From an uncultured Planctomycetaceae bacterium (GTDB lineage: Bacteria > Planctomycetota > Planctomycetia > Planctomycetales > Planctomycetaceae): a stretch of 57,937 bases of DNA. The notes beneath the pieces are model-generated. The model made no database searches. It saw only the letters and a program-made list of their open reading frames with translations, and had not been told where the DNA came from. Positions within the stretch are counted from its first letter, which is position 1. Every line of letters begins with the position of its first letter. Shown here piece after piece: positions 1 through 57,937 of this stretch. The translations under genes and the position numbers were made by a program. The DNA lies in contig CAJWGB010000007.1 in the NCBI GenBank assembly GCA_913031625.1, positions 1-57,937 of the forward strand, written 5' to 3'.

Positions 1-144
1 GTGGAACAAGATGATTTTTGGGATAACAGTTTTCTGGAATTGCATTCAACTCAACCTGCAATTGAAAACATACGAAACATCATTGCCTATTCCGTATACT
101 CGGGGGATTGGCATATGATAAATCGATGTGCAGAGCTAATTCTA
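1..144 (+). other. AT-rich segment, possibly the end of a foreign or broken gene
   Basis: This stretch is visibly richer in A and T than everything to its right. It is open in frame 1 from base 1, reading MEQDDFWDNSFLELH and onward, with a plausible protein-like composition. That frame then runs into DNA that is clearly the antisense of a DUF1501 gene, so the downstream part of the frame is not genuine. The change from AT-rich sequence to DUF1501 sequence falls around base 145-155. I do not recognise the protein fragment. It may be the remains of an inserted element, the product of a rearrangement, or a misassembly at a contig edge. Confidence 0.4.
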
Positions 145-369
145 TTCTTGGAACAGAAAAATGACATTCTTCGCTTTGGGCGTGAAATGCGGTTTGCGCG
201 GTGCCAGCGGATTCTTCCACTCGGACTGACCGTCCGCAGCCAACGTCTGGTTTGCAAGAAACCCGTCAGAAGAGAGCATCGACAGCAGCGGCAGGGAAGC
301 AAAGCCACCACCCGCCTGCCACATGAATTCACGCCGAGTGCGCCCGCAAAAGGTGTTTTGAGGTCTCAT
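142..369 (-). pseudogene. DUF1501 family protein, truncated to its first 75 residues
   Basis: The start is ATG at 367-369. The N-terminus carries CGRTRREFMWQAG, a twin-arginine signal of the kind found in DUF1501 proteins, which are exported and usually encoded next to DUF1549/DUF1553 proteins in planctomycetes. The conserved KNVIFLFQE segment follows and should lead into a Gly-Gly-Pro-Ser motif, but a TAG stop at 142-144 ends the frame exactly there and AT-rich sequence replaces the rest. Full-length members have over 400 residues, so only about one sixth remains. The gene sits 40 bp downstream of the DUF1549/DUF1553 gene on the same strand, the usual arrangement for this pair. The remnant is almost certainly non-functional if the assembly is right. 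Confidence 0.8.
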
Positions 370-409
370 AGTCTGTCTCGAAATCCAACAGTGCGAGTAA
401 ACGCCAACA

Positions 410-3274
410 TTAATCAAGGTAAACGAACTCGTTTGTGTTCAGCATCATTAATGCATATTGCTGACGAGCAGCTTCTGCGTTAAGACCTTCCCTGGACTGC
501 AGTGCAGCGATAAATTGAAGGTCCGCCTGAAGCTCCTTCTCCGATGCATTGCGCCCCGCCGTTAGTTGGACCGCCATTCTGATCTGACTGGCCTGGTCAT
601 CCGGGTGAGCTTCCTGCAGCCGCTTCGCAAACAACAGTGCCTGCGAGTTGAGAAACTGACTGTTCAGCATGCCCAGTGCCTGAGTCGGAACAGTGGTCTG
701 CATCCGTACGGCACACGGAGTATCGGTGTCAGGGACATCGAAGCCGGCCAGCATCGGGGGCCGCAGTGATCGCTTTACATGAATATAGATCGTCCGACGC
801 GCTGCTTCGCGGGGAGGAGAATTGCCCCATGCACCTCCCGGCCGAGACGACGTCGCCAGTACTTCCGCTGGCAGCGGCGGGTAAATCCCTGGTCCAAACA
901 TCTGCAGGTTCAATTCACCGCTGACGGCAAGTATCGAATCCCGAATCTCTTCGGCAGTCAGACGCCTCATATTGTATCGCCAGAAAAGATCATTTGTGGG
1001 ATCCTTTTGGTCAGCCTCCTGACTGAATTCTGAAGACATTTGATACGCAGAAGACAGCATGATGCTGCGATGGAGTTTTTTCATGCTCCAGTTCTGTCGA
1101 ACAAATTCCTGAGCCAGCCAGTCCAGCAATTCAGGGTGAGTGGGGGCCTGGCCCTGGAAGCCAAAGTCGCTGGTGGTGCGTACGAGTCCTCGACCGAAAT
1201 GATGCTGCCAGATCCGATTGGCCATGACGCGGGCTGTCATTGGATTGGCCGGGCTGGCAATCCATTCGGCCAGTCGTCGTCTTCGGCCGCTCGTGCCAGA
1301 GACTCCATATCCGTCAGGAACGTCAGCGGCGGGGGGATTCAGGATTCCCGGAAAAGCGGGGTCAACTTCTTTGCCCTTCATTGCGGGGCTGCCACGTCCA
1401 AGAATCCACATCTTGTTGCGACCGCGTTCAGCAACCGCCATGGCCATTTCAGTCCTGAACTCCGGCTTCACAGCCTGACTCTTCGTCAGCTCTCCTCTCA
1501 ACATCATCCACTTGTTGAGCGTTTCCTCGCCAAGGATCTCTTTGCCAAATTTCCTTGCGAGTGCAGATGTTCCTGTCTGACTGAAGTCGCCAGTAAGGCC
1601 AACATCGATGTACTGGCCACCACCGGTCTGCCGGCAGTGAACAGCGATCGTGTTGCGGCCGGTCTGCAGGAGGTCGACCGCTGCCGCAGTCACATCCACT
1701 GTCTTGTACTGCCCCACGTAATGCCGAAACGAAGCAATCTGTTTGCCGTTAAGATAGATTTCAGCGTCTTCATCGTGATGGATGTGCAGCGTAAGTTTGC
1801 CGGGAATCTCTTCCAGCCCGAAGTCCTTCCGAAGCCAGATGTCGCGGGTGCGCCACTCGGTACGGACAACGCTGCCTGGAGTGCCTTTGGTCCCGAATCC
1901 GCCCGGACCCTTCTTCCATTTGGAATCGTCAAAGGCAATCTGAAACCAGTGGTCAGCGGGTCGCTCAATGGTGTACTCCCATTCCTGACCTGTTTTGCGT
2001 GAATCAGCGAGAACAACGCCGTTGGCGGCACCTGGTTTGCGGGCCGGTTTCAGTTCGAGTTCCGGATGAGCCTTCTTCAGCATTGCCAGGAAACTCTTCT
2101 CGATGGCCAGGATCTGATCAGCGAGGTCGTCTTCTCGAGCCTTCTTTTCGGCCACCATTCTGTCAAACGCCGCCCGATCCGCTGCTGTCGAGATGGCCAC
2201 ATGATTGGCCGCTCCTCCGCCATGAGGTGATACATCGGAGAAGAAGGCCAGCATCGAGTAGTAGTCTTTCTGTGCCACAGGATCGATCTTGTGATCGTGA
2301 CACCGAGCGCACCCGATTGTCATACCAAGGAATGATTCCCCCGTGGTACGGAGTATGTCGTCAAGGTAGTCGTAGCGAGCAAGTTCACGGTCTGCCGGCT
2401 CGTCGTCCCAGATGCCGAGTCGGTAAAATCCGGTTGCCGTAATACTGTCACCGGTGCGATCTGGCAGCTCGTCGCCGGCCAACTGCTCAAGGATAAAGCG
2501 GTTGTAAGGTTTGTCGCTGTTGAAGGCACGGATCACATAGTCTCGATACTTCCAGATCAGGTCCTTGCGGCTGTCGCGTTCATAACCATTTGTGTCAGCG
2601 TAACGCACGAGGTCCAGCCAGTGCCGAGCCCATTTTTCTCCGTATTGAGGTGAGGCGAGAAGTTCGTCTATCACCTTTTCGAAGGCATTCGGCGAACCGT
2701 CATTCAGAAACGATTTCACCTGCTCGGGTGTGGGTGGCAGTCCGACAAGGTCGTAGTAAGCTCGTCGAATCAGGGCTATGCGATCAGCACGCGTGGCGGG
2801 TTTTAATCCGGCCGCTTCGAGGCGGCTGAGAATGAATGCATCAATCGGTGACTGCCCCCATTCTCTGTCTTTAACCTCGGGAACCGCAGTATCTGGACGC
2901 GCTGTAAATCCCCAGTGAGAGCCCCATTCAGCACCACTTCTGATCCACGCCCGCAAAGCGGTCACCTCTTCTTCCGTCAGTGGTTTTCCCTCCGGCGGCA
3001 TGCGTAAGTCAGGGTCATCGCTGGTGACGCGCCTCAGCAGTTCACTCTCGTCTGGCTTACCCGGGATCACCGCATGATTCTCACTTTCCAGCAGCGAAAT
3101 TGCAGAGGCACGCTGATCCAGTCGCAGTCCGCCTTCCTGGTCACTTGCGCCGTGACACTGAAAACACCGTCGTGCGAGAATCGGCTGCACTTCGCTGGAG
3201 AAATCCACAGTCTCCTGGCCGAATGCCATGCTGGTCAGAGTCGTCAGGCAGCTGAGAAGGAATGTGTTTTTCAT
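410..3274 (-). CDS. Secreted DUF1549/DUF1553 planctomycete cytochrome-type protein
   Basis: This is a 954-residue exported protein with an N-terminal signal peptide ending near MAFGQ. A planctomycete cytochrome C domain (PSCyt1) follows, with the haem-type motif CFQCH at residues 37-41. The DUF1549 region then contains a second CxxCH (CARCH, residues 322-326), in the context GCARCHDHKIDP typical of the family. The middle (about 430-560) looks like a beta-sandwich carbohydrate-binding module, and the C-terminal part is DUF1553, including the MANRIWQHHFGRGLV segment. The start codon overlaps the stop of folC by four bases (ATGA), suggesting translational coupling. A DUF1501 remnant follows. Members of this family are thought to work with sulfatases in polysaccharide breakdown, but no biochemical reaction is established. 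Confidence 0.93.
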   Translation of the reverse strand: MKNTFLLSCLTTLTSMAFGQETVDFSSEVQPILARRCFQCHGASDQEGGLRLDQRASAISLLESENHAVIPGKPDESELLRRVTSDDPDLRMPPEGKPLTEEEVTALRAWIRSGAEWGSHWGFTARPDTAVPEVKDREWGQSPIDAFILSRLEAAGLKPATRADRIALIRRAYYDLVGLPPTPEQVKSFLNDGSPNAFEKVIDELLASPQYGEKWARHWLDLVRYADTNGYERDSRKDLIWKYRDYVIRAFNSDKPYNRFILEQLAGDELPDRTGDSITATGFYRLGIWDDEPADRELARYDYLDDILRTTGESFLGMTIGCARCHDHKIDPVAQKDYYSMLAFFSDVSPHGGGAANHVAISTAADRAAFDRMVAEKKAREDDLADQILAIEKSFLAMLKKAHPELELKPARKPGAANGVVLADSRKTGQEWEYTIERPADHWFQIAFDDSKWKKGPGGFGTKGTPGSVVRTEWRTRDIWLRKDFGLEEIPGKLTLHIHHDEDAEIYLNGKQIASFRHYVGQYKTVDVTAAAVDLLQTGRNTIAVHCRQTGGGQYIDVGLTGDFSQTGTSALARKFGKEILGEETLNKWMMLRGELTKSQAVKPEFRTEMAMAVAERGRNKMWILGRGSPAMKGKEVDPAFPGILNPPAADVPDGYGVSGTSGRRRRLAEWIASPANPMTARVMANRIWQHHFGRGLVRTTSDFGFQGQAPTHPELLDWLAQEFVRQNWSMKKLHRSIMLSSAYQMSSEFSQEADQKDPTNDLFWRYNMRRLTAEEIRDSILAVSGELNLQMFGPGIYPPLPAEVLATSSRPGGAWGNSPPREAARRTIYIHVKRSLRPPMLAGFDVPDTDTPCAVRMQTTVPTQALGMLNSQFLNSQALLFAKRLQEAHPDDQASQIRMAVQLTAGRNASEKELQADLQFIAALQSREGLNAEAARQQYALMMLNTNEFVYLD

Positions 3275-4602
3275 GATGACGGTTCCGATCGTCTGTTAAT
3301 CACCTGCAGGGCTTCTGCTGCAAGAAAGAATGAACCGGTGACGCTGACTGTTCCTGAAGGACCAGCCGCCTGAGTCGCGATGTCGAGTGCCTCAGCGATC
3401 GAATCTGCCGTCGAACACGGAGCACCGTCTGTCAGTGACGTGTAGAGATCCTTCAGCTCCTCCCGTGGAGTCGCCCGAGGGTTGTTTTGAAACTCAGTGA
3501 AAACGCACAACGAAAACACGTCACCGAATTCCTTCAACATCCCTTCCGCATTTTTGTCTTTGCTGCTCCCAAATACCAGTACTCGTGATGCCTCACCCGG
3601 GAACTCCTGCTGCAGCGTCCCGATGAATGCTTTGATTGAGTCCGGGTTGTGAGCAACGTCGAGGATTACAGTTGGTGCTCCTCGTTTCATTTCAAATCGT
3701 AGACGGCATGCTGTGTCTCGTAATCCGCTGGCGATTGCCTCCGGAGTAATCCGTGAATCCCTGCGGGCCAGAATTTCTGTCGTCGCAACAGCGGCTGCCG
3801 CATTCTGTTTCTGATGATCACCACTCAGGCCGATCTTCAAATGGTCGTACGTGCCCGACGGAGTGCCAACTGAGAATTCTTCACCGTGAATCTGCAGCTG
3901 ATACTCGTTCCCCAGTCGCAAATGCTCACACTGAAGATTCCTCGCGAACATGGCGACCACATCAGTCGCTTCGCCTGATCCGGCCGCAGAGACGACCGGG
4001 ACCGCAGCCTTAATGATGCCCGCCTTCTCTGCGGCAATCTTCTCAATTGTGTCGCCCAGGATGTGCATGTGATCCATGCCGATTGTTGTGACGACGGTGA
4101 CGAGTGGGCGACAGACGTTGGTGCAGTCGAGCCTCCCACCGAGTCCCGTTTCGAGGACTACCAATTCGGCGTCCATCTGGTCGAAGTACATCCAGGCCAG
4201 CAGAGTTGCCACCTCAAAGTAGGTGACGCCGGCATCGATCAACTCATCGGATGCCGTGCTCAGTCGCTGCCGCAGCTCACCTACGAGCGACGTCAGCGTC
4301 TGTGGGTCAGGCATCTGCCCCGACACTTTCATCCGCTCTTCGAACGTTTCGATGTGCGGTGACGTGAACAATCCCGTTCTGATACCAGCGGCGCGCAGGA
4401 TCGAGTCGATCATTGCGGCGGTGGATCCTTTTCCTTTTGTGCCTGCAATGTGCACCGCGGGAATTCGATTCTGCGGGGCATCGATCAATTCCAGCAACTG
4501 TTCAACACGTTCCAGCCGGAAGTGTTCGTTGATCTGTGGGCGAGTGCATTCGTAATTGATGCGATTGAAGACCCAGCGAATCGCATCTTGGTACTCGGAC
4601 AT
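3271..4602 (-). CDS. folC: Folylpolyglutamate synthase / dihydrofolate synthase
   Basis: This is a cytoplasmic Mur-ligase-type enzyme of 443 residues that adds glutamate to folates, and in many bacteria also to dihydropteroate. The ATP-binding loop GTKGKGSTAA lies near the N-terminus. Further Mur-ligase landmarks are VLETGLGGRLDCTN, GMDHMHILG, AAEKAGIIK and VILDVAHNPDS. Length is normal. I chose ATG at 4600-4602; a GTG three codons upstream (4611) is possible, and neither has a strong ribosome-binding site. Its stop overlaps the start of the downstream DUF1549/DUF1553 gene by four bases, an odd partner for a folate enzyme. Confidence 0.93.
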   Translation of the reverse strand: MSEYQDAIRWVFNRINYECTRPQINEHFRLERVEQLLELIDAPQNRIPAVHIAGTKGKGSTAAMIDSILRAAGIRTGLFTSPHIETFEERMKVSGQMPDPQTLTSLVGELRQRLSTASDELIDAGVTYFEVATLLAWMYFDQMDAELVVLETGLGGRLDCTNVCRPLVTVVTTIGMDHMHILGDTIEKIAAEKAGIIKAAVPVVSAAGSGEATDVVAMFARNLQCEHLRLGNEYQLQIHGEEFSVGTPSGTYDHLKIGLSGDHQKQNAAAAVATTEILARRDSRITPEAIASGLRDTACRLRFEMKRGAPTVILDVAHNPDSIKAFIGTLQQEFPGEASRVLVFGSSKDKNAEGMLKEFGDVFSLCVFTEFQNNPRATPREELKDLYTSLTDGAPCSTADSIAEALDIATQAAGPSGTVSVTGSFFLAAEALQVINRRSEPSS

Positions 4603-4979
4603 TTTCGGCACAGACAGAAGGGAAACGAAACAGCCGCAGGAAGTGTCTCAGTTCGGATTCTGCTTGCCAACCGTGGCCTTCATGACGCTCACTACAGGCT
4701 AACCCTGCTGTCCGGAGAACGGTCACAGACGCACCAGCCGGAACTGACGGACCAGCCAGACCAGTCGGAACTGACAGCAGGCCGGTCGTGCGGGTGCAAT
4801 CAACTGTACTCGGAGTCGGGGAAGGGGTGGGACGTTTATCAGTGCCGTGTTGAATGACGGTTCACCTCGCGGTCACGAATGTCTGATATCCGAATGAACG
4901 GAACAGGTATGTACCTGCCATCTCAAATGGACCACGGAGACACACAAGAAATCTGCTCGAAATCAATGAGGATAAGAAA
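4603..4979. other. Intergenic region between divergent folC and the zinc-ribbon gene
   Basis: About 375 bases separate two divergent genes, so promoters for both should lie here. I see no convincing gene. A short imperfect duplication occurs near 4733-4790, where CGGAACTGAC appears twice in similar surroundings. Just before the zinc-ribbon start is the purine-rich stretch ATGAGGATAAGAAA, a reasonable ribosome-binding region. Confidence 0.5.
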
Positions 4980-5405
4980 ATGACCACAGAATTCCAGAGT
5001 TGCCCCGGCTGCGATTCATTTATCCTCTCGGACACCTATCAGTGTCCTGAGTGCGAGTACATGTTTGATGAAGACCGTGCCCAGGCCTCGCAATCGCAGG
5101 TCCGGTCGGACGTCAAAGGCGTCGAAATGTACGACATCTGCACCGAATGCGGAGAATCGGTACGAACCGGACTGGTGCGGTGTTGGAACTGCAATGCGTT
5201 CATGCGGGAAGATGTCGCGCAGCGCTATGCGGAAATGAGTGCTAGGCCGCAGGCAATTATTTTCAGCGATGTCCCGGTGGACCAGCGCACCGAGTTTATG
5301 CCGGCGCGCTCTGACGGTGGTGTGTTTGACGCCGATGATGAGAGTATTATGGAGATACTTCCTGGGCGGAATCGTTGTGTGTTTGCAGGTCGCATCAGCG
5401 GCTGA
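4980..5405 (+). CDS. Double zinc-ribbon protein, possibly truncated at its C-terminus
   Basis: This 141-residue cytoplasmic protein carries two treble-clef or zinc-ribbon units. The first has CPGC and CPEC, spaced by 14 residues. The second has CTECGESVRTGLVRCWNC. There is no signal peptide or membrane segment. The last 24 residues (after about position 117) overlap the start of the beta-barrel gene in another frame and do not look conserved. I infer that related proteins continue further and that this copy was cut short when the beta-barrel gene was joined to it; this is not proven. Function is unknown; double zinc ribbons often serve as protein or nucleic-acid binding adaptors. Confidence 0.7.
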   Translation: MTTEFQSCPGCDSFILSDTYQCPECEYMFDEDRAQASQSQVRSDVKGVEMYDICTECGESVRTGLVRCWNCNAFMREDVAQRYAEMSARPQAIIFSDVPVDQRTEFMPARSDGGVFDADDESIMEILPGRNRCVFAGRISG

Positions 5406-6564
5406 GCCAGCCACTACCACTTCGGCACAGATTTTACCGGTGGGCCTGAAGGCTCCCGCGTTTCTTGACAAATTAAGTGTTGTCAGCTCAACTCGCTGGG
5501 CATCGACCTGCGGGGACTGGGCGTCCAGTTGTGGCGATGCAATTGCGGAAGGCTGTAACCAGGCCGGCAACGGCATCGGCTCAATTGGTGGAATTGATGT
5601 CGGAGGCTGGGTGCAACTCAGCTATCACAACCGACTGACTCCCAACAGCGCTGCTCGCAATGACAACGGATCATTCAACAGCCACCCACACTGAGTCAAC
5701 ATTCACCAGGGCTGGATCTACGCCGAAAAACTGGCAGACGGTCGCTGTGGCTGGGACTGGGGATTCCGCTTCGACGGCATGTACGGTGTCGATGCAACTG
5801 ATACACAGTCGTTCGGAAACCCTCCGGGAAGCTGCGACCTGAATTCCAGCTTGACTCGCGGAGCCGGATATGGGTTTGCCCTGCCTCAGGCCTACGGCGA
5901 ACTCGCCAACGGCAACTGGAATATCAAGCTGGGTCACTTCTTTACCCTGATCGGATACGAAGTGGTTGCCGCTCCGGATAACTTCTTCTACAGCCATGCT
6001 CTCACGATGTACAACACCGAGCCGTTCACTCACACCGGTGCACTTGTGTCGTACTCTCCCACTGATACCACAACAGCCTACTTTGGCTGGACTCTGGGAT
6101 GGGACACCGGATTCGATAACAACCGCGGTGGCAACAGTTACATCGGTGGATGCTCGCACGCTCTGACCAGCAACCTGACCCTGACTTACATTGCAACGAT
6201 GGGCAACTTCGGAACGCGAAGCAAGGGCGGCAATGGTTACTCCCACAGCATTGTCTTTGACTATCAGATCGATGACCGCTGGAACTACGTGCTGCAAAGT
6301 GACGTGCTTCGCATCTGGCCGGCTGGTACTCAGGACGATAATGTCGGTATCAACAACTATCTGCTGTACACCGTGAGCGACAAAGTGCGTGTTGGTATGC
6401 GAGCAGAATGGTGGCGAAATGATGTTGCATCTCAGTATGCCATCACTGGTGGTGTCAATTACCGACCACCGGAAAACATCACTGTTCGTCCTGAGATCCG
6501 GTATAACTGGCATCTGCCAAACTCACGAATCACATTCGGAATGGATGTGATCTGGACCTTCTGA
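5335..6564 (+). pseudogene. Outer membrane beta-barrel protein interrupted by an in-frame TGA
   Basis: The frame starts at ATG 5335 (or 5338) with a signal peptide reading MRVLWRYFLGGIVVCLQVASA. It runs 119 codons to a TGA at 5692-5694 and continues in the same frame for another 290 codons to 6564. The downstream part begins VNIHQGWIYAEK and carries porin-like, aromatic- and glycine-rich strands ending in MDVIWTF, a terminal phenylalanine as usual for outer membrane barrels. The two halves plainly form one protein of about 409 residues. A single C-to-T change of CGA to TGA would explain the stop. The site has no redox context, so selenocysteine is unlikely. Either this is a pseudogene, or the TGA is a sequencing error or is read through. 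A strong terminator follows. Confidence 0.75.
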
Positions 6565-6589
6565 TGATCGCTGTTCGGGATAAGTCAGA

Positions 6590-6620
6590 AAGCCGTCGCA
6601 GCGCTGCGACGGCTTTTTTT
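6590..6620 (+). terminator. Rho-independent terminator after the beta-barrel gene
   Basis: A perfect GC-rich hairpin, AAGCCGTCGCA with its complement TGCGACGGCTT around a GCGC loop, is followed by a run of T residues. It lies 25 bases after the beta-barrel stop codon. Confidence 0.9.
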
Positions 6621-6780
6621 GTTGGGCCACGCAGCATGCTCCATGTGCTTAGGACGACTCAGTCATGTGCAGCGTCTGCATGACAGGAAACCCGGCGTTA
6701 GCAAGGGATCTGCCGTCAGTTGCATCGGGTTCTCGGTCACACTTCGGGTTGCCAAACTATTTGCTGATCGTCTCATCCAT

Positions 6781-7572
6781 CTAGCCGCTTTGACACCGTT
6801 CACAGAACCATGCTGTTCTGTTGGCGATTCGTTCAACCGTCAGCAGGGCGCCACAATCGGGGCACTCCCGCTTTCGATAAACGAGGACTCGCTCAGAGCG
6901 GTGCATTTGCTCACGTGGTTTCCCCAGCCGCTTTGGGCTGGCCGTAATAATGGCATTATGGTGGCGACCGACTTCAAGAAGGTCCGCTGCGAGCCGCCAG
7001 AGAGTGTCAAACTCCTCACGAGTCAGAGAGCCGGCTCGTCGGTGGGGGTGCATTCGCAGTAGAAACAGAATCTCCGACCGATAGATATTTCCGATCCCTG
7101 AGATGCACGATTGATCCAGCAGAAACTCTCCGAGCCCTGCCTGACTCCTCTGCATCAGCGTCCACGTTATCTCCGGGTCTGCGTCAGGGCGCAGCAGGTC
7201 CGGTCCCAGTCGTCGAATCAGATCCTTCCGCGCGAATGACGACAGCAGCTCACAATGCAGAGGGTTGTACAACAGGAAGCTGTCGCCCGTTCTTTCGTCC
7301 TGCACCAGCAAACGCGCTCTTTGATCTTCATGAAGTGTATGGGCCTTCCGAAAGCGAATGCTTCCCTCAAGCCCGAGGTGGATATGCAGAGTCTTTGGCT
7401 TGAACTGATAGAGCAGATGCTTGCCCCATGCATCCACGGATTGCAGCGTCTGGCTGTCCAGTTCTTCCGCACCAAACATGAAGCGGCCGTCCGGAGATCG
7501 AACTTTGACAGTCGCCCCGACGAAGATCTGGTGGTCGTCGGCAACGCGATGAATGAGGTGGCCTTCCGGCAT
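6781..7572 (-). CDS. nei: Fpg/Nei family DNA glycosylase
   Basis: This 263-residue base-excision repair enzyme removes oxidised bases and nicks the resulting abasic site. It begins MPEGH, giving the catalytic proline 2 and glutamate 3 used by Fpg/Nei enzymes. The helix-two-turn-helix region includes the segment DQSCISGIGNIYRSEILF. The C-terminal zinc finger is complete, with cysteines 237, 240, 257 and 260. MPEGH rather than MPEGP places it nearer Nei2-like enzymes than classical MutM. It lies 19 bases downstream of ogt on the same strand, so the two are probably one repair operon. Confidence 0.92.
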   Translation of the reverse strand: MPEGHLIHRVADDHQIFVGATVKVRSPDGRFMFGAEELDSQTLQSVDAWGKHLLYQFKPKTLHIHLGLEGSIRFRKAHTLHEDQRARLLVQDERTGDSFLLYNPLHCELLSSFARKDLIRRLGPDLLRPDADPEITWTLMQRSQAGLGEFLLDQSCISGIGNIYRSEILFLLRMHPHRRAGSLTREEFDTLWRLAADLLEVGRHHNAIITASPKRLGKPREQMHRSERVLVYRKRECPDCGALLTVERIANRTAWFCERCQSG

Positions 7573-7591
7573 TGATCAATCCGCGATCATC

Positions 7592-8110
7592 TCAGAGGAA
7601 CGACAATTGTTGAGGGCGTGGGGCTTCGAGTTGCAGGAGCGTCTGCTTGCGTTCAAGGCCGCCGCCGTAGCCGGTCAGTTTTCCGTTGCTGCCAATCACG
7701 CGATGGCATGGAATCACAATAGAAATCGGGTTGCTTCCGTTTGCCAGCCCGACGGCACGACTGGCGCGGGGACGACCGATCTGTGCTGCGATTTTGCCGT
7801 ACGTTACGGTCGCTCCATATGGAATCGTAGACAGAGCAGACCAGACCTCCTGTTGAAATTCCGTGCCCGGGGGCAGTAGCGGCAGGTCAAATGTCCTGAG
7901 TTCGCCCGCAAAATATGCGTCCAGCTGCCTGATTGTTTCGCCAAATGAATCAGGACTTTCATGCCAGTCCGAGTCGTCTTGCCCCAATTCCGAAAGGGGA
8001 GGTCGCTGGAGATTGCGATCGCTGTCGAAAAGGAGGAATTGCAGTGATTCTCCGTCCCCACCAAGGAATAGACGCCCCACGGGCGTCTCGTTCGTCCATG
8101 TATACACCAT
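7592..8110 (-). CDS. ogt: Methylated-DNA--protein-cysteine methyltransferase
   Basis: This 172-residue suicide repair protein transfers alkyl groups from O6-alkylguanine in DNA to its own cysteine. The active-site motif PCHRV is at residues 134-138 with acceptor cysteine 135. The DNA-binding helix region RPRASRAVGLANGSNP and the following GYGGGLERK segment are intact. No extra AdaA domain is present, so it resembles Ogt rather than Ada. It is transcribed just ahead of nei and divergently from thyX, with 130 bases between them for promoters. Confidence 0.93.
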   Translation of the reverse strand: MVYTWTNETPVGRLFLGGDGESLQFLLFDSDRNLQRPPLSELGQDDSDWHESPDSFGETIRQLDAYFAGELRTFDLPLLPPGTEFQQEVWSALSTIPYGATVTYGKIAAQIGRPRASRAVGLANGSNPISIVIPCHRVIGSNGKLTGYGGGLERKQTLLQLEAPRPQQLSFL

Positions 8111-8240
8111 CTGCAGCTTTCTGTGAGCGGGAAATGCTGACTTCCGCGCCCCAGCCTTTTGACGACCGTATCAAGAGATCTTAAAGTCTCACCGCCCCAG
8201 CGGCCATGTGTGATTATACCTTCCTGCAGAAGCCGATTCG

Positions 8241-9179
8241 ATGTCCTCAGAGATTGCCCTCACTCCCGAAGAACGCCTTGCTCAGGTGAATGAGCTTCGC
8301 TGGCAAAAGTTTTCCGTACTGGACGATGGGTTTGTCTGTCTCGTCGACGTCATGGGGGATGACAGCAGCGTTGTCCAGGCTGCTCGAGTCAGCTACGGCG
8401 ATGGAACTCGCAAAGTCAGCGACGACCGCACGCTGATTCGCTATCTGCTTCGGCACAGGCATACCACGCCATTTGAGATGGCTGAGGTCAAGTTTCTGGT
8501 CCGAGTTCCAATGGACTGCTGGCGACAGTGGATTCGTCACCGAACCGCAAACGTCAACGAATACAGCACACGCTACTCACTGGCCATCGACGCGGCCCAG
8601 ACGACTCCTCCCGAAGAATGGCGTACACAGGCCAAAAACAATCGGCAGGGGAGCGGCGATCCCCTGTCACCTGAGGTTGGGCAGAAGCTGACCCAGCAGG
8701 AAACTGAGCTGCAGCAGCACATGAAGGATGTGTACAACGAGCGCATCGAAGCCGGAGTCGCTCGTGAACAGGCTCGCAAGGACCTCCCTCTTGCGACATA
8801 CACCGAAGCCTACTGGAAAGTGGATCTGCATAACCTGCTGCACTTCCTCGCTCTTCGTATGGATAGTCACGCACAGCTTGAGATCCGCGACTACGCTACC
8901 ACAATCGGTGAGCAGATCGTCGCCAAACTGTTTCCCGTCGTGTGGGAAGCGTTTCAGGATTACCGGATGCAGTCCGCCTTTCTCACGAGACTGGATGTGG
9001 GCGTCATTCAGCGTCTGACGGCGGCGGCTGCCGAAGCCGCTGCACCGCCTCCGTTTTCCGAAGAGATGTTTCTTGCGGTTCAGGATCCTTCATGGGCTTC
9101 GCTCAAACGCAGTCGTGAACGTGATGAGTGCCGTGATAAACTGATTCGCATGGGGTTGATGGCGGATTCGGACGAGTAA
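8241..9179 (+). CDS. thyX: FAD-dependent thymidylate synthase
   Basis: This 312-residue enzyme makes dTMP from dUMP using methylene-tetrahydrofolate and FAD. The ThyX signature RHRTANVNEYSTRY lies at residues 99-112, and an upstream RHRHTTPFEM segment matches the substrate-binding region. The C-terminal third contains LALRMDSHAQLEIR, typical of the family. The protein is somewhat longer than minimal ThyX enzymes, with an acidic linker region near residues 130-165. The ArsC-like selenoprotein gene starts 87 bases downstream. Confidence 0.95.
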   Translation: MSSEIALTPEERLAQVNELRWQKFSVLDDGFVCLVDVMGDDSSVVQAARVSYGDGTRKVSDDRTLIRYLLRHRHTTPFEMAEVKFLVRVPMDCWRQWIRHRTANVNEYSTRYSLAIDAAQTTPPEEWRTQAKNNRQGSGDPLSPEVGQKLTQQETELQQHMKDVYNERIEAGVAREQARKDLPLATYTEAYWKVDLHNLLHFLALRMDSHAQLEIRDYATTIGEQIVAKLFPVVWEAFQDYRMQSAFLTRLDVGVIQRLTAAAAEAAAPPPFSEEMFLAVQDPSWASLKRSRERDECRDKLIRMGLMADSDE

Positions 9180-9266
9180 TTCTGTAACGGCGACGATAGT
9201 TGCCCGATTGATTAGATATTGTGCCGGCAGCTGCTGGCGCTGACTCCAGACTCGGGAGAGAACTCC

Positions 9267-9614
9267 ATGGCGAAGAAAATCGACTGGTACTACCACCGCA
9301 ACGGCTGAACATCGTGCACCCGCGCGCAGGAGTTTCTTGCGCCCCGAGACGTCACGACAAAAGAACAGATCGACGCGCGCAAGGAACGCATCGGCGAAGA
9401 CGAAGTGCTCCACCTGCTGGACGGCATGAGCAAACTCATCGTGGCCAAAGGCAGGAAGGTCACCGAAGTAAACCTCGTTAAAGATCGCCCGGCGGACGAT
9501 GAACTCATTGGCTTGATGCTGGGGCCGACTGGCAACCTGCGAGCTCCGACTATCAAACGAGGCAAGACTGTTCTGGTTGGCTTTAACGCGGATGCGTACG
9601 AAGAGCAGTTCTAA
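9267..9614 (+). CDS. ArsC-like selenoprotein with a UxxC redox centre
   Basis: Reading from ATG 9267, the frame gives MAKKIDWYYHRNG, then TGA at 9306-9308, then TSCTRAQEFL and on to TAA at 9612-9614. That is 115 residues with selenocysteine at 14. Downstream are EDEVLHLLDGMSKLIVAKG and a C-terminal VLVGFNADAYEEQF, like thioredoxin-fold proteins of the ArsC/Spx group. The motif U-T-S-C replaces the CxxC seen in cysteine versions. A GGGAGAG ribosome-binding site lies just upstream. A stem-loop follows the UGA at the spacing expected of a bacterial SECIS. Selenoprotein members of the ArsC family are known from planctomycetes. The substrate is unknown; a thiol oxidoreductase role is inferred. Gene callers would miss the first 14 codons or the whole gene. 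Confidence 0.88.
9324..9342 (+). promoter_or_regulatory. Putative SECIS element of the ArsC-like selenoprotein
   Basis: GCGCAGG at 9324-9330 pairs with CTTGCGC at 9336-9342 (seven pairs including one G-U), leaving the loop AGTTT. The loop begins 22 bases after the UGA, inside the range known for bacterial SECIS hairpins, and contains a GU as in known apical loops. The fold was done by hand. Confidence 0.6.
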
Positions 9615-9811
9615 GGACTCCCAGAGACGGATCGATGTTGTGCGTGAGCACGACATCAGTTGCTCTTTGGGGCTGTCCGATGCTCGTATTGGCGAACGCG
9701 AGAGTTCCCGGATGAATGGGACTTCTGACGAAGTCCACGACCCGGATAACGGTCGGAATAAATGGCTCGTTTACAGAACAGAAGCCTGCATCATTCCCCG
9801 AAAGAGTTGTC

Positions 9812-11635
9812 ATGTTGAATCGAATTCATTGCGCGCTGCTTCTCATCGGCAGCCTTTGTGCTGCCTCAGCTGATGCAGAACGGCCCAACATTCTGTTTAT
9901 CAGCGTCGACGATATGAACTGTGATTCAGTGGGTGTGTTCGGCTGTCAATTAGACGGTACTACTCCTCACATTGATCAACTCGCGTCAGAAGGTGTGCGA
10001 TTTCGCTATGCCCATGTGCAGGTTGGTAACTGCATGCCCTGTCGTAACGTCCTGTTTTCCGGCCGTTACCCGCACAACAATCGAGTTGAAGGCTTTTATC
10101 AGGTCAAAGATCCTGATTACCCGGTTCTGTGTGAGTTGATGCAGGGTGGTGGTTACTTTGCGGCAATTCGAGGGAAGGTCAGTCACTCCACACCTTACCT
10201 CCCGTTCGCGTGGGACCTTGTCCTTGATACGGTGGATGGAGAAAAGCAACACCCCAAGAACGTTGAGTCTTACTACCAGTCCACGAAACTTGGGATTGGC
10301 GCAGCCAGCAGGGCTGGAAAGCCGTTTTGTCTGCTGGTCAACGTCTCCGATCCTCACAAGCCGTTTTACGCGATGGGGAAGAAGGGCGAAGTCGTTGACG
10401 ATTCCAATGTTCCGTCTCGAATCTATAAGGCTGATGAAGTCCCGATTCCTGGCTTTCTGTTCGACCATCCGGACGTCCGTCGTGAGCTGGCCCACTATTA
10501 CTCTTCCGTTCGCCGTGCGGACGATTGTGTGGGAGCAACTCTGCGAGCATTAAAGGAGTCCGGCCAGTCAGAAAACACGGTCATTGTGTTTCTGTCTGAC
10601 CACGGAATGCCACTTCCGTTTGCCAAGACGGCTCTCTATCACCACAGCACCCGGACGCCGTGGATTGTCAAATGGCCGGGAGTCACAAAGGCCAACCACG
10701 AAGACACGCACCACATGATTTCGGGTGTCGACCTGCTGCCAACACTGCTGGACATCGCTGACATCAAATATCCGGAAGGCCTCGAAGGCCGCTCCATCGT
10801 CCCACTGCTGCAGGGGAAGACGCAGAATGGACGAGACCTGGTCTTCAAGGAATACAACGAGAACTCAGGCGGGCATCGTAACCCAATGCGCGGCGTGCAG
10901 GGACGCCGGTTCGGATACCTCTTTAATCCCTGGGTCGACGGAACTCGGACATTCAAGACTGCGACCATGGGCACCATGAGTTACCGAACCATGCAGCAGC
11001 TCGCCAGTACTGACCAGCAGATTGCAAAGCGGCTCGACGTGTTTCAGCACGGAGAACTGGAGCAGTTCTATGACTATGAAGAAGACCCAGACGCGCTTAA
11101 CAACCTGATCAACGACCCGCAGTACCAGAACGAGATCGCTCAGCACCGCAGGGCTCTGGAGGAGTGGATGATTCGATCGGGCGACCACGCACTGACAGCA
11201 TTTCGGAATCGCGACGATCCGGAGGCACTCAACTCATACATGGCAGAAGTGACAGCACAGTCAGAAGCTCGTCGCGCCGCTCGCCGCAGAGAGAAAACGA
11301 ACCCGGCCGGTCAGCAGAAGAAATCCAATAAGCTGATCTCTTTGGAATTGCCGGAATCACTGTCGGTCGGCAAATCAAGTGTCAAAGTCAATTATCAACT
11401 GCCACCGAGGCTTAAGACTCAGAACCTGCACGTGACCATTAAGCAGGCCAATGGCCGGCGAGTCGATCGAAAGGTGATTGAAATCACCGGCAAGGGCGAC
11501 GTTGGCATCGTTTTTGACCTGCCAGCAGCATTAGCCGGCAGGAACGTTCGTCTCGCGGCATTCGTGGGGGCGGACTATGAGCACCACCTTCAGCACGTTG
11601 TCTCGAAACCGGTCAAAGTCGTCTCCGACGAGTAG
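9812..11635 (+). CDS. Secreted sulfatase with a C-terminal beta domain
   Basis: This 607-residue enzyme is exported by an N-terminal signal peptide (MLNRIHCALLLIGSLCAASA). The sulfatase fold starts at RPNILFISVDDMN, where the paired aspartates bind calcium. The active-site sequence CMPCR begins at cysteine 74, the residue converted to formylglycine by a maturase. FLSDHGMPLPFAKT gives the second metal-site motif. After the sulfatase domain comes a charged linker (ARRAARRREK) and a beta-rich tail of about 110 residues that looks like an immunoglobulin-type module. I chose the ATG at 9812, which gives a proper signal peptide. It probably acts on sulfated polysaccharide in the periplasm. Confidence 0.93.
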   Translation: MLNRIHCALLLIGSLCAASADAERPNILFISVDDMNCDSVGVFGCQLDGTTPHIDQLASEGVRFRYAHVQVGNCMPCRNVLFSGRYPHNNRVEGFYQVKDPDYPVLCELMQGGGYFAAIRGKVSHSTPYLPFAWDLVLDTVDGEKQHPKNVESYYQSTKLGIGAASRAGKPFCLLVNVSDPHKPFYAMGKKGEVVDDSNVPSRIYKADEVPIPGFLFDHPDVRRELAHYYSSVRRADDCVGATLRALKESGQSENTVIVFLSDHGMPLPFAKTALYHHSTRTPWIVKWPGVTKANHEDTHHMISGVDLLPTLLDIADIKYPEGLEGRSIVPLLQGKTQNGRDLVFKEYNENSGGHRNPMRGVQGRRFGYLFNPWVDGTRTFKTATMGTMSYRTMQQLASTDQQIAKRLDVFQHGELEQFYDYEEDPDALNNLINDPQYQNEIAQHRRALEEWMIRSGDHALTAFRNRDDPEALNSYMAEVTAQSEARRAARRREKTNPAGQQKKSNKLISLELPESLSVGKSSVKVNYQLPPRLKTQNLHVTIKQANGRRVDRKVIEITGKGDVGIVFDLPAALAGRNVRLAAFVGADYEHHLQHVVSKPVKVVSDE

Positions 11636-11699
11636 CGCGTTTCCCGGCTCGGCGTTGATGCTGACGTTCGGGAAGCTGATCGAAGTAGAGGTGCGTTGA

Positions 11700-12863
11700 C
11701 TACTCTTCTTCGCGCTCGTCGAAGATCGTCGTGACGATCGCCTGGTCTTTGAGCTCTTCGAGTTTCGCAAGTCGCATTTCCTGAACGTACTGCGCCTTCA
11801 GCTTTCGTTCGATCTGCTTCTGGACTTCCTGAAACGGATCCGTGCGCTCTTTTTCATGGTCCTGAACGCGGTAGATCTCAAACGAATCAGGCTTCTCATA
11901 GATCCGTGTCGACTGGCCGGTCTTGAGTTCAAACAGCTGTGCCTCCAGCTCTTTGTCTGCGAGACTGCCGCGTTTCAGCCAGCCAAGGTCTCCCCGTTTC
12001 TCTGCACTCAGTGCGTCAGAGTATCTAACGGCGAGCTCTGCGAATTCGGTGCCTTCGCGGAGTCCTCGAACTACGTCCTGCATCTTCGTGCGGGCTTCGA
12101 CCTTCTGCTCTTCATTCGTAAACCGAATGATGATCTCCTGAGCGCGAACTCGTTCTTCGGAAGTGAACTCGTCGAGGTGTTCTTCGTAGTAGCTGACCAG
12201 GTCCACCCGGTCGATTGTCTCCGGGGCGGTGGCCGCGTTCGACAGAAAACCCTGCACCTTCTGCATCCGGAAGAAACTTTCCCGAAGCAACTCTACCGAA
12301 GTTCCCTGACTGAGCATCAACTCATTGAGATCTGCCTGATTCGTCACCTTGTTTTCAGCCATGATGTCATTCAGGATTCCCTGAAACGGCTTCTCAAGTG
12401 ATTCCTCAATCATCGCTCGATTTTCTTCGGGAACCTTTCGGTCCAGTTCCTGGAGAACAATCTCCTGTTCGATGTAAGGGTTCAGACGCTGCTTCAGTTG
12501 AGCACGCATGATGCCCTGTCGCTGTTCATCTGTGAGCTTTGGGTCAGCTTCGACTGTCAGCCGAATGCTGCCAATGAGGTCATCGACAAAGATGGGACGA
12601 CCATTCACTTCAGCGACAACCGTGTTGCCGGTGAGTTCCTCAGTGGTTTCCGTGAAACCGACCAGTTGATGTTCAGGGGTGTCTTTTGCAGCTTCCTGAT
12701 TCGCCTGGTTCTCGGCTCGGAGCCGCGGAGGCGTATCTCGAATCACGGGGCCCGAGTTCACAAGACTCTTGCCCTCGCACCCAATTAATCCTGCCAGCCC
12801 CAGCAGGGGAACTGAAAGGAACATCAATCGCAGAAATCTGAAACGTGCCACCGTGGCTTCCAT
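11700..12863 (-). CDS. PpiC-type peptidylprolyl isomerase lipoprotein
   Basis: This 387-residue protein has a lipoprotein signal with lipobox LIGC (cysteine 29). It has a SurA-like N-terminal chaperone region of helices (about 85-220) and a parvulin-type rotamase domain (about 235-335), including SEERVRAQEIIIRF and YSDALSAEKRGDLGWLKRGSL. The C-terminus is a charged helix. The layout suggests a periplasmic folding factor for exported or outer membrane proteins. It faces the sulfatase gene tail to tail. Confidence 0.88.
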   Translation of the reverse strand: MEATVARFRFLRLMFLSVPLLGLAGLIGCEGKSLVNSGPVIRDTPPRLRAENQANQEAAKDTPEHQLVGFTETTEELTGNTVVAEVNGRPIFVDDLIGSIRLTVEADPKLTDEQRQGIMRAQLKQRLNPYIEQEIVLQELDRKVPEENRAMIEESLEKPFQGILNDIMAENKVTNQADLNELMLSQGTSVELLRESFFRMQKVQGFLSNAATAPETIDRVDLVSYYEEHLDEFTSEERVRAQEIIIRFTNEEQKVEARTKMQDVVRGLREGTEFAELAVRYSDALSAEKRGDLGWLKRGSLADKELEAQLFELKTGQSTRIYEKPDSFEIYRVQDHEKERTDPFQEVQKQIERKLKAQYVQEMRLAKLEELKDQAIVTTIFDEREEE

Positions 12864-13437
12864 GCTACGGAAAGGCGCGGCCGGGCGAAAAACTGCTCAT
12901 CGCCCTCGGCGCCAACGTCGCTATCATACGTCTGACGTTCGGCGGCGGGAAGATCGGATCAGCTGCCAACCCGTGTTCCACGCACTGTTGCGGAAGCGAA
13001 TCGGCAGAAACTGCAGGCCTGAGATTCAGGATGTCGCTTCGCCAGGTGACGCCCTGAGGTATCGTGGGCTCAGCTGAATAGGCATCAGGGAATCCTTGTT
13101 GAAGCACAAGCAGACAATCCCCTGAATGACGGCCCGGCACGGAGCAGCAGCTGGACTTCGACAGCCTTCTGGCAGCAGTCCACTGATCGCCTCCACGGTG
13201 TCTTCCACGTATTCCTTCATTTGCAGCCGAACCTGAGGGCTCTCTTCGCCGACTGCGATCAATGCTTCCACCACGAGAATCGATTTCGCGGTCGATGCAG
13301 ACTGGGCCGGGAAGAACCAGTGCACTATTCGATTCTGCACGGTCTGGACTTATGTTTGCGGTGGGTGCCATGGCGGCCACGATGAACAGTCAATCATGTG
13401 ACTTTCAGTCGCATGCCTGAAATCCGTCACACCTGAG
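12864..13437. other. Intergenic region with possible gene remnant
   Basis: About 570 bases between two minus-strand genes. The minus strand at 13026-13340 is open for 104 codons with codon usage like real genes of this window and the segment SILVVEALIAVGEES. It has no recognisable domain and no clear ribosome-binding site. It could be a decayed or novel small gene, or simply upstream sequence holding the promoter of the PpiC gene. I cannot decide. Confidence 0.3.
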
Positions 13438-15552
13438 TCAGTCCGACTGCTGGTCGCCTTTCGTTTCCTGTTCGGCTCCTATCTCAGTCGGCGTACCGAT
13501 CAGGTCCTGCTCGGATTCATAAGCATATCGAAATTTCCGAGTCGTTTGGGACATGCGAAGCATGGGCAGCCCCTTGACATTCTCAATGAGGTAGTTGACC
13601 GCGACCGCGACATCCGCCCTGCCCTGCGCATCCGTTTCTGTGATGAGGTGTCCCTGTGCTGAAAAGCGCTGCGTTGAGTCTCCCTGTGTTCGCGTCCAGC
13701 CCGCTAACTGACCGGCAGCGTCCCGGTTGTATTCATCAGTCCAGTCGCGTACCGACACGACTCGTGGATCGCAGTACGGCCCACCATTCTGCTCAGACGT
13801 GTAGACAACCTTCGTGATCTGGCCGTCAGCGTCATAGGACCGCTTCTGGTTTTCGGGCCAGTAAAAAGAAATGAAGGCCGGAGCAGAATAATGAATGCCA
13901 TCGTGAGCAAAGACTCCGATGTCAACGCGCGAAGACTCCATCGCACTGTCTGCAGCGATAGGACGTGGTTCATGGTGACTGACTTCGATCACAGCAGATG
14001 CAGTCGACTCATCCAGCGTGATGCTTACTCGTTCCGGATCCCCCTGGAGTACGACCCATTTCCATGTCAGCTTGAGATTGTCGTCCGGATCGAAGCTCTG
14101 AAGAGCGGTGACTTCCATCCGTCGTTTCTGTTGAACGCCGTGACAGACACGGGCAATTGCAGCCGGAGTGGTGAACGAACGTTCGCGCAGTCCGGGCTCA
14201 AAATAGTCGCGACCAGGCACCGGAACTTCTTCTCTCGTGACTCGCAGCAGGCACACAGGTGGCAGACTGTCGACAGTGAGTGCATGAGCGCGCTCGACCA
14301 TCTTCTTTCGATTCAGCTGATCGCCCCGAAAAACGGGCGGGTGTGCAGTGCCGGTCAGATAATCCTCCGGTTTCTGCACCTGAGCATTACTCTGGCGAAA
14401 CACTGTCTGCAGCGTTGGAATCAGAGCTGACTTCTCCTTTAGCTTTGCCCGTACCTCCGGCCGCAGCGCGGCAAGTGCGGACGCAAAAGACTCTATGAAT
14501 GGCTTATCCGTAAAGGAGGATCCTTTTGAGACGACGTAGTAAGGGACATTCGCTGTGAAGACGTCGCCCTTGCCGCCTTCTTCTGGTGAGTCAAAGTCGC
14601 GGTGTTCCGGATAGAAGTAGATGTGGTTGTTGAAGTACTGCTCCCCGGTCATCCTGACGGCGGCTGACGTGATCGCAAATCGCGCCTGGCTGCGCCACAT
14701 CGGCCCGTTGACGTGTGCTGTCGACGAGTTGCCGATCACAATCAGGTCTTCAAAGTATATTTGTGCCTGCAGTCCGTTGTCGACGTTGTGGTCACGTGCC
14801 GGCTTTGAATAACGAGTTCTGGCGAGACGAGGAAAGAGTTCTGGGTTGAGTAGCGAATGTCCCCGGTCACGATTGTCATATACCACACCGACGAAGCCGG
14901 CCGCTGTTCCATCCTTGTCCCACGATCTGAGTAACTCGTCCGCCTCAGATTCGCCGGTCGACAATGGCTTTGTCTGATCCACGTTCACGTCGGCCGAGAA
15001 GAACATCCGCAGAAGTCGGTTCTGGGCATCCCAGCCGGTATTGGATTCCGCAATAAGCGCCTCACCGTTCTCAATTTTTGCGCGGGTGACTGACGGCAGG
15101 CGATTGTCGGCCTTCAGCGGAACCTTTGCCGCCGCACTCAGGTCTTTCCACTCAGGTCGTTTACGGAGGTTTTCCAGGTCAGGGTCCTGCTGCATGTGCT
15201 TCTCATCCCGAAACCCCAGTGTGACCGAATGCCTGAGTGCCTGTACGGCGGCATCCAGTTTGCCCAACCTGCTTTGCGCGCAGGCAAGGTTGTAATACGC
15301 ACCAGGACTGTTGGGCCGCAGTTGAATGAGAACCGCGCACTTCTGCTCCGCCTGTTCGTACTTCTGATCGTCGAATAGCTTCATGATCTCCGCAGCAGTC
15401 TGCTCGACGATGACCTGAACCCGGGGTTGCGCAAACACACTTGTGAGATCAGGCGTCTGTTCTTCCGAATCCCCCTTCAGGTAGTTCCGGAGCATGATGA
15501 TGAGGCTCAGGCTGACTGCGATGAGCACTGCGATTGTCAGACGTTTCCGCAT
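13438..15552 (-). CDS. Membrane-anchored TPR protein of unknown function
   Basis: This 704-residue protein starts with a short basic segment and one membrane helix (residues about 5-22), probably a signal anchor with the rest outside the cytoplasm. Residues about 50-130 form tetratricopeptide repeats (YEQAEQKCAVLIQLRPNSPGAYYNLACAQSRLGKLDAAVQAL). The large remainder is beta-rich and acidic, with SFDPDDNLKLTWKWVVLQGD and a REVTYDA-like stretch near the C-terminus similar to RHS-type repeats (YDADGQITKVVYT). I do not recognise the family. It is probably an envelope protein; its job is unknown. Confidence 0.8.
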   Translation of the reverse strand: MRKRLTIAVLIAVSLSLIIMLRNYLKGDSEEQTPDLTSVFAQPRVQVIVEQTAAEIMKLFDDQKYEQAEQKCAVLIQLRPNSPGAYYNLACAQSRLGKLDAAVQALRHSVTLGFRDEKHMQQDPDLENLRKRPEWKDLSAAAKVPLKADNRLPSVTRAKIENGEALIAESNTGWDAQNRLLRMFFSADVNVDQTKPLSTGESEADELLRSWDKDGTAAGFVGVVYDNRDRGHSLLNPELFPRLARTRYSKPARDHNVDNGLQAQIYFEDLIVIGNSSTAHVNGPMWRSQARFAITSAAVRMTGEQYFNNHIYFYPEHRDFDSPEEGGKGDVFTANVPYYVVSKGSSFTDKPFIESFASALAALRPEVRAKLKEKSALIPTLQTVFRQSNAQVQKPEDYLTGTAHPPVFRGDQLNRKKMVERAHALTVDSLPPVCLLRVTREEVPVPGRDYFEPGLRERSFTTPAAIARVCHGVQQKRRMEVTALQSFDPDDNLKLTWKWVVLQGDPERVSITLDESTASAVIEVSHHEPRPIAADSAMESSRVDIGVFAHDGIHYSAPAFISFYWPENQKRSYDADGQITKVVYTSEQNGGPYCDPRVVSVRDWTDEYNRDAAGQLAGWTRTQGDSTQRFSAQGHLITETDAQGRADVAVAVNYLIENVKGLPMLRMSQTTRKFRYAYESEQDLIGTPTEIGAEQETKGDQQSD

Positions 15553-15773
15553 CAGTCAGGCAGTTTGTCGGTTCAGAGGTACGGAGGCAGTGCCAACCCC
15601 CAGGGCTGGCCGAGGCTGTTTTACAGAGGTCATTCGAAACCGATCCGAGTGGCTCTATCACTGGTTCTAGCAGATTGGTGATTGCGCTGCCCATCCCTGT
15701 TGAACAGGTCGCTCAATTCGGCGCATTCCGCGACACGGCAACAGAGCCGTATGAATGTGTGCGGGAGGCGGGA

Positions 15774-17663
15774 TCAGACGCCGATTCCAAGCTGCACCAT
15801 AACCGGTTTTGGATCTGGTTTTGGAGGCGGATCGCCTGAATCCGGGTCGAGGTGTTCCGCGGGCGTTGGTCCTTCGTCCCGCGCGAGAACTGTCTCAAGA
15901 AAGAACCTCAACAGTGACTGCACGTGCTCATCATCAACGTCTTCGATGATGGCTTCTGCTCGCTCCTGAGACCGCTCCACCAGCGTTTCTGCTTTCGAGA
16001 ATACATCGCAGTCGTCGAAGACTGTGCGAATCTTATGCAGGCGTGCTTCTTCGGAAATGTCGTCGAGCCGACCCTCAAAGACATCTCGCAGCAACTGTTT
16101 CTGCTCGTCGGATGCGACTTTGAGTGCCAGGGCCAGCAGCAGCGTCGGCCTGAGAGCCAGAGCATCCTGCCCGCTGCGAAGCTTGTTATCAAGGTCGCCC
16201 TGCCAGTCTTTCAGGTCGTTCAGGATCTGGAAGCCTACACCTACGTGTCGGCAGAAAAGGCCAACCTTGTCTGTGTCAGCCATCGGGTGCCCAGCCATTT
16301 TGAGACCTGCAAACAAAGCAGCCTCAAATGCCGGGGAGGTCTTCAGCGAATAGATCTGAAGTGCGTCCAGAGGTGTGATGTCCCAGTCCGGAGATTCCTG
16401 AAATGCCATTTCAGAGCCCTGACCGTCGCACAGCCGAATGTGTGCAGTCGACATACTGTCTGCCACTTCCATCGCGACGGAAGGTTCAAGGTCCCGCGCA
16501 CTGTGGATCAGGCGATATCCAAGACCAATTAAATGGTCACCGATGTTAATTGCGTGCCCGGCGCCGTGCTGGCGATGAAGCGTTTCACGACCGTAACGAA
16601 ATTCGTCTTCGTCCTGTATGTCGTCGTGTACCAGAGACGCTTTGTGAAACGCTTCAATAGCCATCGCCACGCGAGCGACATGATCCGGAATGTCGGGAGT
16701 GTCGTCACCGGCTGTCAGGATTTTGTTTCCAGAAGCAGCGTACCATGAAGCCACGGTGATAAATGGACGGAATCGCTTGCCGCCGTTCTGCAGCCAGTCA
16801 TAAGACACGGCTTCCGTAAACGCGACCGGCCGATCTGCCTTTTCAGGTTCTCTTGTCCGGATTCTCGGCAGCAGTCGTTCGAAGTCGTCTTCAAACATGC
16901 GAGCCGATGCCCGCATCAGCGGGATATAACTCGCCGTGGGGCGCTCCGGCAGCGGTTCATATTTGTCGAGAACTTCCCAGACCCACGATTCATCGAGCGT
17001 GGTGTTCATGCAGTCGCCGGAATGCAGAGGCACTGCGTACGAAGGTACTCCCGCGATCAGGACCTTGTCGATCGCCTTTTCAAGGACGTTCAGACAGGCG
17101 ACTCCAAGGATGCCGTCGATGTAGCCGGAAACAATGATCTTCAGGACAACCGGGCTGCCTTCAGCGACTAATACCTTGTAGCCAAGTTGCTCTGCTCGCA
17201 CTTTGTAGTCGGCAATCGAACAGGCGCCACAGCGTTCACAGTCGAGTCCGAATTCAGAGTACTCAGCAGGGCATCCTTCTGCATGTTTCAGGCAATGCGG
17301 CAACAGAAGCATACGGCGGTTAAATGGGATCGACAGAAACTGCTGCTTCCAGAAGAAGTTTCCGATCATCACCATCGTAAAGCCGAGATACTTTTCCGGC
17401 TTGTTGAGTTGATCCATCAGAGTGCGCGAGTGCTTCTCCAACTCGTTCTTGTTCATCGCGCGTGACTTGTCGAGTTGCCGGGCGTACTCTTCGGCCGCCT
17501 GCTTGATCTCGACTCGTTCTTCCAGCGACTGAGGGACTGCCTTCAGGTGACTCGTACTACGTCGTCGTCCCTTTTTCCGAACAGGCTTCGGATCGTCCAG
17601 ATCGAGATCTGTGACGTCGTCAGGTTCTTTGTTCTGAGCTTCTGAGACGGGAACTACGGACAC
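15774..17663 (-). CDS. Fusion of DUF116 and a polyprenyl diphosphate synthase
   Basis: This protein has 629 residues and a GTG start with AGGAG six bases upstream. Residues 1-90 are charged. Residues about 95-235 are a DUF116 domain rich in cysteine (C124, C131, C142, C145, C148), with CERCGACSI and [11 protein letters not shown]; a metal or Fe-S centre is possible. Residues about 280-590 are an isoprenoid synthase: GGKRFRPF, then the first aspartate-rich motif DDIQD at 347-351. The second motif reads NDLKD at 482-486, with asparagine in place of the usual first aspartate. The product is probably a C15-C35 prenyl diphosphate. The class II terpene cyclase gene lies 121 bases upstream on the same strand, which suggests a shared terpenoid pathway. 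Confidence 0.88.
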
Positions 17664-17784
17664 TCGAGGCTCCTGGTGGGGCGTCGTCGGCTGGTGGGAT
17701 GTGATGAGGGGCTTAGATCACTCGGATTGTCGAAGATCTCAGCATAACCCCGAAGGGTTGTCAAAGTTGTGTGCAAACGCCGTT

Positions 17785-19689
17785 TTATAGGTCGAATTCC
17801 GGTTTCACAGGAGCATTTGCAGTGAAATAGCTCACTCGACGCAGGGCAGACGTGGCAAAAATCAGTGGGTACAGACGTTCAAAATACCAGAGTTTTGCGA
17901 AATAGAAACCGATCGGAGCCGGGTCCTCTATTCTCCCCTGTTCCAGCTGTTCGGCCAGCCAGTTTACGCCGGAAATGACAGCGATCTGCGAGGATTCTTC
18001 GCCGGCAAGCGCCTCAACCGCCAGAGACGTCTCTTCTACACTGCCGGGAAGTCCCTGACGGCCTGACCAGCTTCCGTCCTCATTCTGGTTCTTCTGCATC
18101 CATTGAATGGCTCGTTTGGCCATTGGCAGATCGAGATTACCTGTTTCGCACAACGCCAGAACGACTTTAGCGGTTCCGTAAAGTGGGTTGGCATCGTCTT
18201 TGTTGTGCTGATTGCCAAACCAGAGCGGCAGCCAGCTTCCGTCTTCTCCCTGATTTTGTTCCAGAAACTTCAGGCCGCGTCCAATTGCGACCTCAGCCCT
18301 CACAGACAGTGTGTCGGGAATCTGTGAGACCTGCGACTGCCATAGTGCCAGCGCGCGAATCACGTGCGCCGTCAGATCATTGCTGCTTCGATCGAACGGC
18401 AGTGTCCCCCAGCCTCGGCAGAATGTCGGCCAGCCACCGTCTCTATTCTGAAGGTTCAGCAACCAGACAGCCGCACTCTCCAGTGCCTGGATCTCTTCAG
18501 GCAGGTACTCTGCCGAGGGAGCTCTCAGGTTAAGCACTGCAAGCATTGCACCAGGCGTGTCGTCCGCATCCGGCACCCCTCCTGGCAGGTCAGTCCACGA
18601 CCAGCCTCCGGGTGGAGAGTTGGTATAGGGATGTACTGTCCGATATTGCTGACCCAGTAGCCAGTCGCGAATCGCCATACGCGACTCGGGAGACAGCGTG
18701 CCCGAAGCCGCCTCATCTGCGGGATCTGGTATGTACTTCTGATGTCTGCGATCTCCGACGATGGCATTGACGCTGAGAGTCGTAACCCACGTCGTTAGAT
18801 TCGTATCGATTGGCCAGCTGCCATCAGGGCGAACCGAGGATTCAATGAACGACAAACACCTGCGTGTTACGGGAAGATCTGCGTTGCCACTGCCAAGCAG
18901 ACTCATGCATACAAAGCTTGTGAGAGGTGTGGCCTCGAGGAATCCCCCATTCGTCGGCTGAATTGAGTCGAGCACTCTGAGTGACGGTTTCGTGGACAGT
19001 TTGCGAATCAGCCAGACGACTGGATTCCAGTGTCCTTTATTGCAAAAGATGACCTGACCAATCGCGATCAACGCTGGCAGCGCGTAGCTGACGACAGGCA
19101 TCCTGACGGCCGCATAGAACCGTGCTGGTATGCAACTGAGCTCAAATGGCAGCGCCATGACCTTCTTCCACTCAACAATTCCCGCCAGAGCACAGTGAGT
19201 CAGAATGGGGACCGAGAAAGTGTGATCTTTTCCATACCGCTGGATGACCGCATCTACGCCGCCCGCATTGTCGATCCATGCCTGCGAACTGGAGACGACG
19301 GGCTCAAATTCGGAGAGTCGGTCCGCAGCATGAAACACTGCGTTGACCAGCATCGTCGTGGAGATGTTGCTGAAGCTCAGTACGGTGTCACCCCAGCCAC
19401 CATCTTCATTCTGGTGCTCCGCCAGCCACTTCAGTCCGCCCTCAGCCAGTTCGGAGTAACGCTCGTGCTCCTGTTGACTGAATGCTGAGTCCCGAGAGGC
19501 AAGCAACAGAGCCATTGTGGCCGTAGCCGTGGAAAGTGCCGAGGTTGAAAGTTCTCCTTCCCACCAGCCCGAATCCAGGCGCTGCTTCAACAGCCTGTTG
19601 GCAAGTGTGCGGAAGGTGCTACCCGGGGGTTGAACAAAAGACGTCATGGTGCGTATGAACAGCATTTCGCAGGAGAGGCGTTTCTGCAT
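17785..19689 (-). CDS. Squalene-hopene cyclase-like class II terpene cyclase
   Basis: This 634-residue protein is built from alpha/alpha-barrel repeats with several QW motifs: QNEDGGWGDT (93-102), PDGSW (288-292), GGWSW (361-365), QNRDGGWPTF and QNEDGSWSG. The acid motif of class II cyclases is present as DADDTP at 374-379, so it should protonate a terminal double bond or epoxide of a long polyprenyl chain. ATG at 19689 is preceded by GGAG. Length fits squalene-hopene cyclases, but the sequence is divergent, and a cyclase acting on the chain made by the adjacent synthase is a reasonable alternative to hopanoid synthesis. Confidence 0.85.
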   Translation of the reverse strand: MQKRLSCEMLFIRTMTSFVQPPGSTFRTLANRLLKQRLDSGWWEGELSTSALSTATATMALLLASRDSAFSQQEHERYSELAEGGLKWLAEHQNEDGGWGDTVLSFSNISTTMLVNAVFHAADRLSEFEPVVSSSQAWIDNAGGVDAVIQRYGKDHTFSVPILTHCALAGIVEWKKVMALPFELSCIPARFYAAVRMPVVSYALPALIAIGQVIFCNKGHWNPVVWLIRKLSTKPSLRVLDSIQPTNGGFLEATPLTSFVCMSLLGSGNADLPVTRRCLSFIESSVRPDGSWPIDTNLTTWVTTLSVNAIVGDRRHQKYIPDPADEAASGTLSPESRMAIRDWLLGQQYRTVHPYTNSPPGGWSWTDLPGGVPDADDTPGAMLAVLNLRAPSAEYLPEEIQALESAAVWLLNLQNRDGGWPTFCRGWGTLPFDRSSNDLTAHVIRALALWQSQVSQIPDTLSVRAEVAIGRGLKFLEQNQGEDGSWLPLWFGNQHNKDDANPLYGTAKVVLALCETGNLDLPMAKRAIQWMQKNQNEDGSWSGRQGLPGSVEETSLAVEALAGEESSQIAVISGVNWLAEQLEQGRIEDPAPIGFYFAKLWYFERLYPLIFATSALRRVSYFTANAPVKPEFDL

Positions 19690-19780
19690 TAGACTCCGGA
19701 GGAACGAGCAGACAAGTCAGTGAATCTGTTTATTCCCAATTCGCTGACTCTGGGCTCCAGTCTTGAAAGCCTTAAACAAC

Positions 19781-20842
19781 ATGAATGTCCTTGGCCTCGA
19801 TATCGGCGGTGCCAACATCAAGCTGGCAGATCCAGATGGGAACACGCTGAGTCGTGCGTTTCCGATGTGGACACGTCACAGCGAGCTGGCTGAAGAACTG
19901 ATGACTCTTACGCAGTCATTTGCAATGCCGGACCTCATTGGCCTGACGATGACTGGTGAACTGGCTGACTGCTTTCTGAACCGAGAAGACGGAGTCAGTC
20001 AGATTATCGGATCTGTGGAACAGGCATTTCCTTCTACTGTCATCCGTGTCTGGATGTCCTCAGGAGAATTCACGGAGCCGGAGACTGCTCGTCAGCTCAC
20101 AGACCTTGTTGCAGCCGCCAACTGGCTGGCTCAGGCTACATGGACGGCGCGTGCGTTTCCGAACGGTCCGGCGATCCTGGTTGATATGGGGTCAACGACG
20201 ACAGACGTCATTCCACTTCAGGGCGGAGTTGCCGTCCCCAGCGGACGGACCGACCTCCAGCGGCTCGCCTCTGGCGAATTGATCTATGCTGGAGCGTCGA
20301 GGACACCGTTATGTGCCGTACTTCCGGCAGTGACAGTTGAGGGTTCGTCAATTCCAACTGCCGCAGAGTTCTTCGCCACGACCGCCGATGTGTTTCTATT
20401 GCACGGTTTGATTCCGGAAGACGCTGCCAACTGCAATACCGCAGATGGACGGCCGCTTACCGTGGAACACTCACAGCGGCGTCTGGCAAAGATGATCTGC
20501 TGTGACTCGACTGACTTCTCTGACGATCAGCTGTGTACGATTGCATCAGAGTTTGTCGCGTCCATTCGTGGTCAGCTGCACGATTCGATTGTGCGTGTGA
20601 GTCAGACTGTGATGAGTGATGATTCCGATGAATCTCTCGGCTTGATCATCAGCGGAAGCGCATCGCAATTACTGGATCATCTGCTTCAGGATGCACCCCT
20701 CACGCAGCCGGTGACTCAGATCAATCTGAGTCGCACTGCGTCCCCGGGAATCGCTGACTGCGCCTGTGCATACGCGGTCGCATGCCTGGCACATGACCTC
20801 TGCCGAGACGACCTGCTACCGTTTTCGAACCTGGTCCGATAG
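19781..20842 (+). CDS. Hydantoinase/oxoprolinase-type H4MPT-linked C1 pathway protein
   Basis: This 353-residue ASKHA-fold protein has the ATP-binding signatures LDIGGANIKLAD at the N-terminus and ILVDMGSTTTDVIPL near residue 130. It matches the family annotated as H4MPT-linked C1 transfer pathway protein, found in methylotrophs and planctomycetes. Archaeal relatives (MfnF) act in methanofuran biosynthesis, so this protein probably helps make a methanofuran-type cofactor. ATG 19781 is preferred over the TTG six codons upstream. It is divergent from the terpene cyclase, with 91 bases between. Confidence 0.87.
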   Translation: MNVLGLDIGGANIKLADPDGNTLSRAFPMWTRHSELAEELMTLTQSFAMPDLIGLTMTGELADCFLNREDGVSQIIGSVEQAFPSTVIRVWMSSGEFTEPETARQLTDLVAAANWLAQATWTARAFPNGPAILVDMGSTTTDVIPLQGGVAVPSGRTDLQRLASGELIYAGASRTPLCAVLPAVTVEGSSIPTAAEFFATTADVFLLHGLIPEDAANCNTADGRPLTVEHSQRRLAKMICCDSTDFSDDQLCTIASEFVASIRGQLHDSIVRVSQTVMSDDSDESLGLIISGSASQLLDHLLQDAPLTQPVTQINLSRTASPGIADCACAYAVACLAHDLCRDDLLPFSNLVR

Positions 20843-20896
20843 GCCAGATCAGGATGCGAGGAACGGTTTGGTGTACAGCCCGATTGCAATGCTGAA

Positions 20897-21046
20897 TTAT
20901 CTCTTCAGCAGGACGTAGCCGATCGCAATGACGAAGACGGCGCCGATGCAATAGTCATCAGGCGACAGATGCAGGTAGCGTTCCCGCATGAGATCGCTCA
21001 CGCTGGAACCCCAGCGTGAGACTGAATTGGAAATTGAACTCCACAT
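20897..21046 (-). CDS. Small protein with one C-terminal membrane helix
   Basis: From ATG at 21046 this gives a 49-residue protein with a polar N-terminus (SSISNSVSRWGSSVSDLMRERYLHLSPDD) and a hydrophobic tail, IGAVFVIAIGYVLLKR, that would span the membrane. A longer GTG start at 21106 is possible. I do not recognise a family. The clear amphipathic-then-membrane pattern argues for a real gene, but it has no other support. Confidence 0.5.
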   Translation of the reverse strand: MWSSISNSVSRWGSSVSDLMRERYLHLSPDDYCIGAVFVIAIGYVLLKR

Positions 21047-21339
21047 AGTTTCGACTGCGTATTCAGTGGACGGATTGCCAACCCCACTACCAAAAGCGTC
21101 TGTCACGATTGGCAGTATTGCGGGATGAATTCCCTCTCTCAGGCGGGAATCTGCCTCAGGTTGTGCAGATTGTGCCTAATCTGCGGCCACACTGGCACTG
21201 ATGCCTGTCCAGAAATTCAGGTCACCATAGCTGGTTCTGATAGGCAAAACGTCTACTGGCGAATTCGCTCATGACTACGAATTAGAGTCCTGTTCGCTAC
21301 ACTGCCGCCACCTGTTTCCCATCAGGCTGGAGCCCAAAT
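21047..21339. other. Upstream region of the M3 peptidase gene
   Basis: Nearly 300 bases with no convincing gene. It presumably holds the peptidase promoter. Just before the peptidase start is a ribosome-binding sequence, AGGCTGGAG. Confidence 0.45.
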
Positions 21340-23508
21340 ATGCTGCAATTACAGACCGGATATCGCATCGCTGCCCTCCTGCTGGTTGCGTCCTGTGCAC
21401 TCCAGCTGATTTCCTCTGCCGCCCCTCAATCGGATGAGACTGCTGTGACTGAAGACAACTGGTCCGAGAACCCGTTCGCCGCCCCCAGCACATTGCCGTT
21501 TGAGGCACCAGACTTCACCAGAATCCGGGTCGAACATTACCTCCCGGCGTTTCAGAAAGGCATCGCCGAGCAACTGGAAGAAATCAAGGCCATTGCCAGC
21601 CAGGACGCAGAACCGACCTTCGAAAACACTGTTGAAGCATTCGAGAAGACAGGAGCACTCCTCACCCGTGTGGAGCAGGTCTTCTACAATATGACAGGGT
21701 CTCACACGAATCCGGATATCCAAAATATCCAGGCAGAGATGGCTCCTTTGCTGGCGGCTCACTCTGACAATATTCAATTGAACCGTGCTCTCTTCGCTCG
21801 GTTTGAGATTCTCTCTCAGAATCGTGATTCTCTCGGACTTACCGGCGAACAACAGGAAGTCCTCCGACGGCACTATGAGAATTTCGTTCGCGCGGGAGCT
21901 CGCCTATCCGATGAAGAGCAGGCTCGCATCAGAACGCTGAATGAACAGCTTTCGACACTGGAGACCAAATACGACGACAATATTCTGGCCGTCACCAAAG
22001 AACGTTCCGTTGTTGTTGACTCGGTTGATGAACTCGACGGCATGTCGAAGGCAGATATTGCTGCCGCCGCTCAGAAAGCGAAAGAACGGGGGCATGACGG
22101 CAAATATCTTCTTGAGATTTCAAACACGACACGAGTTCCGATTCTGAGTTCACTCAATAATCGCGCACTGCGGGAACGCGTGTGGAAGTCGTCAGCGACG
22201 CGTGCTCTCGGCGAGAATGAAGGTGTCGACAACCGGCCCATCATTCTCGAGATGGCACAGTTGCGAGCCGAACGAGCCGCTCTTCTGGGTTACCCGAATC
22301 ATGCCGACTACAAACTTCAGAATCAGATGGCCCGCACTCCCGAGGCCGCACTGAAGATGCTGACCGATCTGGCCCCCGGAGTTGTTGCTCGGGTCAATGA
22401 AGAAGCCGATGAATTAAAAGCCATGATTCGTCAGACGGGCGGTGATCATGAACTCGAGCCATGGGACTGGGAATACTATGCCGAGAAGGTTCGCACAGAA
22501 AAATTTCAGGTCGATGCTGCGGCCGTGAAACCCTATTTTGAATCGAACAATGTCCTGGAGAACGGCGTCTTCTTCACGATGCGTAAGCTGTTCGGCGTCG
22601 AATTCAAAGAACGAAAAGATATCCCGCTCTACCATCCGCAGGTACGTGTTTTTGACGTGCTTGAAAAGGACGGCTCACAGATCGGTCTGTTCTACATCGA
22701 CTTCTATTCCCGCGACTCCAAACGAGGGGGAGCCTGGATGAGTTCATTTGTGGACCAGTCGAAGCTGCTTAACGATAAGCCCGTCATCATCAATACGCTC
22801 AACAATGCGGCTCCGGCCGACGGAGAGCCCGGTCTGATGACGTTTGATAACGTCACGACGATGTTTCATGAGATGGGGCATGGAGTTCATGGCCTGTTTT
22901 CTGATGTGACTTATCCGTCTGTTTCGGGAACGAATACGCCCCGAGACTTTGTGGAATTCCCCTCAACATTCGAAGAAGACTGGGCCATTCAGCCCGAAAT
23001 TCTGGCGAACTATGCCCGACATCATGAGACGGGGGAGCCAATTCCTCAGGACCTGCTCGAAAAGGTCATTCGAGCCAGTCGATTCAACCAGGGATTTGAC
23101 ACTCTCGAGTACCTGTCGGCGGCGATTCTCGATATGGAATGGCATGTCCTGTCGCAGGACGAGATTCCGGACGACGTGGAAGCCTTTGAGGCAGCAGTCC
23201 TGAAGAAACATGGGATTGATATCGCAGCTGTGCCGCCTCGATATCGGTCTGCGTATTTTACGCATATCTGGAGCAGCGGTTACGAAGCCAGCTATTATGC
23301 CTACATCTGGAGCGAAGTGCTGGCTGCCGACGCATTTGCTCACATGATCGAGACCGGCGGCGCCACGTCTGAGAACGGGCGGCGGTTTCGCAGTGAGATT
23401 CTCTCTCGTGGAAGCAGTCGAGACCCGATGAAGTCGTATCGAGCTTTCCGAGGAGCGGATCCAACTGTCGATGCACTCTTGATTCGACGTGGCCTCAAAG
23501 CAAAATAG
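21340..23508 (+). CDS. M3 family oligopeptidase, probably exported
   Basis: This 722-residue zinc metallopeptidase belongs to the thimet oligopeptidase/Dcp family and cleaves short peptides. The zinc motif HEMGH spans residues 510-514, followed by GTNTPRDFVEFPSTFEEDW, which supplies the glutamate ligand and substrate contacts. The N-terminus (residues 1-27) is hydrophobic and ends in an alanine-rich site, so it is probably periplasmic, as for peptidyl-dipeptidase Dcp. Length is normal for the family. The small membrane protein gene begins 41 bases later. Confidence 0.95.
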   Translation: MLQLQTGYRIAALLLVASCALQLISSAAPQSDETAVTEDNWSENPFAAPSTLPFEAPDFTRIRVEHYLPAFQKGIAEQLEEIKAIASQDAEPTFENTVEAFEKTGALLTRVEQVFYNMTGSHTNPDIQNIQAEMAPLLAAHSDNIQLNRALFARFEILSQNRDSLGLTGEQQEVLRRHYENFVRAGARLSDEEQARIRTLNEQLSTLETKYDDNILAVTKERSVVVDSVDELDGMSKADIAAAAQKAKERGHDGKYLLEISNTTRVPILSSLNNRALRERVWKSSATRALGENEGVDNRPIILEMAQLRAERAALLGYPNHADYKLQNQMARTPEAALKMLTDLAPGVVARVNEEADELKAMIRQTGGDHELEPWDWEYYAEKVRTEKFQVDAAAVKPYFESNNVLENGVFFTMRKLFGVEFKERKDIPLYHPQVRVFDVLEKDGSQIGLFYIDFYSRDSKRGGAWMSSFVDQSKLLNDKPVIINTLNNAAPADGEPGLMTFDNVTTMFHEMGHGVHGLFSDVTYPSVSGTNTPRDFVEFPSTFEEDWAIQPEILANYARHHETGEPIPQDLLEKVIRASRFNQGFDTLEYLSAAILDMEWHVLSQDEIPDDVEAFEAAVLKKHGIDIAAVPPRYRSAYFTHIWSSGYEASYYAYIWSEVLAADAFAHMIETGGATSENGRRFRSEILSRGSSRDPMKSYRAFRGADPTVDALLIRRGLKAK

Positions 23509-23549
23509 CGAACTCTGATTATCAATTGATCTGAAGAACGGGACCTCTC

Positions 23550-23942
23550 GTGTACTACAACAAAGAGTGCGCCTACCTCACCATGCTGACGATGCTGCTG
23601 GGCGTCATCGGTTGGGAGATTTTTTCACGTATCTGGGGGCCAGGGTATTTTGCCATGGACCTCAATATCATCTTAGTCGGCGCCATCATCGCGATTGGCG
23701 ATGTGCTGCTGCGAGTTTCCTATAGGAAGTCTCTTTCGGCACGGTCTGCTGGCACGGCCGAAGAAAAAACGGACCAGGCTGAGACTTCCTCGAAGACAGC
23801 CGATAAAGATAAGGACGGGGCCGTCAGTATCAGCCCGCTGACGCTTTTCCTTGATTCCAATCGAGGCGCGGCCTACGGCTGGTTTCCGGGCTGGGCCGTC
23901 GGCGCAGCGATCATTATTGGCTGCGTTCTGAAGATGAAGTAG
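23550..23942 (+). CDS. Membrane protein with three predicted helices
   Basis: This 130-residue protein has a GTG start with GGGA upstream. Two helices near the N-terminus (about 10-28 and 38-58) are followed by a charged, lysine- and aspartate-rich loop (about 60-95) and a last helix (about 112-127). The family is not recognised. It follows the M3 peptidase closely and may be cotranscribed. Confidence 0.7.
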   Translation: MYYNKECAYLTMLTMLLGVIGWEIFSRIWGPGYFAMDLNIILVGAIIAIGDVLLRVSYRKSLSARSAGTAEEKTDQAETSSKTADKDKDGAVSISPLTLFLDSNRGAAYGWFPGWAVGAAIIIGCVLKMK

Positions 23943-24029
23943 AGCGACTGCCGCTGGTCTTCAAACCGAAACTGCCGCCTGAGTGTCTCGTTTAACCCGT
24001 CTCCGGGCAGCGAACGAGACCGCACCGCT

Positions 24030-27000
24030 CTACTCGCGGTTGAGTGTTTCATCCATGTTAAACAGTGCCAGTGTCAAAGATGTCCAGGCAGCGTGTATGG
24101 CAGGATCAATCGACTCCTCGCGGGACGACTCTCCGACACTCAATAGTCTGCTGGCCGCTTCTGCATCGGCACGAAACTCTGCCAGACTGCGTTTGAGTCC
24201 TCCTGCCAGAATCCCCACCTCCTCAACGGAGGCACGCCGAGCAAGAATCGTCAGACACAGTTGTTGAACGCGGTCCGTATCCGTATTGAGCGCCTTATTC
24301 AGCAGGGTCTTTTGAGCAAGGTAACGTGACGATTCGACATATGTCGTTTCATTAAACGTCAGGAGTGAATGCAGTGGAGTATTGGTGCGGACAGACTTAA
24401 CTGTGCACGTCTGCCGGCTGGCATTATCAAAGAACATGGTGGGGCCAATGATTCGACGCCAGAAGATGTAGAGACTGCGGCGATACAGGCGGTCTCCCTT
24501 GTCCTGGGTATACCGTTTCTTTCCGAATGTCGCTTCTTCCCAGACACCAGCTGGTTGATATGTGTTGACAGGCGACCCGCCGATTGCGTCATTCATCAAT
24601 CCGGATGCAGACAGGACCTGGTCTCGAAGCATCCACGACGGCAGGCGATATCTGGCTCCGCGAGCCAGCAGTCGATTTTCCGGATCGAGTTCAATCAGCG
24701 TGGTCTTCCCGCCTGCCGTCTGAATCTCGCGGTTGGCGGATGTCTGCCGATACACATGGCTCATGACGATCGTTTTGACGAGTCGCTTCACGTCCCACCC
24801 GTTGTCGCGAAAATCTGCAGCCAGCCAGTCAAGGAGATCTCTGTGTTCGGGGTACTCAGCCTGTACCCCGAAGTCTTCAATTGTCCTCACGATGCCGATC
24901 CCGAAAATCTGTTGCCAGAATCGATTGACTGTCACTCGAGCAGTCAAAGGATGGTCGGGCGAAAACAACCAACGCGCCAGATCCAGCCGGTTCTGGGCGG
25001 GTCTCGCACTCGTCGATCTCGGTAGACTGGCTGGCGTTGCAGCGAACACCTGCACGTCAGTCGGGGAGTTATAGAGTCCGCGATTAAGGACGTTTGTCGT
25101 CCGTGGTTTCCCAAGGTCCGCCATGATCATGACTTTGGGGGCTCCTTGACGGATATCATTCTGCTGCTTGTCCAGATCCTGAACGGACTTGTTGAACTGA
25201 GCGTATTCACCGTCTGCCATCAGGAATGCTGCTCGGATGCGGTCCTGCTGCTCTGGAGATCGTTTGTCTGCCGGTACCCGCAGGTCAGCGATCAGCGGAG
25301 GCGCGTCATTCAGATTTGCGTCCGGCTTACCACTCACCGACAGTCGGAAGTGTCCCATGTTGTGGAACACGTGTTTTGAGTCGTGGCGGTAAACCACTTC
25401 AAGGATTGCTCCGTCAGCAGCCAGCGGAGCGTCCCTGATGCGAAAGATGGCAGTGTGTCCCCGGTCCAGAGGCTTGCCGGCGTAAACTGCCCACCCAGTG
25501 TCTGAATTGCCGTCGTATGTTGTCTGGATCCTGTAGCTGCCCTGTTCATAGGTTGCCTGAGAGCCGGCAATGCTCAGACGCTGCCGTTTCTCTCCGTGAA
25601 TCAGGGTGAACTCAATTTCCGTCAGTACATAGTTGCCACTGTCTGACCGCGCCAGCCCGCCCAGCGTCATTGTTGGGTGAGGAATCGTCTCAAGCTTCAG
25701 AGAAGCTGTTTTGACAGCCGGGAGCTGATACCGAACGGTATAGGTGTCATTGTTCGCGTTTGGACCACCCACGAGCACGGCTCCGTTTTCCTGGACGGTC
25801 AATGTCTGATGTTCGGCAGCTGCTTTCCTGACGGCCAGAATCGTCCAGTTACCTCTGACGTTCTCTTTCAGCTTCGCGGCTTCCCATTTGGTTTGTTCCG
25901 GCAGCAGCGTCTTTTCACGCGCTGACAGCAACATCTGAAATGTCTTTTGTTGCTGAGCAAGCTCTTCGAGTTTGACTCGCTGAGCGGCCGATGGTGCCGA
26001 CATGTTGGGGGCCGTCTGCGGATCTCCGCCTCCCCCGGAAACCGGCGTGTTGTTGAAGTAGGCAAAGAACTGGTAGTACTCGTTCTGAGTCAGCGGGTCA
26101 TATTTGTGGTCGTGGCAGCGGCAGCAGTTCAGGGTCAGTCCCAGCCAGACCGTTCCCATGGTTTCGGTCATGTCCATGACGTAGTCAACACGATTCTCTT
26201 CAGGGATTCGGCCGCCTTCTCCGTTGATCATATGGTTACGGCAGAACCCTGTCGCCAGCTTCTGTTCAAATGTTGGGTTGGGCAGCAGATCGCCGGCCAG
26301 CTGCCAGGTACTGAACTGGTCAAATGGCAGATTTTGGTTGAAGGCATCAATCACCCAGTCACGCCATGGCCACATCGTTCGCTCACGGTCTCCCTGATAA
26401 CCGTTTGAGTCTGCGTAACGGGCGGCGTCGAGCCAGTCCCATGCCATGCGTTCTCCGAACCGTGGTGAGGCCAGCAGACGATCGACCAGCCGTTCCCATG
26501 CGTCTGGACGCGTGTCGTTGACGAAGGCTGTTACCTCTTCTGGTTTCGGAGGAAGCCCGGTCAGGTCGAGCGACAATCGGCGAATCAGCGTATACCGATT
26601 GGCTTTTGGTGACGGAAGCAGCCCGCGTTTCATCAACAGCTGTTGTGCGAAGTTGTCGATCGGGTTCACTGCCTGATATTTCGCAGGTTCGACCCCTGGG
26701 ATCGTGGGCGTCTTCAATGGTTCGAATGCCCAGTGACGTCCCCATTCCGCACCAGATTCGATCCATCGTTTCAGCGTTTGCTTCTGTTCGGCGGTCAGCT
26801 GCCGATTGGAATCCGGAGGCGGCATCATGACATCGGGATCATTCGACAGGATTCTCTCGAGGAGGCTGCTCTTCGTCGGTTCCTCACGAGAGAGGACTTT
26901 GGCCGCTCCTGATTCATCGTCCAGTCGTAACTCGGCCTGCCGCTGGCCTTCGTCCGGTCCATGGCAGAAGAAACAATTCTCTGACAGGACTGGCAGGACG

Positions 27001-27113
27001 TCTCGGGAGAATCGGATGTCCTCTGCGCTGGACAGTTTGGGTAGCAAAGTACTGCCGGTCAGCAGGCACAAACTCAGCAGTTGAACAGTCTGTCGAAAGG
27101 AGGATTCGTACAT
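24030..27113 (-). CDS. Secreted DUF1549/DUF1553 planctomycete cytochrome-type protein
   Basis: This 1027-residue exported protein has the same architecture as the gene at 410-3274. A signal peptide (MYESSFRQTVQLLSL to LSSA) precedes a PSCyt1 domain with CFFCH at 47-51. DUF1549 follows, with the second haem-type motif in LNCCRCHDHKYDP. A long central region (about 380-620) includes beta-sandwich-like segments, and DUF1553 forms the C-terminus. ATG 27113 is preferred because it gives a proper signal sequence. No DUF1501 gene follows it, unlike the usual pair. A sugar isomerase is divergent upstream. Confidence 0.92.
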   Translation of the reverse strand: MYESSFRQTVQLLSLCLLTGSTLLPKLSSAEDIRFSRDVLPVLSENCFFCHGPDEGQRQAELRLDDESGAAKVLSREEPTKSSLLERILSNDPDVMMPPPDSNRQLTAEQKQTLKRWIESGAEWGRHWAFEPLKTPTIPGVEPAKYQAVNPIDNFAQQLLMKRGLLPSPKANRYTLIRRLSLDLTGLPPKPEEVTAFVNDTRPDAWERLVDRLLASPRFGERMAWDWLDAARYADSNGYQGDRERTMWPWRDWVIDAFNQNLPFDQFSTWQLAGDLLPNPTFEQKLATGFCRNHMINGEGGRIPEENRVDYVMDMTETMGTVWLGLTLNCCRCHDHKYDPLTQNEYYQFFAYFNNTPVSGGGGDPQTAPNMSAPSAAQRVKLEELAQQQKTFQMLLSAREKTLLPEQTKWEAAKLKENVRGNWTILAVRKAAAEHQTLTVQENGAVLVGGPNANNDTYTVRYQLPAVKTASLKLETIPHPTMTLGGLARSDSGNYVLTEIEFTLIHGEKRQRLSIAGSQATYEQGSYRIQTTYDGNSDTGWAVYAGKPLDRGHTAIFRIRDAPLAADGAILEVVYRHDSKHVFHNMGHFRLSVSGKPDANLNDAPPLIADLRVPADKRSPEQQDRIRAAFLMADGEYAQFNKSVQDLDKQQNDIRQGAPKVMIMADLGKPRTTNVLNRGLYNSPTDVQVFAATPASLPRSTSARPAQNRLDLARWLFSPDHPLTARVTVNRFWQQIFGIGIVRTIEDFGVQAEYPEHRDLLDWLAADFRDNGWDVKRLVKTIVMSHVYRQTSANREIQTAGGKTTLIELDPENRLLARGARYRLPSWMLRDQVLSASGLMNDAIGGSPVNTYQPAGVWEEATFGKKRYTQDKGDRLYRRSLYIFWRRIIGPTMFFDNASRQTCTVKSVRTNTPLHSLLTFNETTYVESSRYLAQKTLLNKALNTDTDRVQQLCLTILARRASVEEVGILAGGLKRSLAEFRADAEAASRLLSVGESSREESIDPAIHAAWTSLTLALFNMDETLNRE

Positions 27114-27303
27114 AGCAGAAACGGCCGGGAAGGATTGGGAGGGAATCAGTATATCCAGCTGTCGGGGCAGAAAAAGCACTCCGCACCCCGAAGCTGTCGG
27201 GCACGTTTTTCGGCCGATCTTTGAGGGGCCATGGGCAGCGCTTGGAATTGGCTCCGAAGTCCTGTCACACTGAGCTGTCTTCAATTCTCAAGTGAGTTTC
27301 ATC

Positions 27304-28245
27304 ATGTCTTCAGTCTCTCGTCGCGCCGCTCTGGGTTCCGTCGTTGCATCAGCTGCAGCTTTGTCTCTGAATTCTGCCTCTGCATCTCAGACTCCGGCGG
27401 CAGCTCCCGCTAAGCGGCGCACGCGAATTGGAGTTTCGACCTATTCGTTCTGGCAGTTCCGCAACAAAGATCTGCGATCCATTGAAACCTGCATTGACCT
27501 GGCGTCTGAATGGGGATTTGACGGAGTTGAGATTCTGGAAATGCAGATGACCGATACGAGCAATTCAGCCCTCCAGAAGCTGAAGCAGCGGGCCTTCGTC
27601 AATGGACTCGACCTGTGTGGATTTTCGACTCATCAGGGTTGGGTCAGTCCGGACAAACAGAAACGCAAAGAGAACACAGAGAAGACAATTCGTTCCATCG
27701 AAATGGCATACAAGCTTGGCATCCCAACCATGCGCGTCAACACGGGCCGCTGGGGCACCAGCAGGAACTTTGACGAGCTGATGGCCAATCGTGGGATTGA
27801 ACCGACATTGGAAGGCTACACCGATGAAGAGGGGTACAAGTGGGTCATCGATGGGTTGGAAGAGTGTCTGCCGACGGCTGAGAAGTGTGGTGTGACTCTT
27901 GGACTCGAGAATCACTGGGGTCTTGGCCGAACGGCGGAAGGCGTGATGCGGATCGTAAACGCTATCAAGTCACCATGGCTGAAGACTACACTGGACACAG
28001 GGAACTTCCTTGAAGACCCGTATGATCGGCTCGAAGTCATCGCCGATGACGCTGTGCTCGTTCAGGCCAAGACATACTACGGTGGAGGAATGTGGTATAC
28101 CCTGGACCTCGATTACCCTCGTATCGCCAAACTTCTGCAGAAGCATAATTACAACGGTTATGTCTCTCTGGAGTTTGAAGGTAAGGAAAGTCCCAGGACT
28201 GCCATCCCCAAAAGTCTTCAGATGTTGCAGGACGCGTTTGCCTAG
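27304..28245 (+). CDS. Tat-exported sugar phosphate isomerase/epimerase-like TIM barrel
   Basis: This 313-residue protein starts MSSVSRRAALGSVVASAAALSL, a twin-arginine-like signal. The body is an AP-endonuclease-2-type TIM barrel: RIGVSTYSFW, GFDGVEILEM, GVTLGLENHWG, TTLDTGNFLEDP and YVSLEFEGKE give the metal-binding glutamates, histidine and aspartate of the fold. Exported members are common in planctomycetes and are thought to act on sugars. The divergent neighbour is a DUF1549/DUF1553 gene. Confidence 0.88.
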   Translation: MSSVSRRAALGSVVASAAALSLNSASASQTPAAAPAKRRTRIGVSTYSFWQFRNKDLRSIETCIDLASEWGFDGVEILEMQMTDTSNSALQKLKQRAFVNGLDLCGFSTHQGWVSPDKQKRKENTEKTIRSIEMAYKLGIPTMRVNTGRWGTSRNFDELMANRGIEPTLEGYTDEEGYKWVIDGLEECLPTAEKCGVTLGLENHWGLGRTAEGVMRIVNAIKSPWLKTTLDTGNFLEDPYDRLEVIADDAVLVQAKTYYGGGMWYTLDLDYPRIAKLLQKHNYNGYVSLEFEGKESPRTAIPKSLQMLQDAFA

Positions 28246-28511
28246 GCGACTTTCGCGCAGACGAAAAACTGGTTGTGCAGGAGTGTGGCATCGATGCAGA
28301 GCCCTGCTGTCGCAGAGGTTCCGGGCCGGAGTGTCAAAGTTGGGACCTGATTCATCGAGGTACACCAGATGTCAGACGCAGCCTCCGAGGTCTCGGATCG
28401 AATCGAACATTGCGACACTTAAGGATGCGGGACACTGTGGTGGTTCAGCGATGTTCGGCATCATTACGGAACTGTCGGAGCACGAGCGGACGGATCCCGA
28501 TGAATTACTTC

Positions 28512-29075
28512 TCACTCCGGCCGACTGTTCAGTTGCAATCGTTCATGCAGATTCCATTCGTTTAGCAGTCGTGCGACGGGTTCCGGTACCAGGCTCTCCC
28601 AGAGAACTCCCTCTCGAATTGCATTCCGAATGCCCTGACCGGTAATTTTGCGTTCCTCGTTGTGATACAGCACTTCCACATGGTAGCCGCATTCACTTAA
28701 GAGCTGGATTTTCTGCTCATTCCATGGTTCGCACAGCGTTGTCAGACAGGGAATCTCAGTCGACAGACAATGAGGCAGCAACAACGGCTCATCAATCGGA
28801 AAAGGAACGCAGGTAAATTCTTCCCGTGAAACTCCAGCATGCCGAAGTGCGGCATCGATGAGGACAACACGCTCAAAGTAGGTCAGGGGATTCTCCGTCT
28901 GCTGTCCACGATGCGACTCTCCACGATTCTTCTCTGAGGGCAGGAATCGTGTAATTCCAACCCAGAGATGTCGGCACCGGTCTTTCGCTGCGAGCAGGTA
29001 CTTCAGATGTTCATTATGGAACGGCTGGAACCGTCCCATCACCGCAGCGTTCGCAAACTGAACTGAGTTATTCAT
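28512..29075 (-). CDS. Nicotinamide-nucleotide adenylyltransferase-like protein
   Basis: This 187-residue nucleotidyltransferase has the ATP-binding motif GRFQPFHNEH near residue 14, as in NadM-type enzymes that make NAD from NMN. The second motif, normally ISSTxIR, appears as TGQGIRNAIREG near the C-terminus. The central segment VGITRFLPSEKNRGE holds further conserved residues. It probably makes NAD or a related dinucleotide; other adenylyl transfer substrates are possible. Confidence 0.8.
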   Translation of the reverse strand: MNNSVQFANAAVMGRFQPFHNEHLKYLLAAKDRCRHLWVGITRFLPSEKNRGESHRGQQTENPLTYFERVVLIDAALRHAGVSREEFTCVPFPIDEPLLLPHCLSTEIPCLTTLCEPWNEQKIQLLSECGYHVEVLYHNEERKITGQGIRNAIREGVLWESLVPEPVARLLNEWNLHERLQLNSRPE

Positions 29076-29166
29076 CTGCTGCTCACAGCCTCAGGGATGC
29101 AGTCTATCGCACACTGCACTGTATTCCGTTTCCGCGTGACCGGGAATGTCTCCTGTCTCGAGGACG

Positions 29167-30672
29167 CTATTTCGGGCGCGGATCCACTTTCCAGTCTTTG
29201 TTTCTTCGCAGGCCGTAGTACGGATAATAATCCCATGGAGCATCTTTCCCCAGAGCTCGCGGGTCATTCGTCTGCTTCAGGTATTCAGTGAGTTCCTCCT
29301 GCATCTCTTTCAGTACGTCTGCATAAGCAGGATCGGCCGCAACATTTCGGATCTGCCCCGGATCTTTCTTCAGGTCATACAATTCGTGTTCGCTGCGTTT
29401 GGAGAAAGCGAGATCATAGAATGGACGAAGGTCCGGATTCGATATCTGTTCCATCAGAAGTGTCTTCGAGGGAGCGGAATCTACTTCGCCGAAGGGAATT
29501 GCTCTGGCACAGACAGATGCGTCAGGGTCTCCCGCCGGCCACCGTTCCGGCGCAAAATTATGCAGGTAGAGAAAGTTGCGTTTACGCAGGCCGCGACACG
29601 GAAACCCTTTGCCTCCACTGCGACAGCCATCATGTCGTTCCATCGCAACAAAAGCACGGTTTAGCTTCGGCTCAGTTGTGGCAGATTTGAGTTGGCTGAG
29701 CAGACTGCGCCCCGTCATCTGAGGGTGCACGTCGAGGCCGGCTGACTGCAGAAATGTGGGAGCAAGGTCACTCAGGTTCACAAGAGCATTACTGGTTCGG
29801 CCGGGTGACTTCAAACCACTGCCCCATCGAATCGCGAGCGGGACATGCGTTCCGTCGTCATAGAGTGTGGCTTTCGCTCGGGGAAACGGCATCCCGTGAT
29901 CGCTGGTGACGACCACAATCGTATTTTCAAGTAATCCACGTTTCTCGAGCTGCTCAATCGCCCGGGCAACCATGCTGTCGAAATGTTCTACTTCAACGTA
30001 GTAGTCCAGGATGTCTTCCCGAATCACTGAGTGATTGGGCAGTGAGGCGGGTACCACAACGTCATCCGGATTTCGGTCGTCTCGCAGGCCAATTCCCTTT
30101 CTGTAACCTCGATGAGGTTCAAACGTTCCGAGCCAAAAACAGAAGGGGCGGTTTGCATCCCGTTCAGACAGAAACTGCTGAAAGTTGCCTGCATAATCAA
30201 GATTCGCCATGCCGGGGCGGCCGTTTTTCAGCTGAACCCTGCGGTACTCCGTGCCGGCTGGGTTCTCAGTCCGCCCACCAGGTTCCAGTCGCCCGGGACT
30301 CCACCCCTTCCCGGTGAATGCTGTTTGATATCCTGAGTCGCGGAGCAGTTCCGTGTACGTCGCGAACTTTGCAGGCAGTGTACTGTGGATGTTTCCTGCC
30401 TCTTCGAGTCTCCAGATGTGCTGTCCGGTGAGGATCGCACTGCGGGATGGACCACATGTGGGCGCATCGCAGAAGGCGTGGGTAAAGCGAATTCCTTCGC
30501 GTGCGATGCGGTCAAACGCAGGAGTCTGCACAATCCTGTCGCCATTCGCCCCGGTGTGGGCGTAGCTCTGGTCGTCCGAAATACAAAACAGAATGTTCGG
30601 GCGAATGTCTGTTGCGAGACTGATCGGCGCAAGGGCGAACAGCAGACTGATGCGAGTGAAGAGCGTTTTCAT
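29167..30672 (-). CDS. Secreted sulfatase
   Basis: This 501-residue sulfatase has a signal peptide (MKTLFTRISLLFALAPISLA). The catalytic sequence CGPSR starts at cysteine 73 (formylglycine site), after RPNILFCISDDQS with the metal-binding aspartates. VVTSDHGMPFPRAKATLYDDGTH forms the second conserved block. ATG 30672 overlaps the stop of the upstream DUF885-PQQ gene by four bases (ATGA), so translation is probably coupled. It resembles the heparan N-sulfatase-like branch, but the substrate cannot be named. Confidence 0.93.
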   Translation of the reverse strand: MKTLFTRISLLFALAPISLATDIRPNILFCISDDQSYAHTGANGDRIVQTPAFDRIAREGIRFTHAFCDAPTCGPSRSAILTGQHIWRLEEAGNIHSTLPAKFATYTELLRDSGYQTAFTGKGWSPGRLEPGGRTENPAGTEYRRVQLKNGRPGMANLDYAGNFQQFLSERDANRPFCFWLGTFEPHRGYRKGIGLRDDRNPDDVVVPASLPNHSVIREDILDYYVEVEHFDSMVARAIEQLEKRGLLENTIVVVTSDHGMPFPRAKATLYDDGTHVPLAIRWGSGLKSPGRTSNALVNLSDLAPTFLQSAGLDVHPQMTGRSLLSQLKSATTEPKLNRAFVAMERHDGCRSGGKGFPCRGLRKRNFLYLHNFAPERWPAGDPDASVCARAIPFGEVDSAPSKTLLMEQISNPDLRPFYDLAFSKRSEHELYDLKKDPGQIRNVAADPAYADVLKEMQEELTEYLKQTNDPRALGKDAPWDYYPYYGLRRNKDWKVDPRPK

Positions 30673-33600
30673 TTCTGTGCGCGTCCGAAGCAATAGAGGT
30701 GCCCAGCTGTGCGAATGTAGAGACAGCCGTCCGCAGCAGCCGGGCATGCGTAGACGTCTTCTTTGAAGTCCGCCTGGCCAAGCCGTTTCCACTCAGCTTC
30801 TGCGGAGATCACTGACAGCCGGCCGCGTTCGCTGAGGGCAAACAGTCGTCCGTCAGCCACCAGTGGTGAACTGTAGTACTTGCCACTGTCGACGAGACGA
30901 GCTCGATGCAGTAATTCGCCGGTCTCCTGGTTGAGCGTCGTGCAGATGCCACCGTCACGAACCATAAACATCAAGCCGTCATGACAAACGGGGGAGCTGT
31001 TGCGCGGCACGTTCTGCTTAGTGCTCCAGGCAACGTGAGTGTCAGTAATGTCACCTGTGCCGCCAGGTTGCACCCGCATTGCGACGGTTTGCGCCAGGCT
31101 GAAGATGTCACGAATGCTGTTGTATTCGACGTTGTCGAGGGTACCGCTGGCATCCCGATCGAATTGATCGAAGAAGCTGCGGATTGGACTTTTGGGCAGT
31201 TCGTTCGGTTCAAGGACACCATTGTTGTTTCCATCTGATGTCTGCAGTACCTCCGCAAAAACAGGTTGTTCAGTTTCCTGACCGCCTGTGCAGGCGAGGT
31301 AGAGATGATTGTCGTCACCCACAACTGGTGTCGTGCTCACGACCCGACAGACGCCGCGAAGCACCCACACGACATCACCTGTCTCGTAGTCGTATCCGGT
31401 CACGTGTGCCGAACCACAGACGACGATCTGCCGCCGACCGTCAACGGTCCACAGACACGGTGTGCAGTAATTGCGACGAGCGTTTGGGCGTTCGGCTTTC
31501 CAGATCCGGTCGCCGGTGGCTGCGTTGTAAACAGCAAGGAAAGAATCCGTATCATGGTCCTGAACAAGGATCACGCGATTATCAACCAACAGCGGTGATG
31601 AGGCAGCTCCGAAGCTGTTGTTGAATGGCCCCATGGGGAGGTGCCAGAGCCTGTTGCCGTCGTGGTCATAGCACCACAGTCCGCAGGAGCCGAACATGCT
31701 GATGACGAGCTGCGAATTGGCTGCGACAGTCGCGGTGGCGGGACTGCCGATTCTGTGAACGGATTCCAGTTTGTCTGCCCTCGCATCCTGCTCCCAGATT
31801 ACTTTTCCAGTCCGACGATCCAGAGCGATCGTCGAGAGTCGTTTCTTATCGTTGGCGGTTACAAACACGCGATCTCCCGCGATCACGGGAGACGAATGTC
31901 CTTTGGCAACGGCAGCTCTCCACAGGAGAGAACTTCCCTCCGGCCCGATCGCGTCTGAGGCCGGCAACGTTGTCTCTGCTATCCCCCGACCGCCTGGACC
32001 TCGAAACTGTCCCCAGTCCGGCTGAACGCCCGCGTTTTTCTGTTTGAGTTTTGTCAGCCACTCGTTGACGTTCGACTCCAGTACATCAAGCGGGACGGCC
32101 CCATCTCGCAGGACGATGGCGTGAAAGTCACGAACATCAAACCTGTCTCCCAGTTCCTTCTCTGCTCGAGCTCTGAGCTCGCGAATCTTCAGCTCACCGA
32201 TCTTGTACGCCAGCGCCTGACCGGGCCATGCGATGTAGCGGTCAACCTCGTTCTCGATGTCCAGGATCGATTTCGCGGTATTCTGTTTGAAAAAGTCAAT
32301 TGCATCCTGTCGCGTCCATTTGAGGCTGTGCATGCCCGTGTCGACGACAAGTCGAACGGCACGCCACATTTCGTACGTTAGCTGTCCGAATTTGGAATAC
32401 GGATCTTTGTAGAGCCCCAGTTCCTCTCCCAGTTTCTCACTGTAGAGTCCCCATCCTTCGATGAACGCCGTATAGCCTCCGTATCGTCGGAATTCGGGCA
32501 CTTCCAGTTCCATCGCCAAAGCGATCTGAAAGTGATGTCCGGGCACAGCCTCGTGAAGTGACAGCGCTTCGATTTCATAGATTGGACGGTCCTGAGGCCG
32601 ATAGAGGTTTACGTAGTATCGTCCCGGCCGACTGCCGTCTGCTGCCGGCCGCATGTAGTAGGCGGTCGTGGTATCGGGAGCCATCTGCGCCGGAATGGGA
32701 GTAATCTCATACGGAGCCTTCGGCAGGCGATGGAACAGATCAGGCAGTCGTGGATCAATTCGCCGGCAACACTCTTTGTATGCCTTCAGCAGGTCGTTGG
32801 GATTCGAATAGTAGAACTGCCTGTCCGTTCTCAGGTGGACAAGAAACTCCTGAAACGAACCTTTGAATTTCACCTGTTTCTGAATCTCCTGCATCTCGGC
32901 ACGGATGCGAGCGACTTCACTCTGACCGATGTTGTGGATCTGCTGAGGAGTCAGGTTCGTCGTCGTAAACTTCTTCGCCAGTCGGGCATACATGGCATGG
33001 CCATCCGGGCGCTGCCAGCAGCCCACTTCGTCGAAAGACTCAGCGAGGTATTCCTTTTCAAAGAAGTCCAGAAACAGTCGGTACTTCGGAATAATCTGGT
33101 TGCCGATGACCTTCGCAGCTTCTTTGCGCAGCCGTTCTTTATCGGCGTCAGACAGTTCAGTCTGAAACTTCTTAAATGGGGCGAAGTACAGGCTGTCTTC
33201 GGGACGTTCCACAATCTGCTGGCGGATCTGTGATGGCACCCGCTTCATGACAACCTTTGGGTGCAGCATCTTTGTTTCGATCCCGCGTCGCATCAGGGCG
33301 ATGGTTTGATCCATGTAGACCGGAAACGCCTGCAGCCGCGCCAGCCAGTCCTCGTAGTCCTGGAGCGAGTCGAACCTCAGCGAATCTGCAAGAGTGCTCT
33401 GATCCTGGATTCCGCCCCGCTGATTCAATGGCATGAAGTGCAGCTGTAGCTCGTGATCAGCGATGCGGTTCTCACACTGCTGTTTGAAGAGCCGATAGTT
33501 GAGCTGATCTGAACGGCTGAGTTCCGCCAGCGGGATCTGGTCCAGCAGTTGGAGTGTCTTTCGTGTCTCGCGAGCCGAAGCTTCAATGGCGGCCTGGCTG

Positions 33601-33809
33601 GCGTCTTCCCACTGCTGGTTGTAACGCCGATCGCCGAGAGAAGAAGCCCATGTGGGGTTCTCCGCCATGAGACGCTGCCAGTCAGCATCAAACAGCTGGT
33701 GAAGCCGAACAGCAGGATCCGACGGTTCCTGTGCCTGGATCAACGGGCACATTGAAACAAGGATCAGTCCAATGACTGAGCGAATGCAGCAGAGGCGCGG
33801 ATGCGACAT
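30669..33809 (-). CDS. Exported fusion of a DUF885 peptidase, a PQQ-type beta-propeller and EF-hands
   Basis: This 1046-residue protein has a signal peptide (VIGLILVSMCPLIQAQ). Residues about 30-590 are a DUF885 domain with the gluzincin-like motif HEAVPGHH at 419-426 and FIEGWGLYSE, arguing for a metallopeptidase. From about 598 (PDWGQFRGPGGRG) to the end is a PQQ-like beta-propeller (SPVIAGDRVFV, LYCFGRA). Two EF-hand loops sit inside the propeller: DGNNNGVLEPNE (859-870) and DRDASGTLDNVE (884-895). The two halves are usually separate proteins. ATG 33809 was chosen for the signal peptide. It is coupled by a four-base overlap to the sulfatase downstream. Confidence 0.88.
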   Translation of the reverse strand: MSHPRLCCIRSVIGLILVSMCPLIQAQEPSDPAVRLHQLFDADWQRLMAENPTWASSLGDRRYNQQWEDASQAAIEASARETRKTLQLLDQIPLAELSRSDQLNYRLFKQQCENRIADHELQLHFMPLNQRGGIQDQSTLADSLRFDSLQDYEDWLARLQAFPVYMDQTIALMRRGIETKMLHPKVVMKRVPSQIRQQIVERPEDSLYFAPFKKFQTELSDADKERLRKEAAKVIGNQIIPKYRLFLDFFEKEYLAESFDEVGCWQRPDGHAMYARLAKKFTTTNLTPQQIHNIGQSEVARIRAEMQEIQKQVKFKGSFQEFLVHLRTDRQFYYSNPNDLLKAYKECCRRIDPRLPDLFHRLPKAPYEITPIPAQMAPDTTTAYYMRPAADGSRPGRYYVNLYRPQDRPIYEIEALSLHEAVPGHHFQIALAMELEVPEFRRYGGYTAFIEGWGLYSEKLGEELGLYKDPYSKFGQLTYEMWRAVRLVVDTGMHSLKWTRQDAIDFFKQNTAKSILDIENEVDRYIAWPGQALAYKIGELKIRELRARAEKELGDRFDVRDFHAIVLRDGAVPLDVLESNVNEWLTKLKQKNAGVQPDWGQFRGPGGRGIAETTLPASDAIGPEGSSLLWRAAVAKGHSSPVIAGDRVFVTANDKKRLSTIALDRRTGKVIWEQDARADKLESVHRIGSPATATVAANSQLVISMFGSCGLWCYDHDGNRLWHLPMGPFNNSFGAASSPLLVDNRVILVQDHDTDSFLAVYNAATGDRIWKAERPNARRNYCTPCLWTVDGRRQIVVCGSAHVTGYDYETGDVVWVLRGVCRVVSTTPVVGDDNHLYLACTGGQETEQPVFAEVLQTSDGNNNGVLEPNELPKSPIRSFFDQFDRDASGTLDNVEYNSIRDIFSLAQTVAMRVQPGGTGDITDTHVAWSTKQNVPRNSSPVCHDGLMFMVRDGGICTTLNQETGELLHRARLVDSGKYYSSPLVADGRLFALSERGRLSVISAEAEWKRLGQADFKEDVYACPAAADGCLYIRTAGHLYCFGRAQK

Positions 33810-34208
33810 GAGTGACTCCGGATAATCATACGCGGAACTTCGACAGAAAGGCGAAGCAAACGCCATCATAGCCAGATCTGCGGCGCAGTGTCGTGTCACT
33901 CACTGCCTCAACAACCTGCCCGTTGAAGAGATGGGTACATTATTCCGCGAGGTATTCAGGTTCAGGAGGATATAGACGTCAGCGATATCGAAGACACTGG
34001 CTTGCGCCACGTGCCTGTGTTGCCTGAACTCGGACCAGCTACAAGTACGCACCGCCAGCAGGTGAGGTCGTTGCCGATCAGGTCTCCAGGTTCGTTTCAT
34101 CCAGGACTGTGACCTGACCAGAGAGGGGGCCAGCTGAGTTCACGGTGTTTCTGGCGAAGTCCACTTCCTCGGGAGATGTGTTGGAATGCACGTGCGACGT
34201 TGCTGCTT
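33810..34208. other. Intergenic region upstream of the DUF885-PQQ gene
   Basis: About 400 bases between two minus-strand genes with no believable reading frame. It should hold the promoter of the DUF885-PQQ gene. I see no clear terminator or other structure. Confidence 0.4.
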
Positions 34209-35192
34209 CTAATGCTCAACGACCCAGATGTTGCGGAATCGAACCGGGTCGCTGTGATTCTGCAGTCTGATTGGAAATGCTTCCGGAGATTCCGGCTTAC
34301 CTGCTCCGGTCTTCCGCTCAACATTGAAGTTGTTGTGAATCAGGACACCGTTATGGCGGACTGTCAGGCGAGCATTCTTAATCTTCTTTCCTTCTTCATC
34401 GAATCGCGGTGACCGAAACGTGATGTCGTAGGTCTGCCACTGCAGCGGAGGCAGGCACATGTTGATGTCGGGAACCTGATAGCGATACAGAGCACCGCAC
34501 TCATTGAAGGCACCTTCAAGTCCAAATGAATCCAGAACCTGAACTTCATAACGGCTCTGCAGGTACACGCCGGAGTTCGATCGTTTCTGGCCCCGTGAAT
34601 TCGGCATGTAAGGCAGACGGAATTCAACGTGCAGGGTGAAATCCTCAAAGGTCCTTTTGAAGTCAGCACCTTCCATCAGCAGATTGTTTTCGGTAACCCG
34701 ACCATTGGTGAATTCATCCGCGTCGGAGCCGTCAAACAGAACAATGGCATTCCGTGGGGCCCGGCAGCCGAGAGTCGGGCTTGTTCGTACGACTCGAGGA
34801 AATCGCCCGAGGTTGTATCCTCGATACGACTTCAGGAGCAGATGTCCAGCGGTGATTTCGCCAGTCAGAGTTTCGCCCGTCAGAATCACTGTGTCCCCGT
34901 TGCGGGAGCCTTTCAGCCGCTGCTTTTCGGACTTGTCCCAGCCGGCACCCGGCAGACCGTGATTGAATACCACTGCATCAAATTCACCGTTGCCAAGTGC
35001 AATGACCTGAACTCCGATTCGCTCCAGACCGGCTGTGCGCCCGTCATCGGGAAGGATCAGGCCGGAATACTCTCCCTGAAACGGAAAGTCTTCATCTACG
35101 TTTCCGGGATCGGCTGAGACGAATGGTTTGTCCTGAGCAAACGAAGTAGTGGGAACAAGCAGCAGAATCAGCAGAGCAACAGATGAACGCAT
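34209..35192 (-). CDS. Secreted DUF1080 protein (3-keto-disaccharide hydrolase family)
   Basis: This 327-residue protein has a signal peptide (MRSSVALLILLLVPTTSFAQ). Residues about 30-130 form an N-terminal beta region. Residues about 140-327 are the DUF1080 concanavalin-like lectin fold: ALFDGSD-type start (IVLFDGSDADEF), the segment FTLHVEFRLPYMPNSRGQKRSNSGVYLQSRYEVQVLDSFG, and the ending RFRNIWVVEH. Members hydrolyse 3-keto-glycosides or bind sugars. It lies 127 bases downstream of the deiodinase-like selenoprotein on the same strand. Confidence 0.9.
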   Translation of the reverse strand: MRSSVALLILLLVPTTSFAQDKPFVSADPGNVDEDFPFQGEYSGLILPDDGRTAGLERIGVQVIALGNGEFDAVVFNHGLPGAGWDKSEKQRLKGSRNGDTVILTGETLTGEITAGHLLLKSYRGYNLGRFPRVVRTSPTLGCRAPRNAIVLFDGSDADEFTNGRVTENNLLMEGADFKRTFEDFTLHVEFRLPYMPNSRGQKRSNSGVYLQSRYEVQVLDSFGLEGAFNECGALYRYQVPDINMCLPPLQWQTYDITFRSPRFDEEGKKIKNARLTVRHNGVLIHNNFNVERKTGAGKPESPEAFPIRLQNHSDPVRFRNIWVVEH

Positions 35193-35319
35193 CGGGAAGG
35201 AATCCGGTCGGGAGGAAAATGGGCAGTCAAACTGCGGGCGAATGGGTGCGCAGCCGTGCTGGTCAGTCTGACGAGAACAACGGGTGGTCTCAAGCAAGTC
35301 TTTGAAGAACGGCGTGGCG

Positions 35320-36507
35320 TCAGCGGTTTCGGTGAGGGATTCGGGAGCCGGGTGGGCGACCGAGAGATCGAAGATCGTCTGACGATGGCACCGGAGTCGG
35401 CCGTCTGCCTCTTGATCTGCGACTTCCCGTCGTTCGTCGCGACCCGCCGTCAGCATCACGAACAAGGCTGACCACGTACTCCTGGCTCACCGGTTTGCAG
35501 AACGTTTCTGCATCGTCACAGGCGAAGTAGCGCACAGTGATTCGGAATTCCGGAGGGCCATTGCCGGCGGAGACATGGTCGGAGACTTCCACCAGAAACT
35601 CCCGAGGATCAGCATCCGCGTCCGCTTTTACATCGGGGCCCTTCCCTTGCGTGTCAGCGACTTCGATTCCCTGCATGTCCGTGATCTCGTACGTGACGGG
35701 AGCCGCTCTGTTGTTCCAGTGAACTTTGTGCAGCGGATCGAGAAAGAACCCAAGGTAGAGTTTTCCGGTGCCCTCACGAAAGTAGTCTGGCTGGATCTCA
35801 GCCCGAAGTTTCACGTAGTACGTGGCGTTTGATTCCAGCGGCCTCACCTTGACAGGCATCATAGAGCCTGGAAGTTGAACGCGTGGAACTACTCCTTTAA
35901 CAGCCGTCTTCGGACGTTCGATCTGAGGAAGATCCAGTTGCGAGATCCGGGTCGGTCGCGGAACGGGGCCAACGAGTCGTTCCAGATCTTCTCTCAGGGC
36001 AGCCGGATTGCTCCATCGACGCGCAACCACGATCTTCCCCTGAGGATTGACGACGAACTCCGAATTGGGCCGATCTCCAAACGCATGCTTGAGATCGTTG
36101 TCCATCGTGTCACACAGCCATTGAAACCTGGTTCCCAGTTTCTGTTTGGCTTCTTTGACATGCATCAGCCGTTCTTTTAGTGAAAACGGTGCAACGTAGC
36201 CGTTGTTCTCCGGGTGGGCGAGCGCTTTATAGATGTAGTAGAACTTCACACCCTTACGACTGTAGTCGCGTTGAACTGTCTCCAGACCGGGGACATTTCT
36301 CAGGAAAGGCGGTCAGGTTAGACAGCCAAATACCAGGACGCTGTATTCTCCTTTCAACTCTGTGAGTGAGAATTCCTGCCCGTCTTCGTCAAATGCGGTA
36401 ACACTCGGCAGCAGTTTGCCCTGGAGTGGAAGAGCCCCATTTCGCGACGGCTGAGCGAAAGCGGTTGTTGCGGCCATCAGCCCAACGATGAACGTGATTC
36501 GTTGCAT
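35320..36507 (-). CDS. Exported deiodinase-like selenoprotein with a C-terminal DsbD-like domain
   Basis: Read through the TGA at 36313-36315, this frame encodes 395 residues from ATG 36507. Residues 1-18 are a signal peptide (ending TTAFA). A peroxiredoxin-like N-terminus leads to VLVFGCLTUPPFLRNVPG, giving a C62-x-x-U65 centre. The context matches the iodothyronine deiodinase family (human form FGSCTUPPF). SLKERL and the DTMDN block (from residue 133) are further landmarks of that family. Residues about 205-350 form a beta domain with HWNN and FACDDAETFCKPV (C330 and C337), like the N-terminal domain of DsbD. Nothing indicates iodothyronine as substrate; a periplasmic redox role is inferred. 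The tail (about 355-395) is arginine-rich. Gene callers would split it in two. Confidence 0.9.
36274..36297 (-). promoter_or_regulatory. Putative SECIS element of the deiodinase-like selenoprotein
   Basis: On the minus strand, TGUC C CC pairs with GG A GACA around the loop GGUCU (36288-36284), with one C-A mismatch, plus AA/UU pairs across a bulged G. The loop begins 24 bases after the UGA. GGUCU is the apical loop sequence of the E. coli fdhF SECIS. Folded by hand. Confidence 0.7.
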
Positions 36508-36946
36508 AGTCCGCTCCTGTCCTGATTGTTATTGCCACTCAGAGTTAACGTACCGTCATAACTGCACTTGCGCTCCCGTTGTGACAAACCCGTCAACGCT
36601 CCGAAGTGGTCGGTGTTTTTCTGAATCCGGACGTTCGCCCACGCGTGTCCCGCATTTCATTAGGAAACCAAAGTATTGGTTGAGGTAAAATGCAGCAGAT
36701 ATATGGATCCGGAACTGCGCGTCGTGGATTCCCCGTCCAATTCCTACGATTCCCGCCGGCTCGATCGGTTTCGGCGGAGCACAATGTACACAGACGTCAG
36801 TGCCGAGAGGGCTTGAGGTTGGTGTGGTCATCGGATGTGGATTTGACCCTACATATCTTCGTCCGTAGACTGGTTTTAGAGTGATTTTGGAAGATGTTCT
36901 GCGTTTTTACAGGCAACACGAGAGAGCCTGAAAACAGGGAATAGCC
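36508..36946. other. Divergent promoter region between the selenoprotein and hydrolase genes
   Basis: About 440 bases between divergent genes with no credible coding region on either strand. It is locally richer in A and T (for example around 36680-36710 and 36835-36905), as expected for promoters of both genes. GGGA precedes the hydrolase start. I see no repeats or clear operators. Confidence 0.45.
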
Positions 36947-37873
36947 ATGAAACGTGCGTTTGGATCAATACTGACCGGGATGCTTCTGCTGACTGTGCTG
37001 CAAAGCAACGGACTTGCGCAGCCGGAGCCGGAAAAACAGACCATCAATGCCGCGGACGGCTGGCCACTGAAAATCACCTACTACCCGTCACCCGGGGATC
37101 GTGAGAGTCCAGTGGTGATCATGATTCCCGAGGCTGACGGCATCAACAGCCTGACACAGAGTGTTTACAAGACTCTCGCCACACGCCTCCAGGCGAAGAA
37201 GTTCGCTGTGGTCACTGTTGACCTGCGAAAGCACGGCGACAGCGTTCCGGCAGACGTCGATGAGAACGATCGCAGGATGAAGCTGGTTCCAACGGACTAT
37301 CAGGCGATGGCCGGGATGGACCTTGTTGCTGTCAAAAACTTCCTTCTTACGGAACATGAAAAGGAAAAGCTGAATATTCGCAAACTGGCAATCGTGTCCG
37401 CAGGTAAGAGCTGCGTTGTCTCGAATGTATTTGCCGCTGCTGACTGGGCTCAGAAGCCATGGAATGATGCTCCTGTACCTGCGCTGCGTACTCCTCGCGG
37501 TCAGGACGTTCAGGCACTTGTGATGTTGAGCCCTGAGTACACGCTCCGAGGTATGACGACTCATACACAGGCGATGCGGTTTTTGAGCGACCCCGGTAAG
37601 AACATCGCGGTGCGTATTTTCCGAAACGAAACCAATCGTGTGGAAAAGTCGACTACGGATCGTGTTTTTAAATTGTTTGACCTCAAGGACAAAGACACAC
37701 TCGAGGCCCGCAAGGTCATTAGTGTTCCCAACCCGCAGGATTCTTCCGGCGACCGATTGCTTGAACTTCGAGGTGGCAAGGGAACGATTGAGCTGATCGA
37801 GCTGTTTCTGACCGAATTTGTCGAAAAACGAGAAACACCGTGGCGGACCCGTAAGAGTAAGCTCGAACGCTGA
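36947..37873 (+). CDS. Exported alpha/beta-hydrolase-like protein without an obvious catalytic serine
   Basis: This 308-residue protein has a signal peptide (ILTGMLLLTVLQSNGLAQ). The fold pattern of alpha/beta hydrolases is visible: PVVIMIPEADG at strand 3, FAVVTVDLRKHGDS after strand 4, and KLAIVSAGKSCVV where the nucleophile elbow should be. The elbow reads S-A-G-K-S instead of G-x-S-x-G, so the usual nucleophile is doubtful. It may be an inactive relative or a binding protein. The FHA-domain gene starts 38 bases later. Confidence 0.75.
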   Translation: MKRAFGSILTGMLLLTVLQSNGLAQPEPEKQTINAADGWPLKITYYPSPGDRESPVVIMIPEADGINSLTQSVYKTLATRLQAKKFAVVTVDLRKHGDSVPADVDENDRRMKLVPTDYQAMAGMDLVAVKNFLLTEHEKEKLNIRKLAIVSAGKSCVVSNVFAAADWAQKPWNDAPVPALRTPRGQDVQALVMLSPEYTLRGMTTHTQAMRFLSDPGKNIAVRIFRNETNRVEKSTTDRVFKLFDLKDKDTLEARKVISVPNPQDSSGDRLLELRGGKGTIELIELFLTEFVEKRETPWRTRKSKLER

Positions 37874-37911
37874 ACTCTTCATACGGCCCGAACTGCTACG
37901 TCGGAAAACTA

Positions 37912-38598
37912 ATGACGCTGGTCACGATTTCAATTCTGGAAGGTCTCGAACGAGGCCAGACGTTCCACGACCTGGAACCGCCGGTGACCATTGGTCGTGA
38001 AGAAGACAATGTGATCCAGCTGAACGATGAACGTGTCAGCCGAGTGCATGCCAAGCTCCAGGATGATCGCGGACAGGTTATTCTGACGGACCTCAACAGC
38101 ACGAATGGCAGCCGAATTAATGGACACCCTGTCCAACTGCGAGTGCTCCAGCCTGGTGATCATGTTCAGATCGGACGATGTACATTGTTGTACGGCAGCG
38201 ATGCTCAGATTGCCGAACATGCAGATCAGCTCGGCGTCGAGGTATCTGCTCTGACGCCATTGAGTTCGCCAACAGATGGTGGATCCGAATCTTCCGACTC
38301 CGGTCTCGAACTCCCTGATGTTGACTTTAGCGCCGAAAACCTGCAGCTCCCACTATTTCCCGGAGGCGCACCAGAACTTCCTGCCCAGCTTGATCCGGGA
38401 CAGCGTGCCCGTTTGTGTGACGTTCTTGGCTACGTGCACCAACGTCTTCGGGACGTGTCTTTCGAGGGAGCTGAGTGTGATGACCCTACCGCCGACGCGT
38501 GGATGCAGGTTCCGTGGTCTCACTGGCAGAACATGTTGCAGCTGCAGCGAGATCTGGCCACCTATTTGCGAAAGATCGCGGACCTGGATGAACTTTGA
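37912..38598 (+). CDS. FHA domain protein
   Basis: This 228-residue cytoplasmic protein has an N-terminal forkhead-associated domain (about 10-105) with VTIGREEDNVIQL, RVSRVHAKL and DLNSTNGSRING, containing the conserved Gly-Arg, Ser-x-x-His and Asn residues that bind phosphothreonine. The rest is an acidic linker and a helical C-terminus (about 150-225). It is likely to read Ser/Thr kinase signals, which are abundant in planctomycetes, but no kinase is nearby. Confidence 0.9.
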   Translation: MTLVTISILEGLERGQTFHDLEPPVTIGREEDNVIQLNDERVSRVHAKLQDDRGQVILTDLNSTNGSRINGHPVQLRVLQPGDHVQIGRCTLLYGSDAQIAEHADQLGVEVSALTPLSSPTDGGSESSDSGLELPDVDFSAENLQLPLFPGGAPELPAQLDPGQRARLCDVLGYVHQRLRDVSFEGAECDDPTADAWMQVPWSHWQNMLQLQRDLATYLRKIADLDEL

Positions 38599-38643
38599 TA
38601 TGGTGGTGGGCTGACTCTTCTTTCCAGCATTCGGCCTATCCCC

Positions 38644-39510
38644 ATGAAGTTGTTTTCCGCGTTGCTGCTGTTTGTCTGCTGCCTGCCCTGCCATTCTGAT
38701 GAGCCGGCAACTGCTTCCGGCGGGAAGAATCTGTTTGCCAGAAAAAACCTCGTGGCATGGTGTATTGTTCCCTTTGATGCAAAGGACCGATCGCCCAAAG
38801 AGCGTGCTGAAATGCTGGTGCGACTTGGCCTGAAGCACGTTGCCTATGACTGGCGTGCGAAACACGTACAGGAGTTTGAAGACGAGATCCTCCAGTACAA
38901 AGAGCATGGTCTGAACTACTTTGCTTTCTGGGACTGGCACCCTTCTATGGAGCCTTTGATTCGCAAACATAAGATCAAACCGCAGATCTGGAAGATGATG
39001 CGGAATTCCACCAGGGCAACTCAGGAGGAGAAGGTGAAAGACGCTGCCGAAGGGCTGCTGCCCATGGTGGAGCTCACAGAGTCACTGGGGCTGAAACTCG
39101 GGATCTATAACCATGGTGGATGGGCTGGTCAGCCGGAAAACATGATCGCAGTTGCGAAGTATCTGCGAGAGAATCACAAGGCTGAACATGTTGGGCTGGT
39201 CTATAACTTTCATCACGGACATGAGCACATGGAGAACTTTGATTCCCTGATGAAGCAGATGAAGCCCTGGCTGCATTGTCTGAATATCAACGGTATGGAT
39301 GACGCGGCAGCAGTCGCAGCGGACGGCAACCGCAAGATACTCGACATTGGGTCAGGACGTCACGAAATTGCGCTGCTCAAAACTGTGCGGGACAGTGGTT
39401 ACGACGGCCGGATTGGAATTCTGGATCATCGAACGCAGCTCGATGCAGAAGTCAGTCTGAAGGCGAATATGGATGGGCTTCGCAAACTGGTTCGGAAGAA
39501 CCTGAAGTAA
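38644..39510 (+). CDS. Secreted TIM-barrel sugar isomerase-like protein
   Basis: This 288-residue protein has a signal peptide (LLLFVCCLPCHS). The body resembles sugar phosphate isomerase/epimerase TIM barrels, with LGLKLGIYNHGGWAG, VGLVYNFHHGHEHM, WLHCLNINGMD and YDGRIGILDHR, which supply histidines and aspartates for a metal site. It is more divergent than the isomerase at 27304-28245. It is followed 27 bases later by an MFS transporter, so uptake and processing of one substrate is possible. Confidence 0.78.
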   Translation: MKLFSALLLFVCCLPCHSDEPATASGGKNLFARKNLVAWCIVPFDAKDRSPKERAEMLVRLGLKHVAYDWRAKHVQEFEDEILQYKEHGLNYFAFWDWHPSMEPLIRKHKIKPQIWKMMRNSTRATQEEKVKDAAEGLLPMVELTESLGLKLGIYNHGGWAGQPENMIAVAKYLRENHKAEHVGLVYNFHHGHEHMENFDSLMKQMKPWLHCLNINGMDDAAAVAADGNRKILDIGSGRHEIALLKTVRDSGYDGRIGILDHRTQLDAEVSLKANMDGLRKLVRKNLK

Positions 39511-39537
39511 CACTGTCCCTGAATCAAAAGGGCTTGC

Positions 39538-40797
39538 ATGTCACGTGCGGAGATTCTTCCTCAGCGATTTCGCATGCTTTCATGGCTGACGACGGCTGCG
39601 GTTCTGTCCTACGTCTGTCGTAATGCCGTCGGCGTTGTTGAAAGCACTCTCCGTAAAGACCTTGCACTCACTGAGTTTGAGTCCGGCGTCTTCATGAGCG
39701 CGTTCTTCTGGACGTATGCGCTGATGCAGGTCCCGGCAGGTGAGTTTGCTCGCCGGCAGGGGACAAAGAGAGCCCTCACTGTCTTCGCACTGGGATGGAG
39801 TCTGGCAACGGCAGGGATCGGGTTGTCCGGCACACTGGTCCTGCTGATTGTGTCGCAGCTGATCATGGGCGTAGCGCAGGCAGGAATTTTTCCGGCATCC
39901 TGTGATTCGGTACGACACTGGATGCCATTGTCAGAACGAACAGCTGCCTGCGGAATTGTTGCTGCCGGTATGCAGATTGGAGCCATCATTGCGGCCGGGT
40001 TGACGGGGGTCGTCATGCAGCAATGGGGCTGGCGGTCTGTCTTTCTGGTCTTTGCACTCCCCGGACCCTGTTGGGTGTTTTTGTTCTCCAGATCATTTCG
40101 CGACAGGCCACAGGCAGAGACAGAGCCCCCCGACGAATCAGAAGATGTTTCTCAGGGCTCCGCCAATTCCGAAACGCCTCGGTCGGAAGCGTTCGTGATC
40201 CTTTTGGTGCTGTTGTGCTGTCAGCAGGTTGCGCGCGCAGCAGGGTACATGTTCTTCGCGTCGTGGTTCCCGAGCTTTCTGCAGAAGACGAGAGGGATTG
40301 ACGTCAAGGAATCCGGGTATCTTCAGGGTGTCGTAATGGCGGCGACGCTGATCGGTTCACTCATGGGGGGAGGGTTGACGGACTGGATCTGGAGACGCAC
40401 GAAGAGCATTCGGATGAGTCGCTGCCTGATGGGCGGTGTCTCGCTGGCAACCTGCTCTGCGCTCACGGCTGTAGCGTACACCGTGAACGAGACGGTTGCT
40501 GCGATTACGCTGCTTGCTGCCGGGGCATTCTTCGCGGCGCTGGCGGGGCCGTGCGCGATTGCGGCGACAATTGACATCGGAGGAAAACACACGGCTGTCG
40601 TTTTTGGCACCATGAATATGTGTGGCAACCTTGCCGCTGCAGCGTGTCCTGCGATTGTTGGAAAGCTCTTCACTGAGTCAGAGAACTGGAACGTCGTTCT
40701 GCTGATCTTCGCCGGGCTCTATCTGTTCGGAGCATTGTCATGGCTTCTTGCAGCAGCCCGAGACGACTTTGCCATGGTCGCGGATGAGTCTGCCTAA
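39538..40797 (+). CDS. MFS transporter
   Basis: This 419-residue inner membrane protein has twelve predicted helices. The first half contains the MFS A-type loop GEFARRQGTKRAL between helices 2 and 3, and the second half GGLTDWIWRRTKSIRMSR at the equivalent place. It resembles the anion/sugar-acid (ACS, hexuronate or phthalate permease-like) branch. Substrate unknown; an organic anion or sugar acid is a guess. It lies close behind the isomerase-like gene. Confidence 0.9.
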   Translation: MSRAEILPQRFRMLSWLTTAAVLSYVCRNAVGVVESTLRKDLALTEFESGVFMSAFFWTYALMQVPAGEFARRQGTKRALTVFALGWSLATAGIGLSGTLVLLIVSQLIMGVAQAGIFPASCDSVRHWMPLSERTAACGIVAAGMQIGAIIAAGLTGVVMQQWGWRSVFLVFALPGPCWVFLFSRSFRDRPQAETEPPDESEDVSQGSANSETPRSEAFVILLVLLCCQQVARAAGYMFFASWFPSFLQKTRGIDVKESGYLQGVVMAATLIGSLMGGGLTDWIWRRTKSIRMSRCLMGGVSLATCSALTAVAYTVNETVAAITLLAAGAFFAALAGPCAIAATIDIGGKHTAVVFGTMNMCGNLAAAACPAIVGKLFTESENWNVVLLIFAGLYLFGALSWLLAAARDDFAMVADESA

Positions 40798-40992
40798 TCC
40801 TCAAAATCGGACTTTTCGGTTTCACTGGGTAAATCGTTTTGTTGCGGCCTGCCGACGCTCCATCCGGTGAATCCGTTCTGCTCCGCAGTTTCGGACAATT
40901 ACGACCGACCGCTGCAGCCGATCGATTCCGAAAGACCCGCGTATGTTCAGGACCGGACTGCGCGGCGAGTACCCTCTGTCGGAGCTCCTGAC

Positions 40993-42006
40993 ATGGATGT
41001 TCGAAAACTCATACCTGTGCTCATGCTTGGCTTATTCGCCAGTCTTCCCGGGTGCAGTGCACCTTCCGGACTGAATCTCTCATGGCTGCCATGGGTTGGA
41101 GAAAAGGATGTGAAGAGCCATCCAGCCAAACCGCAACCGGCACGACCGAATGAGGTTCCCTCGACCGGGGAACGCAGACTTTCCGTCGAGAAAAAACCGG
41201 ACGAGGACGGAATCTGGAAGTCTTCTTTGATCGCCGGATTCAAGCCGGTGGACGTCGTTGCGAACGAGGATCAGTCCAATTCTCAGAAGATGTCACAGTC
41301 ACCAGCACTCGCAGGCTCTGGAAACGGTCCGATCACGGAAGGGCCTGAGGGAAGTTTGAAGGCGAATCGACTTCAACAATTCGCAAACCCATTTGAAGAT
41401 CCCGTCTCTCCGACGGCAATTGCACGCAGGAGGTATCGGTCACCTGAATCGAGTCTGGAAGAGCGGTTCCGACGAGCTGGGATTGGCCAATCATCTCCGC
41501 GTCAGTCGCCCGTTGCCGCACGCCCGGTTCGCAATGAGCATCCCCGCGTTGAATCAGCGACACCGCTGCTGACTCAGGAACAATCGGAAGTGCGTTCCGC
41601 TAAACCCTTGATTCAGCAGCAGAGCCGGGAAGTCGCTTCTCCATTTCGAACGGTGTCTCAGAGTCGAATTCTGCGTCGCCCAGTAGTTACATCCGAACAT
41701 GCCCGTATGGCCACAGCGGAGCCATTCATTGCTGCCGGCGATCCCACACGACCTGAACCTCGGAAGCCAGTGTCAGCGATCTCACGATTGCTGTCGCGTA
41801 ACGGACGCCGACCTGCAGTTGCCGCGCCGTCCCCTGCTCCGGCACGAGAGCCGGAGCCAGCATTGCGTCAGCTGCTTCAGCCTCGAGACTCCGGCCTGGA
41901 GTCAGCGAGTCCACAGCCTTCAAAGTCTGCTCTCGATCGTTTTCGTGAGGTGAACGGAATTGATGCCGGTGATTCGAGCACTCCACAGCGGCGGTTGAGT
42001 ATCTAG
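40993..42006 (+). CDS. Low-complexity lipoprotein of unknown function
   Basis: From ATG 40993 this gives 337 residues with a lipoprotein signal (LIPVLMLGLFASLPGC), the lipobox cysteine lying near residue 20. The rest is rich in proline, serine, glutamine and arginine, and probably disordered. Short related units recur: ESATPLL, RSAKPLI, ATAEPFI and ESASPQ. No domain is recognised. It may be a surface or envelope protein of planctomycetes. Confidence 0.65.
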   Translation: MDVRKLIPVLMLGLFASLPGCSAPSGLNLSWLPWVGEKDVKSHPAKPQPARPNEVPSTGERRLSVEKKPDEDGIWKSSLIAGFKPVDVVANEDQSNSQKMSQSPALAGSGNGPITEGPEGSLKANRLQQFANPFEDPVSPTAIARRRYRSPESSLEERFRRAGIGQSSPRQSPVAARPVRNEHPRVESATPLLTQEQSEVRSAKPLIQQQSREVASPFRTVSQSRILRRPVVTSEHARMATAEPFIAAGDPTRPEPRKPVSAISRLLSRNGRRPAVAAPSPAPAREPEPALRQLLQPRDSGLESASPQPSKSALDRFREVNGIDAGDSSTPQRRLSI

Positions 42007-42134
42007 AATCGCAGCGCCATGAAGATCTCGACTGCAGGGAAAGCCCGTTAGGGTCGTCGTGGGATTCGTCCGAATTCCCGGACCATGGACTTTCTGTCGA
42101 AGTCCGCGATTCACCAAAAACGGTGGCAGTTCAC

Positions 42135-42623
42135 TTAGTCGCGACGCAGGACACGAGGGCGAGAGAGTACCTCATTCACCAGAATCGCGTTTCGGACACC
42201 CTGCGGATCTTTCAGCAGAGCTCGCACTGATTCGGCGGCTGACGGGCCGACAGGCTTTGCGCCCTGGGGCGTACCAGGTCCGAGGTGTTCCGTCACTTCG
42301 TCGACGATCGTAACCTGAACGTGCTCGTCCACATCGTGATCGATGTGTTCCTTCACGTGCTGGTTGATGTATTCATCAACATGGTCCGCAATGCCGGAAC
42401 CGAAACCCTGATCCCCCTGGGGGCGGCGTTTCTTGAGACGTCGAGGTCTCTGTTTGGGCGGACGACGGCGACCCTGGGGAGGCTCGTCGCCCCGACGAGG
42501 CGGACGCTGTTCCTGACGGGGTGGCCGTTTTTTGGGACGACGCTTCTTCGCCGGTCGACTGGGGCGCTGCCCCGTCACCTTCTGCAGAAATGCCTCGATC
42601 TCATTTTGAACTCGGTCACCCAA
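42135..42623 (-). CDS. Very basic, histidine- and acid-patched protein in the floA cluster
   Basis: This 162-residue protein starts at TTG 42623 with GGAG seven bases upstream. Residues about 18-72 are almost entirely arginine, lysine, proline and glutamine. Residues about 82-115 are an acidic, histidine-rich segment (HVDEYINQHVKEHIDHDVDEH). The C-terminus is neutral (VRNAILVNEVLSRPRVLRRD). It begins 14 bases after the floA stop, so it should be part of the nfeD-floA operon. No function is known; the acidic histidine segment could bind metal and the basic part nucleic acid or membrane. Confidence 0.75.
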   Translation of the reverse strand: MGDRVQNEIEAFLQKVTGQRPSRPAKKRRPKKRPPRQEQRPPRRGDEPPQGRRRPPKQRPRRLKKRRPQGDQGFGSGIADHVDEYINQHVKEHIDHDVDEHVQVTIVDEVTEHLGPGTPQGAKPVGPSAAESVRALLKDPQGVRNAILVNEVLSRPRVLRRD

Positions 42624-42637
42624 GTCAATTCTCCCGC

Positions 42638-43669
42638 CTAGCCCTTCGCTGAATCGGCACCGGCGATGGATTCTCGCATGCTGGTGTCAGCCTGAACGTT
42701 CTTCAGTTCGTAGTAATCCAGCAATCCCAGTTTTCCGCTGGAGAACGCTTCTGCGATTGCCTTTGGAACGGTCGCTTCTGCTTTTACCACTTCGGCACGG
42801 TTCTGCTGGATCTTTGCCACCATTTCCTGTTCACGGGCGGTCTGGTCGGCGCGAAGCTGTTCTGCTTTCGCCTGAGCAACCCGCATGTCGGCTTCGGCCT
42901 GGTCCGCCTGCAGGCGAGCACCAATGTTTTCACCCACGTCGATGTCCGCGATGTCGATGGAGACAATTTCGTAGGCCGTATTCCCTTCGAGGCCCTGTCC
43001 AAGTACGACGCGAGAAATGTCGTCCGGGTTTTCGAGGACCGTCTTATACGATTCTGTGGAACCGATGGCCTGAACGATTCCCTGGCCAACACGAGCGATC
43101 ACGGTTTCCTCAGTCGCTCCACCGATCAACTGTGCAATATTGGTTCGCACGGTGACACGTGCACGAGCACACAGCTGGATTCCGTCTCCCGCAACAGCGT
43201 CCAGGGTGCCTGCCGTTCGCTTGGGATCCGGGCAGTCAATCACTTTGGGATAAACGCTGGTGCGAACTGCGTCCAGAATGTCACGTCCAGCGAGGTCAAT
43301 GGCGGAGGCCGTATCCCAGTCGAGGTCGATGCGGGCACGTTGAGCGGCGATCAAAGCCCGAATGACGTTTCTGACATTACCGCCGGCAAGCACATGTCCT
43401 TCCAGTCGGACTCTGTCGATTGGATAAGTCTTTGTGAGTCCGGCCTGAACGGCCATTACCATGCTGCGGACAATGACGGTCGGATTGACCTTTCGAAACT
43501 GCATCGTGACGAGGTCCCAGATTCCGATCCGAGTCCCGGTCATCTTACACTGCAGCCACAGACTGGCGAACTTCGCAAACAACGCGAGGCCGATGACGAA
43601 GGTCAGCAGAAAGACGATGACGATGACCCACGTAACTACATCAGTTTGAGCCAGAATCAGTGGGAGCAT
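42638..43669 (-). CDS. floA: Flotillin-like membrane protein FloA
   Basis: This 343-residue protein has one N-terminal membrane helix (about 10-35), a SPFH/band-7-like domain and a long helical C-terminus rich in Ala, Glu and Lys ([22 protein letters not shown]), as in the YqfA/FloA family that organises membrane microdomains in Bacillus. Family landmarks include [21 protein letters not shown] and [20 protein letters not shown]. It lies 61 bases downstream of nfeD, the usual partner. Confidence 0.93.
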
Positions 43670-43730
43670 GAAAGTATTTCCTATGAAATGAGGCCCGTTC
43701 CATCACAGGGCTGAATTCGGGAGTTTCGTC

Positions 43731-44396
43731 TTAATTGTCAGGGATATCGAAGTCAAGGACACCGGCAGGGTCTTCCGTATCTGCAAGGTTGTTTTCGATC
43801 ACGTCGTTCGCGACGACTGTCTGCTGCAGCGACTCCTGCTCAGAGCCAGATGCTGCCGAAGAGCCTGTGGCTGGAGCCGGAGCAGCGGAACCATCAAATT
43901 CCCGAACGACGAGGCGATTTGCACGTACCGCCGAAATCGTGACCTGAGTCCCGGGCTCAATCAACATGCCACGTGACTCAGCGTGAAAACGTGCGCCATC
44001 CACGATCACAATCCCTCCCGGCGTCAGCAGTGAGTCAGCGGTCCCCGTCTGCCCAATCAGTCGAGTCAGGTCATTTTCGTCATCCGCAGCGGGCTCGTCA
44101 CTTTCCGGAGGTCGCAGCACAAGGTGGTCTCCCAGCTTCGTATTCTGCAGCAGGAATAAGGCGATCCCCACCGCGCCGGGTATCCCCAGAATCCAAAAAG
44201 CCACATACGTCCAGAAGAACCCGGGATCCGTACCCCACCATGCCTGCCACGCGCACCATGCGGAAACGAGTAGAGAGATGGCGGACATGATTCCAATCAT
44301 TCCAAAACTTGGAATCATGAGCTCGAGGGCCAATAAAAACAGACCCAAAATCAGTAGACCAGTGGCCCAGAGACCAGCGTCAGGCATTTCGTTCAC
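43731..44396 (-). CDS. nfeD: NfeD family membrane protein
   Basis: This 221-residue protein has three to four membrane helices (about 8-120), then a soluble OB-fold domain (about 135-190) with IGQTGTADSLLTPGGIVIVDGARFHAESRG. It lacks the N-terminal protease domain of long NfeD proteins, so it is the short form. It is transcribed with floA. The start is GTG at 44396 or ATG three codons later (44387); I cannot choose firmly. The C-terminal acidic tail after residue 190 is probably disordered. Confidence 0.9.
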   Translation of the reverse strand: MNEMPDAGLWATGLLILGLFLLALELMIPSFGMIGIMSAISLLVSAWCAWQAWWGTDPGFFWTYVAFWILGIPGAVGIALFLLQNTKLGDHLVLRPPESDEPAADDENDLTRLIGQTGTADSLLTPGGIVIVDGARFHAESRGMLIEPGTQVTISAVRANRLVVREFDGSAAPAPATGSSAASGSEQESLQQTVVANDVIENNLADTEDPAGVLDFDIPDN

Positions 44397-44572
44397 CCAG
44401 TCCTAATGTTCAAACAGGTCCGCAGGGGAATCTGATTGAATCCAGGGACACAAACTATTCTCCCGTTCCGTTCGGGACTTGCTTCAAAATATTGTTCGAT
44501 TGTCGCCGTCCTGTGTCCATTGAATGACGCCAAATTGACGATTGAGCCCCCAAAACCACTGAGAATGCTCAG

Positions 44573-45553
44573 ATGACAAACACCCGACTCCTTACCAGTG
44601 TGCCTGAAGCCGCAGAGATGCTGCGTGCCGGGGAGCTTGTCGCGTTCCCTACGGAAACGGTCTACGGGCTTGGCGCGGATGCAACAAAACCGGAATCTGT
44701 TGCTCGAATCTTCGAATCCAAGGGCCGCCCGTCCTTCGACCCGCTGATTGTGCACACGCATAGTATCAATCGAGTTCGCGGACTGGTCCGGGACTGGCCG
44801 CACGCTGCACAACTGTTGGCGGAACGATTCTGGCCTGGTCCTTTAACTCTGGTTCTCCCCAAAACAGATCAAATCCCGGACATCGTGACAGCTGGATTGC
44901 CCGGCACAGGCCTGCGAATTCCTGAACACCCTGTCGCGCGAGACCTGCTTCAGCAGGCAGATATCCCGGTCGCGGCGCCCAGCGCAAATCCGTTTAGTGG
45001 CATTAGCCCGACGACGGCGCAACACGTTCTCGACGGGCTGGGCGGCAGAATTGATGCTGTCCTGGACGGAGGCCCCACCACAGTTGGCCTGGAATCGACA
45101 GTCGTCTCACTGATGGAGGATCAGCCGAGTCTGCTGCGCCCGGGAGGACTTCCGCCGGAAGAAATTGAAGCCGTGGTTGGCCCCCTGAGGCGAGTCGCAG
45201 TAGATCCGGAACAGCCTGACGCCGCTCAGCCAGCCCCTGGCATGCTGAGTCGCCATTATGCGCCTGGTACGCAGTTGACCTTGTGCCCGTGGGAAACGGA
45301 ACTTCCCGCTCCCCCTACTGACAACAGCGGGTTGCTGACGTGGGGGCCGACGGCCGCTCCTGCCGGATATGCCGCTGTTGAACGACTTTCTGAGGATGAC
45401 TGCCTCGTGACGTGTGCCGCAAATCTGTTTGCCGCCATGCGCAGTCTCGACTCACAGGATCTGGACGCTATCATCGCGGCTGGATTTCCCGAACAGGGGT
45501 TGGGGATCGCAATGAATGACCGACTTCGGCGCGCTGCCTCCAAAGAGAAGTAA
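44573..45553 (+). CDS. L-threonylcarbamoyladenylate synthase (Sua5 type)
   Basis: This 326-residue enzyme makes threonylcarbamoyl-AMP, the first step of the t6A modification at tRNA position 37. The N-terminal YrdC domain carries FPTETVYGLGADA, SKGRPSFDPL, RFWPGPLTLVLPK and PSANPFSGISPTTAQHV. The C-terminal Sua5 domain starts near SRHYAPGTQLTL. Length is normal for the two-domain form. The DUF6580 gene starts 14 bases downstream. Confidence 0.93.
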   Translation: MTNTRLLTSVPEAAEMLRAGELVAFPTETVYGLGADATKPESVARIFESKGRPSFDPLIVHTHSINRVRGLVRDWPHAAQLLAERFWPGPLTLVLPKTDQIPDIVTAGLPGTGLRIPEHPVARDLLQQADIPVAAPSANPFSGISPTTAQHVLDGLGGRIDAVLDGGPTTVGLESTVVSLMEDQPSLLRPGGLPPEEIEAVVGPLRRVAVDPEQPDAAQPAPGMLSRHYAPGTQLTLCPWETELPAPPTDNSGLLTWGPTAAPAGYAAVERLSEDDCLVTCAANLFAAMRSLDSQDLDAIIAAGFPEQGLGIAMNDRLRRAASKEK

Positions 45554-45567
45554 TCGAGGCATATTTC

Positions 45568-46200
45568 ATGACGACTGAATCACCTATCGCCAGCTCGGAA
45601 CGACCGAGTCGAAAAACTGAATCAGCCTGGCGAACGCTGCTGAATTCTCCTGCCCATCTCGCAGTCCTTGTTGGCCTGATACTGCTGACTGGAATCCTGC
45701 GACTGGGCAGTGCGTTCGACTTTCCAAACTTTGCCATGTTGCTGGCGCTGTCTGTCTTTTGCGGCATTCATGTGAAGCACAGGGCGGCAATGCTGATTCC
45801 TTTGGTCGTTCGCCTGATTACGGACTGCATTATCGAGTATCGTACCGGCTTCGGCTTCTGGGAGTCGTGGTACTTCGATTACTCCTGCTACGTCCTCATT
45901 TTCCTGGTGAGCCTGTGGATTCCCGCAAAGGGACGAGGGCGAATTGTCGGGGCAACAGCCACAGGCCTCGGAGCAATCGTTGTGTACTTCCTTGTCAGCA
46001 ACGGCGGTGTCTGGTTTCTTGGAAGTCCGGCCACCTATGACCGAAGTTTTGCCGGGCTAATGAACTGTTATGCCATGGGGCTTCCATTTGTGAAGGGTAC
46101 TGTCTGGGGCAATGTTATCGGTCTGCCACTCTTTTTGCTGGCGTGGTCACTTGTTCCTGCCCCCGCGCCGCAGTCCGAGCCGCAGCTGGAGCAGGCCTGA
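45568..46200 (+). CDS. DUF6580-type membrane protein
   Basis: This 210-residue protein has five or six predicted helices after a charged N-terminus of about 28 residues. The segments LRLGSAFDFPNFAMLLALSVF and AMLIPLVVRLITDCIIEYRTGFG, and the helical FYSAGLMNCYAMGLPFVKGT-like ending, match the DUF6580 family of putative transporters (related to ECF-type substrate-binding proteins). Substrate unknown. It follows Sua5 closely. Confidence 0.78.
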   Translation: MTTESPIASSERPSRKTESAWRTLLNSPAHLAVLVGLILLTGILRLGSAFDFPNFAMLLALSVFCGIHVKHRAAMLIPLVVRLITDCIIEYRTGFGFWESWYFDYSCYVLIFLVSLWIPAKGRGRIVGATATGLGAIVVYFLVSNGGVWFLGSPATYDRSFAGLMNCYAMGLPFVKGTVWGNVIGLPLFLLAWSLVPAPAPQSEPQLEQA

Positions 46201-46387
46201 CCAGTCCCGGAATTTCGCCGGAAACGAGCGATTTTCTGCCACAGCCCTGCCGATGTCCGGAATTGTGCACTTAGGGCGTGCCAGGCATCGAATCGCACTC
46301 TGAAACCGACTACCCTCCGCCACAATTGCGGCTCCGGCGGGAGCTGAGTTTTACCGCTGTTCCACGATTTTATGCAGGAGATAGAAC

Positions 46388-46999
46388 GTGCCTCATTCGC
46401 TTCCCGAACTTCCCTACGCATACGACGCTCTTGAGCCGCACATTGATGCACAGACGATGGAAATCCATCACACCAAGCATCATCAGGCCTACATCAACAA
46501 GGCGAATGCTGCACTCGAAGGCACGGAGCACGCAGATACGTGCATCAATGAAGTCCTTCGCGGACTCGGTGACCTGCCTGCGGACATTCAGGGGGCTGTC
46601 CGAAACAACGGTGGCGGTCACTCAAATCACTCATTGTTCTGGACAATTCTGTCACCTGAAGGCGGCGGTGAGCCATCCGGTGAACTCGCAGACGCAATCA
46701 ATGCTGCCTGCGGAAGCTTTGATGGATTCAAAGAGGCGTTTGCGGCTGCGGCAGCAACTCGTTTCGGAAGTGGCTGGGCATGGCTTTCTGTCAATGCAGA
46801 CGGCACTGTCGCTGTCGAAAGCACGGCCAATCAGGACTCACCTCTGTCTGAAGGTCGCACACCAATCCTCGGACTTGATGTCTGGGAACATGCCTACTAC
46901 CTGAACTACCAAAACCGACGTCCGGACTACATTTCGGCATTCTGGAACGTGGTGAACTGGGACGAAGTTGCTCGACGATTCGCTGCAGCCAAAGGTTAG
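46388..46999 (+). CDS. sodA: Superoxide dismutase, Fe/Mn type
   Basis: This 203-residue enzyme starts at GTG 46388 with GGAG upstream. Metal ligands are visible: histidine in [12 protein letters not shown], histidine in [13 protein letters not shown], and aspartate and histidine in [18 protein letters not shown]. The [11 protein letters not shown] pattern favours manganese. There is no signal peptide, so it is cytoplasmic. A hairpin terminator lies about 130 bases downstream. Confidence 0.95.
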
Positions 47000-47127
47000 A
47001 CCAGTCCTGAAACCGATGCTGCAGATCGCAGCCGCAGCAAATGCCGTGTTTGCCCGGCAACTGGGATTGGGTTTTGGACTGCTCATAGAACCAGTCCACA
47101 AACCGAAGCTGATTCTCTGATTCTCTG

Positions 47128-47158
47128 ATGCACTGGCACGAATGTGCCAGTGCATTTT
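47128..47158 (+). terminator. Hairpin terminator between sodA and leuB
   Basis: ATGCACTGGCAC pairs perfectly with GTGCCAGTGCAT around a four-base loop, followed by TTTTCC. The U-run is short, so strength is moderate. It is 32 bases before the leuB start and could also act as a 5' structure of that mRNA. Confidence 0.7.
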
Positions 47159-47189
47159 CCTTCTCACCCTCCAACCTCTGAAGTGTCTT

Positions 47190-48263
47190 ATGGACGCCAA
47201 GATTGTCTTACTGCCCGGGGACGGGATTGGTCCCGAAATCGTAACTCAGGGTCGTCGTGTCCTTGAGACTGTTGCTGAACGGTTCGGTCACTCTTTTGAA
47301 ATGTCCGAGCATCCGATTGGCGGAAACGCGATCGATGACTTTGGGGACCCGCTTCCTCAGGCGACTGTTGATGCATGTCGTGACTCGGCGGCCATTCTCC
47401 TCGGAGCTGTTGGTGGTCCCAAATGGGATGACCCGACTGCCAAAACAAGACCTGAAGCCGGACTGCTGAAGATTCGGCAGGAACTCGGTCTGTTTGCCAA
47501 TCTGCGTCCCATCCAGACATGGGATGAACTGGTTGATGCATCGCCCCTCCGTCGAGACATCGTTGCCGGAACAGACATCCTGTTCTTCCGCGAACTCACC
47601 GGTGGAATTTACTTCGGTGACTCCGGACGTCGGCCACACGACAGCGGCGAAGCGGCCTACAATGAAATGGTCTATTCTACCGGCGAAGTCGAACGAGTTG
47701 TCAGGCTTGCGGCACAGGCGGCTCAGAAGCGAAAAGGAAAACTCACGTCGGTCGACAAAGCCAATGTTCTCGAGGCATCGCGACTGTGGCGCCAGGTCGC
47801 TGAACGAGTGGTTACTGAAGAGTTCCCGGATATTGAGTATGAGGTCGTGCTCGTCGATGCGATGGCCATGCATCTGATCTCGCGGCCGAAAGATTTTGAC
47901 GTGGTTGTCACCGGCAACATGTTTGGTGACATTCTGACAGACGAGGCTTCGATGCTGCCTGGCTCGCTTGGTTTGCTTCCATCTGCGTCCCTCGGGAGTG
48001 ATGGTCCAGGTCTCTATGAGCCGATTCACGGGTCCGCACCGGATATTGCCGGCCAGAATCTTGCTAATCCTCTTGCGACAATATTGGCTGTGGCGATGTT
48101 GCTCAGACATTCACTGAATCTGAATGACGAAGCGGCAGCTGTTGAGGAAGTCGTGTCCGCGACTTTGAAGGCCGGGCACCGAACCCGAGATATTGCGTCT
48201 GGCGGGACTTCCGTATCGACTACGGAGATGGGTGACCTCGTTGTCAGTCAGCTCCAGGCGTAG
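47190..48263 (+). CDS. leuB: 3-isopropylmalate dehydrogenase
   Basis: This 357-residue NAD-dependent enzyme of leucine biosynthesis starts [18 protein letters not shown]. Substrate and metal residues are seen in [31 protein letters not shown] and [37 protein letters not shown]. The tail includes [16 protein letters not shown]. Length is normal. ATG 47190 was chosen over an upstream in-frame start at 47142. No other leu genes are adjacent. Confidence 0.95.
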
Positions 48264-48300
48264 TTCCGAACAGTTCGAGACAGCATTCAAACCAGGAGGA

Positions 48301-48329
48301 GCAGCTTCCATTCCGGAGGCTGCTTTTTT
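48301..48329 (+). terminator. Rho-independent terminator after leuB
   Basis: GCAGCTTCC pairs with GGAGGCTGC around the loop ATTCC, followed by six T residues. It lies 38 bases after the leuB stop codon. Confidence 0.9.
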
Positions 48330-48425
48330 GTTCTGCGACGCTCTGGTTCATGCAACCACTATTCATGCCAGGCGGCCAGTCTGGCTGGCACGGATCGAAA
48401 ACTGAGATCTGTGCAGGATGATCTC

Positions 48426-48797
48426 TTAGAAGGGCGGGTCTTCGTCCGAGACGAATGTTTCTCCGAACGGTATGTCTGCCGGTTCATCAGCTGGCGGAGC
48501 TCCTCCTCCCAGTATCTCAAAGCCCATCGCTTCTGCACTGAGGAAGTACTTCACTTCACTCTGCTCGTCCCGCTGCCACTTGCGACCACTCAGCCGGTAG
48601 TTGATTTCAACTTCGACACCGACAGACAGCTGGTCGACGGCATCACAGGCATCCTGGATAAACTCCATCGGCAGATAATTGGTGAATCGACCGTTGTCCT
48701 GCTCGATCACGACCAGTCGTTTCCGAAACCCCTTTTGACCGTAGGTCTTTGTTTCATCAATGAAGTGGACTTTGCCTTCAACCTTGCCGTTACTCAT
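48426..48797 (-). CDS. DUF3127 domain protein
   Basis: From ATG 48797 this gives 123 residues. The body (VEGKVHFIDETKTYGQKGFRKRLVVIEQDNGRFTNYLPMEF) matches DUF3127, an OB-fold family that may bind single-stranded DNA. The tail after residue 100 (GGGAPPADEPADIPFG ending DEDPPF) is acidic and ends in prolines and phenylalanine, like the SSB C-terminal tip that recruits partners. I infer a role in DNA metabolism. Confidence 0.85.
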   Translation of the reverse strand: MSNGKVEGKVHFIDETKTYGQKGFRKRLVVIEQDNGRFTNYLPMEFIQDACDAVDQLSVGVEVEINYRLSGRKWQRDEQSEVKYFLSAEAMGFEILGGGAPPADEPADIPFGETFVSDEDPPF

Positions 48798-49070
48798 CTG
48801 TCTGTTATCTGTCTTGGCGCTGAAACGAGTTGGAACCATGAGTCGGTGAGAAGGTTCCTGCAAGCAAAGATGGTAGGTCTCCATCTTCAGATGCACAAGC
48901 GGCTGAGTATGGAAACGCTTAATCGGGCGCACGCAAAAGCGACGAGTCTGAGGATCAAAACTCGTCGCCATCGCTGTATCTCAGAGCTCAACCGAGAACC
49001 GATCCGCGTGTTCAGCAACTCACGGCATCCACTGGGTCTGTGATCCCAGCATCGGCGTCAGAATCCGGAT

Positions 49071-49244
49071 CTAGCTCTCTTTTGATTCGAGCTCAACAAA
49101 GGGGCTCATGCGGCGAGCTTTGGCCAGCAGCTCTGCCTTTTCAGCATCGGTGGAAGCAGCAGCATGCTTCGCGCGAATCTTCTTCAGCTGAACGCGGCGT
49201 TTTCGTCGTCGAGCCAGTTCGCGTTGTCGTTCCACTCGTCCCAT
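49071..49244 (-). CDS. Small basic DUF6800 protein
   Basis: This 57-residue protein from ATG 49244 starts MGRVERQRELARRRKRRVQLKKIRAKH, a strongly basic helix, then a second helix STDAEKAELLAKARRMSPF. It matches the DUF6800 family of planctomycetes. The basic helix suggests binding to nucleic acid or the ribosome, but no function is established. Confidence 0.82.
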   Translation of the reverse strand: MGRVERQRELARRRKRRVQLKKIRAKHAAASTDAEKAELLAKARRMSPFVELESKES

Positions 49245-49497
49245 GAATCTGTATCTTTGAAAGGTGTTGTTTATTGCCGGGTAAAGGCCGTTGAGGCACC
49301 AGATCCTCGAAAAACGCTGGACTTTTGCCCGAAACAAGCCGCGTAGCATACTGCGACCCGATTTCATGTCAATCTGATCTCTTCGGTGGTTTAGGTTTAT
49401 CGGCCAAAACCCCCATTCACCGTGCGTTTTCTGGAGTTTTCCTGAACTCGGGCCCCCGACAGAGCCCTTCCGAAGACATCTGGAAAACCAGCCTGAA

Positions 49498-49890
49498 TCA
49501 GGCTTCGCGCACCTCGATCATGGTGTCCAGCTTGGTCAGACGCAGGACTTCTCGAACGTCTTCGCTGGGGTTAAATACCTGAACGACTTGCACACCCTCG
49601 AGTTTTCGCAGGGAAACAAGAAGTCCCAGCATCCCGCTGGGCACCAGTTTCACGCCGTCGAGATCAAAGGCCACGACCGTTGAATTGTTGGCAACCAGCA
49701 GGTCTGAAATGGCAGCTCGGTAGTGTGCGGCGTTGAATTCGGAGGGGACATCCCTGCCATCGAAGCCCAGCACGCTGGTTTCGCCAACGCTGTATACTTT
49801 CAGGAGGCCGTCTTCCGTCAGGGCGTACTGCTGGCTGTGGAATCCGCTGTCGTCAGATGGATTTGGTTCGTCGTTTTCTACTTCGCTCAT
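49498..49890 (-). CDS. STAS domain protein (anti-sigma factor antagonist-like)
   Basis: This 130-residue protein from ATG 49890 has a charged N-terminus and a STAS domain. VVAFDLDGVKLVPSGMLGLLVSLRK is the helix-1 region where the phosphorylated serine of SpoIIAA-like proteins lies; a serine is kept (P-S-G). It probably works in a partner-switch regulating a sigma factor or another signalling protein. No anti-sigma kinase is adjacent. Confidence 0.85.
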   Translation of the reverse strand: MSEVENDEPNPSDDSGFHSQQYALTEDGLLKVYSVGETSVLGFDGRDVPSEFNAAHYRAAISDLLVANNSTVVAFDLDGVKLVPSGMLGLLVSLRKLEGVQVVQVFNPSEDVREVLRLTKLDTMIEVREA

Positions 49891-50236
49891 TGTTCTTCCG
49901 GACAGGTGAAGGCCTGTGTACGGGTGACTCGCCGTCAGGCTTATTGTAGCGACTGCCCGGGGTGATCTCTCGGTCAGTCTACAATTTCGTACCCGTGGAC
50001 CGAATTGCTCCTGAAATCGACAATCACCGTTCGTTTCTGAACCCAATTTCGGCGGCTGTCTCTTCCGTGAGACGATGGTGCGGATCTGCGGCAGCAGGCA
50101 ATTCAATTAAATTGTTTTTGATGGATCTGCCGCTTTACACGCCCTTCGTTACTGATAAAAATCCCGCTTCCCGAATACGGCTGACTTGCTGGATTGGCAT
50201 TGCCGATCCGTTTCCAGTCACATTCAAACTCACCAT

Positions 50237-50308
50237 TACCCCATGGTGTAATTGGTAGCACGACAGATTCTGGTTCTGTAAGTTGGGGTTCAAGTCCCTG
50301 TGGGGTAA
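50237..50308 (+). tRNA. tRNA-Gln (anticodon CTG)
   Basis: The cloverleaf folds completely by hand. The acceptor TACCCCA pairs with TGGGGTA. The D stem is GTGT/GCAC, and the anticodon stem ACAGA/TCTGT has loop TTCTGGT, giving CTG at positions 34-36 (reads CAG). The T arm has loop TTCAAGT. The discriminator is A. CCA is not encoded. A terminator follows directly. Confidence 0.95.
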
Positions 50309-50311
50309 CTC

Positions 50312-50338
50312 AAGCTCGGCATCGCCGGGCTTTTTTTG
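50312..50338 (+). terminator. Rho-independent terminator after tRNA-Gln
   Basis: AAGCTCGGC pairs with GCCGGGCTT around the loop ATC, followed by five T residues, four bases after the tRNA. Confidence 0.9.
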
Positions 50339-50377
50339 TGCGCTGTTGTGGCCCGGAGATCTCATGGCAGCTTCCTG

Positions 50378-50543
50378 GCGGAGCGGCGCGAGCCGCCCGG
50401 CCGATCGCGCTTACGAGCTGGCTGCCGGATTGGTCAATTCGAACTCGGAAGGCGGTTCGGCCGGAGTGCTTGCGCACTACCGCCAGTAAGAGGTGCTTCC
50501 TGCAGTAAAGCTAATCGAGGCAACCAGTTAGAACGATGGATGC
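50378..50543 (+). repeat. Dispersed repeat, copy 1
   Basis: About 166 bp that recur in inverted orientation at 57772-57937 with about 87% identity (hand count, no gaps needed). It opens with the dyad GCGGC-GCGA-GCCGC (50383-50396), a stem with a GNRA-type tetraloop. One frame reads a short peptide (SGASRPADRAYELAAGL and following) that ends in TAA inside the repeat. No transposase or obvious flanking duplication is seen. The rest of the region from 50544 to 50678 shows nothing recognisable. Confidence 0.85.
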
Positions 50544-50678
50544 AGTTTCCTGTCACGCATCGGGTTACCAGAGAGCAGTTCACGTGACGATTTACCAGGC
50601 GCAGAGCTCAACGCCCCGCAGGAATTCTCGTTTAAGCCGCAGCCGAAAACGCACGTGTCGCCGCCACGGTGACTCATG

Positions 50679-51449
50679 CTATTCGCTTTGGAGCGGCGCG
50701 TTGCTGGGTAATCCGTCCTGCGCTGGCGTGATGCGGTAACGCCACTGCAGTGGATCCGGAAGTTCGAAATCGGCGAACTCAAGGTGAATCACCCGTCGGG
50801 CGGTCGGCAGATCTCCGGCCTCGTTCTCATCCATCGGCGACGACGCATGCAGCAGCAGCGGGTTCATCAGTAATACGTCCCCTGAATTCACCTCCACAAT
50901 GCACTCATTAACTCTTGCCTGAGATGACGCGATTTGAGATTCCGACAGAGCGTCACGATGAGTCCCCGGCAGGACTCTGAGGGCTCCGTTGTTCTGGTGT
51001 GCGTCATCAAGGTGAATTCTGGCGGCGATAATTCGTCCCATGAGTTCAGCGGGGGGCTGAACACACGGAATCCCGGCTTTCCTGGTCCAACCACTGAACC
51101 TGGCCACTTCATGCCGTTCCGTTACCGCGATGGCTCGATCCTGATGCCAGAAGACTCCCCAGTTGGCACGCGGCGTCTTGTCAAACAGAGTCGAACGTGT
51201 CATGAACCATGGTGCATCAAACAGCCCATAGAGCAATCGTACCATCTGTTCGTTCTGCAATAGTTCCCGCGTCTCCGGAACCACATCGATCAGATTGCGA
51301 AAGCCGTAGGTTTCATTGCGCGCGGAAACACTTTCCGCATGTGCTTCAGTGCGCGCAGCATCAGTAAGGTCTCGGAATCGGCCTACTTCATCTCGGGAAT
51401 AGACGTTTCGGAGGACAGCGTAGCCATCTTCCTCGAGTTGCCGAGCCAT
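50679..51449 (-). CDS. Phytanoyl-CoA dioxygenase family protein
   Basis: This 256-residue Fe(II)/2-oxoglutarate oxygenase-like protein from ATG 51449 (GGAG upstream) starts MARQLEEDGYAVLRNVYSRDEV. The metal triad is visible: H-x-D in WHQDRAIAV and a distal histidine in MNPLLLHASSPM, with arginine after it for 2-oxoglutarate. The segment GALRVLPGTHRDALSE is typical. Substrate unknown. A TTG start 31 codons upstream would overlap the glycosyltransferase stop and is less likely. It is cotranscribed with the upstream glycosyltransferase gene. Confidence 0.85.
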   Translation of the reverse strand: MARQLEEDGYAVLRNVYSRDEVGRFRDLTDAARTEAHAESVSARNETYGFRNLIDVVPETRELLQNEQMVRLLYGLFDAPWFMTRSTLFDKTPRANWGVFWHQDRAIAVTERHEVARFSGWTRKAGIPCVQPPAELMGRIIAARIHLDDAHQNNGALRVLPGTHRDALSESQIASSQARVNECIVEVNSGDVLLMNPLLLHASSPMDENEAGDLPTARRVIHLEFADFELPDPLQWRYRITPAQDGLPSNAPLQSE

Positions 51450-51471
51450 CTCGGCTCCATCACCCGGGCTG

Positions 51472-52620
51472 TCAGTCTGAGTGGTGTTCACGTCGGCCTG
51501 TTTCAGGGTGCTGACTTGATTTGGTGTCCTGTCTGGACGCAAGTAACTGGAGAAGTCGTTGATCGTATTGTTGCACAGCTCGCTCCCACGTGAACTCAGA
51601 TCGCACTCGTTTTAGGGCAGCAGCTGCTCGGGAGTACCTGTCCTCCGGGGATGACAGTGCTTCAACCATCGCTGCTGTCAATTGTGCTGTGTCGCGAGGA
51701 GGCACGAGCCAGCCAAATCGGTCGTCCGGAATCAACTCTTCAGTACCATCCACCTGCGTCGCGATCACTGGGAGGCCAGTCGCCATCGCCTCCAGGACTG
51801 CGTTTGGCATACCTTCCCAACGTGAGGGCAGAACCAGTATGGTGGCTTCACTCAGATACGGAACAGCATCCGCTTGATGCCCGTGAAGCAATACCTGTGA
51901 TCGCAGGGCGTTCGGAACTGCGGATCTGATTGCTTCAGACAGGTCACCGTCTCCCACAAAATGCAGCTCTGTCGCGGATCGAATTTCCTCGGGAAGGTCC
52001 TGCCATGCCCTCAGCAGGTTGGCAGGATCCTTCTGTGCTGTCAGTCTGCCAAGGAACAGAACTTTCGCCGGACGTGGCCGATCAGGCTTTGGTTGCTGTT
52101 CCGGACAATCGATCCCATTCGGAATGCTGGAGATCTGTTCAGGAAGAAGCCCACAGAGCTGAGCGTGCGTTTGTGCGACATTTCTGCTGACTGCGATGTA
52201 GTGAGTCACTCGCCCGGAGGTCAGCCGATCTGACCATCGAACCCAACTACGGCGATCTGCCACACGCACTCCGCAGACTGTTATTGGAATGCCTGCGCGT
52301 CGAGCAGCCAGACGGCCCCAAAATCCTGCCTGATGAAGAAATGTCAGGAGGATCTGCGGCTTCACTGTTCGCAGCAGTCCCGTCAGTCTCCCGAGCACTC
52401 GAATGTCGGTCATACCTCCGCATCCGAGCGCGTGGATCGGAATCTCAGCTTCCTCCAGCGACGCGGCGAGCGGCCCACGGTCACGCAGACTGACGACAGT
52501 AACCGGCCAGCCGAGGTCGCGGAGACCAATGCTGATGTTGACCAAAGCTTTCTCGGCGCCGCCACGGTCCAGTTCATTGATGCAGATCACCAATGGTGCT
52601 CGCTGAACGGTAGCGGACAA
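51472..52620 (-). CDS. Family GT4 glycosyltransferase
   Basis: This 382-residue GT-B enzyme transfers a sugar from an activated donor to a glycan or lipid. Landmarks are CINELDRGGAEKALV at the N-terminus, VSRNVAQTHAQL and SSIPNGIDCPEQ in the middle, KVLFLGRLTAQKDPANLL, and WEGMPNAVLEAMATGLPVIAT with the E-x7-E motif. The start at TTG 52620 has a poor ribosome-binding site, so the true start may differ. The PhyH-like oxygenase lies 22 bases downstream. Confidence 0.88.
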   Translation of the reverse strand: MSATVQRAPLVICINELDRGGAEKALVNISIGLRDLGWPVTVVSLRDRGPLAASLEEAEIPIHALGCGGMTDIRVLGRLTGLLRTVKPQILLTFLHQAGFWGRLAARRAGIPITVCGVRVADRRSWVRWSDRLTSGRVTHYIAVSRNVAQTHAQLCGLLPEQISSIPNGIDCPEQQPKPDRPRPAKVLFLGRLTAQKDPANLLRAWQDLPEEIRSATELHFVGDGDLSEAIRSAVPNALRSQVLLHGHQADAVPYLSEATILVLPSRWEGMPNAVLEAMATGLPVIATQVDGTEELIPDDRFGWLVPPRDTAQLTAAMVEALSSPEDRYSRAAAALKRVRSEFTWERAVQQYDQRLLQLLASRQDTKSSQHPETGRREHHSD

Positions 52621-52975
52621 AGCTCAATTCTCGACTGGCAGGCGGCATAACATAACGCGCGAAACTGCTCGCGTTTCCGGATTCTCTGAAATCGGGGCGA
52701 CCAGGGACAGTCAGATCTACGTTTTGGAATCCCGGAGCGTTGGCGATTGGTTGTCGTAGATCGCATAGATGCTTCTGCCGATCCCTGATTTCTGTGAAAT
52801 AAGCAAAACACACCGTCGATTCCACAGCAATTCGTACGAATTGAAGCCCGGGTCGAAGCTCAGGTTGCCTGACTTCGCGGATATGTAACAATGGCGTCAG
52901 GGAGCCCGCCTTGTTTTGCCGGACGCTTACTTCCCTCACGTTCCTGTTGTTTCAGTTGCACGACAGAGCACTCTG
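52621..52975. other. Intergenic region between divergent GT4 and PIN-TRAM genes
   Basis: About 355 bases with no convincing gene. It should contain both promoters. I see no terminator or repeat. Confidence 0.4.
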
Positions 52976-54001
52976 ATGCTGTTGATTATTCTCCGAGTCT
53001 GTTACTTCATGGTGTGCGTTGGTTCGATCATCGCGTACATCAACAGTGACTTTCTGGATGCAAATATTGAGATCCCGGACATCATCGCGAATAACAAGTT
53101 TGCGGCGTTCGTGATTCTGCTGTTTATCAGTCAGATCTTCACCCTTCTCGACCTTGTCATTCGGCGGAAACGCATTGAGGTCATTTCGGGGCTGTACTTT
53201 GGGATCCTGATTGGTGTGCTGCTCGCATTCCTGCTGAACCAGGCACTCTTTACGGTCGTCCACGAGGACTTCAAGGAGCTTGTCAACATCATGACGCTCC
53301 TGATCATGTGCTACACGTCAGTGTCGGTAATCCTGCAGACCAAGGACGATTTCCGGTTTGTGATTCCGTACGTGGAGTTCGCACGTGACCTCAAAGGAGG
53401 GCGCCCACTGGTGGTGGACAGCAGCTCGCTGATTGATGGGCGAATTGCGGACGTTGTTGATACTCAGATCCTTGAATCCCAGCTGGTTGTGCCGGACTTT
53501 GTTCTACAGGAAGTACAGAACGTCGCGGACAGCAGCGACAAGAGTCGCCGAAGTCGTGGACGCAGGGGACTCGAAGTCCTTGCCAAGATGCAGAAGAATC
53601 CTCACGCTGAAATCCGTGTAGAGGATACGAGTGAGGCTGAGCTGCAGGCTCAGGCCGTCGATCACCGAATTGTGGAACTTGCAAAGCAGCTGCGTGGCGG
53701 AGTCATCACCAATGACTTCAATCTCAACAAGGTGGCCAGTGTTCAGGGTATTCTGGTGATTAACCTGAATGACGTGGCTAACGCGCTGCGACCTCGTTAC
53801 ATCCCCGGTGAACGACTACGGATCAAAATCATCAAAATCGGTGAGTCGCCTCACCAGGGAGTCGGATACCTTGATGACGGCACAATGGTTGTGTGCGAGG
53901 GCGCTGCAAACCGGATCGGTGAAGATATCGATTGTGTCGTCACGAGCGTTCTGCAGAGCAGTGCCGGCCGCATGATCTTCACCAAGCCTGATGACCACTA
54001 A
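52976..54001 (+). CDS. Membrane-anchored PIN and TRAM domain protein
   Basis: This 341-residue protein has four predicted membrane helices (about 1-135). A PIN domain follows (about 155-280), with acidic residues in VVDSSSLIDGRIADVV, and DFNLNKVASVQG gives another acidic site. A TRAM domain forms the C-terminus (about 280-341; ESPHQGVGYLDDGTMVVCEGAA). This matches the YacL family. PIN domains usually cut RNA. ATG 52976 was chosen because it starts the first helix. Confidence 0.92.
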   Translation: MLLIILRVCYFMVCVGSIIAYINSDFLDANIEIPDIIANNKFAAFVILLFISQIFTLLDLVIRRKRIEVISGLYFGILIGVLLAFLLNQALFTVVHEDFKELVNIMTLLIMCYTSVSVILQTKDDFRFVIPYVEFARDLKGGRPLVVDSSSLIDGRIADVVDTQILESQLVVPDFVLQEVQNVADSSDKSRRSRGRRGLEVLAKMQKNPHAEIRVEDTSEAELQAQAVDHRIVELAKQLRGGVITNDFNLNKVASVQGILVINLNDVANALRPRYIPGERLRIKIIKIGESPHQGVGYLDDGTMVVCEGAANRIGEDIDCVVTSVLQSSAGRMIFTKPDDH

Positions 54002-54062
54002 ACGGCGTGGCTTCGGCACTATCGGCCTGGTCAACTCATTAAACGCCCCGGGAGTTTCCGGC

Positions 54063-54269
54063 ATGAGCATTTCCATTACCGTCAACGGCGAGGCCCGACC
54101 GGCACATTCGGACTGGACGGTGGCCGATCTGTTGCTGGATCTGGATGTCAATAATCGATACTGCGCAGTCGAACGGAATCGAGAGCTCATTCCGCGGGAA
54201 GAGCATCATCGATGCCAGCTGCAGGCCGGTGATCAGATTGAAATTGTGACTCTGGTCGGGGGCGGCTGA
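54063..54269 (+). CDS. thiS: Thiamine sulfur carrier ThiS
   Basis: This 68-residue ubiquitin-fold protein ends in VTLVGGG; the Gly-Gly end is converted to a thiocarboxylate that donates sulfur to the thiazole ring of thiamine. ATG 54063 gives [12 protein letters not shown], the normal ThiS start. It lies 64 bases upstream of thiG, its partner. Confidence 0.92.
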
Positions 54270-54333
54270 CAGATCGATCGGAGTTTGCTTAAATGCGACC
54301 TTCCAGGACGCTTCGTCTCCACAGCCTAAAATC

Positions 54334-55164
54334 ATGTCCACTGCTGCCAACCCCTCCGCTGACGCTCGGATCAAAATCGGATCTCATACCCTTCGCTCTC
54401 GCCTAATTGTCGGAACCGGCAAGTATGAGACGTTTGAGCAGATGCAGGAATGTCTTGAGATCAGTGGTGCGGACGTCATCACTGTCGCCGTTCGACGGGA
54501 ACGTCTGGTCGACGCCGACGGCCGAAACATTCTCGACTTCATTGACCTCGATCAGTACACAATTCTTCCAAATACGGCTGGCTGCTTTACCGCCGAAGAT
54601 GCGGTTCGAGTGGCTCGCCTGGGACGAGAGATCCTCAGAGGGCTCGAGAATCCGGGGGCCGACTGGGTGAAGCTGGAAGTGCTCGGGGATACCAAAACTC
54701 TGCTGCCGGATCCGATCGCCACAGTCGAAGCGTGTCGCCAGCTGGTGGAGGATGGGTTTCAGGTGTTGTGCTACACCTCGGACGACCCGATCACTGCTCG
54801 ACGGCTGAAAGATGCTGGAGCCTCTTCTGTAATGCCGGCGGGAAGTCCTATCGGCAGTGGTCAGGGGATTCTGAACCCGAACAATATCCGCATCTGTATG
54901 GAGTACCTGCGAGAGGGTGATCCGGACTATCCAGTGATTGTTGACGCAGGTGTGGGAACGGCCAGCGATGTTGCGGCCGCGATGGAACTGGGGTGTGACG
55001 GAGTCCTGTTGAACACAGCCATTGCATCTGCGAAGAACCCTCATCTGATGGCCGACGCCATGCGGCAGGCCTGTATCGCGGGACGCCAGGCGTTCCTTGC
55101 CGGACGAATTCCTCGAAAACTGTATGCCACGGCATCCAGCCCGGTCGATGGCACAATTCAATAA
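54334..55164 (+). CDS. thiG: Thiazole synthase ThiG
   Basis: This 276-residue TIM-barrel enzyme condenses deoxyxylulose phosphate with dehydroglycine and ThiS thiocarboxylate to make thiazole phosphate. Family landmarks are [55 protein letters not shown] and GVLLNTAIA. Length is normal. It is in an operon with thiS. No other thiamine genes and no TPP riboswitch are seen nearby. Confidence 0.96.
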
Positions 55165-55250
55165 GTGTCACTCAACCTGTTGAGAGCAGGTGTTGAATTC
55201 TTCACTGCATCAACATCATAATGGTGCCTTCCGAATCAGAGACTTGAGCG

Positions 55251-55478
55251 ATGCCCATTTTTGAATACTACTGCGAAGACTGCACCAACGAATTTGAGAT
55301 CCTGGTGAATCGCAGCGATAGCCCGTCCTGCCCTCAATGCAGCTCACAGAAACTTGAGAAGCTGATGAGCGCCGCGCGAGGGCGAGTAGCGTCCGGTGCA
55401 GCGCTGCCGATCGCCGGAAAGGACTGTCCGCCACCAGAAGCTGGGCCCTGCAGTCCACACTGCTGCCGACTGCCGTGA
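55251..55478 (+). CDS. FmdB-type zinc-ribbon protein
   Basis: This 75-residue protein starts MPIFEYYCEDC, then CPQC, the zinc-ribbon pair typical of FmdB regulatory proteins. The tail is short and ends GPCSPHCCRLP, so three more cysteines follow. Function unknown; FmdB proteins are thought to regulate amidase or formamidase genes, which are not present here. Confidence 0.85.
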   Translation: MPIFEYYCEDCTNEFEILVNRSDSPSCPQCSSQKLEKLMSAARGRVASGAALPIAGKDCPPPEAGPCSPHCCRLP

Positions 55479-55603
55479 GTGACGCTGTCAGCTTTGGAAC
55501 AACTGCACCGTCGGTCGTCCTGTCGTGTCGGGCGTGGGCTTGCGAATTCAGCACGCCTGCCTGACAATAGCGGGCTTCTCACCCCATTGCCTGGAGGCCC
55601 CCG

Positions 55604-56374
55604 ATGACGACTGCAGATTCACAGCCAACAACCCGACGCGAACTCTGTCGCCAGACGCTGGGCAGCATGTTGACATTTTCTGTGCTGGAAGCACTCTGTC
55701 GCGGCGATGCCTTTTCCGGTGAAGTAAAGCCCGTCATCAATAAGTGGGTGTCTGACCTGAATGCGCTCGGTCAGGATGTGAAGGATCGAAAGATCCCGCA
55801 GATCATCTGGCAGCACAAGGTCGAGGATCTGTTCGCTCAGGTGGAACTCAAGGAACTGCTGAAACTCGTCGACTTCGAGAAGCTGACGAAGGATGTGAAG
55901 ATTCCGGACAACGGAGCAAAGAGTCTGGGCTTTAAGTTCCCCGAAGTAGAGGGTATTCCTCGAAAGATTGTCTTCGGTAAGCAGATCTTCGCACTTAAAA
56001 AAGGCCGCTCAGTTGTTCCTCACGGCCACAATAACATGGCCACTGCCTTCCTGATTCTGGGCGGCAAACTGCATGGTCGGCACTGGGATCGGCTTGAAGA
56101 CGAAAAGGATCATATGATCATTCGGCCAACGATCGATGGCAGTTTCGGAGAAGGTGAGTATTCGTCTGTGTCTGACTACAAGGACAATATTCACTGGTTC
56201 AAAGCAACTTCTGACGTTGCCTATATCTTCAACATTCATGTTCTGGACGCCCGGCCAAAGACAGAGAATCGAACGGGGCGTGTCTACGTTAATCCCAACG
56301 GTGAAAAGCTTCGTGGGGGGCTGATTCGTGCTCCACGGATGGGCTACACCGAGTGTCACAAACTGTTCGGCTGA
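55604..56374 (+). CDS. Exported cupin-like protein
   Basis: This 256-residue protein starts with TTRRELCRQTLGSMLTF, a twin-arginine-like signal. The C-terminal half contains VVPHGHNNMATAFLILGGKLHGRHWD, giving histidines 140, 142 and 160 of a cupin-type metal site. The N-terminal half is helical and charged. It is 110 bases upstream of the Tat-exported molybdopterin oxidoreductase and could work with it. I do not recognise the exact family. Confidence 0.72.
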   Translation: MTTADSQPTTRRELCRQTLGSMLTFSVLEALCRGDAFSGEVKPVINKWVSDLNALGQDVKDRKIPQIIWQHKVEDLFAQVELKELLKLVDFEKLTKDVKIPDNGAKSLGFKFPEVEGIPRKIVFGKQIFALKKGRSVVPHGHNNMATAFLILGGKLHGRHWDRLEDEKDHMIIRPTIDGSFGEGEYSSVSDYKDNIHWFKATSDVAYIFNIHVLDARPKTENRTGRVYVNPNGEKLRGGLIRAPRMGYTECHKLFG

Positions 56375-56484
56375 AACGACGGTAATGATGAACGTCAAAA
56401 CCACACTGGCAGATTCAGTGCTTCGCAACGTCTGACCGGACGCGGACCAGAGGCATACAACCCTCATCCACAGGAGACTACCCC

Positions 56485-57732
56485 ATGGCCGGCGATCCAA
56501 TCAGACAGTTTCTTGATGGGCATTTGACGCTGACTCGCAGACATTTCGTGCAGGCGGGCTTACTGTCTGCAGCAGCGGCGGCCTCAATCAACGCTGATGA
56601 ACAGCAGCAGACTCAGCTGACGGAAGTGCTGCAGGATCTTGAACCCTGGCTGACAGAGCAGGATGAGTTTCGAGACGTTTCTCGAGGCAAACCGAAACCT
56701 CACTCACTGCCGGAAGAGAAACGTGCCGAAGTTGGCCTGACTCGGGCAACATGGAAGTTAAACGTCACAAGTGACCCTGAGAATCCCGCGCGGATTCTGA
56801 ATCCGCTCGAAGGTGATACAGCGTTTACTTTCGATGACCTGATGGAACTGGCCAAAACAAATGTCGTCCGGTTTCCCAAAGTGATGACGTGCCTCAATAT
56901 CGGGTGTCCGCTTGGCAACGGCATCTGGGAAGGTGTTCCGCTGCGAGATGTCATCTGGCGCACTCAGCCGAGTGAGAATTTGCGACGCGTGTTTTACTGG
57001 GGCTATCACAACGACGACCCCGAACAGATGTTCCGCAGTTCTTTGCCCGTCGGGCGAATTCTCGAAGACCTCTACGATCTGCCTCCCGTCATCCTGTGTT
57101 ACAAACTCAATGGCGACTGGCTGACACCGGAACGCGGCGGGCCGGTGCGAGTTGTGGTCCCGGAGGCATACGGATTTAAGAGCATTAAGTGGCTGACCAA
57201 CGTCGTTCTGTCAAACCTGCCAACAGCCAACGATACCTATGCCACACAGAACAATGATGTCGACAGCCCGCTGAAGACGTTCTGTGCAACACTGACACCT
57301 CCAGGAAACCCGAAACCCGCCGAGCCGATTCCTGTAACAGGATACGCACAGTCAGGCATCTCCGGTCTCAGCAAAGTTCAGGTCTGGATCCAGCCACGCG
57401 ATGAAGAGTGGTCGAAAGATGATCCGCATTTCACGAAGGCACCCTGGAAGGATGCGACTCTGCTGCCGCCGCCTGACGCATGGGGAGGCAACTTACCGGG
57501 AGGCCGGATTCCTCAAAATACCAGAGACTTTGACCAGTCCGGAAAACCTGTCGACTGGCCACTGCGGCTGTCGAAGGCTCACTGGTGCATGCTGCATCCT
57601 GGACTGCCGGCTGGGAAGTACGTTTTCCGCTGTCGGACGATTGATGCCAACGGACACGCGCAGCCGATGCCTCGACCATTTCGCAAGAGCGGTCACGCAA
57701 AGATCGAATCTGTTCGATTCGAGGTAACCTAG
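56485..57732 (+). CDS. Tat-exported molybdopterin-dependent oxidoreductase (sulfite oxidase family)
   Basis: This 415-residue protein starts with the twin-arginine signal TRRHFVQAG (residues 17-25), so it is exported folded with its cofactor. The oxidoreductase molybdopterin-binding domain (about 85-270) contains FPKVMTCLNIGCPLGNGIWEGVPLRDVI, GYHNDDPEQMFRSSL, GDWLTPERGGPVRVVVPEAYGFKSIKW. The C-terminal dimerisation domain (about 285-412; GYAQSGISGLSKVQVWIQ) is also present. The cysteines in TCLNIGC replace the usual QCAGN-type Mo-binding Cys of sulfite oxidase; one of them may be the ligand. Substrate unknown. Confidence 0.88.
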   Translation: MAGDPIRQFLDGHLTLTRRHFVQAGLLSAAAAASINADEQQQTQLTEVLQDLEPWLTEQDEFRDVSRGKPKPHSLPEEKRAEVGLTRATWKLNVTSDPENPARILNPLEGDTAFTFDDLMELAKTNVVRFPKVMTCLNIGCPLGNGIWEGVPLRDVIWRTQPSENLRRVFYWGYHNDDPEQMFRSSLPVGRILEDLYDLPPVILCYKLNGDWLTPERGGPVRVVVPEAYGFKSIKWLTNVVLSNLPTANDTYATQNNDVDSPLKTFCATLTPPGNPKPAEPIPVTGYAQSGISGLSKVQVWIQPRDEEWSKDDPHFTKAPWKDATLLPPPDAWGGNLPGGRIPQNTRDFDQSGKPVDWPLRLSKAHWCMLHPGLPAGKYVFRCRTIDANGHAQPMPRPFRKSGHAKIESVRFEVT

Positions 57733-57771
57733 ACGAGCTTTCACGAGATCGTAGTGCCATGCAGGCCCGTA

Positions 57772-57937
57772 GCACCCATCGATGTAACCGGTTGCAGCGA
57801 TTGGCTTTGCTGCAGGAAGTGCCTTTCATTAGCGGAAGTGCGCGAGCACTCCGGCCTAACCACCTTCCGAGTTCGAATTGACCAATCCGGCAGCCAACTC
57901 GTAAGCGTGCTCGGCCGGGCGGCTCGCGCCGCTCCGC
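57772..57937 (-). repeat. Dispersed repeat, copy 2 (inverted, cut by the window edge)
   Basis: This is the reverse complement of the repeat at 50378-50543, about 87% identical. Changes are spread through the repeat, more densely in its inner half, and one makes a TAG in the frame that is open in copy 1. The window ends exactly at the outer boundary visible in copy 1 or inside the repeat, so the true end of this copy is unknown. Confidence 0.85.

Follow-up and report, generated by a model that had tools for sequence, protein, structure and literature searches.

The window analysed here is a whole 57,937 nt stretch of DNA from an uncultured Planctomycetaceae bacterium (GCA_913031625.1, contig CAJWGB010000007.1), on the minus strand of which a frame running from 36507 to 35320 is interrupted solely by a TGA at 36313–36315 and terminated by a second TGA. 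The original prediction that two frames join in phase across the internal TGA to give one protein of 395 residues, with selenocysteine (Sec, U) at position 65, was confirmed, this being one interrupted frame and not two; the motifs it had named (GCLT-U-PPF, SLKERL, DTMDN and a C330-x6-C337 pair) are all present in the translated frame. The features of the gene are as follows.

35320..36507 (-), whole gene of the predicted selenoprotein, 395 residues plus the terminal TGA
36514..36518 (-), Shine-Dalgarno-like AGGAG, ending 6 nt upstream of the ATG
36454..36507 (-), putative signal peptide, residues 1–18 (sequence composition only)
35965..36420 (-), redoxin/deiodinase-like thioredoxin-fold domain, approximately residues 30–181 (Pfam AhpC-TSA and Redoxin; AlphaFold model)
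36322..36324 (-), Cys62, putative resolving cysteine for Sec in a CxxU pair (invariant in 31/31 rows)
36313..36315 (-), TGA codon, predicted selenocysteine 65 (31 TGA and 3 Cys among 34 family members)
36277..36295 (-), SECIS-like hairpin with a GGUCU loop, spanning +18 to +36 downstream of the TGA (covariation, restricted codons, held-out rows)
35437..35892 (-), DsbD-alpha-like beta-sandwich domain, approximately residues 206–357 (DsbD_N profile, HMM-HMM comparison, structure model)
35518..35520 (-), Cys330 of the C-x6-C pair (30/30 rows reaching that column)
35497..35499 (-), Cys337 of the C-x6-C pair (30/30 rows reaching that column)

The putative signal peptide was read by eye from the sequence (R3, a hydrophobic stretch, and AFA immediately preceding Q19). 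The downstream neighbour (34209–35192, minus strand) encodes a protein that carries a 3-keto-disaccharide hydrolase domain (119 bits) and has no evident redox link, and a 1076-residue frame on the same strand (30669–33899) joins DUF885 (605 bits) to a PQQ_2 beta-propeller. No conserved gene neighbour pointing to a substrate was found in flanks of 1.5–3 kb, some of them cut by contig ends, the largest cluster comprising 3 loci; an Rfam search of 35000–37000 returned just two matches, both at chance level. Scanning the window mechanically from stop to stop identified 48 TGA junctions with at least 55 codons before and at least 90 after the stop, this gene's included; chance joins are thus common, and the case for a selenoprotein rests on homologues.

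Homologues and the Sec/Cys column

A search of 98 related genomes yielded 23 matches above 300 bits in 21 genomes; 20 of these matches, from 18 genomes, contain the TGA, and the other 3 lack a stop. A scan of species genomes contributed 15 loci, including three named Fuerstiella, the complete genome K23_9 (L061) and two Acidobacteriota MAGs, and all of them (15/15) have TGA at the U65 column. Across the 36 loci fetched (L021–L041, L051–L065), TGA occupies the U65 column in 33, the remaining three (L038, L039 and L040) carrying the Cys codons TGT, TGC and TGT, respectively. After removal of duplicates (L051, L052, L053, L059, L062) and distant loci (L042–L050) the alignment comprised 31 rows, with the other 30 members sharing 43–64% identity with the window protein; three loci fetched later, two of them second copies in genomes G002 and G021, were reserved as held-out tests. 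The family, window gene included, therefore stands at 34 members with 31 TGA, 3 Cys and no other residue at a single column, so that the proposed check by alignment of Cys homologues came out in favour of selenocysteine. A quick tree of the 34 rows places the Cys forms in a single clade, with one change separating Sec from Cys. In a phylum-wide sample, at least 4 of 392 genomes match at E <= 1e-20 (up to four first-look candidates scored per genome), one of which (G364) is new.

Residues C62, U/C65, K94, H98, W130 and D133 are invariant in 31/31 rows, as are C330 and C337 in 30/30, and the claim of a CxxU pair is borne out by the invariance of Cys62, three residues N-terminal to Sec65. An in-frame stop is present and the window holds 48 mechanical junctions of this size, yet neither a mutation or sequencing error that breaks the frame nor a pair of separate genes has more than a negligible chance of being the explanation: the TGA occupies the identical column in 31/34 members, drawn from many assemblies that include a complete genome (L061), Cys alone replaces it, and residues are conserved on both sides. 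Both readings were rejected.

The three Cys forms feature C-x5-C in the DsbD-like domain, versus C-x6-C in the 27 aligned Sec forms; the Sec/Cys state thus tracks the spacing of the second pair, within one clade only. In a second copy from genome G002 (L084, contig C52), both domains are followed in the same frame by an extended C-terminal region resembling a PQQ/BamB-type beta-propeller (by eye), the frame measuring 751 residues so far and still open at the end of the locus. Among the distant loci, L042 (G088) and L047 (G042) are candidate single-domain deiodinase-like selenoproteins with FGSCT-U-PPF and FGSYT-U-PPF motifs, respectively, the latter scoring 106 bits against T4_deiodinase (PF00837) and retaining Glu and Trp; L043–L045 and L048–L050 contain Cys-type FGNFTCGPF deiodinase-like domains with EF-hand-like repeats (by eye) on the N-terminal side. 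This order is the reverse of that in the Sec family, where EF-hand models match 15/31 members at E <= 0.1, mostly C-terminal to both domains, and the window protein not at all.

SECIS-like hairpin and selenium machinery

A hairpin had been predicted to start 24 bases after the UGA; it is the GGUCU loop that does so, starting at +25 with 24 nt between, whereas the stem begins earlier, at +18. The apical loop is, we assume, identical to that of the Escherichia coli fdhF SECIS, and GGUCU or AGUUU is found in 26/28 rows, with the loop G at +26 in 31/31 TGA rows. Over the 28 rows, 88.8% of cells are paired versus 80.6% in shuffled controls (0/500 shuffles), and double-change cells number 25 versus 8.4 (0/500), as counted on a structure drawn up from the same rows; further pair types, one of five covariation measures, do not exceed the shuffled level (8 versus 7.2; 176/500). 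Sliding the partners by 1–3 columns lowers pairing to 29–53%, and RNAalifold, unaided, recovers the same stem but closes the loop with another pair. Pair 18/36, both sides of which are third codon positions, occurs as CG in 14 rows, UA in 6, GC in 4 and AU in 1, with 3 unpaired; pair 25/28 is AU in 14, GC in 12 and unpaired in 2, and the pair at +22/+32 is unpaired in 20/28 rows. A quick tree-based reconstruction requires, on the best tree, 11 changes of the loop pair and 12 for each member of pair 18/36, but on well-supported branches only 2 independent changes of the loop pair are countable (P 0.5), too few to demonstrate that the covariation is independent.

Constraint on the coding sequence points in the same direction as the pairing, all three testable hairpin codons being among the least variable of 115 columns (codon entropy is lowest at residues 72 and 76, and that of residue 75 ranks fourth from the bottom). 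Every Ser at codon +9 is encoded by AGT (16/16; background 0.116 of Ser codons in the rest of these genes) and every Gly by GGT (13/13; background 0.219), while Val at codon +7 is GTC in 28/30 (background 0.396). Each of the held-out TGA rows (n=3) pairs at 7/8 positions, the Cys forms at 5, 3 and 4. Folding energy alone does not distinguish the hairpin from shuffled sequence (z +0.94; 168/200 shuffles as stable). Taken as a comparison of sequences, these data support a predicted hairpin that accompanies the TGA form and is absent from the Cys forms.

The presence of selenium machinery in the genome had been proposed as a further check, and three of its four components were recovered: selA (506 bits), selB (320 bits) and selD (246 bits) each exceed the curated cut-off, the last within one 751-residue frame whose N-terminal part resembles NADH dehydrogenase (by eye); fusions of selD to NADH dehydrogenase-type proteins are described in a marine survey (PMC2398784). 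SelA exceeds its cut-off in 18/18 genomes with the TGA form versus 52/98 overall (P = 2e-6, ignoring kinship) and in 0/3 genomes with the Cys form, two of which score 37 bits (G008) and 31 bits (G053), the third (G012) having a tRNA-Sec and, at the end of a contig, a partial selA of 173 bits.

The fourth component, selC, was not found in the assembly. Covariance-model searches of its 444 contigs (150/938 and 38/914 first-look candidates scored) gave no tRNA-Sec, the best match being a tRNA-Ser at 46.1 bits; a sister-genome tRNA-Sec used as a DNA query matched best inside a tRNA-His, and local inspection around selA, selB and selD was likewise negative. tRNA-Sec exceeds 73 bits in 7/7 other genomes of the same genus and 60 bits in 15/18 TGA-form genomes, the three exceptions being the window's own genome, G017 and G050. 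In the sister genome G001, where selA and selD are ordered as here, tRNA-Sec lies ∼3.2 kb past selD, a place at which the own assembly has no tRNA; selC therefore either lies elsewhere or is absent from the 444-contig assembly.

The missing tRNA-Sec would also suit a UGA read as Trp, or by leaky read-through, rather than as Sec, a reading whose chances appear vanishingly small: non-TGA homologues carry Cys and never Trp, selA, selB and selD are present, and the hairpin travels with the TGA form. TGA moreover terminates this gene and several others in the family, and, with Cys in the non-TGA homologues, decoding as Trp was rejected. Insertion of selenocysteine at UGA65 by SelA, SelB, SelD and tRNA-Sec, directed by the adjacent downstream hairpin, is almost certain as a prediction from comparative data.

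A redoxin domain joined to a DsbD-alpha-like domain

Residues 30–161 match both AhpC-TSA (PF00578; 33.6 versus a cut-off of 26 bits) and Redoxin (PF08534; 30.4 versus 26.6 bits). The suggested search against the deiodinase family (PF00837) found a near match at 26.1 bits, below the gathering score of 27, and the window protein reaches the cut-off of no NCBIfam model; between them the 31 members match seven such models at E <= 0.01, with one named after a Sec motif (NF041054, matched by one member) and NF045694, the TsoB model, not among them. When the whole-chain AlphaFold model (pLDDT 86.3) was compared by VIA-align with Foldseek's best 1000 chains, the top match was mouse Dio2 (9h48; Z 19.8, rmsd 2.0, 158 residues, 25% identity), followed by Dio3 (4tr3; Z 18.7, rmsd 4.2) and ResA (Z 17.2), with several peroxiredoxin structures at Z ∼16. 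Foldseek E-values place the C-terminal, two-domain portion of DipZ at the top (with a high rmsd) and ResA next, with Dio2 at rank 25 and Dio3 at rank 31; in a PDB profile search Dio3 was best at 2.8e-6, nearly tied with ResA at 6.2e-6.

The TGA had been placed at the deiodinase Sec site, and the Sec columns do coincide in the profile alignment to Dio3 (4tr3). The proton relay of Dio2 is reported to consist of Ser127, Thr129, Tyr157, Glu160, His162 and His182 (PMC11592359). In the profile alignment to Dio3, counterparts are retained as Thr64, Tyr93 and His98, while Ser127 is replaced by Cys62 and Glu160 by Leu96; Dio2 His182 falls in an insertion that has no counterpart in the window protein. 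These comparisons support an N-terminal domain with a redoxin fold related to the deiodinases, which by the family's own cut-off is not a member of PF00837.

The C-terminal domain (residues 206–357) is modelled as an Ig-like sandwich with a pLDDT of 92.9. DsbD_N (PF11412) matches 19/30 members at E <= 1 (best 3.9e-6), the window protein doing so at 0.019 with 12.4 bits for the whole protein and 15.4 bits for the domain alone, below the gathering score of 25 bits; one relative (G013) attains 25.2 bits, reaching the cut-off with its neighbours in the frame. When compared by HMM-HMM with DsbD_N segments from relatives (18 segments, selected from 30 fetched loci for a Cys-pair motif), the domain gave probabilities of 91.7% (local) and 83.1% (global) with the Cys pairs superimposed. 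DsbD chains reach Z 6.6–7.0, below or tied with unrelated Ig-like domains of up to 8.7, and a profile of the C-terminal domain retrieved no DsbD chain from the PDB at E <= 5. The prediction of a DsbD-like domain thus held for the invariant Cys pair and the HMM-HMM match, but not for the window sequence's own score, which is below the cut-off; structural comparison places DsbD-alpha no higher than other Ig-like folds. A divergent, remotely DsbD-alpha-like domain with an invariant Cys pair is the assignment that the sequence comparisons support.

A proposed relay and its relation to known systems

As a whole, these observations are best explained by an exported selenoprotein combining a deiodinase-like Sec site with a relay domain (probability roughly 0.7), in which export across the inner membrane is highly likely. 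Sec65, which takes the place of the first cysteine in the thioredoxin motif, would attack the substrate; Cys62, three residues upstream, is a reasonably likely selenenylsulfide partner for it. C330 and C337 of the DsbD-alpha-like domain might then hand electrons to Sec65/Cys62 and themselves be re-reduced by a DsbD/thioredoxin-like membrane pathway, a proposal that we consider evenly poised; for recharging by a DsbD pathway, the genome has two other frames that exceed the DsbD_N cut-off. The overall activity would be that of an extracytoplasmic Sec-dependent thiol reductase or peroxidase, for which a peroxide or disulfide substrate appears likelier than an iodinated compound.

A peroxiredoxin-like peroxidase, with a C-terminal domain serving a purely structural or substrate-binding role, is an unlikely but credible alternative, consistent with the AhpC-TSA and Redoxin matches over their Pfam cut-offs, the peroxiredoxin structures at Z ∼16 and the failure of structure to single out DsbD-alpha; the invariance of C330 and C337 (30/30), their alignment with the DsbD_N pair and the one member (G013) that, together with its in-frame neighbours, attains the DsbD_N cut-off argue against it. 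A self-contained extracytoplasmic relay, in which the DsbD-alpha module is covalently wired to the deiodinase-clan Sec site for the reductive dehalogenation of halogenated organics, appears very unlikely; if true, it would be a bacterial precursor of the animal deiodinases, or a parallel development, that comes with a built-in reductant. A genuine extracytoplasmic reductive deiodinase or dehalogenase, with halogenated phenolic compounds as its substrates, is likewise very unlikely: Dio2 and Dio3 head the VIA-align comparison, Dio3 is narrowly the best PDB profile match and the site Sec, Thr, Tyr and His are retained, but the relay Ser127 and Glu160 (PMC11592359) have given way to Cys62 and Leu96, His182 has no counterpart, and PF00837 is narrowly missed, whereas the related single-domain L047, with its Glu and Trp, scores 106 bits.

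The exported selenoprotein with a relay domain is of interest as a tractable relative of the thyroid deiodinases, for which the question of what re-reduces the Sec enzyme may be answerable within one polypeptide, and the family extends the prokaryotic selenoproteome by a new architecture in which a single chain, probably exported, bears both Sec and DsbD-type cysteines. As the genes look split at the stop codon, automatic annotation would be likely to cut them in two. That deiodinase-like selenoproteins are known in bacteria, as the original prediction had it, is corroborated by the Sargasso Sea and GOS surveys, which describe them under PF00837 (PMC1088965, PMC2398784), and by a 2026 review of prokaryotic selenoproteins covering 119 families or subfamilies (PMC13188914). 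Table 1 of that review lists a deiodinase-like protein as UxxC and the rhodanese/DsbD fusion-like TsoB, and the combination of deiodinase and DsbD is absent from the table (PMC13188914). A full-text search of open-access journal papers for deiodinase with DsbD retrieved this review as its sole match (PMC13188914). The pairing, predicted to be undescribed, was accordingly not encountered in the literature searched; a list of planctomycete selenoproteins (PMC4807772, table S9) may include the family under a different name.

The protein shares with the bacterial deiodinase-like selenoproteins a Sec at the same column, a deiodinase-type thioredoxin fold and a bacterial SECIS, and differs from them in its CxxU with Cys at -3, its score below the PF00837 cut-off, the replaced Ser and Glu of the relay and the DsbD-alpha-like C-terminal domain. 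With Dio2 and Dio3 (9h48, 4tr3) it has in common 25% identity, the Sec column, Thr, Tyr and His-Pro; unlike them it is bacterial, probably exported, altered in the relay (Ser to Cys, Glu to Leu, second His without counterpart) and equipped with a second domain. The NCBIfam model NF038285 (deiodinase_rel) is matched by all 31 scanned members (best 6e-22), the window protein scoring 43 bits against a cut-off of 250 and across 127 residues only. PF11412 is resembled in the modelled Ig-like fold and the YxAC...C motif aligned by HMM-HMM, but here the domain is redoxin-fused and its Sec forms have C-x6-C versus C-x4-C (one C-x5-C) in the DsbD_N segments of relatives. TsoB (NF045694), likewise a selenoprotein named after a DsbD-like part, is rhodanese-based with two Sec in UxxxxU (PMC13188914), and another known thioredoxin-fold selenoprotein with an extra Cys-bearing domain has UxxC and three conserved Cys, including a CxxC, in that domain. 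As far as these searches go, the family is a real subfamily with a new architecture within the known bacterial deiodinase-like/redoxin selenoproteins.
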